Assembly (NCBI RefSeq): GCF_023016805.1
Contig: NZ_JALKCH010000005.1
Span: 186,001-250,000, forward strand
Length of the DNA: 64,000 bases
Direction of reading: 5' to 3'
Origin: Ancylobacter crimeensis
Lineage (GTDB): Bacteria > Pseudomonadota > Alphaproteobacteria > Rhizobiales > Xanthobacteraceae
Under the pieces are notes generated by a model. The model was not told where the DNA came from, did not search any database, and saw only the letters and a program-made list of their open reading frames with translations. Positions 1 to 64,000 of this stretch are shown here, piece after piece; position 1 is the first letter of the stretch; every line of letters begins with the position of its first letter. A program made the position numbers and the translations under genes.

Positions 1-645
1 GTGCGCGAGGGCGCGAAGGTGACGGTGGAGGTCTCCGGCGGCGGTTCGGTCGAGGCGGAGTGGGTACTGGAATGCGGCGATGGCCTGCAGGACGGCCTCG
101 ACAGGCGGGTCGACCGCCATGTCATGCCGATCGCGAACTACATCGCCGCCACCGAGCCGCTCGGCGAGCGGGCGAAGAGCATCATCGCCAATGACGCGGC
201 GGTGGCGGACAGCCGGTTCGTGGTGAATTATTACCGGCTGAGCCGCGACGGCCGGCTGCTGTTCGGCGGTGGGGAAACCTATCGGCGCACGCTGAAAGCC
301 GATCCCGGCGCCTTCGTGCGGCCCTATATGCTCAAGGTGTTTCCCCAGCTCGCCGATGTGCGGATCGACTATGGCTGGGGCGGCATCCTCGGCATCACCA
401 TGACCCGCATGCCCTTCGTGCGCCGGCTGGGACCGCGTGTGCTCACCGCCTCCGGCTATTCGGGGCAGGGGGTGATGCTGGCGCCCTATTTCGGCAAGAT
501 CCTCGCCGATGCGGTGCGCGGCGTGCTCGGCGAATTCGACCTGATGGCGCGCGCGCCGACGCCGGGCTTTCCCGGCGGACCGCTGATGCGCTGGCCGCTG
601 CTGGCGGCGGGGCTGAGCTATTACGCCCTGCGCGACCGGCTGTAG
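1..645 (+). CDS. FAD-dependent oxidoreductase, C-terminal part (PuuB/DadA-like), cut by window start
   Basis: The reading frame is open at base 1, so the N-terminal FAD-binding Rossmann part lies outside the window. The visible 214 residues match the C-terminal half of DAO-type amine or amino-acid oxidases. A substrate-domain strand reads IAATEPLGE near residue 48, DGRLLFGGGE lies near residue 83, and the terminal FAD-contacting segment GYSGQGV lies near residue 152. The family resembles gamma-glutamylputrescine oxidase and D-amino-acid dehydrogenase, which oxidise an amine carbon and release ammonia; the exact substrate cannot be read from this fragment. The next gene starts 10 bases downstream on the same strand, so the two are probably cotranscribed. 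Confidence 0.8.
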   Translation: MREGAKVTVEVSGGGSVEAEWVLECGDGLQDGLDRRVDRHVMPIANYIAATEPLGERAKSIIANDAAVADSRFVVNYYRLSRDGRLLFGGGETYRRTLKADPGAFVRPYMLKVFPQLADVRIDYGWGGILGITMTRMPFVRRLGPRVLTASGYSGQGVMLAPYFGKILADAVRGVLGEFDLMARAPTPGFPGGPLMRWPLLAAGLSYYALRDRL

Positions 646-655
646 GGAGGCCGGC

Positions 656-1180
656 GTGCCCGAGATCGAACAGATGGCGCGCGAGGCGCTCGGCTTCGTC
701 GAGGCGCACCGGCACTACGCGCCCTTCATCGCCTTCCTGCTGGCCTTCGGCGAGTCGCTGGCGGTGATTTCGTTGCTGGTGCCGGCCACCGTCATCCTGG
801 TGGGCATGGGTCCGCTGATCGCGGCGGGTGGACTCGGTTTCCTGCCGGTCTGGGCGGGAGCGACGCTCGGTGCCGCGCTCGGCGACACCGTGTCCTACTG
901 GGTCGGGCGCTATTTTAAGGACCGGGTCCGCAGCTTTCCGATCCTGCGCAACCATCTCGACATGCTCGACAAGGGCGAGCGTTTCTTCCGTCGCCACGGC
1001 GTCTGGAGCGTGTTCCTCGGGCGCTTCTTCGGTCCGCTGCGCGCCGTCGTGCCGCTGGTGGCCGGCATGTTCGAGATGCCGCGCCTTCCGTTTCAGCTCG
1101 CCAATGTCGGCTCCGCCGCGCTGTGGGCCTTCGTGCTGCTGGCGCCGGGTTCCGCGGCGATGAAGCTGTTCGGGTGGTAG
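656..1180 (+). CDS. DedA family inner-membrane protein
   Basis: A 174-residue hydrophobic protein of the DedA/SNARE-associated (VTT) superfamily, whose members act in lipid carrier (undecaprenyl phosphate, phospholipid) flipping and envelope homeostasis. The re-entrant helix region with GESLAVISLLVPA lies near residue 30, GDTVSYWVGRYF near residue 79, and the family signature GRFFGPLRAVVPLVAG near residue 121. The arginine in GPLR and the proline that follows are hallmark residues. It is slightly shorter than typical DedA proteins (about 200 residues). The start is GTG, 10 bases after the preceding stop. The substrate is not inferable. Confidence 0.88.
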   Translation: MPEIEQMAREALGFVEAHRHYAPFIAFLLAFGESLAVISLLVPATVILVGMGPLIAAGGLGFLPVWAGATLGAALGDTVSYWVGRYFKDRVRSFPILRNHLDMLDKGERFFRRHGVWSVFLGRFFGPLRAVVPLVAGMFEMPRLPFQLANVGSAALWAFVLLAPGSAAMKLFGW

Positions 1181-1213
1181 GCGCGCCGAGAGCGCCAGCC
1201 GCCTCGAAACGCG

Positions 1214-1238
1214 CATGGCCGGGACGCGCCCGGCCATG
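1214..1238. terminator. Hairpin between convergent dedA and ilvC
   Basis: A perfect 10-bp inverted repeat (catggccggg / cccggccatg) with a 5-base loop sits in the 85-base gap between two converging genes. There is no clear T-run on either side, so it may be a weak bidirectional terminator or only a transcript-end hairpin. Confidence 0.45.
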
Positions 1239-1265
1239 GCCTGTCGGATACGGAGCGCGAAAGGC

Positions 1266-2297
<1,032 letters not shown>

Positions 2298-2312
2298 TTA
2301 TGTCGCGTTGGT

Positions 2313-2960
2313 TCAGGCACGGCCCGGCGCGCGGCCGGTGCCGTAAAGGGCGAGGAACTGGTCGGTGGCCCGGGCCGCGTCGGCCTCGACCGCGGCAGGA
2401 CTGAGGTCGAGCGTGTCGCCGAGCAGGACGCGGATCTGCACGTCGCGCCCGACGAGGCCGAGGAAGGTGCGGAAGGCGGTTTCTGTGTCGGCGAAGGTGA
2501 TGAGCCCGGCCTCGCGCCCGGCATCCAGCACCGGCTTCAGTCGCTCGCCGATGGCGAAGCGCCCGTTGCCCAGCATGATCGCGCCGAGATTGCTCTCGCC
2601 CGCCCCGGCCCGGGCGATGGCGAAGCGGTTCAGCGCGATGGAGGTGGGGCTGGAAATGACCGAGAGCCAGTTTGCGGCGAAGCGGATGAGGCTGTCGCGC
2701 AGGGCGAGCGCATCGAGCCGCTGGCGGTCGTAATTGCCGGCGCGCACCTTGGAGGCCTGCCAGCGGATGGTCGCGGTCAGGAGCCCGTCCCGGTCGCCGA
2801 ACCATTTGTAAAGGCTCTCTTTCGAGCAGCTCGCGCGGCGGGCGACCGCGGTCATGGTGACGTCGCCGCCCTGCTCGACCATCAGCGCGAGCACGGCATC
2901 CAGCACGGCCTGCTGCCGTGCTGTGAGCTCCTCGCCTGCGGGATCCGTGGACGTCGTCAT
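2313..2960 (-). CDS. TetR/AcrR family transcriptional regulator
   Basis: A 215-residue regulator. The N-terminal helix-turn-helix spans about residues 15-60, with VTMTAVARRASCSKESLYKW as the recognition part, followed by an all-helical ligand-binding domain typical of TetR proteins. Thirteen bases upstream of the start codon is an 18-bp near-palindrome (2973-2990) that looks like its own operator, which suggests autoregulation. The flanking genes are ilvC (27 bases downstream, same strand) and a DMT exporter (upstream, same strand, separated by the operator). Whether ilvC or the exporter belongs to its regulon is inference; the ligand is unknown. Confidence 0.9.
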   Translation of the reverse strand: MTTSTDPAGEELTARQQAVLDAVLALMVEQGGDVTMTAVARRASCSKESLYKWFGDRDGLLTATIRWQASKVRAGNYDRQRLDALALRDSLIRFAANWLSVISSPTSIALNRFAIARAGAGESNLGAIMLGNGRFAIGERLKPVLDAGREAGLITFADTETAFRTFLGLVGRDVQIRVLLGDTLDLSPAAVEADAARATDQFLALYGTGRAPGRA

Positions 2961-2972
2961 TGCCGGAAAAAT

Positions 2973-2990
2973 CCGTACCGTACGTTACGG
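2973..2990. promoter_or_regulatory. Probable TetR operator
   Basis: The 18-base sequence ccgtaccgtacgttacgg is palindromic at 16 of 18 positions and centres on CGTACG, the form of many TetR-family operators. It lies immediately before the TetR start, where repressor binding would block the gene's own promoter. Confidence 0.55.
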
Positions 2991-3053
2991 TTCTCTCCTA
3001 CAGCAGCACCCCGCGGCCTGCAAGACGGTGGACGATGCCGTGCGCGATTTCCT

Positions 3054-4031
3054 TCACCTGCCGGCGGTTCGTTGCCAGGGCAGGCGCTGCATCGAGGCGA
3101 GCGCGACGCCCGCCGCGGCCAGCGCCATGCCGGCCCAGGCCAGCGGAGGCATGGCTTCCCCGACCAGCAGCCAGGCGATGAGCGCCGAGCAGGGCGGCAC
3201 GAGGAAGAACAGTGCCGAAACGCGCGAGACTTCGCCGGCCCGGATCATCGCCAAATAGAGCGAGATCGCGATCAGGGAATTGCCGATGATGAGATAGGCC
3301 AGCGCGCCGATGAAGGGGACGGACCAGATGACGTGGCCATCCTCCATGATGAAGGCGAGCGGCAGCGTGCACACGAAGCCCACCGCATATTGCACGCCAT
3401 TTGCGATCAGCGGGTGTTGCGGGGTGCCGAAGCGCTTTTCGTAGAGTGCGGCGCTGCACATCGCGAGCAGCGCGCCGATGGCGAGGAAAACGGTGACCGG
3501 GGCCGTCACCTCTACCGCGGCGCGCGAAACGATCACCAGCGCCGCGCCGGCAAGGCCGAGCAGCAGCCCGCCCCAGCGCTTGGCGCCCACGCTTTCTCCG
3601 GCCAGCAACGGCGCGGCAAGGCCGACCACGATGGGCTGCAAGGAGACGATGAGCGAGAGCGCGCCCGCCGAGACGCCGAAGCGGAAGGCGAAATAGGACA
3701 GGTTGAAATAGAGTACCTGGATGAGGAAACCGATCACCACCAGGTGCAGATAGGCGCGCGGATTGCGCGGAAAGGGCGGGCGGAACCAGGCGATCAGCGG
3801 CAGCAGGATCAGCAGCACGATCCCGTAGCGCCAGGCAAGCAGGGTGAAAGGGCCGGTATAGAGGATGCCGACCTTCGCCACCGCGAAGCCGCCCGACCAG
3901 AGCAGCAGGAAGATGACCGGCGCCGCCTGCAGCCAGAGCGGCTTGTGCGGGGCGACGACGGCGCGAGGGGCAGAGTCCTCGACGGAGAGGCGCTCACGGC
4001 CGGAACGCTCGGTGGCCGACCGGTCACTCAT
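3054..4031 (-). CDS. DMT superfamily (EamA) transporter
   Basis: A 325-residue polytopic protein of the drug/metabolite transporter superfamily with two tandem EamA domains, about ten hydrophobic segments in all. The first segment begins near WLQAAPVIFLLLWSGG, and the second half carries a typical GGLLLGLAGAALVIVSRAA stretch. Such proteins export amino acids, metabolites or drugs; the substrate cannot be told. I chose the start MSDRS at 4031 because the additional upstream codons do not look like protein. It is followed on the same strand by the TetR gene and ilvC, which makes an exporter under TetR control plausible but unproven. Confidence 0.85.
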   Translation of the reverse strand: MSDRSATERSGRERLSVEDSAPRAVVAPHKPLWLQAAPVIFLLLWSGGFAVAKVGILYTGPFTLLAWRYGIVLLILLPLIAWFRPPFPRNPRAYLHLVVIGFLIQVLYFNLSYFAFRFGVSAGALSLIVSLQPIVVGLAAPLLAGESVGAKRWGGLLLGLAGAALVIVSRAAVEVTAPVTVFLAIGALLAMCSAALYEKRFGTPQHPLIANGVQYAVGFVCTLPLAFIMEDGHVIWSVPFIGALAYLIIGNSLIAISLYLAMIRAGEVSRVSALFFLVPPCSALIAWLLVGEAMPPLAWAGMALAAAGVALASMQRLPWQRTAGR

Positions 4032-4126
4032 GGGCACATGGCCCGGGCCCGCAATCCCCCCATTCTGCCGGCCGTCTCGTCTCACCCACCGTCATCTCCG
4101 ACTCACGCAGACGTATCGGAGCATCC

Positions 4127-4642
4127 TCACATGGGATCGGAGCCGCGGCCAATGGCCGCCACGCCGGTGCGCGAGACTTCCACAAGGCCGAGCGGCACCA
4201 GCAGCGAAACGAACTGGTCGATCTTGTCCGGCTTGCCGGTGATCTCGAAGACGAAGCTCTCCAGCGTGGTGTCGACGGTGCGGGCGCGGAAGCTCTCCGC
4301 GATCAAGAGTGCTTCCTGCCGGATCTCGCCCTTGCCGCGCACCTTGATGAGCGCCAGTTCGCGCTCCACCGACTTGCCGGCGACGGTGAGGTCGACGACG
4401 CGATGCACTGGCACGAGCCGGTCGAGCTGGCTCTTGATCTGGTCGATGATCATCGGCGCGCCGGTGGTGACCACGGTGATGCGCGAGAGCTTGCTGTCGT
4501 GACTCACCTCGGAGACGGTGAGGCTGTCGATGTTGTAGCCGCGGCCCGAGAACAGGCCGACGATGCGGGCGAGCACGCCCGGCTCGTTGTCGACCAGAAG
4601 AGAGAGGGTGTGGCGCTCGGGGGCTTCCTGGACGGGGGGCAT
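4127..4642 (-). CDS. ilvN: Acetolactate synthase small (regulatory) subunit
   Basis: The regulatory subunit of acetohydroxyacid synthase, 171 residues. The N-terminal ACT domain (residues about 10-85) begins HTLSLLVDNEPGVLARIVGL and contains GRGYNIDSLTV, the valine-binding fold that gives feedback inhibition. The C-terminal half is the ALS small-subunit C domain (ERELALIKV onward). The start at 4642 fits the usual N-terminus; the frame stays open far upstream only because of antisense GC bias. It follows ilvB on the same strand after 128 non-coding bases, so both are probably expressed from the attenuated ilv promoter upstream of ilvB. Confidence 0.95.
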   Translation of the reverse strand: MPPVQEAPERHTLSLLVDNEPGVLARIVGLFSGRGYNIDSLTVSEVSHDSKLSRITVVTTGAPMIIDQIKSQLDRLVPVHRVVDLTVAGKSVERELALIKVRGKGEIRQEALLIAESFRARTVDTTLESFVFEITGKPDKIDQFVSLLVPLGLVEVSRTGVAAIGRGSDPM

Positions 4643-4770
4643 GAGGGTACTCGGCAAATCGGGAGAACAGCGTACGGGATGCGAGGCGCGGCGCACCTCA
4701 CCGCCGCCCGGCGGCGATCCTTTCCCGAGCGGGGAGGGAGCGCGCGCCGTCCGGCGGCCGGGGGCCGGGG

Positions 4771-6531
4771 TCACACCAGCATCTTGCCTTCCTCGTCGAT
4801 CGCCTCGTCCAGCGCTTCGGGATGATCGGGCAGGATCATCTCGTTGTGCGGCTTGCCCGAGGGGATCATCGGCAGGCAGTTCTCCTTCTGGTCGACCAGG
4901 CAGTCGAACAGCACGGGACGATCGACGCTGATCATTTCCTGGATCGCCGCGTCGAGGTCGCCGGGGCGGTGGCAGCGCATGCCGACCGCGCCATAGGCCT
5001 CGGCCAGCTTCACGAAATCGGGCAGCGATTCCGAATAGGAATGCGAGTAGCGCCCGCCATGGAGCAGGTCCTGCCACTGCCGGACCATGCCCATATATTC
5101 GTTGTTCAGCACGAAGATCTTGACCGGAAGGTTGAACTGCAGGGCGGTCGACAGCTCCTGCAGGCACATCTGGATCGAGGCTTCCCCGGCGATGTCGATG
5201 ACGAGGCTGCCCGGATGGGCCACCTGCACGCCGATCGCCGCCGGCAGGCCGTAGCCCATGGTGCCGAGGCCGCCGGAGGTCATCCAGCGGTTCGGCTCCT
5301 CGAAGTGGAAGTGCTGGGCCGCCCACATCTGGTGCTGGCCGACCTCGGTGGTGACGTAGACGTCCTTGTCCTTCACCGCGTTGTGGAGCCGCTCAATGGC
5401 GTATTGCGGCTTGATGACGTCCGGCGACTTCACATAGGACAGCGACTTGCGGGCGCGCCACGCGTCGATCTGGCCCCACCAGCCGGCGATGGCCTTGCGG
5501 TCCGGCTCGGCCTTCATCGCGCGCCACTGGGTCAGCATGTCGGAGAGCACGTGCTTGACGTCGCCGATGATCGGCAGGTCGATCTTGATGTTCTTGTTGA
5601 TCGAGGACGGGTCGATGTCGATGTGAATCTTCTTCGAGCCCGGCGAGAAGGCATCGACGCGGCCGGTGATGCGGTCGTCGAAGCGCGCGCCGACGCACAC
5701 CATGACGTCGCAATCATGCATCGCCATGTTGGCTTCGTAGGTGCCGTGCATGCCCAGCATGCCGAGCCACTGCTTGTCGGCCGCCGGATAGGCGCCGAGG
5801 CCCATCAGGGTCGAGGTGACCGGGAAGCCGGTCAGCCGGGCGAATTCGCGCAGCAGGCGGCTCGCTTCCGGGCCGGAATTGATGACGCCGCCGCCGGTGT
5901 AGAACACAGGGCGCTTGGCCTTGGCCAGCAGCTCGACCGCGGCGCGGACCTTCTCCGGGTCGCCGTTGAGGCGCGGCTGGTAGGTCTTGTGCGAGATGTT
6001 CTCGGGGCCGACATAGGTGCCCCTGGCGAACTGCACGTCCTTCGGGATGTCGACCACCACCGGCCCGGGACGGCCATTGGCGGCGACATAGAATGCCTCG
6101 TGCAGCACGCGGGCGAGGTCGTTGACGTCGCGGACGAGATAATTGTGCTTGGTGCAGGGCCGGGTGATGCCGACCGTGTCGCACTCCTGGAAGGCATCCG
6201 AGCCGATGAGATGGGTCGGAACCTGCCCGGTGATGCAGACCAGCGGAATCGAATCCAGCAGCGCGTCGGTCAGTCCGGTGACGGCATTGGTGGCGCCGGG
6301 CCCCGAGGTCACCAGCACGACGCCGACCTTGCCGGAGGAGCGGGCATAGCCTTCCGCCATGTGCACCGCGCCCTGCTCGTGGCGCACGAGCACGTGCTGC
6401 ACCTGGTTCTTGTGGAACATGGCGTCGTAGATCGGCAGCACCGCGCCGCCCGGATAGCCGAAAATATGCTCGACGCCCTGATCGATCAGGGCCTGGATCA
6501 CCATTTCGGCGCCGGTCATCTCGCGCATCAT
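4771..6531 (-). CDS. ilvB: Acetolactate synthase large (catalytic) subunit
   Basis: The thiamine-diphosphate enzyme that condenses pyruvate with pyruvate or 2-ketobutyrate, the first common step of branched-chain amino-acid synthesis. At 586 residues it is full length. The N-terminal PYR domain has the catalytic glutamate in VRHEQGAVHMAEGYAR near residue 47, the central FAD/TH3 domain spans about 200-330, and the C-terminal PP domain contains IDIAGEASIQMCLQEL and LNNEYMGMVRQW. The usual GD of the ThDP-Mg motif reads GE here; I recall the same variant from other alphaproteobacterial enzymes. A leader peptide and attenuator precede it (6581-6701). Confidence 0.96.
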   Translation of the reverse strand: MMREMTGAEMVIQALIDQGVEHIFGYPGGAVLPIYDAMFHKNQVQHVLVRHEQGAVHMAEGYARSSGKVGVVLVTSGPGATNAVTGLTDALLDSIPLVCITGQVPTHLIGSDAFQECDTVGITRPCTKHNYLVRDVNDLARVLHEAFYVAANGRPGPVVVDIPKDVQFARGTYVGPENISHKTYQPRLNGDPEKVRAAVELLAKAKRPVFYTGGGVINSGPEASRLLREFARLTGFPVTSTLMGLGAYPAADKQWLGMLGMHGTYEANMAMHDCDVMVCVGARFDDRITGRVDAFSPGSKKIHIDIDPSSINKNIKIDLPIIGDVKHVLSDMLTQWRAMKAEPDRKAIAGWWGQIDAWRARKSLSYVKSPDVIKPQYAIERLHNAVKDKDVYVTTEVGQHQMWAAQHFHFEEPNRWMTSGGLGTMGYGLPAAIGVQVAHPGSLVIDIAGEASIQMCLQELSTALQFNLPVKIFVLNNEYMGMVRQWQDLLHGGRYSHSYSESLPDFVKLAEAYGAVGMRCHRPGDLDAAIQEMISVDRPVLFDCLVDQKENCLPMIPSGKPHNEMILPDHPEALDEAIDEEGKMLV

Positions 6532-6580
6532 GGTCGTCTTCCTTTCGAACGCTGCTCGGTTCTGTCTGTCGTTGTCGCCC

Positions 6581-6608
6581 AGAAAATCAAAAGGCCCCGT
6601 CAGGGGCC
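6581..6608 (-). terminator. ilvB: Attenuator terminator upstream of ilvB
   Basis: On the minus strand a 6-bp GC stem ggcccc / ggggcc with a 4-base loop (6593-6608) is followed by TTTTGATTTT (6583-6592). This is an intrinsic terminator placed between the leader-peptide stop (6645) and the ilvB start (6531), the arrangement expected for translation-coupled attenuation. Confidence 0.8.
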
Positions 6609-6644
6609 CGTTTTAGCGCGTCACCATTCATGCGGCAGGAGCCC

Positions 6645-6701
6645 TCAGGCTGCCTCCGCGGCGACGCGCCGTCCTACGATAAGGATAATATTCTTGCGCA
6701 T
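6645..6701 (-). CDS. ilv leader peptide (branched-chain amino-acid attenuator)
   Basis: A tiny ORF translating to MRKNIILIVGRRVAAEAA, followed by TGA. The run Ile-Ile-Leu-Ile-Val at codons 5-9 is the regulatory-codon signature of ilv leader peptides. A good Shine-Dalgarno sequence (GAAGGAG) lies just upstream, a promoter-like pair lies at 6733-6761, and an intrinsic terminator lies downstream (6581-6608) before ilvB. In the known mechanism, shortage of charged tRNA-Ile, -Leu or -Val stalls the ribosome on these codons, an antiterminator forms and ilvB-ilvN is transcribed. Confidence 0.85.
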   Translation of the reverse strand: MRKNIILIVGRRVAAEAA

Positions 6702-6732
6702 TTCGGCGCCGCTCCTTCAAAAAGTTGCGCGA

Positions 6733-6761
6733 CCTCTACAGCCATGCCGCGCGCCCGTCAA
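6733..6761 (-). promoter_or_regulatory. Likely sigma70 promoter of the ilv leader
   Basis: On the minus strand TTGACG (6756-6761) and TAGAGG (6733-6738) are separated by exactly 17 bases, and transcription would start shortly before the leader-peptide ribosome-binding site. The -10 hexamer is imperfect, so this is a prediction from spacing and position. Confidence 0.5.
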
Positions 6762-6872
6762 GCGAGCTTGCCTCTAATGTCGCGCATCCCGACGGAATGA
6801 CAAGGCCGCGGGCACTTTCCGCCGCTCGCCGGGACCGCTATACCGGCTCAAAAGCGCGGGAGTGTTGGCAAG

Positions 6873-7688
6873 ATGTCGCAGATGCGGCTCGTCGTCGTAG
6901 GCGCCAGCGGGCGCATGGGCCGTACACTTGTGCGTGCCATTGCCGAGGCGCCGGACCTTGTTCTGGCCGGCGCGGTGGAGCCCGAGGGTAGCCCCCATCT
7001 GGGCACCGATGCCGGCGTGCTGGCCGGCTTGCCACCGCTCGACGTCACGGTGAGCGATGACGCCTTGCCGCTTTTCGCCGCTGCCGAGGGCGTAATCGAC
7101 TTCACCATTCCCAAGGCCAGCATCGCCTTTGCTGGCCTCGCCGCGCAGGCGCGCATCGTGCACGTGATCGGCACCACCGGGTTCGACGCGGCCGAGCAGG
7201 CGGCCGTCGAGGCCGCCGCGCGGCACGCCACCATCGTGAAGTCGGGCAATATGAGCCTCGGCGTCAATCTGGTCGCCGCGCTGGTGAAGCGGGTGGCAGC
7301 GACGCTCGACGACAGCTTCGACATCGAGGTGCTGGAGATGCACCACAACCGCAAGATCGACGCCCCCTCCGGTACCGCACTGCTGCTGGGCGAAGCGGCG
7401 GCAGCGGGACGGCAGGTCGCGCTGTCGAGCCATGGCGTGTTCGAGCGACACGGCATCACCGGCGCCCGCACGCCGGGCGAGATCGGCTTCGCGACGCTGC
7501 GCGGCGGCACCGTGGTGGGCGAGCACGAGGTGATCTTCGCCGGCCCGCATGAGCGCATCTCGATCGGCCATCGTGCCGAGGACCGCATGATCTTCGCCCG
7601 CGGCGCGCTGGCCGCGGCACGCTGGGCGCGGGGCCGCAAGCCCGGCCTCTATTCCATGAACGACGTGCTCGGCCTCGCCGACATCTGA
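6873..7688 (+). CDS. dapB: 4-hydroxy-tetrahydrodipicolinate reductase
   Basis: Reduces the cyclised aspartate-semialdehyde/pyruvate product to tetrahydrodipicolinate with NAD(P)H, in lysine and diaminopimelate (peptidoglycan) synthesis. The 271 residues include the N-terminal nucleotide-binding motif [12 protein letters not shown] near residue 8, the turn DFTIPKAS near residue 76, and the signature [15 protein letters not shown] near residue 153, which holds the catalytic histidine pair and lysine. A second in-frame ATG three codons downstream is an alternative start. gpmA follows after about 40 bases on the same strand. Confidence 0.96.
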
Positions 7689-7727
7689 TCTGCCGCCTGT
7701 CCCGCACCCTTCTGGAGAATGAGCTCC

Positions 7728-8351
7728 ATGTCCGATCGCCTTCTCGTCCTCGTCCGCCACGGCCAGAGCGAGTGGAACCTGAAGAACCTGTTCACCGGCT
7801 GGCGCGACCCGGACCTGACGCCGCGCGGCGTCGACGAGGCGCGCAAGGCCGGCAAGCGGCTGAAGGCCGAGGGGCTCAGCTTCGATGTCTGCTTCACCTC
7901 GGACCTCAAACGCGCCCAGGACACGCTCGATCTCATCCTCGAGGAAATGGGCGAGGACAATCTGCCCGTCATCTGCGACCAGGCGCTGAACGAGCGCGAC
8001 TATGGCGACCTCTCCGGCCTGAACAAGGATGATGCCCGTGCCAAATGGGGCGAGGAGCAGGTGCATATCTGGCGCCGCTCCTATGATGTGCCCCCGCCCG
8101 GCGGCGAGAGCCTGAAGGACACGGTCGCCCGCGCGCTGCCCTATTACGTGAAGGAGATCCTGCCCCGCGTGCTGCGCGGCGAGCGGGTTCTGGTGGCCGC
8201 GCACGGCAATTCGCTGCGGGCGCTGATCATGGTTCTGGAGAAGCTGACGCCGGACGGCATCATGAAGCGCGAGCTGAACACCGGCGCGCCGGTCATCTAC
8301 CGTCTCAATGCCGATTCAACGGTCGAGAGCGTTCTCGACCTCGCGGACTGA
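7728..8351 (+). CDS. gpmA: 2,3-bisphosphoglycerate-dependent phosphoglycerate mutase
   Basis: Interconverts 3- and 2-phosphoglycerate in glycolysis and gluconeogenesis through a phosphohistidine. The 207-residue protein opens with the histidine phosphatase motif [12 protein letters not shown] and continues [15 protein letters not shown]. The second catalytic histidine lies in [12 protein letters not shown] near residue 156. An ATG nine bases upstream (7719) is in frame, but it is only one base from the GGAG ribosome-binding site; 7728 has the better spacing. It lies between dapB and a small multidrug-resistance gene, all on the plus strand. Confidence 0.95.
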
Positions 8352-8360
8352 GACCGGCCC

Positions 8361-8702
8361 GTGGCGTCGCTGGCGACCTATCTGCTGCTGCTCGGCGCCA
8401 TCGTCGCCGAGGTCGTGGCGACCAGCGCGCTCTCGCGTTCCGACGGCTTCACGAAAGCGGGGCCAAGCGCGGTTGCGGTGGTGGGCTATGCCCTCGCGCT
8501 GTGGCTGCTCTCGATCTGCCTGCGTACCATCCCGACCGGCATTGCCTATGCGATATGGTCGGGCGTGGGCATCGTGCTGATCGCCCTGGTGGCTTGGCTC
8601 TGGCAAGGCCAGAAACTCGATGGCCCTGCCATTGCCGGATTGGGTCTCATCATCACCGGCGTGCTGGTGGTGCAAATCTTCTCGAAATCGGTCACGCACT
8701 GA
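8361..8702 (+). CDS. SMR family (EmrE/SugE-type) small membrane transporter
   Basis: A 113-residue protein with four hydrophobic helices. The first carries the membrane-embedded glutamate of the small multidrug-resistance family in LLLGAIVAEVVATSAL near residue 9, and helix 2-3 has the family segment IPTGIAYAIWSGVG near residue 58. SMR proteins work as antiparallel dimers exchanging protons for cationic drugs, polyamines or guanidinium; the substrate here is unknown. The start is GTG, ten bases after gpmA, with no strong ribosome-binding site, so translation may be coupled to gpmA. Confidence 0.9.
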   Translation: MASLATYLLLLGAIVAEVVATSALSRSDGFTKAGPSAVAVVGYALALWLLSICLRTIPTGIAYAIWSGVGIVLIALVAWLWQGQKLDGPAIAGLGLIITGVLVVQIFSKSVTH

Positions 8703-8723
8703 ACCAGGGCCTTGGGGCCTCGT

Positions 8724-9605
8724 TCACCCCCCGGCCACCTGCCCGGCTTCCCAGCCGAGAATCGCCCGCTTGCGCGTAAGGCCCCAGTGATAGCCGGTGA
8801 GGTCGCCGTTCTGGCCGAGCACGCGGTGGCAGGGCACCACGAAGGAGATCGGGTTGCGCCCGACCGCCGCCCCGACCGCGCGTGCCGCCTTCGGACGTTC
8901 GACGCAGGTCGCTATGCTGGAATAGGTGGTCGCCTTGCCGAGCGGTATGCGCATCAGCGTCTCCCACACCCGCACCTCGAAATCCGTGCCGATGAAGACG
9001 ACACGCAGCGGATCGTCCGGCCGCCAGGCATCGCGGTCGAAGATGCGCGCGGCATAGGGCGCAGTTGCCGCCGGCTCCTCGCGATAGGTTGCGTTCGGCC
9101 AGCGCCTGCGCATGTCGGCCAGAGCTGCCTCCTCCTCGCCTTCGTCAGCAAAGGCGAGGCCGCACAGCCCGCGCGGCGTGACCATGGCGAGGGCGCTGCC
9201 GAAGGGCGAGGCATGAAAGCCCCAACGGATCACCAGCCCGGCACCGCCCGTCTTCCATTCCCCCGGCGACATGGATTCGTGCACCACGAACAGATCGTGC
9301 AGGCGACCGGGCCCGGACAGGCCCACCTCATAGGCGGCATCAAGCACATTGCCGGATTCCGCCAGCACCCGCCGCGCCGCATCCAGCGTGACCGCCTGCA
9401 GGAAGTCCTTCGGCGTCAGTCCGCACCAGCGGCGGAACAGGTCGGTTAGGGCGCGCGGGGTGACGCCGGCGGCGCGGGCGATCGCCTCGACATCGGGCTG
9501 GTCGCGGAAGGACCGGTTCACAAAGCCGACGGCACGGCGTACCACCTCATAATCGACGGCGGGGCCTTCCAGCGGCGGCAGCAAGTTGATGTCGGGTGCG
9601 AGCAT
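8724..9605 (-). CDS. Ada-like methylated-DNA-protein cysteine methyltransferase with AraC domain
   Basis: DNA repair suicide enzyme that transfers O6-alkyl groups from guanine to its own cysteine. In 293 residues it combines an AraC-type helix-turn-helix (about 20-115) with an Ogt/MGMT catalytic domain (about 130-285) containing the acceptor motif VVPCHRVLG and the preceding helix AVGAAVGRNPISF. The zinc-binding N-terminal Ada domain for phosphotriesters is absent, so it matches the shorter bifunctional activator/methyltransferase class rather than full Ada. The start at 9605 has a strong ribosome-binding site (CAGGAGG). It converges on the SMR gene. Confidence 0.92.
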   Translation of the reverse strand: MLAPDINLLPPLEGPAVDYEVVRRAVGFVNRSFRDQPDVEAIARAAGVTPRALTDLFRRWCGLTPKDFLQAVTLDAARRVLAESGNVLDAAYEVGLSGPGRLHDLFVVHESMSPGEWKTGGAGLVIRWGFHASPFGSALAMVTPRGLCGLAFADEGEEEAALADMRRRWPNATYREEPAATAPYAARIFDRDAWRPDDPLRVVFIGTDFEVRVWETLMRIPLGKATTYSSIATCVERPKAARAVGAAVGRNPISFVVPCHRVLGQNGDLTGYHWGLTRKRAILGWEAGQVAGG

Positions 9606-9688
9606 GGTCGTTGCCTCCTGATCCGATCGGACCATGGCGGGCGAAGCCCCGCCACCCGTTTTCGACGCAGGCGTCCGCTGACCTGCGC

Positions 9689-10240
9689 TCACGTCAGGCT
9701 GCGGTCTATGCCGCGCTTGGCGACGGCGAGGGCCGTCGACAGGCCGGCGGCGATCTCCTTGCGCTCGCTGGCGTGCAGGAAGCCGCCGATCTCGGTGGGG
9801 GTGCCGCGCGAGATGAGGGTGAGCTTCTGCATGCCGAACTCCTCGTGCACCTCGGTTTGGAGCCGGGTCCAGAGCGGGTTCATCTCGGTGTCCACCGCGA
9901 AACCGTTGGGCGATACCTTGCGGACGGTGAGCCGGCTCGGCGTCACCGTGATCTCCTCGCGGGCACGCGCGGCATGGAAGTTCATACGCAGCGCGATCCA
10001 CATCAGAAGCACGTCGAGCCCGAACAGCCCCATCACCGGCCAGGCGCCCATCAGCATGAAGGCGAGGCCGCAGGCGAAGCTGACCCCCGCGATGACCAGC
10101 ATCACGATGAGAAAACCCCGCTCGTCCAGCGAACGATAGGGGATCAGCGTCGCTTCATAGAGGGTGGGTTCGAGGCCCGTCGCGTCGGCATCCTCGGGCA
10201 CGAGATCGGCCGGATCCTCGGCAGATATGGAAGGCTGCAT
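9689..10240 (-). CDS. DUF2244 domain membrane protein
   Basis: A 183-residue protein with two closely spaced transmembrane helices (about residues 45-85) and a conserved cytoplasmic-like domain containing ITVTPSRLTVRKVSPNG and WTRLQTEVHEEFGM, which I recognise as DUF2244. Function unknown; in Rhizobiales it typically neighbours nth, as here. I prefer the ATG at 10240; a GTG start 63 bases further upstream is also in frame. It is divergent from nth with fewer than 80 bases between them, so the two promoters must overlap or lie back to back. Confidence 0.78.
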   Translation of the reverse strand: MQPSISAEDPADLVPEDADATGLEPTLYEATLIPYRSLDERGFLIVMLVIAGVSFACGLAFMLMGAWPVMGLFGLDVLLMWIALRMNFHAARAREEITVTPSRLTVRKVSPNGFAVDTEMNPLWTRLQTEVHEEFGMQKLTLISRGTPTEIGGFLHASERKEIAAGLSTALAVAKRGIDRSLT

Positions 10241-10315
10241 CCTTGAAACTCTGTCGCGACGCCACGAAGGACGGAGACGCTTGGTGTTTGCCCAACCCGC
10301 CACTATAGGTCACGC

Positions 10316-11191
10316 ATGGCGAAGAAGATCAAGGATTCCAGTGCATCGACGCCGGCTGTGGCGGCGTCCCGCCGCAGGGTCGGCAAGGGGGCGGTAACCG
10401 CTTCCGTGCCGCGCACGCCTGAAAGGCTGGAGGAGGTCGCGCAGGTGGTTGTGGCGAACGGGGATGACGCCGTACCGGATGCGCCGCGCCGGCGGCGTCG
10501 CGCGGTCGCCAATGCGGCTGCGGCCGCGGTGGGCGCCCGGTTCCGGCGCTGGACCAAGGCGGAGGTCGTCGAGGCCTTCTCGCGCTTCGAGGCGGCTGAT
10601 CCCGAGCCGCGTGGCGAGCTCGATCACAGCGACCCCTTCACCCTGCTGGTTGCGGTCGTGCTTTCCGCACAGGCGACCGATGCCGGGGTGAACAAGGCGA
10701 CGCGAGGGCTCTTCGCCGCGGCCCCGACGCCGGCGGCCATGGTCGCGCTGGGCGAGGAAGGTGTCGCCCGCCACATCCGCACGCTCGGCCTTTATCGCGG
10801 CAAGGCAAAGAACGTGGTCGAACTGTCGCGCCTGCTCATCGCTGAGCATGGCGGCCAGGTTCCGCGAGACCGCGAGGCGCTGGAAGCGCTGCCCGGCGTG
10901 GGGCGCAAGACTGCCAATGTCGTTCTGAACATCGCCTTCGGCGAACCGACGATCGCGGTCGACACCCACCTGTTTCGTGTTGCGAACCGCACGGGTCTTG
11001 CGCCGGGCACGACCCCGCTTGCAGTCGAGCTGGGGTTGGAAAAGGCGATTCCCGACCGCTTCAAGCTGCACGCCCATCATTGGCTGATCCTGCACGGGCG
11101 TTATGTCTGCAAGGCACGCCTGCCGGAATGCCCCCGCTGCCTCATTGCCGATTTGTGCCGCTGGCCGGAAAAGACCCCGGCGCCGGCGTGA
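10316..11191 (+). CDS. nth: Endonuclease III
   Basis: A base-excision repair DNA glycosylase/AP-lyase for oxidised pyrimidines. The catalytic core shows LVAVVLSAQATDAGVNKA, the helix-hairpin-helix LPGVGRKTANVVLN, the catalytic aspartate in VDTHLFRVANR, and the iron-sulfur ligands as C-x6-C-x2-C-x5-C in the C-terminal 30 residues. The total is 291 residues; about 70 N-terminal residues before the core are basic and low in complexity, longer than E. coli Nth (211), and may reflect an overlong start. The last 50 bases overlap the convergent EI24-like gene. Confidence 0.94.
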   Translation: MAKKIKDSSASTPAVAASRRRVGKGAVTASVPRTPERLEEVAQVVVANGDDAVPDAPRRRRRAVANAAAAAVGARFRRWTKAEVVEAFSRFEAADPEPRGELDHSDPFTLLVAVVLSAQATDAGVNKATRGLFAAAPTPAAMVALGEEGVARHIRTLGLYRGKAKNVVELSRLLIAEHGGQVPRDREALEALPGVGRKTANVVLNIAFGEPTIAVDTHLFRVANRTGLAPGTTPLAVELGLEKAIPDRFKLHAHHWLILHGRYVCKARLPECPRCLIADLCRWPEKTPAPA

Positions 11192-11858
11192 GCCGGCCGG
11201 CCTCGCGTCCGATCCGATGATGCAGCCGCACCATGAAGATGGTCGCGAAGATCGGGGTGACGAGATTGACGATCGGGATCGAGACGACCACCGCGATCAT
11301 CAGCCCGGCGATGAAGATGCGCAGGCCGTAGCAGCTGCGCAGCTCCGCCGCCTCCTGTTCGCTGCGATAGCGAAGGGCGGCGAGCTGGAAATATTCGCGC
11401 CCCAGCAGATAGCCGTTGGCAACATAGAACACGATGAGATTGACGCCCGGCACCAGCAGGAGAAGCAGGGCGATGAGGTTCACCAACACCATCACCCCGA
11501 AGAAGCGGATCGTCATGACGATGGACCGCCCCACCGGCACGGCCCGTCCCACCGGCTCGTCCGGGAAGTCCGTCCGCTCCACCGTCTCCGCCACGTCGTC
11601 GAGGAACAGGCCGGCGATGAGCGAGGTCACCGGCGGGACGAGGAACACCGCCGCGACGATGATGCCCAGCGCGGCTGCGAGGTCGATGAGGATCTCGGCC
11701 CAGTGCCAGTCGAGGTCGACCATCCGGGCGAGCGTCGCCTGTGCCGCGATGCCCAGCACCACCAGCAGGCCGATGGCGAGCCCGACCGAGCGCAGCAGCA
11801 CCGAACGGTGCTGCGGGGCGAAGGTCTCGGCGAAGGAGAGCAGCGCGATCTGGAGCAT
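11142..11858 (-). CDS. EI24 / CysZ-like membrane protein
   Basis: A 238-residue protein with about five hydrophobic segments, beginning MLQIALLSFAETF and containing FLVPPVTSLIAGLFLDDVAE and VPGVNLIVFYVANGYLLGREYF. The last is the signature of the EI24 (CysZ-like) family; some members take up sulfate, but many in this order are uncharacterised. The motif GREYF before the last helical pair is well conserved in the family. Its 3' end overlaps nth by 50 bases on the opposite strand. I see no sulfate-assimilation gene next to it, so a sulfate role is not supported by context. Confidence 0.82.
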   Translation of the reverse strand: MLQIALLSFAETFAPQHRSVLLRSVGLAIGLLVVLGIAAQATLARMVDLDWHWAEILIDLAAALGIIVAAVFLVPPVTSLIAGLFLDDVAETVERTDFPDEPVGRAVPVGRSIVMTIRFFGVMVLVNLIALLLLLVPGVNLIVFYVANGYLLGREYFQLAALRYRSEQEAAELRSCYGLRIFIAGLMIAVVVSIPIVNLVTPIFATIFMVRLHHRIGREAGRLTPAPGSFPASGTNRQ

Positions 11859-12088
11859 GGCGGGATCCGGTTGGGGCGCACCTTACCTAGGTGCATGCTC
11901 TTCCGTGCTCAAGGACGAAGGGCGGGAGCGGGCGAAACATATGATGCGACTCGGCTTTTTCGTTTTTTGCTTGCATCGGCCGCGGTTCGCCGGGAATCCC
12001 GATTCGTTCCCGGCGAACGGAACATGAATCGCGAACGCCGCACCCGACGGCTTCTTCCGCCGCGTCTCGCCATGCTAGCCTTGCCGCG

Positions 12089-13462
12089 ATGAACCCTTTC
12101 GATCCCGCCGACAGCGCTTCCCGAACCGCCTGTCTCACGACCCCGCTGCGCCGGCGCGACGCGTTAGGCTTGCTGGCGGGCGGGCTCGCCTTGCCGGCCC
12201 TGTGGCGCAGTGCCGAGGCGCAGGGTGCGGCAGAGGTGGAGGTTGCGGTGGTCGGCGGCGGGGCTGCGGGCATCGCCGCGGCCCGTGCGCTGGCCGCGGC
12301 GGGGCGCAGTTGCATGCTGATCGAGGCCTCCCGGGCGCTGGGTGGCCGGGCTCGTACCGAAACCCTGGGCGGCACGCCTCTCGATCTGGGTGTGGCGCGG
12401 CTGGATTCGGGCGGGCCGCTGGCCGCGGCGGCTGCAAGCGCGGGCATCACGCCGACCGCGCTCGCGGTGGCGCGCCGGCTCTATGTCGATGGCCGCGAGG
12501 CGAGCAATGGCGGCTATGACGGCTTTCTCGCCGCGCTCGGCCGCGCCAACCGGGCGATTGCGGCGACCGCCGATGCAGGCCGCGATATCGCCGTGGCGGC
12601 CACCCTGCCGGAGGGCGGGCCATGGGACGGCACGGTCGCCGCCCTGCTGGGCCCTCTCGGCATCGGACGGCCGCTCGACAAGGTGTCCACCGTCGATCTC
12701 GCCCGCCGCCAGACGCCGGCCGACGATTCCCGCGCGCCGGACGGCGTCGGTGCCTTGCTCGACAGGCTGGGCTCAGGACTGACGGTGCGGTTCTCCACGC
12801 GGGTCGCCCGCATCGATGCGGTGCGCAACGGCGTGGTGCTGGGTTTCGAGGGCGGCGGCACGCTGAAGGCGCGCAGCGTAATTCTGGCGGTGCCGGCGGC
12901 AGTGATCGCCGCGGGCGCCATCCGCATCACGCCCTTTCCGGTGCGGATCATGGATGCCCTGCGCGCATTGCCGTCCGGCATGCTGGAGCATGTCGGCTTC
13001 CTGTTGCGCGAGAACCCGCTGGGCCTCGATCCCGACGAGCGGGTGGTCCTGAAGGCCGGAACGACGTCGCCCGCCTTGCTGGAGGCGCGGATCGGGGCCG
13101 GCGATCTCCACGTCCTCACCTTCGGCGACCAGCAGGCGGTGGAGATCGCCGCGCGAGGCGATGCAGCGGGGCTGGCGCTGGCCCGCGAGGCGCTGGTCGC
13201 TGGCTTCGGGGCGCGGGCGGTGTCGAATCTGGAGACGGTGGTGGTGTCGCGTTGGTCGCGCCATCCGCTGATCCGGGGCGCGATGGCCGTCGCGCTTCCC
13301 GGGGGCAGCGGGTCGCGCCGCCTGTTCATCGATCCGGTCGGTCGGGTGATCCTCGCCGGCGAATACACCTCCATCGATCGGTGGGGCACCGTGGATGGTG
13401 CTTACGCCTCCGGCATGGCGGCGGCGGAGCGCGCGGTGCGCCTGCTGGCGGGACCGGCCTGA
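12089..13462 (+). CDS. Tat-exported flavin amine oxidase family protein
   Basis: A 457-residue FAD protein. A twin-arginine signal (RRRDALGLLAGG, residues 21-32, then a hydrophobic core ending ALWRSAEAQ) suggests export of the folded flavoprotein. The dinucleotide-binding motif VAVVGGGAAGIAAARALAAA follows near residue 52, then GGRARTETLGG, and the C-terminal FAD-contacting segment ILAGEYTSIDRWGTVDGAY near residue 419. This is the amine oxidase / monoamine-oxidase fold; the substrate is unknown. It stands alone between a 230-base gap and the convergent pheT, whose stop is 24 bases away. Confidence 0.86.
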   Translation: MNPFDPADSASRTACLTTPLRRRDALGLLAGGLALPALWRSAEAQGAAEVEVAVVGGGAAGIAAARALAAAGRSCMLIEASRALGGRARTETLGGTPLDLGVARLDSGGPLAAAAASAGITPTALAVARRLYVDGREASNGGYDGFLAALGRANRAIAATADAGRDIAVAATLPEGGPWDGTVAALLGPLGIGRPLDKVSTVDLARRQTPADDSRAPDGVGALLDRLGSGLTVRFSTRVARIDAVRNGVVLGFEGGGTLKARSVILAVPAAVIAAGAIRITPFPVRIMDALRALPSGMLEHVGFLLRENPLGLDPDERVVLKAGTTSPALLEARIGAGDLHVLTFGDQQAVEIAARGDAAGLALAREALVAGFGARAVSNLETVVVSRWSRHPLIRGAMAVALPGGSGSRRLFIDPVGRVILAGEYTSIDRWGTVDGAYASGMAAAERAVRLLAGPA

Positions 13463-13486
13463 ACCGATCCCGCCTGCGTTCCTGGC

Positions 13487-15892
13487 TCAGCCGCGCAGCG
13501 TGGCGCCGGTCTTCTTCGCGACTTCTGCGACGATCTTGCCCGTGATGGCCTCGATCTCCGCATCGGTCAGCGTCTTTTCTCGCGGCTGGATGGTGACAGT
13601 GAGCGCCACCGACTTGCTGTCCGCGTCGATGCCCGGCCCCTCATACAGGTCGAACACGTTCACCCCGGTGATGAGCTTGCGGTCGACGCCGGCCGCCGCC
13701 TTCAGGAGATCGGCGGCCGCCACCGTGCGCGGTACGATGAAGGCAAAGTCGCGCTCCACCGGCTGGAAGGCGGAAAGCTCCAGCAGCGGCTTCACCCGCG
13801 TCGCCTTGGCCTTCGGCGCGGGGATGCGGTCCAGCAGGATCTCGAAGCCGACCAGCGGTCCGTCCACCTTGAGCGTCTCGAGCAGCCCCGGATGCAATTC
13901 ACCGAAATGGCCGATCACATTGGGCCCCAGCCGGAAGGTGCCGGAGCGGCCCGGATGGAACCAGGACGGCGCGTCGGTGGAAACCTGAAGGTTCGCGACC
14001 GGCGCGTTGCAGGCGGCGAGAGCGGCCAGCGCATCGGCCTTGGCGTCGAACGCATCCACTGCCTGTGCCTTGCCGGACCAGTGCCGGCCGGTGCCGTCCG
14101 GTTTCGCCGTGCCGCGACGCAGGCCGGTGGCAGCGATGAACTGGTCCTGCGGGCGATCTCCCTTGAATATCTGCCCGACCTCGAACAGCGCCGCATCGCC
14201 GATGCCACGGTCGGCATTGGCCTGCGCGGAGCGTATGAGGCCCGGCAGCAGGCTCGGGCGCAGGTCGGAAAGGTCCGCCGCGATCGGATTGGCGAGCGCC
14301 AGTTCCGGCTGGCCGCCACCGAACATCTCGGCCTGCGCCTTCGGGACAAAGGACCAGGTCACCGCCTCGACCATGCCGCGGCTCGCCAGCGCCCGCTTCG
14401 CCTTGCGGGTGCGCAGTTGCAGGGTGGTGAGCACCGGCTTGCGGGCATCCTCGTCGCGCGGGAAGGGTGTGGAGGGTACTCGGTCGAGGCCGAGGATGCG
14501 GATGACCTCCTCCACCAGATCGGCCTTGCCCTCGATGTCCGCGCGCCAGGACGGCGGCGTCACCTGACGCACCGGGCCGCTGCCGGAAACCGTGAAGCCG
14601 AGGGCGGCGAGCGTCGCCACCTGCTCCTCGTCGCTCGCAACGAGGCCGGTCAGCTTCTCGGTGAGGCCGAGCGGAAAGTCGATCACGCGGGCGTTGTCGG
14701 GGATAGCGCCGGCCAGCGTTACCTCGGAGGGCTCGCCGCCGCACAGGTCGAGGATCAGCCGGGTCGCAAGCTCGATGCCGGGGAGGGTGAAGGCCGGGTC
14801 GATGCCGCGCTCGAAACGGAAGCGCGCATCGGAATTGAGGCCAAGCCTGCGACCGGTCTGGGCGATGTTGATCGGCTCCCACAGCGCGGACTCGACCAGG
14901 ACGTCGGTGGTCGCCTCGTCGCAGCCCGACTCCTCGCCGCCCATCACGCCGGCCAGCGATTCGACGCCGCCGTCGTCCGCGATCACGCACATGGCGGGGT
15001 CGAGCGCGTAGGTCTTGCCGTCGAGCGCCAGCAGACTCTCCCCGGCCGTCGCATTGCGCACCACGAGGTTGCCGGCGACCTTCGCCGCGTCGAAGACGTG
15101 AAGCGGGCGGTTGCGGTCGAAGGTCAGGAGATTGGTAATGTCGACCAGCGCATTGATCGGCCGCAGCCCGATCGCGCGCAGCTTGGCCTGCAGCCACTCG
15201 GGCGAGGGACCGTTCTTCACCCCGCGCACGAGGCGCAGCGCGAAGGCCGGGCAGGGCGCGCCTTCGGCGATGCCGACCGACACCGGGCAGGGGAAGGCGC
15301 CTGCCACGGGCATGACCGCCGGGGTGACGACGGTGCCGAGGCCGGCTGCGGCAAGGTCGCGGGCGATGCCGGCGACCCCGAGCCCGTCGGCCCGGTTCGG
15401 GGTCACGGCGATCTCGATGACCGGATCGGACAGGTTCGCCCATTCGGCATAGGCGACGCCGAGCGGAGCATCCACCGGAAGCTCGATGATGCCGTCATGG
15501 TCCTGCGACAGTTCGAGCTCGGCCTCCGAACACATCATGCCGAGGCTCTCGACGCCGCGGATGGTGCCGACGCCGAGCGTGATGTTCTTTCCCGGAATGT
15601 AGGTGCCGGGCGGGGAGAACACGCCCTTGATGCCGGCGCGGGCATTGGGCGCACCGCAGACGACCTGCACGGGCGCACCGCCGCCGGTGTCGACCATCAG
15701 CACGCGCAGCTTGTCGGCATTGGGGTGCTTCTCGGCGGAGAGGACAGAAGCGATGGAGAAGCCCTTCAGCTTCGCCGCCTTGTCCTCCACGCCCTCGACC
15801 TCGAAGCCGATGCGGTTGAGAGTCGCGGTGACGTCCTCCAGCGCGTAGTCGCCGGCCAGATGCTCACGCAGCCAGGAGAGAGTGAATTTCAT
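13487..15892 (-). CDS. pheT: Phenylalanine-tRNA ligase beta subunit
   Basis: The beta chain of the heterotetrameric Phe-tRNA synthetase, which supplies tRNA recognition and editing. At 801 residues it is full length, with an N-terminal tRNA-binding OB domain (about 40-150; [14 protein letters not shown]), the B3/B4 editing domain with the B5 fold in the middle ([14 protein letters not shown] near residue 355), and a C-terminal ferredoxin-like anticodon-binding domain ([12 protein letters not shown] near residue 712). It lies 21 bases downstream of pheS on the minus strand, so the two are one transcription unit. Confidence 0.97.
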
Positions 15893-15913
15893 GATGAGTG
15901 CTCCTCTCCGCGC

Positions 15914-17014
15914 TCAGTTCGACAGGCCGCCGGCCAGCGTCGGGATGTCGAGCGGGCGGAAACCGTAATGGGAGAGCCAGCGGACATCGGCCTCGAAGAA
16001 GGCGCGCAGGTCCGGCATGCCGTATTTCAGCATCGCGATGCGGTCGATGCCCATGCCCCAGGCGAAGCCCTGATACTCGTCCGGGTCCAGTCCGCAATTG
16101 CGGATGACGTTGGGATGGACCATGCCGCAGCCGAGAATCTCAAGCCAGTCAGAGCCTTCGCCGAAGCGAATCTCGCCGGGGCGGGAGCGATCACACTGGA
16201 TATCCACTTCCATCGACGGCTCGGTGAAGGGGAAGAAGGACGGGCGGAACCGCATCTTCACCTGATCGACCTCGAAGAAGGCTTTGCAGAACTCCTCGAG
16301 AATCCATTTCAGGTGGCCGAGATGGGAGCCCTTGTCGATGACGAGCCCTTCCACCTGATGGAACATCGGGGTGTGGGTCTGGTCGCTGTCCGAACGATAG
16401 GTGCGGCCGGGGCAGATCACGCGGATCGGCGGCTTCTTGGACAGCATGGTGCGCACCTGCACCGGCGACGTGTGGGTACGCAGCACGAGGCGCGAGCCGT
16501 CCTCGCGGGTCGGCAGGTAGAAGGTGTCGTGCATCTCGCGCGCCGGGTGCCCTTCCGGGAAGTTCAGCGCGGTGAAGTTGTGGAAGTCGTCCTCGATGTC
16601 CGGGCCTTCCGCCACCGAGAAGCCCATATCGGCGAAGATCGTGGTGAGCTCGTCAACCACCTGGCTGATGGGATGCACCCGGCCGGTTTCCGCCGGGGTC
16701 TCGCGCACGGGGAGCGTGACGTCGACCCGCTCGGTCTCCAGACGCTTCGCCAGGGCGGCGGCCTTCAGTGCGGTGCGGCGGGCGAGAATGGCCTCGTTCA
16801 GCCGGTCGCGCAGGCCGTTGATGGCGGGGCCGGCGGTCTTGCGCTCATCGGGGCTCATGCCGCCGAGGCTCTTCAGCAATTCGGAGACGGAGCCCTTCTT
16901 GCCCAGAGCCGCGACGCGGATGGCCTCCAGCGCGGCTTCGTCGGCTGCGGCATCGACGGCGGCGCCGAGTTCGCGCTGCAATGCGTCGAGATCGGGAAGG
17001 GTGGCGGCGGACAT
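15914..17014 (-). CDS. pheS: Phenylalanine-tRNA ligase alpha subunit
   Basis: Class II aminoacyl-tRNA synthetase catalytic chain of 366 residues. The N-terminal coiled coil (about 1-90) binds tRNA. Motif 1 surrounds [19 protein letters not shown], motif 2 has the ATP-binding [12 protein letters not shown] and [20 protein letters not shown], and motif 3 is [18 protein letters not shown]. The start at 17014 (MSAATL) has an AAGGAG ribosome-binding site at good spacing; the open frame upstream is not protein-like. rplT lies further upstream but is separated by an intrinsic terminator (17194-17220), so pheS-pheT probably has its own promoter. Confidence 0.97.
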
Positions 17015-17193
17015 GACGGCTCCTTGGCGGAACGATTGGACTTCATCACCGGCCGCTGCCGGCGATCCACGCGCGGGGCGCGGCGATAAGGAACGGACGG
17101 GCATCCGATCCTCGGGTGAGGGCGCTGCGCTTATAGCGGCGTGCTCCGGCGCGGCAAAGCCAGGCGGTACGATTGCGGCACCTTCAACGCAAA

Positions 17194-17220
17194 AAGCCCC
17201 GGCGCCTGCGCGCGGGGCTT
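17194..17220 (-). terminator. Intrinsic terminator after rplT
   Basis: On the minus strand AAGCCCCG and CGGGGCTT form an 8-bp stem around an 11-base loop, followed by a short run of T residues. It lies 32 bases after the rplT stop and would separate rpmI-rplT from pheS-pheT. Confidence 0.75.
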
Positions 17221-17251
17221 CTCGCTGTTCGGTCCCGGAAAGGTCGGGAGA

Positions 17252-17620
17252 TCAGGCAGCCTGCTTTTCCAGCGCGGCCTTCGCCTGGTCGACCAGGGCC
17301 TTGAAGGCCTCGGGCTCATGGATGGCGATATCCGAGAGCACCTTGCGGTCGACTTCAATCCCGGCCTTGCCGAGACCATCGATAAATCGGCCATAGGTGA
17401 AGCCGAGTTCGCGGGTCGCCGCGTTGATGCGCTGGATCCACAGGGCGCGGAAATTGCGCTTCTTCACCTTGCGGTCGCGATAGGCGTATTGCTGCGCCTT
17501 CTCGACGGCCTGCTTGGCGACACGGATGGTATTCTTGCGGCGGCCGAAGTAGCCTTTCGCAGCCTTGAGCACCTTCTTGTGCTTGGCATGCGAGGTTACG
17601 CCGCGCTTAACACGGGCCAT
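17252..17620 (-). CDS. rplT: 50S ribosomal protein L20
   Basis: A 122-residue, highly basic ribosomal protein that nucleates early 50S assembly. The N-terminal arm starts [19 protein letters not shown], and the globular part contains [16 protein letters not shown] and [18 protein letters not shown], typical of bL20. It lies 31 bases after rpmI on the same strand, the universal L35-L20 gene pair. In many bacteria L20 represses this operon translationally; I did not find a clear L20-binding pseudoknot here. infC is not adjacent. Confidence 0.98.
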
Positions 17621-17651
17621 TGGAGTTCTCCTCGGTACGGGCTAGGTGGCG

Positions 17652-17852
17652 TCAGCCGTTGGGCAGGAAGTACTTCCGCACGACGACAGCATCGGGCTCG
17701 GCCATGACGGTCGTGCCGCGCTGATTGCGGATCTGCTTGTTGGTGCGCTTGATCATGCCATGGCGCTTGTTCGCCTGGGCCATGATCACCTTGCCGGTGC
17801 CGGAGAGCTTGAAGCGCTTCTTCGCTCCGGACTTGGTCTTCATCTTGGGCAT
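17652..17852 (-). CDS. rpmI: 50S ribosomal protein L35
   Basis: A 66-residue basic protein of the large ribosomal subunit, beginning [20 protein letters not shown] and containing [14 protein letters not shown], the bL35 signature. The start at 17852 is set by the family N-terminus; upstream codons in the same frame are not part of the protein. It is the first gene of the rpmI-rplT pair. The 180 bases upstream hold no infC, which usually precedes it in other bacteria. Confidence 0.97.
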
Positions 17853-17984
17853 TTGGCTCGGTCTCCACAGCCGGTGACCCTCTCCGCAAGGAAGAGCATC
17901 CCGGCCCAATCTAGTGTGAGCGTTCGAACCGCCACGGCAGCCCTATTGGCCGGACGGTTCGGGAAGGCCGCACCCTCTACAGGA

Positions 17985-18017
17985 CGCGGCCTCCGATTTC
18001 AAGAGGCGGAGGCCGCG
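17985..18017 (-). terminator. Hairpin downstream of the SH3 repeat protein gene
   Basis: A perfect 11-bp inverted repeat (cgcggcctccg / cggaggccgcg) with an 11-base loop begins 18 bases after the stop at 18035. No T-run follows, so rho-independent termination is uncertain. Confidence 0.45.
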
Positions 18018-18034
18018 AGACAGCCTGCCAGCGC

Positions 18035-19156
18035 TCATTCCTTCGGGCAGGGTGTGCCTGGCACGCACGGTCCGCGATGCTCGGCGCCCGGGGCGGGCGG
18101 CCTGCCCTGCGGCATCCGGTGTTGCGGGATCTCCGCAGGAGCCCCGAGCATCGGCGGCCTCTGCGGCTGCCGCTCGGGCATCGGATGCGCCTGCGGTGGC
18201 GGCCCGCCCTGCGGCGGACGCCCAGGCTGGGGCTGGCCGGGAGGCGGCCCGCCCTGCGGAGGACGTGCCGGCTGGGGCCGTCCGGGCTGGGGCTGTCCCT
18301 GTGGGGGAGGCCCGCCCTGCGGCGGCTGGCCGGGAGGAGGTCCGCCCTGTGGAGGACGTGCCGGCTGGGGCTGTCCCTGCGGGGGAGGCCCGCCTTGCGG
18401 CGGCTGGCCGGGAGGAGGCCCACCTTGCGGAGGCCGTCCGGGCTGGGGCTGTCCCTGCGGGGGAGGTCCGCCCTGTGGCGGCTGGCCGGGAGGAGGTCCG
18501 CCCTGTGGAGGACGCCCCGGCTGAGGCTGTCCCTGCGGGGGAGGCCCACCCTGAGGCGGCTGGCCGGGGGGAGGTCCACCCTGCGGCGGGCGTCCGCCGG
18601 GCGGGGGCGGGCCATTATTCCATCCGCCGGGCGCCGGCGGGGGATTATGCCATGCAGGCGGAGGCGAATTGTCACGCCATCCGCCGGGAGGGGGCGGGGG
18701 ACCATAACCCGGCCAGCCGGGCGGCGGTGGCGGACGATTGGCCGGTGGCGGTGGGGGCGGTCCGCCGCCCCAACGGTCATTGGTGACGTACCAGGGCTCG
18801 TGCCGGTAGTAGCGGCCCCAGTAATCATTGAAATTGAACCCGACGACCGGAACACCTATGCGCGGGGCGTAGTCCTGCAGGACAACGGTGCGTCCCTGAT
18901 AGAGATAGTTCAGATAACTGCCGGCGACCCAGCCCCGGTATCCGGCGGCGCTGACGTCGCACCATTGATAGTCCTGAAGGCACCCGTACACATCGAGTCC
19001 GGTGCCCTCCGCAAGCACCAGCACGACGGGGTAGGTGAGGCCGGGACCTGACCTCAGATTGAGGTCGGTGATCACGACCGCATTGTCCGCATGCGCCGCC
19101 CCGGCGCCGAGGAGCAGGGCAAGGGATGTCCCCAGTCCAGCCACATATCGCTTCAT
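18035..19156 (-). CDS. Exported SH3b-domain protein with long Pro/Gly/Gln repeat tail
   Basis: A 373-residue exported protein. The signal peptide is residues 1-23 (cleavage after AAHA), followed by a bacterial SH3 domain (about 27-85; LNLRSGPGLTYPVV and GYRGWVAGSYLNY) of the kind that binds cell wall or peptides. The remaining 240 residues are almost only Pro, Gly and Gln, with four near-identical 26-residue units (PPQGGPPPGQ followed by PPQGGPPPQGQPQPGR) encoded by 78-bp tandem repeats. The C-terminus is Cys-containing (GPCVPGTPCPKE). The tail probably spans the periplasm or wall as an extended spacer; function unknown. It stands alone between rpmI and uppP. Confidence 0.88.
   Translation of the reverse strand: MKRYVAGLGTSLALLLGAGAAHADNAVVITDLNLRSGPGLTYPVVLVLAEGTGLDVYGCLQDYQWCDVSAAGYRGWVAGSYLNYLYQGRTVVLQDYAPRIGVPVVGFNFNDYWGRYYRHEPWYVTNDRWGGGPPPPPPANRPPPPPGWPGYGPPPPPGGWRDNSPPPAWHNPPPAPGGWNNGPPPPGGRPPQGGPPPGQPPQGGPPPQGQPQPGRPPQGGPPPGQPPQGGPPPQGQPQPGRPPQGGPPPGQPPQGGPPPQGQPQPARPPQGGPPPGQPPQGGPPPQGQPQPGRPQPARPPQGGPPPGQPQPGRPPQGGPPPQAHPMPERQPQRPPMLGAPAEIPQHRMPQGRPPAPGAEHRGPCVPGTPCPKE
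18215..18590. repeat. 78-bp coding tandem repeats (four units plus partial copies)
   Basis: Four consecutive 78-bp units encode the 26-residue Pro/Gly/Gln repeat in the SH3 protein. Units 1, 2 and 4 end in PGR and unit 3 ends in PAR, followed by a shortened fifth copy. The high nucleotide identity suggests recent expansion by slippage or recombination, so copy number may vary between strains. Confidence 0.85.
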
Positions 19157-19382
19157 TGCACACTCCTGCCGGACCGACGGTCCGCTGTTGCGCCGACGGC
19201 CAAGTAAGGTAGAGCGGTCTCTGGCGGTTTCATGGTGCAGGGGTGTCGTTCATGTGCGGCACATTGAAATCCACACGCCCGGCGTTGCCGCGGCGCCGCG
19301 AAGCGGACAGGATGCACCGCACAATCTGCGATCCCGTCCTCTTCGCCCATCCTGTCCCGCGAACGTCCCGGAACACTGACAC

Positions 19383-20186
19383 ATGCTCGGCACGCTGCTC
19401 GAAGCCCTCCTGCTCGGCCTTCTTGAGGGTCTCACGGAGTTCCTGCCCGTCTCCTCGACCGCTCACATCCTGCTGGCAGGACACTTCCTCGGCTTCGAAA
19501 GCACGGGCAAGACCTTCGAGGTGCTTATCCAGCTCGGCGCATTGCTGGCGATCGTCACGGTCTATTTCGGTCGATTCTGGGAAGTGCTGGTGACGCTGCC
19601 GTCCAGCGCGCGCTCCCGCAATTTCGTCATCGGCATCCTCATCGCGTTCCTGCCCGCGGCGGTCATCGGGGCGGCGCTCCACGGCTTTATCAAGAGCGTG
19701 CTCTTCGAGACGCCCGCGCTCATCTGCGTGATGCTGATTCTCGGCGGCATCGTTCTGCTGTGGGTGGACACGTTGGCGCTGCGCCCGCGCTACACCGACG
19801 CGATGGCCTTTCCCAAGTCGCTGGCGCTGAAGATCGGCTTCATCCAGTGCCTCGCCATGATTCCCGGCACGTCGCGTTCCGGTTCCACCATCGTCGGGGG
19901 GCTGCTGCTGGGAGCCAGCAAGCAGGCCGCGGCGGAATTCTCGTTCTTCCTCGCGCTGCCCACCATGGCGGGCGCCTTCGCCTATGACCTTTACAAGAAC
20001 TACAGCCTGCTCTCGAAGGACGACGCGCTGACGATCGGTGTCGGCTTCGTGGCGGCCTTCGTGGCCGGCGTCTTCGTGGTGAAGACCCTGCTCGCCTTCA
20101 TCTCGCGCCACGGCCTTGCCCCGTTCGGCTGGTGGCGGATTCTGGTCGGCGGTGCCGGTCTCGTCGCGCTTGCTCTGGTGGGGTGA
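19383..20186 (+). CDS. uppP: Undecaprenyl-diphosphatase
   Basis: Dephosphorylates undecaprenyl pyrophosphate to recycle the lipid carrier of peptidoglycan synthesis; overexpression of the family gives bacitracin resistance. The 267-residue integral membrane protein has the catalytic glutamate-rich motif [14 protein letters not shown] near residue 15 and the phosphate-binding motif [10 protein letters not shown] near residue 161, with about eight membrane helices. It is followed by a bidirectional terminator and a convergent complex I-associated gene, a common Rhizobiales arrangement. Confidence 0.97.
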
Positions 20187-20206
20187 GCGCCACGGCATTA
20201 CCCAAG

Positions 20207-20233
20207 AAAAAGGGAGGCCGCGGCCTCCCTTTG
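20207..20233. terminator. Bidirectional intrinsic terminator uppP / NDUFA9-like gene
   Basis: The inverted repeat aaagggaggcc / ggcctcccttt surrounds a 2-base centre and is flanked by A-rich sequence on the left and T-rich sequence on the right. It lies between two converging genes and can end transcripts from both. Confidence 0.75.
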
Positions 20234-20259
20234 CAGTCTCCAACGGTGAAGGCGACGCC

Positions 20260-21288
20260 TCAGGCTTCTTCGGGCCGGCTGAACTGGCCCGCCTTGCGGT
20301 AGCGCCACAGATAGCCGGGCAGCACCGCGCCGAGCGCGGTCGGCTGGATGCCGAGGCCTTCCAGCGTGCGGCCTTCCGCGATAGCCGCCGCCGAGACCAC
20401 ATTGTCATGGGCCAGAAGCTTCACCTGGTCGCGCGTCAGCAGGGGCGCCGGCAGAAGCTGGGCGAAACGCGCGAGGATGTCGGCAAGGCCGAAGGGCATC
20501 GGCGCCAGCACGCGTTTGCGGCCGATCTCGGCCAGCATCGTCTGCATCAGCTCGCGGAAGGTGCGAACTTCCGGCCCGCCGAGCTCGTAGACCGTGCCCG
20601 GCTTTGCCTTCTCGTCCACCGCCCGGCCGATCGCCGCCGCGACATCGCCGACGAAGACGGGCTGGAATTTCGTCGCGCCGCCGCCGATCAGCGGCAGCAC
20701 CGGATCAAGGCGGGAAAGCGCAGCGAAGCGGTTGAAGAACTCGTCTTCCGGCCCGAAGACGAGCGAGGGACGGAACACCACCACATCCGGCTTGAGCTCG
20801 AAAGCCGCCGCTTCGCCCGCCGCCTTGGAGCGTGCATAGCCCGAAGCGGAGTTTGCATCCGCGCCGATCGCCGAGACGTGAATGAGCCGGGCGCCGACCT
20901 CCTTCGCTGCCGCGGCCACCTGCCGGGCGCCGAAGCCCTGCACCGCGTCGAAGCGCTGCTTGCCGCCCTCATGCATGATGCCGACGAGGTTGATGACGAC
21001 CTCGGCCCCTTCCGCCGCCCGCAGCACCGAGGCCGGGTAGCGCAGATTGGCCTGCACCGGATTGATCTGGCCCACCGCACCCAGCGGCTGGAGGTGGCCG
21101 GCAAGGTCCGGCCGGCGCACCGCGACGCGGATCCGCCATCCCTGCCGGGCCAGCGCCCGCACGACATGCCGCCCGATGAAGCCCGAGCCGCCATAGATGG
21201 TGACGAGCCGCGACATCGGCGCCGGCCGGCTCAGCATTTCCGCCTCGCTGGGCAAGGGCATCTCGATGGGGTGGGAAGGCTCGACCAT
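20260..21288 (-). CDS. Complex I NDUFA9-family (atypical SDR) protein
   Basis: A 342-residue member of the atypical short-chain dehydrogenase/NAD-epimerase family related to mitochondrial NDUFA9. It has the nucleotide-binding motif VTIYGGSGFIGRHVVRAL near residue 29, the active-site region ARSKAAGEAAAF with tyrosine and lysine near residue 151, and VFRPSLVFGPEDEFFNRF near residue 171. In Alphaproteobacteria such proteins are linked to respiratory complex I assembly or stability, but no nuo gene is nearby. A ribosome-binding site (GGGAGAA) supports the start at 21288; a shorter start at 21216 is possible. Confidence 0.88.
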   Translation of the reverse strand: MVEPSHPIEMPLPSEAEMLSRPAPMSRLVTIYGGSGFIGRHVVRALARQGWRIRVAVRRPDLAGHLQPLGAVGQINPVQANLRYPASVLRAAEGAEVVINLVGIMHEGGKQRFDAVQGFGARQVAAAAKEVGARLIHVSAIGADANSASGYARSKAAGEAAAFELKPDVVVFRPSLVFGPEDEFFNRFAALSRLDPVLPLIGGGATKFQPVFVGDVAAAIGRAVDEKAKPGTVYELGGPEVRTFRELMQTMLAEIGRKRVLAPMPFGLADILARFAQLLPAPLLTRDQVKLLAHDNVVSAAAIAEGRTLEGLGIQPTALGAVLPGYLWRYRKAGQFSRPEEA

Positions 21289-21519
21289 GACGTTCTCCCG
21301 GCGCGCTCCGTGACTGAGGTTGAGGATTAGCGCGCCCTTGCGCGAGCGTCCAGCGCGCAGCCGACCCGAGGCGGCTCAACTTCTTGCGGCGCACAATCGC
21401 ACCGTGCCGGCCGGGGTCATCAACAGGGGAATCCGCAAACGCGACGATTTCCGCATCAAGCGCGTTGACAAGTCCGATGCCACCCGACTATCTCTCGCCG
21501 CCATGCCGAGACGGCATGT

Positions 21520-21604
21520 GCCCAGGTGGCGGAATTGGTAGACGCGCTGGTTTCAGGTACCAGTGGGTAACACCGTGGAGGTTCGAGTCCTCTCCTGGGC
21601 ACCA
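21520..21604 (+). tRNA. tRNA-Leu (anticodon CAG)
   Basis: An 85-nt type II tRNA with encoded CCA. The acceptor stem is gcccagg / cctgggc, the anticodon arm ctggt-ttcaggt-accag gives CAG (reads CUG), the variable arm is long, and the T arm contains ggttcgagtcc. Its 3' end from 21588 is the left attachment site of an integrated element: the 18-base segment tcctctcctgggcaccat recurs at 27437. Confidence 0.97.
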
Positions 21605-21605
21605 T
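21588..21605 (+). repeat. attL: 18-bp direct repeat at the tRNA-Leu 3' end
   Basis: tcctctcctgggcaccat covers the 3' part of the tRNA T arm, acceptor strand, CCA and two further bases. The identical 18 bases occur at 27437-27454. The copy next to the integrase restores a complete tRNA, as is usual for tRNA-targeted integrases. Confidence 0.88.
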
Positions 21606-21667
21606 CACTCCCCTAATGCCTTGATTTTGCTGAGGGCCTTGTTAATACAAGGGTTTTGACGTGCCGA

Positions 21668-21690
21668 CCGGTACACACGGGCGGTACACA
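21668..21690 (+). repeat. Candidate integrase arm-type sites near attL
   Basis: ccggtacaca (21668-21677) and gcggtacaca (21681-21690) are direct repeats spaced 13 bases apart just inside attL and before the integrase ORF. A third copy, ccggtacaca, lies at 27363-27372 just inside attR. The placement fits arm-type binding sites of a lambda-like integrase; this is inference from position and identity. Confidence 0.45.
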
Positions 21691-23309
21691 TGGTCCTCAG
21701 GATGGCACGGCCGATGCGCCGGGAAGATAGCTCCTACATCCAGTTTCGGCAGCGGGTTCCCGCCGATCTTGTCGGCAAGGTAGCCGGTCATGGGGTCGTT
21801 ATTCTGTTTCCCGCAGAAGGCGGCGATCCACCCTCCGCTGTGAATGCGACTATCGGCAAGGCAGAAGTCAAGTTCTCCCTCCGCACCCGTGACCCGCGTG
21901 TAGCGGCGATCCGCAAGGGGCTCGCGGAGGTGCGCCTGCAACGGCTTTATGACAGCCTGCGGCAGCCTCCCCGTCACCTTTCCACGCGGGAAGTGGTGGC
22001 ACTGGCCGGGGAGCTTTACCGCGAAGACATGGCGCTGTGGGAGGACAATCCGGCCTCGGCTGCGGTCTGGCGGAAGTTTCGGGATGCGATGGCGTCATCC
22101 CGGCTCGACGATGAGGGTGCCCTCGAACGTGAGATGGCTCCCTTCATAGACCGGCTGCTCGCCATGCGGGGCTTGGTGATCGACGACGACAGCCGCTCCC
22201 GCCTTGCCCCTGCTGTGCGGAAGGCGATTGCCGATGCAGCGGTGACGCTGGAACGGCGTGCCAGCCTCGACTATGGGCCGGACCTTCTGGTGCATCAGTA
22301 TCCTGCGTGGCAGGGGCCTGAGGCTGTGGGCGGCACGGACAACAAGCATAGGGAAGGGCCGTCCCCCCAGTTGTCCGGCAAAGCGGTATCCATGCGCGGC
22401 TTGGTCGATGGCTGGTGGCAGGAAGCGAAGGCGGCGGGAAGGTCGATCAAGACCCATCAGGCTTATTCATCGGCCATGGATCGGTTGGTCGAGCATGTCG
22501 GGCACGACGATGCCTCCCGGATCACCTCGGATCACGTTCTGGCCCTGAAAGACAGTCGCCTTGCTTCCGGTATCAGCCCCAAGACGGTGAAAGACAGCGA
22601 TCTGGCTGGCCTCAAGGCCGTATTCGGATGGGCCGTGGCCAACAGGCGGTTGGCGTCGAACCCGGCTGACGGGATCAAGGTCCAGCGTGCCCGGCCGATC
22701 AAGCTGCGGGACCGGGGGTTCACCGATGCGGAGGCAGAGGCGGTGCTCTCTGCGGCCTCCTGTCACCGGCAGGGCAAGGAGAGGCCCAAGACCTTCGCCG
22801 CGAAACGGTGGGTGCCGTGGCTGTGCGCCTATACCGGTGCGCGGGTCGGGGAGGTAGCGCAACTGCGCAAACAGGACGTTCGGCAGCAAGGTGATAGCTG
22901 GATTATCACGCTCACGCCCGAGGCCGGGCCGATCAAGAACAAAGAGGCACGGGAGGTACCGCTGCATCCCCATCTGGTGGAGATGGGCTTTCCTGATTTC
23001 GTCAGAGGTTCGGCGGAAGGCTACCTGTTCCTCTCTCCCAGCCGCGACGGGCACATCAACGGCCCTCTACAGGGCCTCAAGAACCGCTTGGCAGAGTTCG
23101 GCCGGTCCATCGTTGCCGACCCGAACGTTGCCCCCAACCATGCGTGGCGGCACCGGTTCAAGACCGTGGGCATGGAGGCCGGTATATCGGAGCGGGTCTT
23201 GGATGCCATCTGCGGCCATGCTCCGAAGACGGTTGGACAGACCTACGGCATGGTGACGATCCCGACCAAGGTGGACGCGATAAGGCGGCTGCCGAGGTAT
23301 GGCGCTTGA
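21690..23309 (+). CDS. Tyrosine site-specific recombinase (integrase)
   Basis: A 539-residue phage-type integrase, long for the family. The N-terminal region begins like DUF6538-type integrases (SSYIQFRQRVPADLVGKVAG), a core-binding SAM-like domain spans about 230-330, and the catalytic domain covers about 340-530. Active-site residues are visible: arginine in AYTGARVGEVAQLR, the H-x-x-R pair in NHAWRHRFKT, and ICGHAPKTVGQTYG, which holds the second histidine and the terminal nucleophilic tyrosine. It lies 85 bases inside attL and would catalyse integration into tRNA-Leu. The domain looks intact, so the element may still be mobile if an excisionase is supplied. Confidence 0.93.
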   Translation: MVLRMARPMRREDSSYIQFRQRVPADLVGKVAGHGVVILFPAEGGDPPSAVNATIGKAEVKFSLRTRDPRVAAIRKGLAEVRLQRLYDSLRQPPRHLSTREVVALAGELYREDMALWEDNPASAAVWRKFRDAMASSRLDDEGALEREMAPFIDRLLAMRGLVIDDDSRSRLAPAVRKAIADAAVTLERRASLDYGPDLLVHQYPAWQGPEAVGGTDNKHREGPSPQLSGKAVSMRGLVDGWWQEAKAAGRSIKTHQAYSSAMDRLVEHVGHDDASRITSDHVLALKDSRLASGISPKTVKDSDLAGLKAVFGWAVANRRLASNPADGIKVQRARPIKLRDRGFTDAEAEAVLSAASCHRQGKERPKTFAAKRWVPWLCAYTGARVGEVAQLRKQDVRQQGDSWIITLTPEAGPIKNKEAREVPLHPHLVEMGFPDFVRGSAEGYLFLSPSRDGHINGPLQGLKNRLAEFGRSIVADPNVAPNHAWRHRFKTVGMEAGISERVLDAICGHAPKTVGQTYGMVTIPTKVDAIRRLPRYGA

Positions 23310-23703
23310 GCCGGTCGGGTTCCTCTGCCGCGCTCAACTCCCGCCCTGTAATGGCTCAGTGGGATTGGATGTCGGGGGCGGCATGTTCTCGTTACGCGGG
23401 CGGTCTGGCCAAAAAGACAACTTGAAGCATTCAGTCGCAATCCTGCGACAATCTGTCCAAATACTTCACTAAAATCATGGCTTCATTCACACGAAGTTAT
23501 GTATTTTGTTATATAATGATTAAGTCATTGATTATTTTGCATAGAAAGGTCGGATATTTCGCAGTCGAAAACTTCATTTCGATTAATAATTGATTTGAAT
23601 CGGGCCATTCGGACAATCGAAGTCTGATTTTCAACGTTGATGTTCCAGCTATTTGCATCATCCTGTTTGCGAGCACTGACGCTCAATCGCAGGAGGCATT
23701 ACG
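23310..23703. other. AT-rich intergenic region inside the element
   Basis: 394 bases without a convincing gene. The first 120 bases have normal composition; 23430-23640 is strongly AT-rich and contains a perfect TATAAT at 23512-23517 with a TTCACA 20 bases before it. It probably holds the promoter for the plus-strand genes that follow. No excisionase-like ORF was found here. Confidence 0.6.
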
Positions 23704-24078
23704 ATGCAGGCCATCAACGCTTTCCCGTTTCCGTTCTCGCCCACGCCCTATGGATGCCGGTTGGAAGACATCCCCGACGACATCGTGACCGGGGACGGCT
23801 GGAAGCCCCTCGACGCCGTGAACCTCGATCACCTGCCGCCGCCCGGCTGGTACACGGTGGGGCACTGGTCGGCACTGACGGAGCCCGGCATCTTCCGCTT
23901 GCTCTCCGGGCCCCTTCACGAAGCCCTCGCAGACATGGAAGCGCAGGCGGTAGCGGCCAGCCGCAGAGAGGGCATCGAACCCATTGACTGGCCAGCCCCT
24001 CCCGCCTTGGTGGCCATCGGGATCGAGACGGTGAAGCTAATACCGGAGATTGTCCTGCGGGACATCACACGCGGCTGA
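23704..24078 (+). CDS. Hypothetical protein of the integrated element (124 aa)
   Basis: I do not recognise this protein. It is 124 residues, acidic, without signal peptide or membrane helix, and rich in prolines and aromatic residues. It begins MQAINAFPFPFSPTPYG, and the middle reads LPPPGWYTVGHWSALTEPG. A good ribosome-binding site (GGAGG) lies 10 bases before the ATG, which together with normal codon use supports it as a real gene. It is the first gene after the AT-rich promoter region. Confidence 0.7.
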   Translation: MQAINAFPFPFSPTPYGCRLEDIPDDIVTGDGWKPLDAVNLDHLPPPGWYTVGHWSALTEPGIFRLLSGPLHEALADMEAQAVAASRREGIEPIDWPAPPALVAIGIETVKLIPEIVLRDITRG

Positions 24079-24269
24079 TGCATCGGTGGGGCGGGCGGGG
24101 TCTTCCTGTCCCGCCTCTCCGGTTTCTTCGCCAGACGGACACGGCGCATAGACGGCAATCTTTTCGAGCGTTCGTTGACATCGGCAGGCCACCCCCTGCC
24201 CCTCGACCTCGCCGCCCACCTCATCGCCCTCGGCTACGACCTTCCCGCCCTCGAACGCCGTTACGCATC
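24079..24269 (+). other. Spacer with possible micro-ORF coupled to the BRO-N gene
   Basis: In the frame ending TGA at 24271-24273 the DNA stays open from 24079 and the last codons read DLAAHLIALGYDLPALERRY, which looks like an amphipathic protein end. The only usual start codon is a TTG at 24175, giving 32 residues. Its stop overlaps the ATG of the next gene (ATGA), suggesting translational coupling. It may also be the tail of a gene truncated by deletion. Confidence 0.35.
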
Positions 24270-24521
24270 ATGAGCAACCTCACAACCTACACCTTCGGCA
24301 CCCACACGATCCGCGTCGTGACGATTGACCGGGAGCCTTGGTTCGTCGCGGCGGATGTCTGCCACGCTCTGGACGCCTACCTCGGACCCCGTTCGGGGAG
24401 GCCAAATGTTACTGCGGCCAAGGGACATGCCGGGGAGCCCCTGAACGAAGCTGCCGATGCCATGGCGAAAGCCGAGGCGCACAGGCAGCAGGCGATGGGC
24501 AGCATCGTCGGGGCTCCGTGA
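24270..24521 (+). CDS. Chimeric ORF: BRO-N fragment joined to an RNase HI C-terminus
   Basis: An 83-residue ORF. Residues 1-33 match the start of the BRO-N (phage antirepressor) domain, with HTIRVVTIDREPWFVAADVC. Residues 48-70 match the C-terminal end of RNase HI: AAKGHAGEPLNEAADAMAKA corresponds to the family KGHAGHPxNExxDxLAR segment, including the conserved asparagine-glutamate and the aspartate. Neither domain is complete: BRO-N lacks its second half and RNase H lacks its beta-sheet core and other catalytic acids. The likely explanation is an in-frame deletion between two phage genes. The start overlaps an upstream stop (ATGA). Confidence 0.6.
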   Translation: MSNLTTYTFGTHTIRVVTIDREPWFVAADVCHALDAYLGPRSGRPNVTAAKGHAGEPLNEAADAMAKAEAHRQQAMGSIVGAP

Positions 24522-24575
24522 CGCGGCGCTACCTCCAATCCCGGACAAACGATCATCTTCGATACTCCGTCTTCC

Positions 24576-24947
24576 ATGTCGTCCCCCGCCGCTTCCGGCA
24601 CCGAGGGCGACACGGCTTCATTTACGCCTACGGCCTCCGTCGCCCCCTCTGCCATCGCCCTCTCTTTGACGCCGGCTGGCAATGGCCGGTATGCCGCCTT
24701 CCTGCCTGATGGCGAGCACCTTCTCACCAGCCGCCAGCCGCTCTATGCCGGTGCCCGTGTCCTCATGGCCCGTGGTGTCGATCCGGCCACGCCCCTCACC
24801 ATCCGCCATGACGGAGCCTCTAACGTCGCCATGCGTTCGGCCGTGGGGAAGGCGGCTCGCCTCTACGTGAGGGAACGAGACACAGGGGGCATCCTGACCG
24901 TTCCATATCGCCCTCACCCCCTCTCGGCTTCTGGAAGGGCTCCCTGA
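24576..24947 (+). CDS. Hypothetical protein of the integrated element (123 aa)
   Basis: Not assigned to a function. The first 30 residues are Ser/Thr/Ala-rich and low in complexity. The remaining 90 look like a compact domain with GRYAAFLPDGEHLLTSRQPL and ARVLMARGVDPATPLTIRHDG; I have a weak recollection of similar small conserved proteins in Rhizobiales genomes, without known role. Its TGA overlaps the ATG of the following 41-aa ORF (TGATG), so they are translationally coupled, and the virion gene follows directly. Together they form a tight three-gene run. Confidence 0.6.
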   Translation: MSSPAASGTEGDTASFTPTASVAPSAIALSLTPAGNGRYAAFLPDGEHLLTSRQPLYAGARVLMARGVDPATPLTIRHDGASNVAMRSAVGKAARLYVRERDTGGILTVPYRPHPLSASGRAP

Positions 24948-25060
24948 TGTACCCGGTATCGACCAAGGACGCCCATTCGGGGGTGTCGGGCTATATCGGG
25001 TGCCCGGAATGCAAATGCCCGTCTGTGGTGAGAGCCGTGTGGCCCGATGCCCCATGCTGC
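24929..25060 (+). repeat. Imperfect direct repeat, copy 1 (with 25722-25845)
   Basis: A segment of about 120 bases starting with cttctggaagggctc, containing gtatcgaccaaggacgccca and gtgtcgggctat, recurs with divergence on the other side of the gp14-like gene. Each copy carries the ribosome-binding site and coding region of a small STKDAH ORF. Confidence 0.7.
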
Positions 25061-25072
25061 TTGAAGACCTGA
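24947..25072 (+). CDS. Small ORF A with STKDAH motif and clustered cysteines (41 aa)
   Basis: Starts at the ATG overlapping the previous stop and ends 2 bases before the next gene. The peptide begins MYPVSTKDAHSGVSGYIG and then contains CPECKCPS and a CC pair, five cysteines in total, suggesting metal binding. The ribosome-binding segment ctggaagggct lies before it. A paralogous ORF lies at 25742 with the same upstream segment. Function unknown; the two copies and the packed gene order argue that it is translated. Confidence 0.5.
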   Translation: MYPVSTKDAHSGVSGYIGCPECKCPSVVRAVWPDAPCCLKT

Positions 25073-25074
25073 GC

Positions 25075-25704
25075 ATGTGTGTCGGACCCGCAGCCATCGC
25101 CATCGCGGCTGCAAGCTCCCTCGTCTCCTATGTCGGGGCTGCACAGCAGGCGAAAGCCCAGAACCAGTATTACGCCCAGAACGCCGCTGCCGCCCAGGAG
25201 GCCGCTGTCAACCAGTATGCGGCCCTCGGACACAAGCAGGAGCAGGAACGCAAGGCAGCCAGCCTCGACCTGCAACAGAGTAACCTGGAAGCCCTCAAGG
25301 CCCGCTCAACGACCGCTACGGGCGCTGGGGAGGCCGGGGTGTCTGGCTTGTCCGTCGATGCCCTGATCGGGGACATCTTCGCCCAGCAGGGTCGCAAGAC
25401 CGAGGCTATTACCAGCAACTACGCCATGACCTCCGACAGTATCCGAGCCCAGATGGACGAGGTACAGGCGCAGGCAACCTCCCGGATCAACTCCGTGCAG
25501 AGGGCGGCAAGCCCTAATCCCCTCGCCTACATCGTGCAGGGGGCCAGCAATGGGCTCGCCATCGCATCGGGCAAGTCTGTTCCCGGTACGGTGACGGCCA
25601 CGCCCAGCACCACCAAGACGAACGGCCTGTTCGGGGCGGCCGACGAACAGACCTACACCAGCTTCTACACCGCTGGCGGCAAGGCCAAGTCCTATGGCTG
25701 GTGA
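25075..25704 (+). CDS. T7 gp14-like internal virion protein
   Basis: A 209-residue protein resembling podovirus internal core protein gp14, which is ejected into the host envelope with the phage DNA. It starts MCVGPAAIAIAAASSLVSYVG (hydrophobic, as in T7 MCWAAAIPIA), then an alanine/glutamine-rich helical region AAQQAKAQNQYYAQNAAAAQ with heptad character, and a central RKTEAITSNYAMTSDSIRAQMDEV. T7 gp14 is 196 residues with the same layout. This is the clearest structural phage gene in the element; its usual partners (gp15, gp16, portal, head, tail) are absent. The weak ribosome-binding site suggests coupling to the upstream small ORF. Confidence 0.7.
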   Translation: MCVGPAAIAIAAASSLVSYVGAAQQAKAQNQYYAQNAAAAQEAAVNQYAALGHKQEQERKAASLDLQQSNLEALKARSTTATGAGEAGVSGLSVDALIGDIFAQQGRKTEAITSNYAMTSDSIRAQMDEVQAQATSRINSVQRAASPNPLAYIVQGASNGLAIASGKSVPGTVTATPSTTKTNGLFGAADEQTYTSFYTAGGKAKSYGW

Positions 25705-25721
25705 GGGATGCAGCCTGCCTG

Positions 25722-25845
25722 ACTTCTGGAAGGGCTCTCTGATGTCGGACGTATCGACCAAGGACGCCCATTTGAGGCTGTCGGGCTATGTCGGTACTGC
25801 GAACCCCAAACGCCCGCCTGTGAACGCTATGGTGTGTAGTGATGC
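25722..25845 (+). repeat. Imperfect direct repeat, copy 2 (with 24929-25060)
   Basis: Second copy of the repeat, starting cttctggaagggctc with gtatcgaccaaggacgccca. Similarity is highest over the first 75 bases and then falls off. The two copies flank the gp14-like gene in the same orientation, so recombination between them would delete that gene. Confidence 0.7.
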
Positions 25846-25858
25846 CGTATCGGCCTGA
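25742..25858 (+). CDS. Small ORF B, paralogue of ORF A (38 aa)
   Basis: Begins MSDVSTKDAHLRLSGYVG, matching ORF A at STKDAH and SGYxG, but the cysteine cluster is replaced by TANPKRPPVN, leaving one cysteine. It overlaps the start of the following HNH-like gene by 17 bases in another frame. A ribosome-binding segment (ggaaggg) identical to that of ORF A precedes it. Function unknown. Confidence 0.42.
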   Translation: MSDVSTKDAHLRLSGYVGTANPKRPPVNAMVCSDAVSA

Positions 25859-26531
25859 CGCTTTCCACGGCGATGACGACAATGAGGGGGCAGCTTTGGC
25901 GGCTGCCTTCCTCGACCCCTCCCCGGAGGAACGCCAGCGCCGTGCCGAACAGTGCCGGAATTTGGCGGAAATTTCTGAGGGCATGATTGATAGAAGACGG
26001 GCGCGGAACTTCCCCCTCGGCCCCTTCGACGCCATTAGGCAGGGCCATGACTGCCCGCCGCGCAAGGATGACGGTCCGTTCGATCCCGTCCGTGCATCCC
26101 AGCCGGTGACGTTGCAGGTTCCACGCAAGGTCGGGAGGCGCATCCTCTCCGTCCATCCGGTGACGATGGAAGCCGCCGACTGGCACCACCTCAGGGCCAT
26201 GGGCTATGGGCGGCTCCACATCAACGCCCATGGCGTGGCGTCGGGCACGGGCAGTCGCAGTGTCCCGAGGCTCATCGCCTGTGCCGGGCACCATGAGACG
26301 GTGGCGTATCGCGATGGCGACCCGTGCAACCTGTGTCGTGGCAACCTCGTCGTCATCACACGGCATCTGCACCACCGGGCAACGGGGCATTATCCGGCCT
26401 GCCCCAGCGACGGGGAGATGACGGTGCATCTGGCGAATGGGGCTGTCCGCAACAAGCCCAAGGCAATGGGCCTCACGCCACAGGACCGGCTGCGGGACAT
26501 TCTGTCGTCGGGCACCACGTCGGCTACCTGA
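25842..26531 (+). CDS. HNH-like protein with altered active site
   Basis: A 229-residue protein. The C-terminal third resembles the beta-beta-alpha core of HNH_3/AP2-type homing endonucleases: INAHGVASG, then PRLIACAGHHETVAYRDGD, then CRGNLVVIT, matching the family order of HxxxG, vDHxNGDxxDNRxxNLRvvT. The first catalytic histidine position reads Tyr and the DNR motif reads NLC, so ordinary nuclease chemistry looks lost. A CxxC (CNLC) and the HLHH cluster could instead bind zinc. The N-terminal half is charged and without assignment. A GTG one codon upstream is an alternative start. Confidence 0.55.
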   Translation: MPYRPDAFHGDDDNEGAALAAAFLDPSPEERQRRAEQCRNLAEISEGMIDRRRARNFPLGPFDAIRQGHDCPPRKDDGPFDPVRASQPVTLQVPRKVGRRILSVHPVTMEAADWHHLRAMGYGRLHINAHGVASGTGSRSVPRLIACAGHHETVAYRDGDPCNLCRGNLVVITRHLHHRATGHYPACPSDGEMTVHLANGAVRNKPKAMGLTPQDRLRDILSSGTTSAT

Positions 26532-26659
26532 CTGTCCCTTGGAGTATACCCCTGCGGTCGTCGTGTCCGCCCGCTGAAACCACGACCGTTAGGGTTGACT
26601 TCGGGTCAGGGGACATCTTATCTGCGGTCATGATCCATTCGGACGCATCGGAGCCGATC

Positions 26660-27298
26660 ATGTCCACCATCCTCTATGCCCGCGTCTCCACCGCAGACCA
26701 GATCCTCGCCCATCAGCGGACACAGGCCGAGAAGGCCGGCTATGTCTTCGACACGGTGATTGCCGATGAAGGCGTCTCCGGGCTCTCCACGGCCTTGAGA
26801 GACCGTCCTCAGGGGCGCCGGCTGTTCGATGTCCTTCGCTCCGGGGATGTCCTCGTGGTCCGCTGGGTGGACCGGCTGGGGCGCAACTATGCCGATGTCA
26901 CGGAGACGATCAGGGCGTTCATGCGCCGGGGCGTGGTGGTGAAGACCATCATCAACGCCATGACCTTCGACGGGGCCACCACGGACCCCGTGCAGATGGC
27001 CGTGAGAGACGCCCTCATCGCCTTCATGGCGGCGACCGCGCAGGCGCAGGCAGAGGCCACCAAGGAAGCGCAGAAGGCCGGCATCGCCCACGCCAAGGCG
27101 ACCGAAGGGGCCTCCAAATACAAGGGCCGCAAGCCCAGCTTCACGCGGGACCAGTTCGCCACCGTGCGGGACCTGCTGGGGCAAGGGACGGGCATCAGCG
27201 AGATTGCCAAGTTGACGGGGCTCACCCGGCAGACGGTCTACAGGATCAAGGACGATCCAGCGGGGCAGGCAAAGGCGCTGGAGGCGTGGGGCGGGTAG
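26660..27298 (+). CDS. Serine site-specific recombinase (resolvase/invertase type)
   Basis: A 212-residue small serine recombinase. The catalytic serine lies in ILYARVSTADQ (residue 10), followed by DEGVSGLSTALRDRPQGRRL and VLVVRWVDRLGRN, the conserved DRLGR arginine segment. A long E helix lies at about 100-145, and a Hin/resolvase-type helix-turn-helix ends the protein (GISEIAKLTGLTRQTVYRIK). The start at 26660 has a CGGAG ribosome-binding site; an ATG 30 bases upstream is an alternative. As the last gene before attR it gives the element a second recombinase family; possible roles are DNA inversion, dimer resolution or a separate acquisition. Confidence 0.93.
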   Translation: MSTILYARVSTADQILAHQRTQAEKAGYVFDTVIADEGVSGLSTALRDRPQGRRLFDVLRSGDVLVVRWVDRLGRNYADVTETIRAFMRRGVVVKTIINAMTFDGATTDPVQMAVRDALIAFMAATAQAQAEATKEAQKAGIAHAKATEGASKYKGRKPSFTRDQFATVRDLLGQGTGISEIAKLTGLTRQTVYRIKDDPAGQAKALEAWGG

Positions 27299-27362
27299 GT
27301 TGTTCCGATGGCAGGCCGGGGGCATCTATGAGTTTTGTCCGTGTTGTCAGTCCGCCACAAAA

Positions 27363-27372
27363 CCGGTACACA
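27363..27372 (+). repeat. Candidate integrase arm-type site near attR
   Basis: ccggtacaca, identical to the copy at 21668-21677 next to attL, lies 65 bases inside attR. Conservation at both ends of the element and nowhere else that I noticed supports a recombination role. Confidence 0.42.
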
Positions 27373-27436
27373 AAGCTCATTCGTCGGCTCGTCGAAATCC
27401 AGCATCTTCAAGGATTTTTGGCGATTTTACCGCCAA

Positions 27437-27454
27437 TCCTCTCCTGGGCACCAT
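27437..27454 (+). repeat. attR: 18-bp direct repeat of the tRNA-Leu 3' end
   Basis: tcctctcctgggcaccat is identical to 21588-21605. It is followed by a T-rich trailer (cagttttttg), the expected original sequence downstream of the tRNA gene before insertion. Confidence 0.88.
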
Positions 27455-28011
27455 TCAGTTTTTTGATCATCTGCCTTGCAGGAGATCGCCGAAACGTCGC
27501 CCGTGCCACGAGACTGGTGCGGGCGTTTCTGTTTCGGGGTGGAGGCTTTCTGCTTCCTTTCCTCTGATATCCAAGATCTGCCGCGCATCTCTATCGATGC
27601 CGGTTGGTCTGGAGAGCGGCGGTACTCGATACCGTTTGCCCGTTTCTCCTTGCACGGCGTTCCGATCCGGAGAGAATGAGCCGCATCCGGCAGCGATTGT
27701 CCGTGCCTGCCCATCAAGGAGCGGCGACGGGACTATTCTCAGCAAATATTGGATCTGCCTGGCGGCTGGCTTGGAGTGGGTGATCCACATTCCAACGGCT
27801 TCGGCCCAAGCTGACCTGCAATGACGAAGCCTCGCGATCGGCTTTCAGTTCGCGAATGCTCAATTGCCGCGCGAGGCTGTCGCGTCCACAGCCATCAACG
27901 GTGTTCTTGTGCGCTTCCGATGGTCGGCGTAGATGTGGCTTCAGCTGAAGGCGCCCGTTGGTCGCAGGGCGTCTTCAGCTGAAAGACAATCACATGCGGA
28001 TCGGCGATCTA
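27455..28011. other. Intergenic region after attR; probable displaced tRNA-Leu terminator
   Basis: 557 bases without a convincing gene. Near its start an imperfect hairpin pairs gaaacgtcgcccg (27491-27503) with cgggcgtttc (27520-27529), followed by T-rich sequence; before insertion this would have lain about 40 bases after tRNA-Leu. The rest contains short unlikely ORFs on both strands. Near the end is a long inverted repeat (listed separately). Confidence 0.6.
27939..27985 (-). terminator. Inverted repeat downstream of the porin gene
   Basis: cttcagctgaaggcgccc (27939-27956) pairs with gggcgtcttcagctgaaag (27967-27985) with one mismatch and one bulge across a 10-base loop. It lies 27 bases after the porin stop. 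There is no T-run, so it may stabilise the transcript end rather than terminate. Confidence 0.45.
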
Positions 28012-28656
28012 TCAAAAGCGATAGTTGATGCCGGCCCGGACGGTATTGAAGTCGACGTCAACCTTGCGGCCGGCATAAGTGTCGTCACCCAGATCCGTCC
28101 AGAGATATTCGACCTTCGCGCTGAGATTTGAGGTGAAGGCGTATTCCACACCGGCGCCGATCGTGTAGCCGGTCTGGGTGTTCTTTTCGGAAACCGGTGT
28201 CGAATAGTCCAGATTGACTTTATTCGAGCCGTAGGCGAAGCCGCCAGTCACATAGGGCAGGATCCGGTCGAAGGCATAACCTACGCGGGCCCTCACCGTT
28301 CCAAAATAGCGCAGCTCGCTGGAAACGGAGCTTCCGCTCGCGAAAGTGAAGCGGTCCTTCATGTCTGCGTATTGGAGGTCGGTTTCGACGCCGAACACAA
28401 CCTGCCCATATTGCAGATTATAGCCGATCTGGCCGCCGACGAGGCCGCCATCCATCCCGTCGAGATCAACGCCGCTGTTGAATTTCGCGGAGCCCCAGCC
28501 ATAGCCCGCATTCGCGCCGAGGTAGAAGCCGGTCCAGCTGAAGGCGGGGGCTGGCTCCACGACCGGGGGTGCTTTCACGGGCATTGACAGATCGGCCGCA
28601 TAGGCGGGCATGGTCATCAGAGCCGCAGCGATCGTGGCAAGAGTCAGCTTGCGCAT
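28012..28656 (-). CDS. Outer-membrane beta-barrel protein (Omp25/31 family)
   Basis: A 214-residue outer-membrane protein. The signal peptide is residues 1-20 (cleavage after AYA), then the mature start ADLSMPVKAPPVVEP and the family entry FSWTGFYLGANAGYGWGSAK. Alternating aromatic strands follow (GGQIGYNLQYGQVVFGVETD, GTVRARVGYAFDRILPYVTG), and the C-terminal phenylalanine of a BAM-recognised strand is present (VRAGINYRF). This is the abundant Omp25/Omp31 porin-like family of Hyphomicrobiales. Its upstream region is an unusually AT-rich 370-base block, suggesting regulation by an AT-binding factor such as MucR. Confidence 0.93.
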   Translation of the reverse strand: MRKLTLATIAAALMTMPAYAADLSMPVKAPPVVEPAPAFSWTGFYLGANAGYGWGSAKFNSGVDLDGMDGGLVGGQIGYNLQYGQVVFGVETDLQYADMKDRFTFASGSSVSSELRYFGTVRARVGYAFDRILPYVTGGFAYGSNKVNLDYSTPVSEKNTQTGYTIGAGVEYAFTSNLSAKVEYLWTDLGDDTYAGRKVDVDFNTVRAGINYRF

Positions 28657-29062
28657 TGAGGTATCCCTTAGGGTTTCTGGTGAAGAAAATACCAGAGAGA
28701 TTTCGGCCCTTTCTAGTGCATGAAAGCCACAGTTGTCCGGGATTTATTTACCAACTAACGTAACGTGATATTTTAATATATGATGTCCTATGTAATAAGA
28801 ATATGTGAGATGGCTATAATGTTTAATTATCAATTAAATGAGTATTTATTTATCTATTTCCGCAGCTGAGATATATCATAAAATGAATTAAGATATAGTA
28901 TAATTATTTTTATTACCAGATTTTTTATATAAAAATATATATAGACATCGGCTGGCGTGAATTTCTGTTCGGATATCGTTTTCATATTGATCTGATTTTG
29001 GTATCCGCAGTTCATGAGTTTGCCGCGGTTGAGCCGCCCAGTGGATGGCCGTGCGCCCAATG
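28657..29062. other. Strongly AT-rich promoter region of the porin gene
   Basis: 406 bases without a gene. From about 28740 to 29000 the DNA is mostly A and T (for example tatataaaaatatatatag near 28926), in sharp contrast to the GC-rich neighbourhood. It lies upstream of the porin and downstream of the DUF1275 gene, both on the minus strand. It may be a MucR- or H-NS-like binding region or horizontally acquired; no ORF of substance is visible. Confidence 0.7.
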
Positions 29063-29746
29063 TCAGGTGCCCAGCAGCATGGCGACAGCAGCCAGCGCGG
29101 CCACGCCGATAGTTGCGGCAGCGAGCGCAAAGGGAAGGCCGATGGCGGCCAGGGTCACCGCGCCGGTTGCCGCCCCCAGCACGAAGGTTCCCCAGGACAG
29201 CGCGTAGAAGGCGCAGGCGCCCGCCGTTCCCTTGCCGCGCAGAGCGTTCGCGATGGACTGCCCGAGCGAGAACAGTGCGCCGGTCACAAAACTCTTGCCG
29301 ATGTCGGCACCGTGTACGCTCTGGTGGATCGCATTCTGCAGGCCCATGGCGGCGGCCACCGGCAACAAAGCGGGTGCCCAGCCAGTGCCCGTGAGGAGCA
29401 GAAGCGCGAGCACAAAGAGGAGGGTTTCGGTGGCAAGGATGGCGCTGATCCGCCGCGTCGGCGCGGCGTCACACACATAGGTGCCCAGGGCCGCACCCAG
29501 CACGAACAGCGCGATGATCGCGCCGACCCATAGCACCGCCTTTCCATCCAGATTGCCAAGCGCGAGGCCGAGACGGGTCGAATTTCCGCTCATGAAGGAG
29601 AGATAGAGATTGCCGATATGGGCGTAGCCCACGGCATCGACATAGCCGGCAAGCCCGGTGATCGCGGTTGCGAACAGGACCGAGCCGGCGCGGGTCGTCG
29701 CGAGGGCGGGCCTTCCAGGCTCATCCCTTCCCGGTTCAATCGGCAT
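29063..29746 (-). CDS. DUF1275 (YoaK-like) membrane protein
   Basis: A 227-residue polytopic membrane protein of the DUF1275 family, with six hydrophobic segments. The family signature appears at ITGLAGYVDAVGYAHIG and LYLSFMSGNSTRLGLALG near the N-terminus, and MGLQNAIHQSVHGADIGKSF in the middle. Function unknown; it is often annotated as YoaK. I chose ATG 29746 (ribosome-binding site AAGGAT). The frame stays open upstream through a 7-bp tandem repeat (29812-29860) containing further ATGs, so translation could also start there. Confidence 0.85.
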   Translation of the reverse strand: MPIEPGRDEPGRPALATTRAGSVLFATAITGLAGYVDAVGYAHIGNLYLSFMSGNSTRLGLALGNLDGKAVLWVGAIIALFVLGAALGTYVCDAAPTRRISAILATETLLFVLALLLLTGTGWAPALLPVAAAMGLQNAIHQSVHGADIGKSFVTGALFSLGQSIANALRGKGTAGACAFYALSWGTFVLGAATGAVTLAAIGLPFALAAATIGVAALAAVAMLLGT

Positions 29747-30057
29747 GGAATGGATCCTTGCTGCGTGTCCTTCGGCGCTATGCATAGGCGGGAGGGTGCC
29801 GGTAAACAATCGCATGGCGCATGGCGCATGGCGCATGGCGCATGGCGCATGGCGCATGCGGATCTGCCGTCCGGCGGTTTCCGCCCGACATCGGGCAGGA
29901 GGACGGCCTGTGGCGGCAAACGTATTGAAGCGGCATTACCGACCCGGTGAGGTCTGCCGCGAGGCTTGAGCCGGCCTGTCATCTGTGATCCAAGGAGGTG
30001 CGTCACACTATCCGCACTGAGATCCGGCGCCGCTCCTTTATTGGAAAGATTGCCCCC
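29747..30057. other. Divergent intergenic region DUF1275 / tal
   Basis: 311 bases between divergent genes. It contains the gcatggc heptanucleotide repeat (29812-29860), and at 29990 a perfect AAGGAGG Shine-Dalgarno-like sequence with no start codon at normal spacing. No other gene is visible. Confidence 0.6.
29812..29860. repeat. Heptanucleotide tandem repeat gcatggc (six perfect copies and one partial)
   Basis: Six exact head-to-tail copies of gcatggc followed by gcatgcg. Seven is not a multiple of three, and each unit carries an ATG on both strands. It lies 66-114 bases before the chosen DUF1275 start, in the open frame leading into that gene, so a change in copy number would shift an upstream reading frame. 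Confidence 0.9.
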
Positions 30058-31029
30058 ATGCCCTCGAAGCTCGAACAGCTGCGTTCCATGACCGTCGTGG
30101 TTGCCGATACCGGCGACATCGAAGCGGTCCGCCGCCTCAAGCCACAGGACTGCACCACCAATCCGACGCTTCTGCTCAAGGCATCCGAGATGCCGGCCTA
30201 TGCGTCGCTGGTGGACGAGGCGATCGGCTGGGGCCGCAAGCTGGGCGGCAGTCGCGAGGCGGCGGTGAAAGCCACCTGCGACCGGCTGGCGGTGAATTTC
30301 GGTGCCGAGCTCGCCGGCATCGTGCCCGGCCGCGTCTCCACCGAGGTCGACGCCGATCTTTCCTTCGACACGGCCGCGACGCTCGACAAGGCGCGGCAGT
30401 ACATCAAGGCCTATGAGGCGCGCGGCATCGGGCGCGAACGCATCCTCATCAAGATCGCCTCCACCTGGGAAGGCATTCAGGCCGCCGAGGTGCTGCAGCG
30501 CGAGGGTATCGACTGCAACCTCACTCTGCTCTTCGCCCTGCCGCAGGCGGTGGCCTGTGCGGATGCAGGGGCGTTTCTCATCTCGCCCTTCGTCGGCCGT
30601 ATTCTCGACTGGCATGTGAAGGCGGGCGAGGGCCCCTTCACCGCCGAGACCGATCCGGGCGTGATGTCGGTGCGACAGATCTATGCCTATTACAAGCGCC
30701 ACGGCATCTCGACGGTCGTGATGGGCGCCTCCTTCCGCAATACGGGGGAGATCGAGGCGCTGGCCGGCTGCGATCGCCTCACCATCGGCCCGGCGCTGCT
30801 CGACCAGCTCGCGGCCGATCAGGGCGACCTGCCGCGCCGTCTCGATCCCGCCGGCATCGACGGTGCGCCCGAGCGCATCGTGCTGGATGAGAAGGCCTTC
30901 CGCTTCGCCATGAACGAGGACCCAATGGCGAGCGACAAGCTCTCGGAAGGCATCCGTCAGTTCGTGAAGGATCTGCGCAGCCTGCGCCGCCTCGTCGGCC
31001 AGCGCCTGGAGGGTGCCGCGGCCGCCTGA
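30058..31029 (+). CDS. tal: Transaldolase
   Basis: Transfers a dihydroxyacetone unit between sugar phosphates in the non-oxidative pentose phosphate pathway via a Schiff-base lysine. The 323 residues are typical for the TalB-type subfamily. Visible signatures are [17 protein letters not shown] near residue 27, the active-site lysine in [12 protein letters not shown] near residue 131, and [18 protein letters not shown] near residue 154. The start at 30058 is set by the family N-terminus MPSKLEQLR. It is followed 36 bases later by a TauE-type exporter gene on the same strand. Confidence 0.96.
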
Positions 31030-31065
31030 CCTTGGGCGGTACCCCCGCGCGCCACCCGCTTTCCC

Positions 31066-31815
31066 ATGGATCCATCGGTCACGTTCTGGCTGGCCGCGCT
31101 CGCCGCGGCTTTCGCCGTCGGCATGGGCAAGGGCGGCGTGCCGATGATCGGCACGCTGTCGGTGCCGATCATGTCGCTGGTGATGCATCCGATTCCCGCG
31201 GCCGGCCTTCTTCTGCCGGTCTATGTCGTCTCCGACCTGTTCGGCGTCATCGCCTATCGCCGTGAATTCTCGGCCCGCAACGTCGCCATCTTCGTGCCCA
31301 GCGCGGCCATCGGTATCCTGATCGGCTGGGCGAGTGCCAGCGTGGTGTCCGAGGCGGCGGTGATGGTGATGGTCGGCAGCATCGGGCTCGCCTTCTGCCT
31401 CGTGCGCTGGTTCGGCGCCTCGCGCGAGGCGCGGCCGGCCGATGTGCCGCGCGGCATGTTCTGGGGCACGGTGTCGGGCTTCACCAGCTTCGTCACCCAT
31501 GGCGGGGCGCCGCCCTTCCAGATGTATGTGGTGCCGCAGCGGCTGCCGAAGATGGTCTATGCGGGCACTTCGACCCTTACCTTCGCCGCCATCAACTGGA
31601 TGAAGGTTCCAGCCTACTGGGCGCTGGGCGAACTGAACCTCGCCAATCTGGAGACCGCGGCGCTGCTGCTTCCGGTCGCGATCGCGGCGACCTATGTCGG
31701 CGTGTGGGCGACCCGGCGGATACCGGACGGCCTGTTCTACCGCCTCATCATGGCCGCGCTGTTCCTGCTGTCGCTGAAGATCCTGCATGACGGAGTGATC
31801 GGGCTCCTGTCGTAG
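31066..31815 (+). CDS. TauE/SafE family anion exporter
   Basis: A 249-residue inner-membrane protein with about eight helices in two homologous halves. The family motif GMGKGGVPMIGTLSVPIMSL appears near residue 20 and its partner TSFVTHGGAPPFQMYVVPQR near residue 141. TauE/SafE proteins export sulfite, sulfoacetate or other small organosulfur anions; there is no sulfur-pathway gene beside it, so the substrate is open. It is close behind tal (36 bases) on the plus strand, so it is probably cotranscribed with it. Confidence 0.92.
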   Translation: MDPSVTFWLAALAAAFAVGMGKGGVPMIGTLSVPIMSLVMHPIPAAGLLLPVYVVSDLFGVIAYRREFSARNVAIFVPSAAIGILIGWASASVVSEAAVMVMVGSIGLAFCLVRWFGASREARPADVPRGMFWGTVSGFTSFVTHGGAPPFQMYVVPQRLPKMVYAGTSTLTFAAINWMKVPAYWALGELNLANLETAALLLPVAIAATYVGVWATRRIPDGLFYRLIMAALFLLSLKILHDGVIGLLS

Positions 31816-31912
31816 CGGAAGACGTCGCTATCTCCGCAAGACCGGTCCTGCGCGTCTGCCAATGCAGCCGCGCGGATGGTGACCTATCTGTGGGGTCAAA
31901 GGAGGATCCCAC

Positions 31913-32863
31913 ATGCAACTCACCGGAATCCATCACCTCACGGCTATCACCACCCATGCGGCTGCCAACCACGCCTTCTACACCCGCACACTCGGCATGC
32001 GGATGGTCAAGAAGACCGTGAATCAGGACGACGTTTCCGCCTATCACCTGTTCTATGCCGATGCGGTAGCCTCGCCCGGCACCGACCTCACCTTCTTCGA
32101 CTGGCGGGTGCCGGCGGAGCGGCGCGGTACCAACGCGGTCATCCGCACCATGCTGCGGGTGGCGGGCCGCGACAACCTCGACTGGTGGGCGCAGCGCCTG
32201 ACGGAGAACGGCGTCGCCCATGAGGGCATCGTCGAGCGCGACGGGCGGGCGACGCTCGATTTCGAGGACCCGGAAGGCCAGCGCCTCAGCCTCGTCGACG
32301 ATGGCGGTGAGGGCGAGGCCCATCCCTGGGACCGCAGCCCGGTGCCGGTGGAGCGCCAGATCCGCGGGCTTGGGCCGATCGTGCTCAGCGTGCCGGCGCT
32401 GGAGAACACGGACATCGTGCTCACGCGGGTCATGAACATGCGTGCTGTTCGCCGCTACACGCTCGGTGGCTCGCAGGTTCATGTCTACGAAATGGGCGCC
32501 GGCGGGGCGGGGGCGGAACTTCACGTCGCGGTCGAGCCGCATCTGCCGCGGTCCCGGCAGGGTGCGGGGGCGGTCCATCACGTTGCATTCCGCACACCGG
32601 ACGAGACGGAGTATCGCGGCTGGATCGACCGGTTGAAGGAGCTGCGGGTGCCGTCCAGCGGGGCGGTGGACCGGTTCTATTTCCGCAGCCTCTATTTCCG
32701 GGAGCCGAACGGCATCCTGTTCGAGATCGCGACCGACGGGCCGGGCTTCGCTCAGGACGAGCCGCAGGAAACGCTGGGCGAGACGCTCGCCTTGCCGCCT
32801 TTCCTGGAACCGCGCCGGGCCGAGATCGAGGCGGGCCTCGTGGCGCTGCCTACCGCATCGTGA
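31913..32863 (+). CDS. VOC family ring-cleaving dioxygenase-like protein (MhqO type)
   Basis: A 316-residue protein of two glyoxalase/bleomycin-resistance (VOC) modules. Module 1 starts [20 protein letters not shown], with a metal-ligand histidine near residue 7, and module 2 contains [17 protein letters not shown] and the ligand glutamate in [17 protein letters not shown] near residue 268. It resembles MhqO/LinE-like putative hydroquinone dioxygenases. The ribosome-binding site is excellent (AAAGGAGG). The actual substrate is not inferable. A bidirectional terminator follows. Confidence 0.9.
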
Positions 32864-32873
32864 GGTGTTGACG

Positions 32874-32907
32874 AAAAACCCCGGAGCGTTGCCGCTCCGG
32901 GGTTTCT
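32874..32907. terminator. Bidirectional intrinsic terminator (VOC gene / trxA)
   Basis: ccccggagcg and cgctccgggg form a 10-bp stem with a 4-base loop, preceded by AAAAA and followed by TTTCTTT. It lies between converging genes and serves both. Confidence 0.82.
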
Positions 32908-32927
32908 TTGGTCTGCGAGGCGAAGGT

Positions 32928-33248
32928 TCAGACCGCGCTGTTGATCCAGCTCAACAGCTTGGCCTTGGGGGCCGCGCCGACCTGGCGGGAAGCGATCTTG
33001 CCGTCCTTGAAGAGCAGCAGCGTCGGGATCGACATGATGCCGAACTTCGAGGCTGTCGCCGGGTTCTCGTCGACGTTCAGCTTCACGATCTTCACCTTGC
33101 CCGCCAGCTCGCCGGACACTTCATCGAGCACCGGGGCGACCATGCGGCACGGGCCGCACCACTCCGCCCAGAAGTCGACGATGACCGGCTCGGAGGCATT
33201 GATGACGTCCGTCTCGAAGGAGGAGTCGGACACTTTTTCGACGCCCAT
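32928..33248 (-). CDS. trxA: Thioredoxin
   Basis: A small cytoplasmic disulfide reductant (106 residues). The redox motif WCGPC sits in [15 protein letters not shown] near residue 30, and the cis-proline is in [13 protein letters not shown] near residue 72. I chose the start MGVEKVSD at 33248, three codons inside a longer reading frame, as in other alphaproteobacterial TrxA. It lies downstream of addB-addA on the same strand, a conserved neighbourhood in this class, with about 115 bases between. Confidence 0.97.
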
Positions 33249-33364
33249 GGCGTGCACCTTTCATGAAAGCGAGAGTCGCGGGTCGGAATGCAAGGTAGGG
33301 AGCCGCCCGCCGGGGCGTCAAGGAGCGTCACGGCGACGTGAGGGTTGTGGAAGACGCAGAGCCC

Positions 33365-36300
33365 TCAGCGACGGGCCTGCACCTCGATGCGATGGATCGT
33401 CGGGCCGGCGGTATAGACGATGCGGGCATCCACCGCGCGGCCCGGGAAGAGCCGTTCCGCCAGGCGCGCATAGAGCGTGATCTGGTGCACATGGCCGGCG
33501 AGCGGGGTGGCCGGCGGCCGGGCGTCGGTTTTGAAGTCGGCCAGCAGGATCCGTCCCGGCTCGATGGCGATGCGGTCGATGCGGCCGTTCACCGTGGTGC
33601 CGTCGTCGAGCACGCCCATAAGCGGTACCTCGGCATGGCTGTCGATCGCGAAAAGCGGCGCGAGATCCGGCAGCGCCAGCGTGCCGAGCGCCGCGCGCAA
33701 CACCTCGTCCCGCGCTTCCCCGGTCCAGTCGCGGGCGTGGAGGTCGAGCAGGCGTCGCCCGGCCTCCGCTCGCTCCGCCTCGGGCAGGCCGGGAAGGCCC
33801 GCCAGCAGCCGATGGACGAGGTCGCCGCGCCGCAGCGCTTCCTCGCGTTCGCGCCGGCGTTCGGCCGAAAGGTTGTCCGACCCTGCCTGGAGAGCGGACG
33901 GGGCAATGCGAGGGTGTGGCGTCGCCTCCGCCGGGGACATGCGCAGACGGGCCAGCAGGTCGTCTTCCGTGAAGACCGCCGCGGCGTTTGGGTCGGCCTT
34001 GGCCGGAGGCAAGGCATCCGGCGCCGGCTCGCCGTCCCCGCGCCAGCGCAGCACGGTGCCGGCAAAGCCGACCGCCGGCATCTCGACCGCTTCCGGCTCC
34101 AGGGCGGTCCTCACCAGATCGTACCAGCAGTCCGGGCGGCGCTCGGTGCGGCCCTGCGCGCCGGCGATCACCAGCGTGGTTTCGGCACGGGTCAGCGCGA
34201 CATAGAGCAGGCGCCTGTATTCATCGAGCGCCGCCTGCTCGCCGCGCTGGCGCAGCTCGGCGGTGACCGGGGTGTCCGTCTTCTTCGAAGGCGAGAACAA
34301 CGCGAGCGGACGTCCATCCGGCGTCGCGGCGCGCACGAGGCGGGCGTCGTCGCCGGTGCGCGGCATGCCGGTGGTGTCGGCGAGAATGACATAGGGCGCC
34401 TCGAGCCCCTTGGCGCCATGCACCGTCATCACCCGCACCTCGTCGCGCTCGGCTTCCATATCGCGCTTGGCATCGGTCGAGCCCCGGCGCAGGAAGGCGA
34501 GGAAGCCGGTGAGGGACGGTGTCTCGATCCCCTCGTAGCTGCGCGCCAGCGTGAGCATTTCATCAAGCGCATCAGCGGCTTCCGGGCCGAGGCGGGCGAG
34601 CATCTTCGCCCGGCCCCGCTCGCGGGTGAGCACGCGCGTGTAGAAGTCGAAGGGGCGCAGGGTGAGCGCTTCCTCGCGCAGGCGATCCAGCATCTGCGCC
34701 GCTTCGGCCCAGTGCGGACGGCTCCGCGCCTGCGCCCGCAATTCCTCGCCGAGCCGGCGGGTTCGCCGGGCAGCGAGATCCAGCAGATCCTTCTCGCTGA
34801 AGCCGAAAAGTGGGCTTTTCAGCACGCTGGCGAGGGCCAGTTCGTCATCGGGCGACAGGAGGCAATCGCCGAGCGCCATCAGGTCCATCACCGCGATATG
34901 CTCGGCGACCTTCAGCCGGTCGGCGCCGGCCACGGGGACGCCGAGATTCTTCAGCGAACGGATCACCGCTTCGAAGATGCCGCCGCGCCGGCGCACTAGA
35001 ACGAGGACGTCGCCGGGGCGGATCGGCCTTGTGTCCTTGCGCCGGCTGACGGGAAAGCGGGCGTCGATGCGGGCCTTGACGTGTCGGGCGATCTTCTCGC
35101 CCAGCCGGCTCACCGGGTCGTCCTCGTCAGGTGCGTCGAGCGGGCGAGTCCATTGATCGGTCTCGACTTTTTCCTCCGGCCTCTCAACTTGCCAGATATC
35201 GACCAGCGCCGGAAGGGCGGCGTGGATCGGCTGGTGGATGGTGGCCTCCGGCTCTGCGGTGAGGCCGCTATAGGCCTGTTCGCGGCCGAATACGGTGTCG
35301 ACCGCTTCCAAAATGCCCGGCGCCGAGCGGAAGGAGTGCTGGAGCCGCACCTGCTCGAACCGGACACTGCCGGCGCGACGGGAAAATTCGGCGCGCATCG
35401 CGTCGAAACGGCGCGGATCGGCGCCCTGAAATGAAAAGATGGACTGTTTTTCGTCGCCAACGACGAAAAGGCTACGGTTGCGGGGCTGTGCGCCTTCGCC
35501 GGCGAAGAACTCCATCACCAGCGGGCGGATGACGTCCCATTGCTCCGGGCTCGTGTCCTGGGCCTCGTCGACCAGCACATGGTCGATGCCCTGGTCGAGC
35601 TTGTAATGCACCCAGGCCGAGCCGTTCTCATGGTCGAGCAGGCGGCGTGTGGCGGTGATGAGGTCGGTGAAATCGAGCCGGCCGCGCGCCCGCTTGGCCT
35701 TTTCGTAGCGGGAAAAAGCCTCTTTCGCCAAAAGGATAGCGGCCACGCTGCGGGCTGCGGCACGGGCGGCGGTCAGACGCGCGGCAAGCGGGATGAGCCG
35801 GTCGCGCTCGGCCAGCATCTGCGGATAGCGCTCGCGCACCTTGGCCGCGCCGAACTGGCTGTCGCCATAGGGGCCGCCATCGGCCTTGAAGAAAACGCGG
35901 GCATAAGCATCGGCCACGAAGGCCTCCGGGGCGCTCGCGGCCTCCAGCAGAGCCTGCCCGCGCCGGGCGCAGTTGCCGCCTTCCTGGATCAGAGCCTCGG
36001 CGAAGCCGCGCCAGGCTCCGCGTGCGAAAATGCCATCATCGACGATTTTTCGCTCGATCTCGCGTGCATCCGCGCCGGGTTCCGCGCCCACCGCCATTGC
36101 GATGTCTGCGGGGCTCGCGGCCAGCGTTTCGGGGTGGTCGATCAGTCCAGTGAGGAGTGCAGTCAGTCCAGCGTCGGACACTTCCGCGACCAGATGGGCC
36201 AGCGCCCGGCCGCGCTCGCTCGACGGCGCCGCGGCGGCCTCCAGCACCACCTCCTCGCGCACCCGGCGCAGCAGGTCGGCACGGGCGGCCTCGTCGAGGT

Positions 36301-36763
36301 CGCCGAACCCGGCCGGCACCCCCGCCTCGAAGGGGAAGCGGTGGAGCAGGGCGCTGCAGAAGGCGTGGATGGTCTGGATCTTCAGCCCGCCCGGCGTCTC
36401 CAGCGCGGCGGCAAAGAGGCGGCGGGCGTGGGCGCGGCGGCGGATGGCGCTCTCGCCCTGCATCGGGCCGTCGGCGGCCTCGATGCGGGCGTCGAGGTCA
36501 GCGGCCGGCAGGCTCACCCAGCTCCGCAATTCGCCGAGCACCCGGTTCGCCATGTTGGCGGCGGCGGCCTTGGTGTAGGTGAGGCAGAGGATGCGGGAGG
36601 GGGCGACGCCGCGCAGCAGCAGCCGGATCACCCGGCGCGCCAGCACATGGGTTTTGCCCGAGCCGGCATTGGCGGCGACCCAGACCGAGATGTCGGGATC
36701 GGAGGCGAGAGTCTGCCGCTCGGTGGCAAGGCCGATGGCGTCGGTGGATGGCGTTGCGCTCAT
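33365..36763 (-). CDS. addA: Double-strand break repair helicase-nuclease AddA
   Basis: The UvrD-type helicase and nuclease subunit of the AddAB complex, which resects double-strand ends for RecA. At 1132 residues it has the Walker A motif VAANAGSGKTHVLARR near residue 27, motif Ia CLTYTKAAAANMANR, motif II HVLVDEAQDTSPEQWDV, and helicase motifs V-VI around VMTVHGAKGLEAPYVILAD and LLYVALTRAETTLVI. The C-terminal PD-(D/E)XK nuclease has RIDRIAIEPG and ILLADFKTD. The start ATG overlaps the addB stop by 4 bases (ATGA). The longer open frame upstream is not coding. Confidence 0.96.
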   Translation of the reverse strand: MSATPSTDAIGLATERQTLASDPDISVWVAANAGSGKTHVLARRVIRLLLRGVAPSRILCLTYTKAAAANMANRVLGELRSWVSLPAADLDARIEAADGPMQGESAIRRRAHARRLFAAALETPGGLKIQTIHAFCSALLHRFPFEAGVPAGFGDLDEAARADLLRRVREEVVLEAAAAPSSERGRALAHLVAEVSDAGLTALLTGLIDHPETLAASPADIAMAVGAEPGADAREIERKIVDDGIFARGAWRGFAEALIQEGGNCARRGQALLEAASAPEAFVADAYARVFFKADGGPYGDSQFGAAKVRERYPQMLAERDRLIPLAARLTAARAAARSVAAILLAKEAFSRYEKAKRARGRLDFTDLITATRRLLDHENGSAWVHYKLDQGIDHVLVDEAQDTSPEQWDVIRPLVMEFFAGEGAQPRNRSLFVVGDEKQSIFSFQGADPRRFDAMRAEFSRRAGSVRFEQVRLQHSFRSAPGILEAVDTVFGREQAYSGLTAEPEATIHQPIHAALPALVDIWQVERPEEKVETDQWTRPLDAPDEDDPVSRLGEKIARHVKARIDARFPVSRRKDTRPIRPGDVLVLVRRRGGIFEAVIRSLKNLGVPVAGADRLKVAEHIAVMDLMALGDCLLSPDDELALASVLKSPLFGFSEKDLLDLAARRTRRLGEELRAQARSRPHWAEAAQMLDRLREEALTLRPFDFYTRVLTRERGRAKMLARLGPEAADALDEMLTLARSYEGIETPSLTGFLAFLRRGSTDAKRDMEAERDEVRVMTVHGAKGLEAPYVILADTTGMPRTGDDARLVRAATPDGRPLALFSPSKKTDTPVTAELRQRGEQAALDEYRRLLYVALTRAETTLVIAGAQGRTERRPDCWYDLVRTALEPEAVEMPAVGFAGTVLRWRGDGEPAPDALPPAKADPNAAAVFTEDDLLARLRMSPAEATPHPRIAPSALQAGSDNLSAERRREREEALRRGDLVHRLLAGLPGLPEAERAEAGRRLLDLHARDWTGEARDEVLRAALGTLALPDLAPLFAIDSHAEVPLMGVLDDGTTVNGRIDRIAIEPGRILLADFKTDARPPATPLAGHVHQITLYARLAERLFPGRAVDARIVYTAGPTIHRIEVQARR

Positions 36764-39700
36764 TCGCCTTCTCCCTCGCCGTTCACCGACCATTCCTTCA
36801 CCCGCGCCAGATGGTCGTAATCGCCGAAACGGCCGCGGAACATGGGGCGGCGCAGCGCGACATAGGGCTGCGCCGGGTTCTCGAAGGCGTGCAGCAGCGT
36901 CTGCAGCCGGGCCAGCGCCTCCTCGGCGAGGTCCATGGCGCTGGTATCGGCCTCGACCACGCTCTTCTCCTCGATCGCTGTGCCGCCGATCTTCACATAG
37001 ACGAGGTCCGCCGTCGGAAAGGGCGGCACATTGCGGAAACCGTCGGCGCGGGCGATGGCGGCTTCCAGCGGCAATTGCGGGGAATAGTTCACGCGGGTCT
37101 GCCGGGCGGTCGGCACGGTACCGGTCTTGAAGTCGAGGATGGCGAGCGTCCCGTCGCGGAACACCTCGATGCGGTCGGCCCGGCCCCGCAGCACGAAGGG
37201 CCCGCGCGTGCCGGCAATCTCCATCCTGCCGAAGGTCTCGGCGACGATCGCGGGCCGGGTGGCGCGGCGTTCGCGCTCGAAGGCGAGATAGGAGCCGATC
37301 ATCGCCTCGAACCGCGCCCACCACAGCGTGTATTCCGCCGGGAAGGGCCGCAGCGGGGCGAAGGCCTCGCGCCCTATCGCCGCGAGCCGGGCTTCCGCAT
37401 CCTCCGGCAGCGCTTCGGGCCACTGAGCGGCAAAGCGGCCCAGCGCCTCATGGATCGCGGTGCCGCGCTCGGAGGCGCCGGGCTCGTCGTCCAGCCGCTC
37501 TAGCGGGTTCAGCTTCAGCACGTGGCGGGCATAGATGGAGTAGGGGTCGCGCAGGAAGGTCTCGATCTCGGTGACGCTGAGGCTGGTCGGGCGCAGCTCC
37601 ACCGGGGGCGTCGGGGCCGGGCGCTCGAAGGGGGGCAGGGCGGGCACGCTGTCGAGCCGGGCCGCCAGCCCGCGCAACCGGTCGCCGCGCGCCACCGCCG
37701 CGGTCCAGTTGGCGTCGCCGGCCACGGCGGCGAGGCGTTGCAGGAAGCGCGAAGGCACGGTCGGCGCCCCGCCGACCTTGGCGGCGCGGCTGAGAATCAC
37801 CTCGCGGGCGCCACAGGCCTGCGCGAAGTCGTGCGCCGACAGGCCGATGCGCCGCTCCGGCGCGTCGAGGCCGAGGCTGGCGCGCATCGGGCGGCTGAGC
37901 CACGGGTCGGTGCGCGCGGCGCCGGGCCATGTCCCTTCCACCAGACCGCCCAGCACCACCCGGTCGACGCTGACGAGGCGGGCTTCCAGCGGGCCGAGGA
38001 TGCGCAGCCGCGCCTCCGGCACCAGGGCGGCGCGCACCGGCATGGCGGCGAGCAAAGCGGGGAGCTGCTCGGCATAGTCCGACAGCGTCTGCGGGGCCGC
38101 CCACAATGCACCGTCGGCGAGCTGCTCGAAGGGGGCGGCGAGATCGGCGAGGGCCTGCGCGTCGTCCGTCGCGGCGGCGAGAGCGGCGTGATGGGCCTCC
38201 ACTAGCGCGGCGAAGGAGTGGGTGCCGCTGTCCAGCGCGACGAGGGGACCGAGCGCGGCGGCGATGCGGCGGGCGAGGTCGCGGGCGGCCTGCTGCGCCT
38301 CTTCCGTCAGCTTCGCGCGCGGATCGGACGGGTGCACGTCGCCGGCCGAGAAGGCGTCCGCCGCGGCGATGAGGCCGTCGCTGCCGGCGGCCGGGCGCGG
38401 TCCGCGCAGCAGCATCAGCTCCAGCGCGTCGGCGGCGGCCTCATGGAGCGCCCGTTCCTGCCCGAAGCGGGCGAGGGGGTGGCGGAGCAATGCCGAGAGC
38501 GGCACCGGGGCAAAGCGCTGCTCGACCACGCCGGCCACCAGCCGGACGAAGCGGCCGAGCGGGGTTTCCGACAGCGGCACGCCGGCGGAATCGTCGATGG
38601 CGATGCCGAAGCGCAGCAGCTCCGCCGCTACCCGGCGGCCGAGGTCGCGGTCCGGGGTGACGAGGGCGGCGCTCCGGCCGGGCGTCTCCAGCGCCTCGCG
38701 CAAGGCGAGGGCGATGACCAGCGCCTCCTCGCGGGAATCGTCGGCCTCGATCACCGTGGCGCCGGCGAAGCCGCGGGCGAGACGGGCCTGCGGTTCGACC
38801 TCGGCGAGTCCGGCCCAGCGATCCGTGGTGGCGGCCGGGCGCAGCGCCTCGGAGAGCAGCCATTCCCGGTCGGCTGCGGCCGGCGGATGAAGGGGCAGGA
38901 CATCCGCGCGCCGGACACCGAGCCGGCTCAGCAACGCGGCAAGGCCGAATTGCGGATGGCTCGGGCTGGGGTCGTCCTCGGCCAGCAGGGCGTTCCACGC
39001 GGCCTCGTCCAGCGAGGTATCGAGGCCGGGCAGCACGAGACAGCCGAGCGGCAGCCGGGCCACGGTGTCGAGCAGGCGCGCGGTGCGCGGCATGGAGCCG
39101 GTGGAGCCCGCCGCCACCACCGGGCCGGCCGCGGCGCCAAGGCTGCGCAGGCGCTCCACCTCGGCGTCGATGAGCTGGTCGCGGCGCACCCCGCCATCCA
39201 CCATCCGCTGCTCCGCCAGCATGGCGGGCCACATGTCGCGAGCGATCTTGAGGAAATCGAGCGTCAGATCCCAATAGGCGTCGTGCTCGCCGGGAACGAG
39301 GTCGTCGAGCCGCGACCACGGCACGTTCTGGGCCGACATCTCGTCGATCAGCCCGACCAGCGCGTCGGCCAGCGCCAGCTCGGTGGCCGGCCCGGCGGCG
39401 ACCGCCTGCCGGTTGTCCGACCCCTCGCCCACCGCATCGCGCCATGTCCGCACCAGACGGGCGAGGCCGAGCCGCCGCCGCGTCTCGGGCACCGGGAGCG
39501 GCGGGTCGGTGAAGGCGTCGGCGAAGGCGAGCGTGTCCTCGTCGATCTCGCCGAGCGGCACGATGCGCGGCAGCAGCACCGCCGTGCCGCCGCCGGCCGC
39601 GATGGTCTTGCGCAGCAGGGTCTCGCCGAACAGCCGGCAGGCGCGGCGGGTGGGCAGATAGATGCTGGCCCGCACCAGCGCGAAGGGATCGCCGCCAGGC

Positions 39701-39822
39701 GAAAAGCCGGGAATGAGCGTGCCGTCGAGCAGCGCATCCGCGAGGCAGTCGAGGAACGGCACCGAAGAGGCGATGGTGCGCACGCGCGGGGCGGCGGCGT
39801 GCCGGCTGGTCTCCTCGCTCAT
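36760..39822 (-). CDS. addB: Double-strand break repair protein AddB (alphaproteobacterial type)
   Basis: The second AddAB subunit, 1020 residues. The N-terminal inactivated helicase-like region begins VPFLDCLADALLDG and carries LPTRRACRLFGETLLRK where a Walker A motif would lie in active enzymes. The C-terminal PD-(D/E)XK nuclease shows RGRADRIEVFRDG and LAILDFKTG near residue 920, and QLPLEAAIARADGF. The cysteine cluster of the Firmicutes AddB iron-sulfur nuclease is not seen. The start MSEET at 39822 follows a GAGGAG-like ribosome-binding site. It precedes addA with a 4-base overlap. Confidence 0.94.
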   Translation of the reverse strand: MSEETSRHAAAPRVRTIASSVPFLDCLADALLDGTLIPGFSPGGDPFALVRASIYLPTRRACRLFGETLLRKTIAAGGGTAVLLPRIVPLGEIDEDTLAFADAFTDPPLPVPETRRRLGLARLVRTWRDAVGEGSDNRQAVAAGPATELALADALVGLIDEMSAQNVPWSRLDDLVPGEHDAYWDLTLDFLKIARDMWPAMLAEQRMVDGGVRRDQLIDAEVERLRSLGAAAGPVVAAGSTGSMPRTARLLDTVARLPLGCLVLPGLDTSLDEAAWNALLAEDDPSPSHPQFGLAALLSRLGVRRADVLPLHPPAAADREWLLSEALRPAATTDRWAGLAEVEPQARLARGFAGATVIEADDSREEALVIALALREALETPGRSAALVTPDRDLGRRVAAELLRFGIAIDDSAGVPLSETPLGRFVRLVAGVVEQRFAPVPLSALLRHPLARFGQERALHEAAADALELMLLRGPRPAAGSDGLIAAADAFSAGDVHPSDPRAKLTEEAQQAARDLARRIAAALGPLVALDSGTHSFAALVEAHHAALAAATDDAQALADLAAPFEQLADGALWAAPQTLSDYAEQLPALLAAMPVRAALVPEARLRILGPLEARLVSVDRVVLGGLVEGTWPGAARTDPWLSRPMRASLGLDAPERRIGLSAHDFAQACGAREVILSRAAKVGGAPTVPSRFLQRLAAVAGDANWTAAVARGDRLRGLAARLDSVPALPPFERPAPTPPVELRPTSLSVTEIETFLRDPYSIYARHVLKLNPLERLDDEPGASERGTAIHEALGRFAAQWPEALPEDAEARLAAIGREAFAPLRPFPAEYTLWWARFEAMIGSYLAFERERRATRPAIVAETFGRMEIAGTRGPFVLRGRADRIEVFRDGTLAILDFKTGTVPTARQTRVNYSPQLPLEAAIARADGFRNVPPFPTADLVYVKIGGTAIEEKSVVEADTSAMDLAEEALARLQTLLHAFENPAQPYVALRRPMFRGRFGDYDHLARVKEWSVNGEGEGE

Positions 39823-40256
39823 GGGGTGCGTCTCCTCGGGCGGCGGCTGGTCCCGGCCGCCGGGGCACGGGCCGTTGCGGAAACGGCGCCCGCGCAACGG
39901 GCTCGCGCCGCTTGCGGGCAGACAAGGGAATCAGGGGCGAAAGCTTGCCGGAAGGTTCCATCTTTCGCCGGAAAGCGGAAGGGGGGCACCTCGCGCCTCG
40001 CGCAGCGGCACTCCGCCTCCGTGACCTCCGTCAGTGGTGCCATGCCGGCCGTCATCCCGGCCGCAGGCGTAGCCGGAGAATTGGGTTCGTCCGGTCGGCG
40101 AAGGGGGCCGCCCGGCTAGGTGCGATGCCGGATCGGCCTTCCGCTGTCCGGGATGCCGGCTCCGGCGCGGCGGGGGCATCGGCCCTGCCGTCCCCGTTCA
40201 TCACGGGTCCCCGCGCACCTTGGCGGGACGGCAGGGCCGGATGATGCCGGGTCGCC
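39823..40256. other. Intergenic region murU / addB with palindromic repeats
   Basis: 434 bases without a convincing gene. It contains a 15-bp perfect inverted repeat (40180-40239, listed separately) and, around 40046-40160, fragments such as gccgtcatcccggcc and gtccgggatgccgg that resemble dispersed Rhizobiales intergenic repeats. A promoter for addB must lie at the 39823 side unless transcription reads through from murU. Confidence 0.6.
40180..40239. repeat. Long inverted repeat downstream of murU
   Basis: cggccctgccgtccc (40180-40194) and gggacggcagggccg (40225-40239) are perfect 15-bp arms around a 30-base loop. It begins 18 bases after the murU stop on the minus strand and could terminate transcription or act as a REP-like element. 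Confidence 0.7.
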
Positions 40257-41009
40257 TCAATCCACCGAGCGGCGGATCGCCTCCTCGGCCTGTGCGATGG
40301 CCTCGGGGGTGCCGACATGCATCCACACGCCTTCGAGCCGCATGCCGTAGAGCCGGCCCTTCTCGGCGGCGGCGCGGAACAGGCGGGACAGGGAGAAAGC
40401 GCCCTGCGGCGCGTCGGCGAACAGGCCGGGTCGCCATAGCGCCGCGCCGGCGAAGGCGAAGGGGGCGACGATGCGCTCGCCGCGCGGTTCCAGCCGGCCG
40501 GCGCCGTCCATGATGAAGTCGCCGCGCCCGAAATAGCCGACCGAGGCGACGGTGGCGGCGCAGAGCAGCAGCACGTCCATCCGCGCCGGGTCGAAATCCT
40601 CCGCCAGCGCCGGCAGATTGGGCCGGATGCCCTCGATCCAGAAGGTGTCGGCGTTGATGGTGTAGAACGGTCCTTCCCCGAGCAGAGGCAGCGCGCGCAC
40701 CACCCCGCCGCCGGTCTCGAGCAGGGCGTCGCGCTCGTCCGAGATGACGATCTCGATGTCGCGTCGGCCCTTGAGATGGCGGACGAGCTGGTCGGCGTGG
40801 TGATGGACGTTGACCACCGCACGCGCGACGCCGGCATCGACCAGCCGGTCCAGCACATGATCGATCAGCGGCTGGCCCGCGACCTCGACCAGGGGCTTGG
40901 GCATGCGGTCGGTGAGCGGGCGCATGCGGGTGCCGAGGCCGGCGGCCAGCACCATCGCGGTCCGTATCGGGGCCGGCCGGCGGGCGGCGGCTGAGTTGTT
41001 CGCATTCAT
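40257..41009 (-). CDS. murU: Nucleotidyltransferase, probable MurNAc-1-phosphate uridylyltransferase
   Basis: A 250-residue sugar nucleotidyltransferase with the signature AMVLAAGLGTRMRPLTDRMP and the lysine-containing KPLVEVAGQPLIDHVLDRL near residue 37. The UTP-site region INADTFWIEG lies near residue 116, and WMHVGTPEAI near the end. It overlaps by 4 bases the stop of a TsaE-kinase fusion whose second half is AmgK-like. AmgK and MurU together convert MurNAc to UDP-MurNAc, the peptidoglycan recycling bypass of Pseudomonas and many Alphaproteobacteria. The assignment rests on this pairing. Confidence 0.88.
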   Translation of the reverse strand: MNANNSAAARRPAPIRTAMVLAAGLGTRMRPLTDRMPKPLVEVAGQPLIDHVLDRLVDAGVARAVVNVHHHADQLVRHLKGRRDIEIVISDERDALLETGGGVVRALPLLGEGPFYTINADTFWIEGIRPNLPALAEDFDPARMDVLLLCAATVASVGYFGRGDFIMDGAGRLEPRGERIVAPFAFAGAALWRPGLFADAPQGAFSLSRLFRAAAEKGRLYGMRLEGVWMHVGTPEAIAQAEEAIRRSVD

Positions 41010-42703
41010 TCGGAAACGGGCGGTTCGCTCGGGTCGGGCGTGGTGGCGGCGGGCGCCGGCACATGCGCGTCATACCACGCCTTCAGCTCGGCGAGCTCCG
41101 GGAAGGCGAGGCTTCGCTCCAGATAGCGCCAGATGCGCGGGATGTGGCGCAGATAGGCGGGCTTGCCGTCGCGCCGGTTCAGCCGGGCGAAGATGCCGAG
41201 GATCTTGCTGGAACGCTGGGCGCCGAGCACCGCATAGCTGGCGAGGAACTGCGGAACCGAAAAGGCCGGGTTGGCGCGGCGCTTGCCGACATAGCGCGCG
41301 AGCAAGGCGAGCTCGGTCGCCTCCGGCACGTCGATGCGGGCGTCCTGGGTGAGCGACACCACGTCATAGGCCGGCGCGCCCATCACCACGTCCTGGAAGT
41401 CGAGCAGGCCGAGGCGCTGGATGCCCTCGCGCTCCGGCAGCCACATCAAATTGGGCGAGTGGTAGTCGCGCATCACCCAGGCCGGCTTCTGCGACAGGGG
41501 GGCCTGCAGCGCGCGCTCCCACAGCTTGCGGAACTGGGCCCGCTCCGGCGGGGTCGGCTCGGGGGCGCCGCGATGGGGCAGATACCAGTCCAGCAGCAGC
41601 TCGACCTCGATCAGCAGGGCGTCGAGATCGTAGCGCGGGATGGAGTAGTCGACCCGCGGGCCCACCGGCAGGCGGTGCGGCAGGTCGAGCATGTGAAGCT
41701 CGGCGAGCAGGTCGATCGCGGTCTCGTAGCGCTCGGCGATCGGGCCGGGCGGGTCGCCCTCCACCACGCCCTCATGGCCGAAATCCTCCAGCAGCAGCAG
41801 GCCTTCCTGCAGGTCGGCGGCATAGAGCGCGGGGGCGGAAAAGCCGCGCTGCTTGAGGCCCCGCGCCATGCCGACGAAGGGCGTGACGTCTTCCGCCAGA
41901 TGGGCGATCTGGCTGTAGGGCTTGCCGTCGCGCACCGGAGGGCCGTCCGGCCGGTGCGGGGCGTTCATGAGGATGGCGGTGCGGTCGGCCAGCACGAGGC
42001 GCTCATAGGCGCGGGTCGAGGCGTCGCCCTGCACGTGGTGCCGCCGGGCCGCGCCGAAGCCGGCCATGTCGATCAGCCGGCGGATGGCGCGCATCCGGGT
42101 GAGGCCGGTCGAGAGCCGGCCATGGCCGACGAGACGCAGCCGCCGCACATTCGGCCCGGAATCCGGCACCAGCGCGATGTGGATGTCCAGCCGGTCCGGC
42201 CCCATCAGGCCGCGAGCCCGCTCCGGCCATTCGGCGAGCACGACGGCGTCGTCGGCCATTTCCGACCAGCCGATCTCCTCCAGCTCCTCCGGCTCCTCGA
42301 TGCGGTAGAAATCGGCGTGGACCAGCCGGCCGCGCGGGAGGTCATAGACCTGCATCAGCGTGAAGGTCGGGCTCGGCACCTCGAGGGCGTCGTCGCCCGC
42401 GATCTCGCGCACCAGGGCGCGGGCGAGCGTGGTCTTGCCGGCGCCGAGATCACCCGACAGCGCCACCATGTCGCCGGGGGCGAGCAGCATGGAAAGGTCC
42501 ATGGCGAGGCGCCGGGTGGCGCCCTCGTCCGGCAGCACCACGTCCCACACCGCGGCGTGGGAGGCCGCGCCGCCCGCCGGCGGGGCGGGATTGGCCGGGC
42601 GCCGGGCCGGGGTCGGCAGGCGGGGCGGCAGATTCGGCGGAACGTTCGGCGGCGAACCCGGCGGCGAGCCGGGCGGGCGCGGAGGATGGGGAGGCTGAAC
42701 CAT
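41006..42703 (-). CDS. Fusion of TsaE (t6A37 ATPase) with AmgK-like aminosugar kinase
   Basis: A 565-residue two-domain protein. After a proline-rich leader, residues about 50-200 are TsaE, the ATPase that cycles the TsaBD complex making threonylcarbamoyl-adenosine in tRNA: Walker A GDLGAGKTTLARALVREI and SPTFTLMQVY are visible. Residues about 215-545 are a phosphotransferase of the choline/aminoglycoside kinase fold like AmgK (MurNAc/GlcNAc anomeric kinase): the catalytic loop WVMRDYHSPNLMWLPE and the metal-binding GLLDFQDVVMGAPAYDV are intact. It overlaps murU by 4 bases. The fusion is known in this order; why the activities are joined is unclear. Confidence 0.9.
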   Translation of the reverse strand: MVQPPHPPRPPGSPPGSPPNVPPNLPPRLPTPARRPANPAPPAGGAASHAAVWDVVLPDEGATRRLAMDLSMLLAPGDMVALSGDLGAGKTTLARALVREIAGDDALEVPSPTFTLMQVYDLPRGRLVHADFYRIEEPEELEEIGWSEMADDAVVLAEWPERARGLMGPDRLDIHIALVPDSGPNVRRLRLVGHGRLSTGLTRMRAIRRLIDMAGFGAARRHHVQGDASTRAYERLVLADRTAILMNAPHRPDGPPVRDGKPYSQIAHLAEDVTPFVGMARGLKQRGFSAPALYAADLQEGLLLLEDFGHEGVVEGDPPGPIAERYETAIDLLAELHMLDLPHRLPVGPRVDYSIPRYDLDALLIEVELLLDWYLPHRGAPEPTPPERAQFRKLWERALQAPLSQKPAWVMRDYHSPNLMWLPEREGIQRLGLLDFQDVVMGAPAYDVVSLTQDARIDVPEATELALLARYVGKRRANPAFSVPQFLASYAVLGAQRSSKILGIFARLNRRDGKPAYLRHIPRIWRYLERSLAFPELAELKAWYDAHVPAPAATTPDPSEPPVSE

Positions 42704-42709
42704 CGGGGG

Positions 42710-45199
<2,490 letters not shown>

Positions 45200-46249
45200 G
45201 CGCGGGGTATCGCCGGAGCGATGGGCGGCGCCGGGCTCCGCGTCCTGTGGGCGGGCGGCCGGCGAGCAGGCGGTTGGCGTGCGGGAGGCTCGCGGCTGGC
45301 TCTGGCGCTGGTCGGCACCGGCTTCGCGGACAGCGCAGGTCGCATGCCGCGACGTTGCCGCCGCGCCCCCGGCTCCGGTCCCGCTGTGCCGCACCATCTG
45401 GCCGTCGCCCCCTTGTCGCCGCGCGATGCCCCCCGGCACCGTGCCATTCCCCCAAAGGCGCACTGGCGCGGGGCCTCACCGCGCTTCGCCCGCCGCGAAT
45501 CACCCTGACTTTAACCAAGCGGGACTCCCGGCAGAAGGCCCGATGCGGGGGGTGTTGAAACCGGGGGCGACACTGCCGGTATGGCTGCACCGGTCGCCGG
45601 TGTCGCGGGCGTTCACCAGCCTCTGGCACGGGCGGATGCAGCCGCGTTCGGGATGCGCGTGTCACTTGGCCCGGCGGGCAGGAAGCTCGCCGCATGATGC
45701 GTCTCATCGCCTGTGCAGGTGGACGGCCGGGCCTTTGCCGGATGCGGCCTTTCCTCTCCGGGTCGGGAGGCGAACGGGCCTGCGCGGGCGAGGGAATGGC
45801 AGGAAGGCCGCACGCGCCGCATGCCCTATCCCTCGACCTGCCCCCCGTCGGAGAGCGTGACGCGTTGCACGGGGAGCCAGGGAGGCGCGTTTCGCGGCCG
45901 ATTCGCTGGCGGGGGACTCAGCCGCCCGTCCGCCGTCATGGCCGGTCCCGATGCGGCCACGGCGTTGCCGGGCGGGCCCTTCCCATGCCGGCAGCAGCGA
46001 AGCGAAAAGCTGGGCCGGGCGGATCTCCGTTCGTTCCGATACTGCACGGTCAGCCGCCGTGCGGGGCAAGGAACGCTCCCGGTCGCAGCCGAGGCCTCGG
46101 GGAAACGGCGAGGCGGCATCTCGGGCGTCGCGACGCATCCCCACCGTTCGGGCGAGAGGGCCGGGCGGCGACCGCAAAAAGAAGGGGCAGACGGGTTCCG
46201 CCCGCTGCCCCGTTCCTCACGGCCGGGTCGCGCCCTGCCGCTGCCCGCC
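45200..46249. other. Long region upstream of divL without convincing genes
   Basis: 1,050 bases between divL and cysK, both on the minus strand. If divL starts further upstream (to 45463) the gap shrinks to 786 bases. The remaining ORFs on both strands have Arg/Pro/Gly-rich shadow composition and no recognisable domain. The cysK end carries a terminator (46183-46222). The region may hold the divL promoter or a decayed gene; in many relatives ahcY lies before divL, and it is not here. Confidence 0.6.
46183..46222 (-). terminator. Intrinsic terminator after cysK
   Basis: On the minus strand ggggcag and ctgcccc enclose a second short stem cggg / cccg and are followed by TTCTTTTTG. It begins 28 bases after the cysK stop at 46250. 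Confidence 0.75.
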
Positions 46250-47215
<966 letters not shown>

Positions 47216-47342
47216 GGACGTCTCCCGAGAATCCGGAAATCAAGGGTCCGGTTGCGGGAGCATATAAGGTGTCGCGCCCGCATTCGGAACTGCGCCTAGC
47301 ATATTCACGCTTGCGCGTCGAGAAATCTTGATAACAACAATT

Positions 47343-47786
47343 CTAGATGGTGAAATCTATGCCTTCCGGCACGCCGCGCCGGCCCTCGGTCTGCAGCGCC
47401 TTGCGGCAGAGTTCTTCCACCGTTACCGCTTCCAGCGCGGTTTCGAAGGTGCGCTCCGCCTCGGCGACGGCGGGCTGCACCACGTCGCGCACGATGGAGG
47501 GGAAATCGGCCATGGCCTCCTCGGCGTCGGCTTCCACCACCCGCACCACCTCGGCCACCGTGATGCGGCGGCGCTCGCGAGCGAGCTCATAGCCGCCGCG
47601 CGGCCCGCGCACGCCCTTCAGCACGCCGGCATGGACGAGGGCCTGCAGCACCGGTTCCAGATGGCGGGGAGGGAGATCGTGCCGGGCGGCAAGCGCCTTG
47701 GCGGCCACCGGCGTGCCGCGCGCATGGAGGGCGACATCGACGACGGCGGCAATGGCGAGCAGGCTTTTGTCGGACAGACGCGGCAT
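47343..47786 (-). CDS. Rrf2 family transcriptional regulator
   Basis: A 147-residue winged-helix regulator beginning MPRLSDKSLLAIAAVVDVAL. It has the Rrf2 recognition segment LPPRHLEPVLQALVHAG and the wing LKGVRGPRGGYELARERRRITV. Unlike IscR or NsrR it lacks the three clustered cysteines for an iron-sulfur cluster; only one cysteine (EELCRKALQ) is present, so it resembles cluster-free members such as CymR. It lies between dut (10 bases upstream) and cysK (127 bases downstream), which makes control of cysteine synthesis plausible. Confidence 0.9.
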   Translation of the reverse strand: MPRLSDKSLLAIAAVVDVALHARGTPVAAKALAARHDLPPRHLEPVLQALVHAGVLKGVRGPRGGYELARERRRITVAEVVRVVEADAEEAMADFPSIVRDVVQPAVAEAERTFETALEAVTVEELCRKALQTEGRRGVPEGIDFTI

Positions 47787-47796
47787 GGACCCTTGG

Positions 47797-48279
47797 CTAG
47801 CGCGATCCGGCGCCGCCGTCGAGCCCCGTGGAGCCGAAACCACCATCTCCACGTGTTGTTTTTTCCAAATCACCGGTTTCCGTGAGCTGAATCACCGTCA
47901 CCGGGGCCACGACGAGCTGGGCGATGCGCTGCCCGCGGGTGAAGGTGACAGGCTCGGAACCGAGATTCACCAGCAGCACCTTCACCTCGCCGCGATAATC
48001 CGCATCGACCGTGCCGGGCGCGTTCAGCACCGTCACGCCGTGTTTCAGCGCAAGGCCGGAGCGCGGGCGCACCTGCGCCTCGAAGCCGTCCGGCAAAGCG
48101 AGGGCGATCCCTGTCGGCACCGCGGCGCGGGCGAGCGGGTCGAGGGTGAGCGGGGCGTCCTCGGGCAGCGCGGCGATGAGGTCGAGCCCGGCGGCGCCGG
48201 CGGTGGCATAGGCCGGCAAAGGCAGGTCGGCACCGTGCGGCAGCCGCATCACCGGGACGGACAGGGGCATGGCGGTCAT
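47797..48279 (-). CDS. dut: Deoxyuridine 5'-triphosphate nucleotidohydrolase
   Basis: Hydrolyses dUTP to dUMP, preventing uracil incorporation and supplying thymidylate synthesis. The 160-residue trimeric dUTPase carries all five motifs: AGLDL (1), [12 protein letters not shown] (2), [13 protein letters not shown] (3), [13 protein letters not shown] (4) and the C-terminal P-loop-like [12 protein letters not shown] (5). Its start overlaps the coaBC stop by 4 bases, so the two are translationally coupled. Confidence 0.97.
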
Positions 48280-49559
48280 TCGGTTTCCTGCGCGATGGGG
48301 CCGACGGCCTCGACGATGCGGGCGACGAGGCGGCGCGCCACCTCGCTCTTGGCGGCCATGGGCCAGTGCTCGACGCCCTCCGCCGCGACCAGATAGACCG
48401 CGTTGCTGTCCCCGCCCATCACCCCGCCGGGCACCTCGCCGCTTTGCGAGACGTCGTTGGCGACGATCCAGTCGCAGCCCTTGCGGGCCCGCTTGGCGGT
48501 GGCGTAGGCGATGACGTTCTCGGTCTCCGCGGCGAAGCCGACCACAAGCCCCGGCCGGCGTCCGGCGGGCAGGCGGGCGATGGTGGCGAGGATGTCCGGG
48601 TTCTCGACGAGGGCGAGCGCGGGCGTACCCGAACCGTCCTTCTTCATCTTCTGGCCGGCGGCATCGGCGGTGCGCCAGTCGGCGACGGCGGCGGCGAACA
48701 CCGCGATGTCGGCCGGCAGCGCGGCTTCCGCCGCCGCCAGCATCTGCCGCGCGGTCTCGACATGGACCACCGTCACGCCGGGCGGATCCGGCAGGCTCAC
48801 CGGGCCGGACACCAGCGTGACCCGCGCCCCGGCGGCGGCGGCGGCGGCGGCGATGGCGTGACCCTGCTTGCCGGAGGAGCGGTTGGCGATGTAGCGCACC
48901 GGGTCGATCGGCTCATGGGTCGGGCCGGAGGTGATCAGCACATGGCGGCCGGCGAGCGCGCCGGTCGCGCGGGGCGCCGCGAGCAGGCGGGCGGCCTCGT
49001 GGGCGATCGCCAGCGGCTCGGCCATGCGGCCGGCGCCATCCTCGCCGCGCTCGGCCATCGGGCCGCTGTTCGGGCCGATGAAGGCGATGCCGTCGCCCCG
49101 CAGCGTCGCGGCGTTGCGGCGGGTGGCGGGATGCGCCCACATCGCCGGGTTCATGGCGGGCGCGACCAGCACCGGCGCGCGGGCGGCGAGCAGGATGGCG
49201 GAGGCGAGGTCGTCGGCGAGGCCATGCGCCATCTTCGCCATGAGGTCGGCGGTGGCGGGGGCGACGAGGATGAGGTCGGCCTCGCGGGCGAGGCGGATAT
49301 GGCCGATATCCTGCTCGGCCTGCCGGTCGAACAGGTCGGTGTAGACCGGCTCGTGGGACAGCGCGCCGGCGGCGAGCGGGGTGACGAAGCGCTGCGCGGC
49401 TTCCGTCATCACCACTCGCACGGTGGCGCCGCGCTCCTTGAGCCGGCGGATGAGGTCGAGGCTCTTATAGGCGGCGATGCCCCCGCCGATGACGAGCAGC
49501 AGGCGGGCGCCGTCGAGGGAGGCGTCGATATGCGTGCCGTCCATGGGCGGGCTGGTCAT
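48276..49559 (-). CDS. coaBC: Bifunctional phosphopantothenoylcysteine decarboxylase / phosphopantothenate-cysteine ligase
   Basis: Two steps of coenzyme A synthesis in one 427-residue protein. The N-terminal flavoprotein decarboxylase (CoaC) begins [20 protein letters not shown], with [19 protein letters not shown] and [14 protein letters not shown] holding the conserved PAMN. The C-terminal ligase (CoaB) starts [19 protein letters not shown] and contains [28 protein letters not shown] and the lysine-rich QKMKKDG. It lies between ubiB and dut on the minus strand, a conserved order in this class. Confidence 0.96.
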
Positions 49560-49575
49560 GCTGCCGCTCCCTTGC

Positions 49576-51153
49576 CTAGTGGAAGACCTGCCACGCCAGC
49601 AGCGCAGCGATGATCCACAATGCCACGCTCGTCCAGCGATTGCCGCGTCCTTCGGCCCGGCCGATCGCCTTCACCGTCTCGGGCGCGAGGGCGAGGCCCT
49701 CGCGGGTGGCCTCGTCGAGCTGGGCGGCGATGCGCTGGCCGTGGGCGACGAGCATCGGCAGCGCCTGCACCCCGCGCCCGAGCGCACTGACTCCGTCCGC
49801 CACCTCGCCGATCCGCGCGGCGGGGCCGAGATTGCGCTCGATATAGGCGCGCACCACGGGCTCGGCCGTCCTCCACATGTTGAGCTGCGGATCGAGCGAG
49901 CGGGCGACGCCCTCGACCACCACCATGGTCTTCTGCAGCAGCAGAAGCTCCGGCCGGGTCTTCATGTCGAACAGCGCCGTGACCTCGAACAGCAGGGTCA
50001 GGAGCTTGGCCATCGAGATCTGGTCGGCACGGCGGGAATGGATCGGCTCGCCGATGGCGCGGATCGCCTGGGCGAAGTCGTCCACCGAATGGTGGCGGGG
50101 TACATAGCCGGCTTCGAAATGCACCTCGGCGGTGCGGCGCCAGTTGCGGGTGATGAAGCCGAACAGGATCTCGGCGAGGAAGCGCCGCTCCTTCTGGTCG
50201 AGCCGGCCCATGATGCCGCAATCGACCGCCACCAGCCGGCCTTCGGCGTCCACGAAGAGGTTTCCCGGATGCATGTCGGCGTGGAAGAAGCCGTCGCGCA
50301 GGGCGTGGCGCAGGAAGGACTGCATCACGATACGTCCCAGTTCCGGCAAATCGTGCCCGGCGGCGCTGAGCCCGGCGAGGTCGTTCAGCTTGATGCCGTC
50401 GATCCATTCGGTGGTCAGGACCTCGCGCCCGGTGCGGTCCCAGTCCACCGCCGGCACGCGGAAATCGCCGTCTTCCGCCGTGTTCTGGCCCAGCTCGGAC
50501 AGCGCGGCGGCCTCCAGCCGCAGGTCCATCTCCATCGAGACCGAGCGGGCCAGGGTGTCGACGATGGCGACCAGCCGCAGGCGCTGGCCCTCGGCGGAGA
50601 GCTGCTCGCCGAGCCGGGCGGCGCGGTAGAAGGAGCCGAGATCGGTGCGGAAGCGGCGCTGCACGTCCGGCCGCAGCACCTTCACCGCGACGGTTCGGGT
50701 AACGGCGCGCCCGGCTTCCTCATCGCGCGCCGTGCCGCGATGCACCTGGGCGATGGAGGCGGCGGCGATCGGCGGGCCGAGCGTCTCATAGACCTCGCTT
50801 GCCGGCCGGTCGAAGGTGCGCAGCATCGCCGCGTCGACCTCCGCTTGCGCGAAGGGCGGCATCCGGTCCTGCAGGGTTTCGAGGTCCTTCGCCAGCTCCG
50901 GGCCGACCACGTCCGGGCGGGTGGCGAGAAACTGGCCGAGCTTCACATAGGACGGTCCCAGCCGGGTCAGGGCGGCGGAGAGCCGGGCCGCGCCGCTGCC
51001 GGCGCCGCGCCGCTCGATCAGGCGGGCAAGGGTGAAGGCTTCTGCCGCGCCCGGCGGGGCGCCGCCGAAGTCGAGGCGGGACAGCACGCCCTCGCGGGCG
51101 AGGACATAGCCGGCACGGACCAGCCTCAGCGCATCTCCAAGCGGAGTTCCCAC
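49576..51153 (-). CDS. ubiB: UbiB, ubiquinone biosynthesis atypical kinase
   Basis: A 525-residue protein of the UbiB/ADCK (ABC1) family required for ubiquinone synthesis, acting as a membrane-bound ATPase. Family hallmarks are KLGQFLATRPDVVGPELA (KxGQ motif) near residue 71, PIAAASIAQVHRGTA (the alanine-rich replacement of the P-loop) near residue 127, the catalytic HADMHPGNLFVDAEGRLVAV near residue 290, and two C-terminal transmembrane stretches (WTSVALWIIAALLAWQVF). The start codon is GTG. ubiE precedes it by 9 bases, forming a ubiE-ubiB unit. Confidence 0.95.
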   Translation of the reverse strand: MGTPLGDALRLVRAGYVLAREGVLSRLDFGGAPPGAAEAFTLARLIERRGAGSGAARLSAALTRLGPSYVKLGQFLATRPDVVGPELAKDLETLQDRMPPFAQAEVDAAMLRTFDRPASEVYETLGPPIAAASIAQVHRGTARDEEAGRAVTRTVAVKVLRPDVQRRFRTDLGSFYRAARLGEQLSAEGQRLRLVAIVDTLARSVSMEMDLRLEAAALSELGQNTAEDGDFRVPAVDWDRTGREVLTTEWIDGIKLNDLAGLSAAGHDLPELGRIVMQSFLRHALRDGFFHADMHPGNLFVDAEGRLVAVDCGIMGRLDQKERRFLAEILFGFITRNWRRTAEVHFEAGYVPRHHSVDDFAQAIRAIGEPIHSRRADQISMAKLLTLLFEVTALFDMKTRPELLLLQKTMVVVEGVARSLDPQLNMWRTAEPVVRAYIERNLGPAARIGEVADGVSALGRGVQALPMLVAHGQRIAAQLDEATREGLALAPETVKAIGRAEGRGNRWTSVALWIIAALLAWQVFH

Positions 51154-51162
51154 AAAGCCCCC

Positions 51163-51948
51163 TCAGATCCGAACGCCGGAATGCAGCGCCACGATGCCGC
51201 CGGTGAGCGGGGTATAGGCCACGCGGGAGAGCCCGGCATTGCGCATCAGCTCGGCAAAGGCCTCTGGCGGGGGGAAGCGGCGGATGGACTCGACGAGGTA
51301 GCGATAGGATTCGGCATCCCCGGTCACCAGCCGACCGAGGCCGGGGATGACCTTGAAGGAATAGGTGTCGTAGATGGCGTCGAGGCCCGGCACGTCGACG
51401 CGCGAGAATTCCAGCACGAAGCAGCGCCCGCCCGGCTTCAGCACGCGGCGCATCTCGGCCAGCGCCTTGTCCATGCGCGGCACGTTGCGGATGCCGAAGG
51501 CGATGGTGGTGGCGTCGAACGAGGCGTCCGGGAAGGGCAGGTCTTCGGCATTGGCCTCGACGAAATCGAGGCGGTCCGCAAGGCCGCGCTTTTCCGCCCG
51601 CTCGCGGCCCACGGCGAGCATCTCGCCATTGATGTCGGCGACCGTGGCATGGGTGTTGGGCCCGCCCGCCTCCACCGTGCGGAACGAGACATCGCCGGTG
51701 CCCCCCGCAATGTCGAGCAGGGCGAAAGGACGCTCGTTCCGCGGCGGGCGGAGCTTGGAGACGAGGGCGTCCTTCCACACGCGGTGGAGGCCCATCGACA
51801 TCAGGTCGTTCATCAGGTCGTAGCGGCGGGCGACCGAGCGGAACACGTCGTCCACCAGCGTCTGCTTCTCGCCGAGCGGCACGTCGCGGAAGCCGAAATG
51901 GGTGGTCGCGTCGGCTCCGTCTGTCGTGCGGGTCTGGCTGTCGGCCAT
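51163..51948 (-). CDS. ubiE: Ubiquinone/menaquinone C-methyltransferase UbiE
   Basis: An SAM-dependent C-methyltransferase of quinone synthesis, 261 residues. Motifs are [20 protein letters not shown] near residue 37, the SAM site [20 protein letters not shown] near residue 75, and the signature [19 protein letters not shown]. It ends [12 protein letters not shown], as in alphaproteobacterial UbiE. The ATG at 51948 has a GGAG ribosome-binding site six bases away; an ATG directly before it is the alternative. It begins the ubiE-ubiB-coaBC-dut series on the minus strand. Confidence 0.97.
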
Positions 51949-52239
51949 CATCTGCTCCCTGAGGCGCCGCAAGGCGCTGCGGCGCCGGCGCCGCAGCGCG
52001 CGGACCATAGCGGAGACGCCCGCCTTGCGCCAATCCCGCGCGGCGCATGGCTGGGGCGATGGAGGCGGCGTCCACATGAAGCCGGTGAGGGCCGGCAAAA
52101 TCCGCGGCGACCGGGGGACGGTATCTGTGCGCATGACCCTGCGCCCGCGCGCCGGATGACGGAAATTTCACGAAGACCGCCCTTTCACCGCCTTGCTCGG
52201 GGACTCATATCGCTCCCACGGCAACCCATGGAGGGGACG

Positions 52240-53154
52240 ATGAACGCCGAAGAACGCGCGCTGATCGACGGTCTGTTCGAGAAGATGGCACCCATCGCCA
52301 ATGCGCCCCGCGATCCCGATGCGGAAGACCTCATCAACCGTCATGTCGTCGCGGCGCCGCACGCGCCCTATGCGCTGGCGCAGACCGTGCTGGTGCAGGA
52401 GCACGCGCTGAACCAGGCCGCGCAGCGCATCGCCGCGCTGGAAGCCGAGCTGAAGGCGGCGAAGGACGAAGCCGCGAAGCCGTCCTCCGGTGGGTCGTTC
52501 CTCGGCGGCCTGCTGGGCGGCGGTCTTGGCGGCAGTCTTGGCGCCGCCGCCCGCTCGACCTCGGTGCCCGCTGCCGGCCAGCGCACGATCTCGCCGCAGG
52601 CCGATTATCAGGGCGGCGCGCAGGCCGCGCAGCCGGGTTACGGGCAGGGCGGCTACGGGCAGGCTGGCTACGGGCAGGGTGGCGGAGGCTTCCAGCAGGG
52701 CGGTTACGGCCAGCAGCCGGGCTTCCAGCAGGCGGCGCCGCAGGGCCGCTTTGGCGGAGGATTCGGCGGCGGGGGCTTCCTCTCGAGCGCGCTCACCACG
52801 GCGGCGGGCGTCGCCGGCGGCGCCCTGCTGTTCGACGGCATCCGCTCGATGATGGGCGGGGCCGGCAGTCCGTTCGGCGGCCACGCCACCGAGAACGTGA
52901 CCGAGAACATCACGCAGAACATCACCGAGAATACGAAGGACGGCGTCTCCGCCGCGAGCCCGTGGGGCGATTCGGCGAAGGATGCCGGCGATGCGGGCAG
53001 CGACACGGCCGGGCAGGGCGTCACCAACGGGCTGTGGCCTTTCGGCGGAGACGACACCGCCGCGGGCACCGACAGCGGCACCGACCTTGCCGATTACGGC
53101 AATGACGATGGCGGCTTTCTCGACGACAGCTCCGACGACAGCGGCTGGGCCTGA
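52240..53154 (+). CDS. DUF2076 family protein
   Basis: A 304-residue protein of the DUF2076 family (function unknown). The N-terminal domain contains MNAEERALIDGLFEKMAPIA, and a helical region with NRHVVAAPHAPYALAQTVLV and a coiled coil AQRIAALEAELKAAKDEAAK (about 65-85) follows. The rest is a Gly/Gln-rich linker with GYGQGG-type repeats, a glycine-rich hydrophobic stretch (FLSSALTTAAGVAGGALLFDG) and a repeated TENVTENITQNITEN segment, ending in an acidic tail. A strong ribosome-binding site (GGAGGGG) supports the ATG. No signal peptide is seen. Confidence 0.86.
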   Translation: MNAEERALIDGLFEKMAPIANAPRDPDAEDLINRHVVAAPHAPYALAQTVLVQEHALNQAAQRIAALEAELKAAKDEAAKPSSGGSFLGGLLGGGLGGSLGAAARSTSVPAAGQRTISPQADYQGGAQAAQPGYGQGGYGQAGYGQGGGGFQQGGYGQQPGFQQAAPQGRFGGGFGGGGFLSSALTTAAGVAGGALLFDGIRSMMGGAGSPFGGHATENVTENITQNITENTKDGVSAASPWGDSAKDAGDAGSDTAGQGVTNGLWPFGGDDTAAGTDSGTDLADYGNDDGGFLDDSSDDSGWA

Positions 53155-53198
53155 GGCCGTCGAGCGGACGGGCGCGGCCGGGCCGCGCCCTTTTCCGT

Positions 53199-53939
53199 CT
53201 ACAGCACCTTCACCTTGGTGCCGATGTCGACCCGCTCGTACAGGTCCTCGACATCGTCGTTCAGCATGCGGATGCAGCCCGAGGACACCGAGCGGCCGAT
53301 CGTCTCCGGCTCGTTGGAGCCGTGGATGCGGTAGAGGGTGTCGCCGAGATAGAGTGCGCGCGCGCCCAGCGGGTTTTCCGGGCCTCCGGGCATGTAGGCC
53401 GGCAGATCCGGGCGGCGCTCCAGCATCTCCTGAGGCGGCCGCCAGTCCGGCCATTCCTTCTTGCGGGTGATGTATTGGGTGCCGCTCCAGGCGAAGCCCT
53501 CGCGCCCGACGCCCACCGCATAGCGCAGCGCCTTGCCCTCGCCGAGCACCAGATAGAGGTAGTGCTCGGAGGTGTTGATGACGATCGTGCCCGGCGCCTC
53601 GCCGGAGGGGTAGAGCACGATCTGCCGCGACAGCCGGTCGATCGTCCGGCCGGTGCCGAAGGCCGCGCTGCGGGCGCTGCCGTCCGATCCGTCATAGGGG
53701 GCGGGTGCGTAGACCGGGCGGCGCGATGCCGGCAGGTTGGCGGCGCGGTCGTCATTGAGGCCGGGCGGATAGGCATAGCCGGAGCCCGGCTGCCAGCCGC
53801 GCCCGCCGGATTGCCACGGCCGCTGGCCGCCGCCATAGCCATACTCGTAATATTGCGCCGCCGCCGGAAAGGTCAGAAGCGCCAGCGTCGCCACGGCGGC
53901 GCAGGCCGCCCTCGTCGCCACGGCGGCGCAGGCCGACAT
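53199..53939 (-). CDS. L,D-transpeptidase (YkuD domain)
   Basis: A periplasmic enzyme that makes 3-3 peptidoglycan cross-links or anchors proteins to peptidoglycan. The YkuD domain spans about residues 95-245, with TIVINTSEHYLYLVLGEGKA near its start and the active-site motif as YRIHGSNEPETIGRSVSSGC followed by IRM, holding the catalytic cysteine. A signal peptide (MSACAAVATRAACAAVATLA, cleavage after PAAA) fits the start at 53939; longer in-frame starts at 53990 and 54065 are possible. A Gly/Tyr/Pro-rich spacer precedes the domain. The upstream lipoprotein gene is on the same strand. Confidence 0.92.
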   Translation of the reverse strand: MSACAAVATRAACAAVATLALLTFPAAAQYYEYGYGGGQRPWQSGGRGWQPGSGYAYPPGLNDDRAANLPASRRPVYAPAPYDGSDGSARSAAFGTGRTIDRLSRQIVLYPSGEAPGTIVINTSEHYLYLVLGEGKALRYAVGVGREGFAWSGTQYITRKKEWPDWRPPQEMLERRPDLPAYMPGGPENPLGARALYLGDTLYRIHGSNEPETIGRSVSSGCIRMLNDDVEDLYERVDIGTKVKVL

Positions 53940-54072
53940 GGCCGCGGCGCGGCCGGGACGGACGAGGGCCGCGGCAGCCTCGCCCGTCATCGCTCGGCCG
54001 GATGCGGCCGGCACCTCGCGCGCGACCGTCGTTGCGCGAGGTGCCGTTGATGCGCGAGTGGCCATCTGTGGC

Positions 54073-54558
54073 TCACTGCTGCGGGCAGCGGACATAGACC
54101 ATGGTGCCGTAGCGGCCGGCGACTTCCTTGTCGAGCCACTTGAGTACCATCACCGAGCCGTCGAAGCGCAGCACCTCGCGATCGCCGTCGCCCCCCGGCG
54201 GCTCGTCCGGCAGGCCGATATAGATCGGGCCGGGCGGGTTCTGCTTCGACACGACCTCGGAGGGCTCCGACTGGTCGGCGAGGTACATCATGAAGCCGCC
54301 GCTGGAGCCGCGATTAATGACATAAGGCTGCCGGCATCCCTGCTGGGCCTGCTGCTCGGTGCGCGCGGCGTCCTCGGGCCGGTGGAAGGCCGCGAGGCCC
54401 CACTTGCCCACCACCTGGTCGGCGGTGATCGGCGAAGAGTAGCCCGGCCCGGCCGGCACCTGGGGAGACGGCGGCTGATTGCCGCCGGCGCAGGCCGCAG
54501 CGAGCGAGGCGATCGCGCCGACCAGCAGGGCGCGCGGCAGAAGAGCAGTTCGGTTCAT
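54073..54558 (-). CDS. Putative lipoprotein, AprI/Inh-like beta-barrel domain
   Basis: A 161-residue exported lipoprotein. The signal ends in a lipobox, LVGAIASLAAACAGG, with the acylated cysteine near residue 23. The mature part carries a compact domain beginning VVGKWGLAAFHRPEDAARTE and containing REVLRFDGSVMVLKWLDKEV, which resembles the AprI/Inh-type small beta barrel of protease inhibitors; this family assignment is tentative. It lies upstream of the L,D-transpeptidase gene on the same strand, so the two envelope genes are probably cotranscribed. Confidence 0.75.
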   Translation of the reverse strand: MNRTALLPRALLVGAIASLAAACAGGNQPPSPQVPAGPGYSSPITADQVVGKWGLAAFHRPEDAARTEQQAQQGCRQPYVINRGSSGGFMMYLADQSEPSEVVSKQNPPGPIYIGLPDEPPGGDGDREVLRFDGSVMVLKWLDKEVAGRYGTMVYVRCPQQ

Positions 54559-54995
54559 CGAGAACTCCGGGGCACGGGAGGCCAGGAAGAGGGCACGTGA
54601 GGCGCGGAAGGGCTTGCGGGCACGAAATGGGCGTAGAGGGCAGGCTCCGACAGCTCCGCTGGCGGAGCCTCGCGGCAGGCTGTAGCGGGAAAGCACGGCG
54701 AGACGACGAACAGCGCAGCGGGCAAAGACAACGGGCGAGACAGCCGGCAGGGCCCATGGTAATCGGGCGTCCTTCGGCGGAAGACGAAGCAAGCTTCATC
54801 GGAATTCTATACAACGGTGCTTTACGCTTTCTTCATCGCCGAACATAGTCCGCACGCCCTTCCGCGTCGATGCAGCCCCGGCCACACGGGGCGGAGATTC
54901 GTTCCGTGACCGCTTGCCCCTTCCGTTCGCTTCCCGTGACCGGCGCCTCGCGCCCCAGCGGCCGGGGCGGCCGGCGCCGCATCGGGGGTTGAGCC

Positions 54996-55922
54996 ATGGC
55001 CGACGTGAAGCCTTTCGCGCCCGCCTCCGCCCATGGTGCGCTCGCCCCGATCGCCAGCGCGGTGCTGGGCATCGGCCTGCTGTCGGTGATGGACGCCGCG
55101 GTGAAATATCTCGCGCCCGACTTCGCCACCTCGCAGCTCGTGGTGCTGCGCTATTTCTTCGGCGTGCTGTCGGCGGCCATCGTCTTCTTCGCCAACGGCA
55201 CGCGCTGGCCCGATCTTGCGACGATGCGGCCGCATGCCTGGCGCTCGGTGGTCGTGGTCATCACCGCCGGCTCCTTCTACTACGCGCTCTCCACCCTGCC
55301 GCTGGCGGTGACACTGGCGCTCTCCTTCACCTCGCCGATCCTGATCGCGCTGTTCGCCCGGCTCACGCTCGGCGAGCGACCGGGCGGGCATGTCGCGCTG
55401 GCGCTGGCGCTCGGCTTCTTCGGCGTGCTGGTGGTGCTGTGGGACCAGCTGGCGCAGGCGAGCGGGGGCACGGTGTTCGGCGCGGTCGCGGCGCTGGTGT
55501 CCTCGGTCTGCTACGCCATCGCCATGGTGTCGCTGAAATGGCGCGCCGCGCGCGACCCGATCCCGACCATCGTGCTGCTGCAGAACCTGTTTGCCTGCCT
55601 GCTCTCGGCCCCGGTGGCGGCGCTGCAATGGTCGCTGCCCAATGGGGGGCAATGGATCCTGTTCGCGGTCATCGGAACGCTCGGCACGGTCGGCCATCTG
55701 TGCCTGACATGGGCCTATGGCCGCGCCGATGCCAGCCGGCTCGGGGTGCTGGAATACACCGCCTTCATCTGGGCGGTGATCATCGGCTTCCTGGTCTTCG
55801 CCGAATGGCCGACGCTCGGCACGCTGGCGGGCGCCGCGCTCATCGTCGCCGGCGCGATCCTCGCCAACCGCACGCCGCGCATTCCCGCCTCGCGCGCGCC
55901 GGACGCCGAAATCGGGCCATAG
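54996..55922 (+). CDS. EamA family DMT transporter
   Basis: A 308-residue transporter with two EamA repeats and about ten hydrophobic helices, opening LGIGLLSVMDAAVKYLAPDF and continuing LVVLRYFFGVLSAAIVFF. The second half has GTVFGAVAALVSSVCYAIAM and LEYTAFIWAVIIGFLVFAEW. The substrate is unknown (metabolite export is typical). It is not related closely to the DMT gene at 3054 beyond family. A 13-bp inverted repeat starts at its stop codon. Confidence 0.9.
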   Translation: MADVKPFAPASAHGALAPIASAVLGIGLLSVMDAAVKYLAPDFATSQLVVLRYFFGVLSAAIVFFANGTRWPDLATMRPHAWRSVVVVITAGSFYYALSTLPLAVTLALSFTSPILIALFARLTLGERPGGHVALALALGFFGVLVVLWDQLAQASGGTVFGAVAALVSSVCYAIAMVSLKWRAARDPIPTIVLLQNLFACLLSAPVAALQWSLPNGGQWILFAVIGTLGTVGHLCLTWAYGRADASRLGVLEYTAFIWAVIIGFLVFAEWPTLGTLAGAALIVAGAILANRTPRIPASRAPDAEIGP

Positions 55923-55958
55923 AGACATTCATCGTTTCACGGAATCGATGAATGTCTC
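55922..55958 (+). terminator. Perfect inverted repeat at the EamA gene stop
   Basis: gagacattcatcg (55922-55934) and cgatgaatgtctc (55946-55958) are perfect 13-bp arms with an 11-base loop. No T-run follows; a dispersed repeat (55960-56020) begins directly after it. Confidence 0.5.
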
Positions 55959-55959
55959 C

Positions 55960-56020
55960 AACGTATTGACTGGACAGACTTTCTTCACGCGAACCGGTCT
56001 CCATCGCGCTTGAAAATGCT
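55960..56020 (+). repeat. Dispersed intergenic repeat, copy 1
   Basis: A segment of about 60 bases starting aacgtattg and containing ttcttcacgcgaaccggt, then tgaaaatgct. A second copy with the same internal spacing lies at 56651-56710. The core cgcgaaccggt with a following gaaaatg element is, as I recall, common between genes in many Rhizobiales. Confidence 0.75.
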
Positions 56021-56134
56021 CCGGGCGCGCTTCCCCTCCGCACGGGTGCATGCTCCAAACATGCGCCAGATCAACAACGCCGCGCGCCGGTCGTCCTAGC
56101 CTGCCGGCGTTGAAACCGGCGATGGGAGACGGGC

Positions 56135-56647
56135 ATGGCGGCTTTTGGACAACCGGCGGCGTCCGTGCGCGCGGCCGTCGCGGGAGAGCCCGGCGCCTTT
56201 CCGGCGCGTGCCGAGGCCGTCCGCCGAACCGCGGAGCCCGGCTTCGTGCTCGAGGAGCAGCCGGATTTCCTCGTCCGCGCGGTGGCGCAGCGGCTGGCGG
56301 CGATCTTCGCCGAGCATGTCGGGGAGGGGCTGACGCAGCCGCAATTCTCAACGCTGGCGAAACTGCGCGAGGTGGGAAGCTGCTCCCAGAACCGGCTCGG
56401 CCGGATGATCCATCTCGACGGCGCGACCATCAAAGGCATCGTCGACCGGCTGATCGCCCGCGGCCTCGTGCTCGCCAGCGAGGATCGTGCCGACCGGCGC
56501 CTGCGGACCGTCGCGCTGACCGAAGCCGGGCGCCGGGTGGTGGAGAGCGCGATCGAGCTGTCGGGCGAGCGGGCCGGCGAGATGCTCGAGCCGCTGAGCC
56601 GGCCTGAGCGGGGCGAACTGATCCGCCTGCTCAAGAAGCTCTGCTAG
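56135..56647 (+). CDS. MarR family transcriptional regulator
   Basis: A 170-residue winged-helix regulator. The first 40 residues are low in complexity. The MarR domain covers about 45-165, with LTQPQFSTLAKLREVGSCSQ, the recognition helix NRLGRMIHLDGATIKGIVDR, and the wing LVLASEDRADRRLRTVALTE with the conserved DxRxxR. Such proteins bind aromatic or oxidising ligands and usually repress adjacent genes. It is bracketed by two copies of a dispersed repeat in the same orientation and faces the convergent racemase gene, so its targets are not obvious. Confidence 0.9.
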   Translation: MAAFGQPAASVRAAVAGEPGAFPARAEAVRRTAEPGFVLEEQPDFLVRAVAQRLAAIFAEHVGEGLTQPQFSTLAKLREVGSCSQNRLGRMIHLDGATIKGIVDRLIARGLVLASEDRADRRLRTVALTEAGRRVVESAIELSGERAGEMLEPLSRPERGELIRLLKKLC

Positions 56648-56650
56648 AAC

Positions 56651-56710
56651 AACGTATTGCGTGGTCGCATCTTCTTCACGCGAACCGGTATCCGCTTCGC
56701 TCCAAAATGA
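56651..56710 (+). repeat. Dispersed intergenic repeat, copy 2
   Basis: Starts aacgtattg four bases after the marR stop and contains ttcttcacgcgaaccggt at the same distance (21 bases) as copy 1, then ccaaaatga. The two copies flank the MarR gene. Confidence 0.75.
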
Positions 56711-56719
56711 GGCGCGTTC

Positions 56720-57454
56720 TCAGCGCGGTGAAAAGCCGGCGAGCAGCCCGGCATAGGGCTTGGCGCGCGGGGCGGCATAAGGTCCGGACTTGCCGGTCCT
56801 GAGCCCGGCCCGCACCAATGCCTCGGCGAGGCCGACCGCCGCCGCCACCCCGTCCACCACCGGCACGCCATGCTCCGCGCCCAGCGCGCGGGCGAGATCC
56901 GCCATGCCGGCGCAGCCGAGCACGATGGCGTCGGCATGATCCTGTGCCACCGCCCGGCCGATCTCCGCCGAGATGCGGGCGCGGGCATCGGACGCGGGGT
57001 CCTCCAGCTCCAGCACCGCGACCTCCGAGGCCCGTACCTTCGCGCAACGCGCGGCGAGACCGTAGCGCGCGAGATTGGCCTCGATCACGGGCACCGAGCG
57101 GCGCAGCGTCGTCACCACGCCGAAGCTGTGGCCGACGAGGCTGGCGAGGTGAAAGGCCGCTTCCCCGATGCCGACGACCGGCGCATGGGCGAGCGCGCGG
57201 GCGGCGTCGAGCCCGGTGTCGTCGAAACAGGCGATGATGTGGGCGTCGACCCCTTCGCCCTCGGCCGCGGCAATCGCCTCCATCAGCCCGGGAAGCGCCA
57301 GCGCATCGTCATAAAATCCCTCGATCGAGGCCGGCCCCATCGTCGAGGTGCGGGCAAGGATCTGCGTAGCCGGCGCGGCGACCGCACGCGCGGCGGCGGC
57401 GGCCTTCTCCGTCATCGAGGCGGTGGTGTTCGGGTTGACGAGGTGGATGCGCAA
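56720..57454 (-). CDS. Aspartate/glutamate/hydantoin racemase family protein
   Basis: A 244-residue cofactor-independent racemase of the hydantoin racemase (HyuE) type. The N-terminal RIHLVNPNTTASMTEKAAAA and the first catalytic cysteine in AHIIACFDDTGLDAARALA appear near residue 75, and the second catalytic cysteine in DAIVLGCAGMADLARALG near residue 180. Hydantoin or allantoin racemisation is typical, but no hydantoinase gene is adjacent. The best start is TTG at 57454 with GAGG upstream; a TTG 24 bases earlier (57478) is in frame. It is convergent with marR. Confidence 0.88.
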   Translation of the reverse strand: MRIHLVNPNTTASMTEKAAAAARAVAAPATQILARTSTMGPASIEGFYDDALALPGLMEAIAAAEGEGVDAHIIACFDDTGLDAARALAHAPVVGIGEAAFHLASLVGHSFGVVTTLRRSVPVIEANLARYGLAARCAKVRASEVAVLELEDPASDARARISAEIGRAVAQDHADAIVLGCAGMADLARALGAEHGVPVVDGVAAAVGLAEALVRAGLRTGKSGPYAAPRAKPYAGLLAGFSPR

Positions 57455-57659
57455 GAGGGCCTCGGAGCGGTTCGCCAACCCCCTATATGACGCGGCGCGC
57501 GGGCCCTGTCTGCACCGATGGTGCGCTCTCCACCAAATGGTGGACGAAGAGGTTTGGCGCCCTCGCTAGGGTGTCTGCGTCGAACGTCGTTCGTTTCGTG
57601 TCGTTTGTTGTCATTTCCTTCAATCAGAACGTTCAGGGCGGAAGCGTGGAGATGTCCAG

Positions 57660-58403
57660 ATGGTCCAGGTAAAGAAGTTCGGAAGTGAGGGCGGCGGGGT
57701 TCTCTGGTGCCATCCCGGCGGAACGAACTGCGTCGTCAAGGTGAAGAAGGTGCTGACGCCCGAAGGTGCGGACGGCGAGCGATATTTCAATCACCCGGCG
57801 GCGGACGCGGCTCATTACGATCCCGATCTCGACGCCCTGACGCAGCAGATGAACAGCCTCGTCGATGCGGCGCAGCAGCGGGGCCTTGCGGGCGGGCGCA
57901 AGGCCCCGGGCCTGCAGGTCGGCTTCCTGCGCACGCCGAACGGCTATCTGCCGGTGTGGAAGCGCGACGTGGCGGATAACGAGCGTCTCGAGGACCTGGT
58001 GGATGTGTCCACGCTGACCCCGCTGGGCAGTATGTCGGACGAAGCCGTCAGCGCGCATCTGCGGCTCGCCAGCCAGACCGCCGCCGGCGACTGGTACGTC
58101 TACAAGAAGACGACCACCGAATACACCTGCGAGAGCGGAAACGGTAATTGCTACGTCACCGTGGCATCGGCCGACGGTTTCCGCACGGTGACGGACAGCA
58201 TCTATTTCCCGAAGGTCGATGAAGGCTCGCCGGTCTACGATCCCGAGCTTGCGACGCTCGCCGACGAACTCAACGCCGCGCTCAACGCGACGCAGAAAAC
58301 GGCCCTCCAGCGGACCGGGACCTCGCCGACGGAGCGCGAGATCGGGCTGGCTTTTGAGGAGGATGGGCTGACCGTGGTCTGGAAGGTCGTCAGGCGCAGC
58401 TAG
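57660..58403 (+). CDS. Unrecognised protein built of two homologous domains
   Basis: A 247-residue protein I cannot assign. It has no signal peptide or membrane helix. Its halves align with each other. Domain 1 (about 17-103) runs from CHPGGTNCVVKV through YDPDLDALTQQMNSLVDAAQ to LPVWKRDV. Domain 2 (about 163-245) runs from CESGNGNCYVTV through YDPELATLADELNAALNATQ to TVVWKVV. Shared features are a C-x6-C turn before a V-x-V strand, YDPxLxxL helices with a conserved N and Q, and a terminal VWK. It follows a 180-base gap and precedes a LuxR-type gene. Role unknown. Confidence 0.82.
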   Translation: MVQVKKFGSEGGGVLWCHPGGTNCVVKVKKVLTPEGADGERYFNHPAADAAHYDPDLDALTQQMNSLVDAAQQRGLAGGRKAPGLQVGFLRTPNGYLPVWKRDVADNERLEDLVDVSTLTPLGSMSDEAVSAHLRLASQTAAGDWYVYKKTTTEYTCESGNGNCYVTVASADGFRTVTDSIYFPKVDEGSPVYDPELATLADELNAALNATQKTALQRTGTSPTEREIGLAFEEDGLTVVWKVVRRS

Positions 58404-58706
58404 AGTGTGTTTTCCGCGAAATCGGATCCGTTTATCGCAGACGGTTCCGGGGCGCCGAGCGACGCTATGGGGGCTGAAGCGTCGTCTTCTTGCAGTAAAC
58501 ATTTGAAGATCTTACGATTTTACCGTTTCGCATTCTTTGTGCTGGTTTCAGCCCGTCATAGGCTGGAGGCGCGATCATCGATCGCGCCTCCAGACCTGAC
58601 GATGCGGCGTTTTGTGCTGCATCCGGCCGTTCTTGGGGTTAACGTCGCCGCGGGGCGGTGACCATCTGCATGCAGGCGGCACCTTTGGGGCAAGGGTGTC
58701 GGCCAG
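58404..58706. other. Intergenic region between the two-domain protein and the LuxR gene
   Basis: 303 bases without a gene. It contains a perfect 14-bp inverted repeat (58563-58593) and, upstream of it, a moderately AT-rich stretch (58490-58555). The LuxR gene promoter is presumably in this interval. Confidence 0.6.
58563..58593. repeat. Perfect 14-bp inverted repeat
   Basis: ctggaggcgcgatc / gatcgcgcctccag with a 3-base loop, 114 bases before the LuxR-type gene. It lacks a T-run, so it could be a terminator-like hairpin or a regulator-binding palindrome. Confidence 0.7.
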
Positions 58707-59855
58707 ATGCTGGAGCTACAGGACAGGGCGCAGCTCATCTCCGAGCTGGTCGGCCTGATCTATGATTGTGTTCTCGATCCTGAGAAATGGGTTCCCGCCG
58801 TCGACAGGATTCGTCAGGCCCTCGGCTTTTCTTATGCCATTCTCGGCGTCTATCCGCTTCCGGCGGGTACGGTGACGCTCGGCGTCGCCTCCGGCATGTC
58901 GACGGAGCGGCTGGCCGAGCTGACCCGGCTTGGCCCGGACATCGTGGAATTGTGGGGCGGCGACGAGCGGGTGCGCCAGTTTCCGCTGGAGGAGCCCATC
59001 GTCCAGTCGGTCGCGGTGCCGCCGGAGGCGCTTGCCGCCAGCAGCTTCGTCACCCAATGGGCCGAGCCGCAGGGCATCGTCGATGCCATCGCGATCGGGC
59101 TGGAGCGCAATCCGCGCATGGTCTCGACGCTGTCCTTCGGCTGGCACCGCGACGCCGGTCCGCTGGGGGAGGCCGAACTCGACAGCCTGCGCCTGCTGGC
59201 ACCGCATTTCCGCCGTGCCATTGCGATCAGCCAGCTGCTCGAGCTGCGCTCCATGGTCACAGCGGACGCCGCCGCGATCCTCGACAGCCTGCCCTTCGGG
59301 CTGTTCCTCGTCGACGAGCTGATGTCGCTGCTCCACGTCAATCCGCGCGGCGCCGCGATGCTGGCGGCGCGGGACACGGTCCAGCTCCACAATGGGCGCA
59401 TCGTGATCGAGGGGATCGGCGCGGTGATCGAGGAGGCGGTGGTGTTCTCCGCGCACGACGCGGCACGGCTCGGCCGCAGCGGCGGCACCGGCTTTGCCGC
59501 CTTCGGCCCGCAGGGCGAGCCGCGGATCGTCCATGTGCTGCCGTTGAAGGGCCGGGAGGCCGGGCCCGGCCTGTTCCGGCGGGCCACGGCGGCGCTGTTC
59601 ATCACCCGTGCCGATGACGGGATCGAGCTGCCGCACAAGGCATTCGCCGCGCTTTACGGGCTGACGCCGGCAGAGATCCGGGTCGTCGAGCTGGTCGTCG
59701 CCGGGCTGACACAGCGCGAGATGTCGCAACGGCTCGGCCTGCAGGCGTCCACGGTGAAGACGCACCTGCTGCGCGTCTTCGAGAAAACCGGCGTGCGCCG
59801 GCAGGTCGATCTGGTCCGCCTGGTCGCCTCGCTGGCCGGCCCGCTCCAGCTCTGA
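58707..59855 (+). CDS. LuxR family transcriptional regulator
   Basis: A 382-residue regulator. The C-terminal GerE-type helix-turn-helix (about 315-375) reads LTPAEIRVVELVVAGLTQRE followed by MSQRLGLQASTVKTHLLRVF. The N-terminal 300 residues form a sensory region with a PAS-like segment (AILDSLPFGLFLVDELMSLL near residue 189) but no typical acyl-homoserine-lactone domain or receiver. Such solo LuxR proteins respond to unknown small molecules. It follows the two-domain protein on the same strand after 303 bases. Confidence 0.9.
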   Translation: MLELQDRAQLISELVGLIYDCVLDPEKWVPAVDRIRQALGFSYAILGVYPLPAGTVTLGVASGMSTERLAELTRLGPDIVELWGGDERVRQFPLEEPIVQSVAVPPEALAASSFVTQWAEPQGIVDAIAIGLERNPRMVSTLSFGWHRDAGPLGEAELDSLRLLAPHFRRAIAISQLLELRSMVTADAAAILDSLPFGLFLVDELMSLLHVNPRGAAMLAARDTVQLHNGRIVIEGIGAVIEEAVVFSAHDAARLGRSGGTGFAAFGPQGEPRIVHVLPLKGREAGPGLFRRATAALFITRADDGIELPHKAFAALYGLTPAEIRVVELVVAGLTQREMSQRLGLQASTVKTHLLRVFEKTGVRRQVDLVRLVASLAGPLQL

Positions 59856-60158
59856 CGGCGGGAGGCACTGCGATGAAGCGGATGGCGGCGACTGCGGTTT
59901 CAAAGCTGCTGGGCCACGCCGACGCTCGGGGCCGCACCGTCCGCGGCGGCCCGCTCGCTGCAAGGGGCTCTGCGCGTCCTGTCTTGTCACCCCCCGTCCG
60001 CCGGCCTCGGGCTGATCGGGCGCTTTTGTCGTTTTTGGCCGGCTGAGGCTGATGTGGAGGCGTGGGATTGTGCCGGCTTTTGTGCGCCGGCGTTTCACGT
60101 TGCGTTCACGCATGTCCGAAACGTTCGGCGCATGTCGTGTTGAAACGAAAAGGAAAGC
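59856..60158. other. Intergenic region before tRNA-Gln
   Basis: 303 bases after the LuxR-type gene. Short ORFs on both strands have no recognisable domain. I see no hairpin followed by a T-run that would clearly terminate the LuxR transcript. Confidence 0.5.
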
Positions 60159-60233
60159 TGGCTGGGGCGGGAGGATTCGAACCTCCGCATGGGGGAATCA
60201 AAATCCCCTGCCTTACCGCTTGGCGACGCCCCA
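60159..60233 (-). tRNA. tRNA-Gln (anticodon TTG)
   Basis: A 75-nt tRNA with encoded CCA on the minus strand. The acceptor stem is TGGGGCG / CGCCCCA, the anticodon arm GGGGA-TTTTGAT-TCCCC gives TTG (reads CAA), and the T arm GGTTCGAATCC is intact. It is divergent from tRNA-Pro, 160 bases away. Confidence 0.97.
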
Positions 60234-60391
60234 ACGGATCGCCTTGCGGCGAGCCTGCGGGCGCGGAGATAGCCACACTCCGCGCCGGCTTTCAACTCAT
60301 GGATATCAACAGGCTTCCATGCCGAAGGACGATCTCGCGAGGATGGGCTTGCAGCGCCGGCAAGCGACGTGTTAGAGGCTGCGCACCGCGT

Positions 60392-60468
60392 CGGAGTGTA
60401 GCGCAGCCTGGTAGCGCACCTCGTTCGGGACGAGGGGGTCGCAGGTTCAAATCCTGCCACTCCGACCA
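60392..60468 (+). tRNA. tRNA-Pro (anticodon CGG)
   Basis: A 77-nt tRNA with encoded CCA. The acceptor stem is cggagtg / cactccg, the anticodon arm cctcg-ttcggga-cgagg gives CGG (reads CCG), and the T arm is ggttcaaatcc. The tRNA starts with CGG, as usual for proline tRNAs. Confidence 0.97.
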
Positions 60469-60576
60469 TTAAAATCAAGGACTTCCCGGGTCCTCTCCCA
60501 TATCTTCCACATTTCGTCGAATGATCCCGTCTCGGAGACGGCGACGGTGTGCTTTGTCCGGTTGGCATAAACGGAA

Positions 60577-60598
60577 AAACCCGCCACGGGGGCGGGCT
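60577..60598 (-). terminator. Intrinsic terminator after the small membrane protein gene
   Basis: On the minus strand CCCGCC and GGCGGG form a stem with a 5-base loop followed by TTTTT (60575-60579). It lies about 45 bases after the stop at 60645. Confidence 0.7.
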
Positions 60599-60644
60599 CG
60601 GTTCGTTCCAGGGATCTTCATGTCCGGCGCAGAGGCGTCCGGCT

Positions 60645-60920
60645 TCAGGCCTGGTTGCTTGTGCCGTAGCGGCGATGCTCGCGGGCGACGAGATAGGCGA
60701 TCGCGTTGGGCAGCAGCGTGATCAGTGCCGACGATACGGTGCCGAGCACCATGACATGGCTGAAATCACGCATGTCGCCAAAAAAGAAGATGGTGAGGAA
60801 GGAGGCGACCGCGGCGATCGCGAGGTTCCATACCAGCGCGCCCGCATAGCTTTCGGCATTCCAGCCGGCAACCGCAGCGGCAACGAATGCCATGGCGCTG
60901 ATCAACATCGAAGCCGTCAT
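60645..60920 (-). CDS. Small hypothetical membrane protein (91 aa)
   Basis: A 91-residue protein with three hydrophobic segments (MLISAMAFVAAAVAGWNAES, VWNLAIAAVASFLTIFFFGD and VMVLGTVSSALITLLPNAIA) and a basic C-terminus. No family recognised. The ATG at 60920 follows a purine-rich GGGAGGG segment; codons further upstream in the same frame are less protein-like. It ends at an intrinsic terminator. Function unknown, probably an inner-membrane protein. Confidence 0.72.
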   Translation of the reverse strand: MTASMLISAMAFVAAAVAGWNAESYAGALVWNLAIAAVASFLTIFFFGDMRDFSHVMVLGTVSSALITLLPNAIAYLVAREHRRYGTSNQA

Positions 60921-61138
60921 GTGGCAAACCCTCCCTCTATTTTCTGCTTCGGTCACGCAGAGGAAATGTAGGTCATTCGCCGGGATCATGCAATCAATTT
61001 ATTACTAAAATCGAATTATTGGCATAATGAATACGACAGGCCGCCCGCGCCTGGTGCGTCCTCCTGGTTCGCTGGCGGCTGAAGGCACAGCCGTCGCCGG
61101 CGAGGATCGGCCGACATGCGGCCGACATGCGGCCGGCG

Positions 61139-61753
61139 TCAGGCCGCGCCGAAGGTGCCGTCCGGGCGCAGGCGCTCCAGAATGCCGGTGGCCACCGCGA
61201 AATAGGCGCCGTGCAGAACGAGGCGGCCATCGGTGATCCGCTCCTCCACCCAGGGGAAGCTGCGCAGATTGTCGAGCGACAGCCGCACACACTGATATTC
61301 CAGCACGGTGCGGCGCTCGTCCGGGTCTCTGGTCAGGTTCTCGGCCACCTGCCGGGCGGGCTCGGCGATGCTCACCCAGTCCGGCAGGAAGTCCTGCGCC
61401 TGCGGGGGGGCGCCTTCCAGCAGGGCGCGTGCGCCGCCGCACAAAGCGTGGCCGAGCACGACGATATTGGCCACCTCCAGCACCTTCACCGCGAATTCGA
61501 TGGCGGCGCTGGTGCCGTGGTGGGCATGGTCCGGCGCGGAATAGCGCGGCACCAGATTGGCCACGTTGCGCACCACGAAAAGCTCGCCCGGCCCGGCGTC
61601 GAAGATCATCGAGGGATCGACCCGGCTGTCGGAGCAGGCGATGACGAGGGTGTGCGGGCGCTGGCCGCGCGCCGCCAGCTTCTCGAACAACGCCTTGCGC
61701 TCGATCCAGGAGGTGGCGCGGAAGCGGCGGTAGCCGTCGATGAGCTCGTCCAT
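61139..61753 (-). CDS. Beta-class carbonic anhydrase
   Basis: A zinc enzyme interconverting CO2 and bicarbonate, about 204 residues. The first zinc cysteine and the catalytic Asp-Arg dyad lie in VIACSDSRVDPSMIFDAGPG near residue 39, and the second ligand set is in IVVLGHALCGGARALLEG (His and Cys) near residue 97. The middle LFVVRNVANLVPRY is typical of plant-type beta enzymes. The start MDELIDGYRRF at 61753 matches the family; an ATG at 61771 is also in frame. It is divergent from a metallo-hydrolase gene. Confidence 0.94.
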   Translation of the reverse strand: MDELIDGYRRFRATSWIERKALFEKLAARGQRPHTLVIACSDSRVDPSMIFDAGPGELFVVRNVANLVPRYSAPDHAHHGTSAAIEFAVKVLEVANIVVLGHALCGGARALLEGAPPQAQDFLPDWVSIAEPARQVAENLTRDPDERRTVLEYQCVRLSLDNLRSFPWVEERITDGRLVLHGAYFAVATGILERLRPDGTFGAA

Positions 61754-62088
61754 GGCGGTTCCGTTCGTCATGCGTCGGGGGGCGGGCCCGCGATGGGCCC
61801 GATCGTGGCTGTGACAGAAAGCTGACAACGCGTGTCACGGCAAGGGTGCTGCGGAAAAAGGAGAGGTGCGGGAGCAGGATTGTGCCGGTGCGCCCGGTTC
61901 GAGAGGGCCTGCTGCGCGCCTCGGCCGCAGGTTGGCCATGTCCGGCCGGAGGAATCTGTCCTTCGGGCCGGAAAGGTGTGCATGCCCGGCTCGACGCGGA
62001 TGGACGGCCTGCGCTAGAGCGGTTGGGGAAGGGTGTGCTGCGCCGACTGACCTCGTTCGGCGCGTGCCGGAAGGAGACAGCTGGCGCC
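61754..62088. other. Divergent intergenic region carbonic anhydrase / MBL hydrolase
   Basis: 335 bases between divergent genes. The frame of the hydrolase is open to 61846, but the upstream codons do not look like protein. No regulatory motif or RNA could be recognised. Confidence 0.5.
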
Positions 62089-63000
62089 ATGGCCGACGAC
62101 ATTCCGTTCGATCGCCGCTTCGATGCCGTGCCGGGCGTCGTCGAGAAGGTGGCTCCGGGCGTGCGACGGATCCTGGCGCCGAATGCCGGGCCGTTCACCT
62201 TCACCGGCACCTGCAGCTACATCATTGGTGAAGGCGAGGTCGCCGTTCTCGATCCCGGCCCCGCGGATGAAGGCCATCTCGCCGCGCTGCTGGCAGCGCT
62301 CGAAGGCGAGCGGGTGAGCCATATCCTTTTGACCCACACCCATCGGGATCATTGCGATGGGCTTCCGGCGCTGAAGGCGGCGACAGGGGCCCTCGTTTAT
62401 GCCGAGGGTCCTTACCGTCCGGCCCGCCCGCTGCGGCTCGGCGAGGCGAACCCGCTCGATGCCGCCTCCGATCACAGCTTCCGACCGGATGTCACGCTCG
62501 TCGACGGCGAGCGGATCCACGGGTCCGGCTGGACGCTCGAGGTGGTGGCGACACCGGGGCATACCGCAAACCATGTCGCCTTCGCGCTGGAAGGTGAGGG
62601 GCTGCTGTTCTCCGGTGACCATGTGATGGCATGGGCGACCACCATCGTCGGGCCGCCGGACGGCGCGATGGGCGACTACATGGCCTCGCTTCACAAGCTC
62701 GCGGCGCGTAGCGAGACGGTCTATCTGCCCGGCCATGGCGGTCCGGTGCGCGACGCGCCGGCCTTCGTCGCACGGTATATCCGCCATCGGGAAGCCCGCG
62801 AGAGCGCCATCCTGCGCGTGCTGCAACGCGGGCCGGCGATGATCCCGGAGATCGTGCGGGCGATCTATATCGGGCTCGACCCGCGTCTGGTCACCGCGGC
62901 CGGCCTGTCGACGCTGGCCCATCTGGAGGAGATGGTTGCGCGTGGCGAGGTGTCGACGGAGGGCGAGCCGGCCTTTGACGGGGTGTACCGCATCGGCTGA
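62089..63000 (+). CDS. Metallo-beta-lactamase fold hydrolase (LACTB2-like)
   Basis: A 303-residue MBL-fold protein. The metal-binding motif HTHRDHCDGLPALK lies near residue 84, followed by the histidine in VVATPGHTANHVAFAL, the bridging aspartate in LLFSGDHVMAW, and the last histidine in VYLPGHGGPV near residue 219. A C-terminal winged-helix-like tail (about 240-300; GLSTLAHLEEMVARGEV) matches the LACTB2/glyoxalase II-related group, some of which are RNA nucleases. The substrate is unknown. The ATG at 62089 has an AAGGAG ribosome-binding site. Confidence 0.92.
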   Translation: MADDIPFDRRFDAVPGVVEKVAPGVRRILAPNAGPFTFTGTCSYIIGEGEVAVLDPGPADEGHLAALLAALEGERVSHILLTHTHRDHCDGLPALKAATGALVYAEGPYRPARPLRLGEANPLDAASDHSFRPDVTLVDGERIHGSGWTLEVVATPGHTANHVAFALEGEGLLFSGDHVMAWATTIVGPPDGAMGDYMASLHKLAARSETVYLPGHGGPVRDAPAFVARYIRHREARESAILRVLQRGPAMIPEIVRAIYIGLDPRLVTAAGLSTLAHLEEMVARGEVSTEGEPAFDGVYRIG

Positions 63001-63006
63001 AAGGGG

Positions 63007-63792
63007 TCAGCGCGCCCGCCGGCCCCGCGCTTCGGACAGGTCGGCCATCAGCGTGGTGATGCGGTTGGCATTCATGCCGTAGTCGCGCTCGCCCTCGCGC
63101 GAAACCGAGCGCATGTCCACGCGCACGCCGGAGGCGGTCTGGCGCACCCGCAGCGCGATGTCGGCGCGCAGGCCGAAGGGCAGGCTGCGCGTCGTCGCCT
63201 CGATGCGACCGTCCCTGAGCCCGCCGCGCGGCGGGGTGGCGTCGATGACGCGCCATCTGTAGCGGGCGACGAGCGCGAGCAGCGAATTGTAGATCTCGTC
63301 GGGCGAGGCATCGAATTCGAGCGGCTTCACGTCCGGCCACGCCGTGGACTGCGCCTGCGCGACCGCGGCGTCGGGCGGGTCGAGGGCGTTGGCGGCGCGC
63401 GAGCGGGCATAGCCCAGCGTCTCGAACAGCAGGGGCTCCTCGCTGTCGGTGGTCACGTCGTGGATGGCCGGAACAAGCGTGCCCAGCGCCAGCACGGCGG
63501 CGCCCGGCAACAGGAGAAGCGAAGCGAGGAACGCGGCGCCCACCACCCGGCCAAGCCCCCGCAATCCCTCGTTCCAGATGACGACGAAGGCGGCGATCGC
63601 CAGCAGTAAGGCAAGGCCAGCCAGGGCGATGCCGGCGATGAGGGTGCGCAGCGCGGCGTTGAAGTCCAGCACCTCCGCCCAGAACAGGCCGAGCGCGAGG
63701 GCTGAGACCGGCAGGGCGAACACCGCCACGCGCAGGCTCCACGTCGCGAGGCGCGACATGCGCTCCTCGATATAGAGCCAGCGCCGGATCAT
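63007..63792 (-). CDS. DUF1499 domain membrane protein
   Basis: A 261-residue protein with an N-terminal membrane part of three helices (about 15-120) and a C-terminal DUF1499 domain (about 150-255), which contains VKPLEFDASPDEIYNSLLAL and the conserved strand RSLPFGLRADIALRVRQTAS. Function unknown. Its ATG overlaps the stop of the HAD phosphatase gene by 4 bases, so the two are coupled. It is convergent with the hydrolase gene, with 6 bases between stops. Confidence 0.88.
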   Translation of the reverse strand: MIRRWLYIEERMSRLATWSLRVAVFALPVSALALGLFWAEVLDFNAALRTLIAGIALAGLALLLAIAAFVVIWNEGLRGLGRVVGAAFLASLLLLPGAAVLALGTLVPAIHDVTTDSEEPLLFETLGYARSRAANALDPPDAAVAQAQSTAWPDVKPLEFDASPDEIYNSLLALVARYRWRVIDATPPRGGLRDGRIEATTRSLPFGLRADIALRVRQTASGVRVDMRSVSREGERDYGMNANRITTLMADLSEARGRRAR

Positions 63793-64000
63793 GCTCGCGC
63801 CCGTTGCTCCTGCGGCCGCACGCCGCCGAGCACATGATCGGCAAGCGCGTCGATGTCGTCCAGCACAAGATCGGCTTCGTCGGCGAAGGCATCGACCGGG
63901 CTCGGGCCGCTGCGCACGAGCACAGCCAGCGCGCCGGCGGCTTTGGCGGCGAGAAGGTCGTGCCGGGTGTCGCCCACCAGCGCGACATGTTCCGCTGGCA
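63789..64000 (-). CDS. HAD-family hydrolase, C-terminal part, cut by window end
   Basis: Only the last 70 residues are in the window. They contain HAD motif IV, PAEHVALVGDTRHDLLAAKA, with the metal-binding aspartate, followed by GALAVLVRSGPSP and VLDDIDALADHVLGG, as in phosphoglycolate phosphatase-like enzymes. Substrate unknown. The start lies beyond the window edge; the end overlaps the DUF1499 start by 4 bases. Confidence 0.85.
   Translation of the reverse strand, partial: PAEHVALVGDTRHDLLAAKAAGALAVLVRSGPSPVDAFADEADLVLDDIDALADHVLGGVRPQEQRARA

Follow-up and report, generated by a model that had tools for sequence, protein, structure and literature searches.

A chimeric open reading frame in a tRNA-Leu-integrated element of Ancylobacter crimeensis, very probably a deletion scar joining the start of an antirepressor gene to the end of an RNase HI gene

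Introduction

The T7-like phages of the RHEph01 / vTRX32-1 group (Paadamvirus, Autographiviridae) are described in PMC8631192 as having an attachment motif within tRNA-Leu, and RHEph01 itself as having acquired a Bro-domain putative antirepressor. Their gp14 is related to that of the element studied here, but they are complete phages with a complete Ant, and 28 kb of RHEph01 gave no RNase H match. Mesorhizobium phage vB_MloP_Lo5R7ANS (Pairvirus, Autographiviridae) carries, in the same order as our element, homologues of a 124-aa frame, a 32-codon frame and gp14, but has no match to ant or RNase H. A prophage-like locus in a genome of the same genus (L055 in G008) holds, on one strand, homologues to both our 124-aa frame and our RNase H tail; unlike in our element, its RNase H is complete (165 aa; phrog_531, E 6.5e-43), no BRO-N match is present and the neighbouring integrase matches that of Lo5R7ANS. 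An element from another genus of the same family (L121 in G504) also occupies tRNA-Leu(CAG), has an att core that differs from ours by one base, and presents the order integrase-ant-RNase H-resolvase on the same strand. It differs in that Ant and RNase H are separate and complete, its integrase is only 34% identical to ours, and it lacks a gp14 match.

Here we analyze an 83-codon frame in a 64,000-nucleotide stretch of Ancylobacter crimeensis DNA, hereafter the window. The initial annotation of this frame had proposed an in-frame joining of a BRO-N start to an RNase HI end, either as the scar of a deletion or as a small new protein with its own role.

Results

The frame resides in an element of 5,867 bp (21588-27454) delimited by exact 18-bp att repeats, of which the left one coincides over 17 of its 18 bases with the 3' end of tRNA-Leu(CAG) (Table 1). 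The 124-aa frame is a distant relative of its Lo5R7ANS counterpart (E 0.07 against all phages, 7.6e-6 in a small set of loci), and the gp14-like protein matches nine phage records, the best being Mesorhizobium phage Lo5R7ANS with 54% identity over 39% of the query. Scans of viral contigs with gp14 or the 124-aa frame as query returned no relatives, and promoter and terminator scans produced nothing useful. By tblastn against the loci compared, the 32-codon frame matches Lo5R7ANS within the annotated gene Lo5R7ANS_22 (E 4.4e-5) as well as a prophage in G352 (E 6.6e-6); in Rhizobiales T7-like phages its relatives lie within a small gene positioned just before the gp2.5/ssDNA-binding gene (Lo5R7ANS_22; Pasto_019, E 0.010). 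A 100-bp direct repeat brackets gp14, has no full-length match outside the window itself in the loci compared, and may mark the route by which a gp14 cassette entered. A further tRNA-Leu(CAG) of the genus (G027; L084, L085) is followed by an integrase in two pieces, with 64% and 78% identity to that of the window, which sit at two contig ends where the contigs stop inside the gene; some of the frames behind this integrase look, by eye, like transposase genes.

Table 1. Coordinates of features in the window and in the related element L121 of G504
Feature	Position	Strand	Remarks
tRNA-Leu (CAG), integration target	21520..21604	+	
Left att repeat, 18 bp	21588..21605	+	exact match to 27437-27454
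Tyrosine integrase with DUF6538, 539 aa	21690..23309	+	family match, relatives elsewhere
124-aa frame	23704..24078	+	55% to a homologue at the locus in G008; gene 10 of phage Lo5R7ANS a weak homologue
32-codon small frame, TTG start by eye	24175..24273	+	TGA overlaps chimera ATG; tblastn similarity to small phage gene
Chimera of 83 codons, ant start joined to RNase HI end	24270..24521	+	frame intact, no internal stop
BRO-N antirepressor start, codons 1-35	24270..24374	+	phrog_130; 63% identity over 35 residues to 251-aa G042 open frame
Joint interval, codons 36-50	24375..24419	+	two-profile cut-point scan
RNase HI C-terminus, codons 51-83	24420..24518	+	phrog_531; E. coli RNase HI alignment
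123-aa frame	24576..24947	+	no family found (Pfam, PHROGs)
Direct repeat copy 1, 100 bp, around gp14 start	24928..25027	+	79% identical to 25723-25822
T7 gp14-like internal virion protein	25000..25704	+	PF24072 E 2.2e-34; phrog_805 E 3.8e-31
Direct repeat copy 2, 100 bp, after gp14	25723..25822	+	
230-aa frame	25839..26531	+	no family found; best PHROG match E 0.4
Serine resolvase, beside right att	26636..27298	+	PF00239 E 2.5e-25
Right att repeat, 18 bp	27437..27454	+	
L121 tRNA-Leu(CAG)	5077-5161		
L121 integrase	5213-6988		34% identical to window's
L121 Ant, 183 aa, intact	7566-8117		Bro-N E 3e-23 over all 96 positions
L121 RNase H, 159 aa, intact	8264-8743		RNase_H E 2.5e-38
L121 ParB-like frame	8740-9474		Pfam ParB_N 0.0044 only
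L121 resolvase	10150-10827		Resolvase E 1.1e-30
L121 att repeats, 18 bp	5145-5162 and 11977-11994		as window's except last base

As had been noted from the sequence, the 83-codon frame is open throughout and its ATG overlaps the TGA of the small upstream frame as ATGA; this overlap is real and ties the remnant to a small frame common to phages. The proposed two-part composition also held when profiles were searched, each half finding its own family. The PHROGs anti-repressor Ant family (phrog_130) was matched at E 7.5e-10 by the whole product and at 1.9e-10 by residues 1-34, and the PHROGs RNase H family (phrog_531) at 3.4e-4 by the whole product and at 2.6e-4 by the C-terminal part alone, while in Pfam both matches fell below the gathering cut-offs (Bro-N, E 3.1e-4, 21.7 bits against 25.6, positions 2-24 of 96; RNase_H, E 0.068, 13.8 bits against 25.8, positions 115-140 of 141). 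RNase H is thus significant by PHROGs and not by Pfam, and neither collection holds a single family spanning all 83 residues.

Profiles of our own gave the same division, with scores far above those of shuffled sequences. A BRO-N profile was built from 15 of 20 rows and, in a cleaned version with the same outcome, from 14 of 20 after a doubtful row (L015 2217-2930) was dropped; residues 1-36 reached 55.1 bits on the cleaned version, and 2000 shuffles at best 6.7. The RNase H profile retained 34 of 39 rows, leaving out five: two that were long, one in the wrong frame, one truncated and one distant. On it, residues 37-83 scored 23.7 bits (best of 2000 shuffles, 7.0), and on a profile of the seven mobile RNase H rows 23.1 bits (best of 2000 shuffles, 8.2), compared with 18.5 bits on the non-mobile profile. 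When prefix and suffix scores were summed for every cut, they formed a plateau from codon 35 to codon 50 and dropped on either side, which places the joint within 24375-24419; the profiles assign residues 36-50 to neither parent. An inverted repeat, CCCCG-TT-CGGGG, is present at 24387-24398 inside this interval. The BRO-N end carries LD (as ALD) and many chromosomal RNase H proteins contain LDA, and a short CTGGAC microhomology may conceivably have been shared at the joint.

Both identities assigned initially stand, with their limits extended: BRO-N similarity continues to about residue 35 rather than 33, and RNase HI similarity reaches residue 82 in the closest match rather than stopping at 70. 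The BRO-N start includes the PWFVAADVC segment and is 67% identical over 24 residues to the G504 Ant. Residues 51-82 match the RNase H end of the G008 locus with 52% identity over 33 columns, and the motif NE.[VA]D.[LM]A[KR]AEA, present in the window tail, occurs in all seven mobile RNase H proteins and in none of 29 others, a grouping that we set from their scores with three of the 39 rows left out. What survives is small on either side, 23 of the 96 Pfam positions of BRO-N and 26 of the 141 RNase H profile positions, so that neither a complete BRO-N domain nor the full RNase H fold is present. In the alignment with E. coli RNase HI, H53 of the chimera corresponds to position 124 and D63 to position 134. 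The catalytic carboxylates of that enzyme are D10, E48, D70 and D134, with H124 also in its active site; the region of the other three carboxylates is absent from the chimera.

Some further assignments were considered and set aside. A longer frame, 24078-24521 (147 aa), opens with 64 proline/arginine-rich residues lying over a region with phage similarity in another frame, and in alignment the initial M of the nearest BRO-N relative falls on the ATG at 24270. The GRPN at residues 43-46 was tried as a second BRO-N piece, but in the Ant of G001 and G002 GRPN follows a 23-residue gap, and with the cut scan flat here it is inseparable from chance. A chromosomal RNase H is the less likely donor of the tail: the AEA ending is missing from the host's own copy (L002), and the score is lower on the non-mobile profile.

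Candidate parents were found in relatives. The G504 RNase H, reached with the G008 RNase H as query and 65% identical to it, is encoded just downstream of a BRO-N gene in L121, with the two genes separated by 146 bp in the order and on the strand shared with the chimera. Full-length ant and RNase H neighbours in a related tRNA-Leu(CAG) element are what a deletion scar predicts, and the check put forward in the initial annotation therefore supports that reading. BRO-N and RNase H were both present in four distinct loci examined (G504, G072, G042 and G147), in all four with BRO-N upstream on the same strand, 0.15 kb away in G504 and about 2.5 kb away in G147; as searches for these very genes gathered the loci, they give no estimate of frequency. 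The two domains are, as first stated, unrelated, but with their genes adjoining in relatives the fusion is nothing remarkable. In G042 (L122 6239-6570), the BRO-N located upstream of RNase H is split over two frames, and the ant there seems broken too. A locus of similar composition in G474 (L053 2613-12986) brings together tRNA-Leu(GAG), a window-type integrase, a shortened RNase H frame and T7-like gp16, gp15 and gp14.

The missing parts of the two genes were not found in the element. With the G504 Ant, RNase H and ParB, the G042 Ant and the G008 RNase H as queries (tblastn, E <= 0.1), only the two known pieces were recovered; one extra match, at E 0.2, includes a stop codon and seems fortuitous. 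Neither a direct ancestor nor a sister strain with an undeleted element at tRNA-Leu(CAG) appeared among the genomes searched.

A search for homologues covering the junction, as suggested initially, was carried through genomes, phages, plasmids and viral contigs and found no homologue of the fusion. Matches were present in 448 phage and 193 plasmid records, none of which covered 80% of the 83-aa product. Among 151 genomes searched as relatives, 14 matched at E <= 0.001, and among 391 family genomes 11 matched at E <= 1e-4; the own genome is counted in both, no other was shown to hold both parts so arranged, and as the sets contain one genome per species, partly sampled, copies in other strains are still possible. 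The genome contig collection contributed one matching locus and the viral contig collection two, each with one half, and a 24-base pattern across the joint had no exact match in the viral contigs. The fusion is single-copy in its own genome, where the next best match is RNase H at E 0.028. Several single-parent frames do align across the joint: RNase H frames from residues 18-27 to 69 (G008, G077, G119 and the own genome) or over 18-79 (G512), E. coli RNase HI over 18 to 71, and BRO-N frames over 10-50 (G017), 6-56 (G601) and, at 29-30% identity, 11-80 (G001, G002). Although these count against a deletion origin, we read them as extensions of matches to one parent, none having been shown to be a fusion. 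A narrow literature search on BRO-N antirepressor / RNase H fusions in prophage remnants found no such fusion in the portions of text it covered.

Discussion

The 83-codon frame is, in all likelihood, a deletion scar that joined the start of an ant gene to the end of an RNase H gene. The ancestor would have been a phage-derived element integrated at tRNA-Leu, with a BRO-N-type ant and, downstream of it on the same strand, an RNase HI gene. The deletion would have run from about 35 codons into ant to a point 33 to 48 codons short of the RNase H gene's end, the remnants being joined in frame by chance, and the chimera would thereby have retained the start codon of ant, with its ATGA overlap, and the stop codon of RNase H. 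Since the missing parts were not found in the element, we favor a deletion, presumably a single event, over a frameshift or a rearrangement that kept the parts. In an ungapped register with G504, Ant codon 28 (chimera 35) is joined to RNase H codons 113-128 (chimera 36 to 51), which corresponds to 950-995 bp lost; a loss equivalent to 0.95-1.0 kb of the G504 arrangement would thus yield the chimera. This size of about 1 kb is borrowed from a distant relative, the G504 integrase being only 34% identical to that of the window. Both surviving halves are well conserved, which points to a scar of recent origin or to one held under some constraint.

The extent of the deletion bears on a possible though doubtful variant of this reading, in which the element would descend by reduction from a temperate T7-like prophage, with the joint marking the loss of roughly 18 kb between its early/middle genes and gp14. 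The order of the 124-aa frame, the 32-codon frame, the chimera and gp14 is colinear with Lo5R7ANS, where the homologues lie at 5.2, 14.0 and 32.5 kb, and in the prophage-like loci L055 and L053 RNase H stands by late genes, complete and just before a gp15-like gene in the former, short of its GHAG end and adjoining gp16 in the latter, a placement that would allow so long a loss. Yet no T7-like locus examined has both genes, with ant only in RHEph01 (28 kb) and RNase H only in L053 and L055 (20-kb stretches), and with the two genes adjacent, as in G504, a far smaller loss suffices for the fusion. Whether short or of about 18 kb, the deletion leaves a scar either way. The weak Pfam score of the RNase H half (E 0.068) counts against any such origin and, together with the lack of a phage tblastn match to the C-terminal half alone, would allow that half to be a chance resemblance beside a merely truncated ant. 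We consider this exceedingly improbable given the PHROGs match at 2.6e-4, the score of 23 bits where 2000 shuffles gave no more than 8.2, the tail motif in seven of seven mobile RNase H proteins and the position of RNase H downstream of BRO-N in four relatives.

That a small fusion protein was retained, for example as a truncated BRO-N peptide binding other BRO-N proteins or a repressor, accords with the intact frame, the ATGA start overlap and the lack of visible decay in either half, but nothing beyond the open frame supports the independent role first suggested, and the single genomic copy, the absence of a fusion homologue in the collections searched and the few domain positions left make it very unlikely. 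A single-sequence AlphaFold model points the same way, with a mean pLDDT of 52.6, a pTM of 0.30 and values below 50 at residues 40-58, although a model made without an alignment is weak evidence. More specifically, the fusion could be translated via the ATGA overlap and kept as a small regulator, its BRO-N fragment acting on full-length BRO-N proteins or on repressors that incoming related elements bring, with the RNase H helix serving only as a stable tail, which strikes us as highly improbable. Bro-N proteins of PICI satellites have been called a domain-swapping network (PMC10111431), which would suit a complete BRO-N joined to a new C-terminal domain; with BRO-N cut at position 24 of 96 and an RNase H fragment that is not a whole domain, such a swap borders on the inconceivable here. 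Judged from its sequence, what remains, about a quarter of BRO-N and under a fifth of RNase H, is unlikely to make an active protein, and the product of the deletion scar would be expected to have neither enzymatic nor antirepressor activity.

A recurrent gene set was observed in several loci (L121 5077-11994, L123, L122, L057, L125, L124, L127 and L128). Its members combine an integrase of the window type and a serine resolvase with BRO-N, a distinct clade of RNase HI or both, and in some cases with a ParB-like frame, though not all of these genes occur in every one. An integrase lies beside tRNA-Leu (L121, L057), tRNA-Thr (L125), tRNA-Glu (L124) or tRNA-Phe (L128), and no capsid protein was found among the five L121 proteins scanned. 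The set may be an undescribed satellite-like family, and the association of integrase, BRO-N, RNase H and resolvase in tRNA-integrated elements may merit its own study. In annotation, the 83-codon frame should carry the label of a deletion remnant; to call it an antirepressor, an RNase H or a new small gene would mislead. It offers a clear worked case of the decay of a mobile element producing an open chimeric frame.
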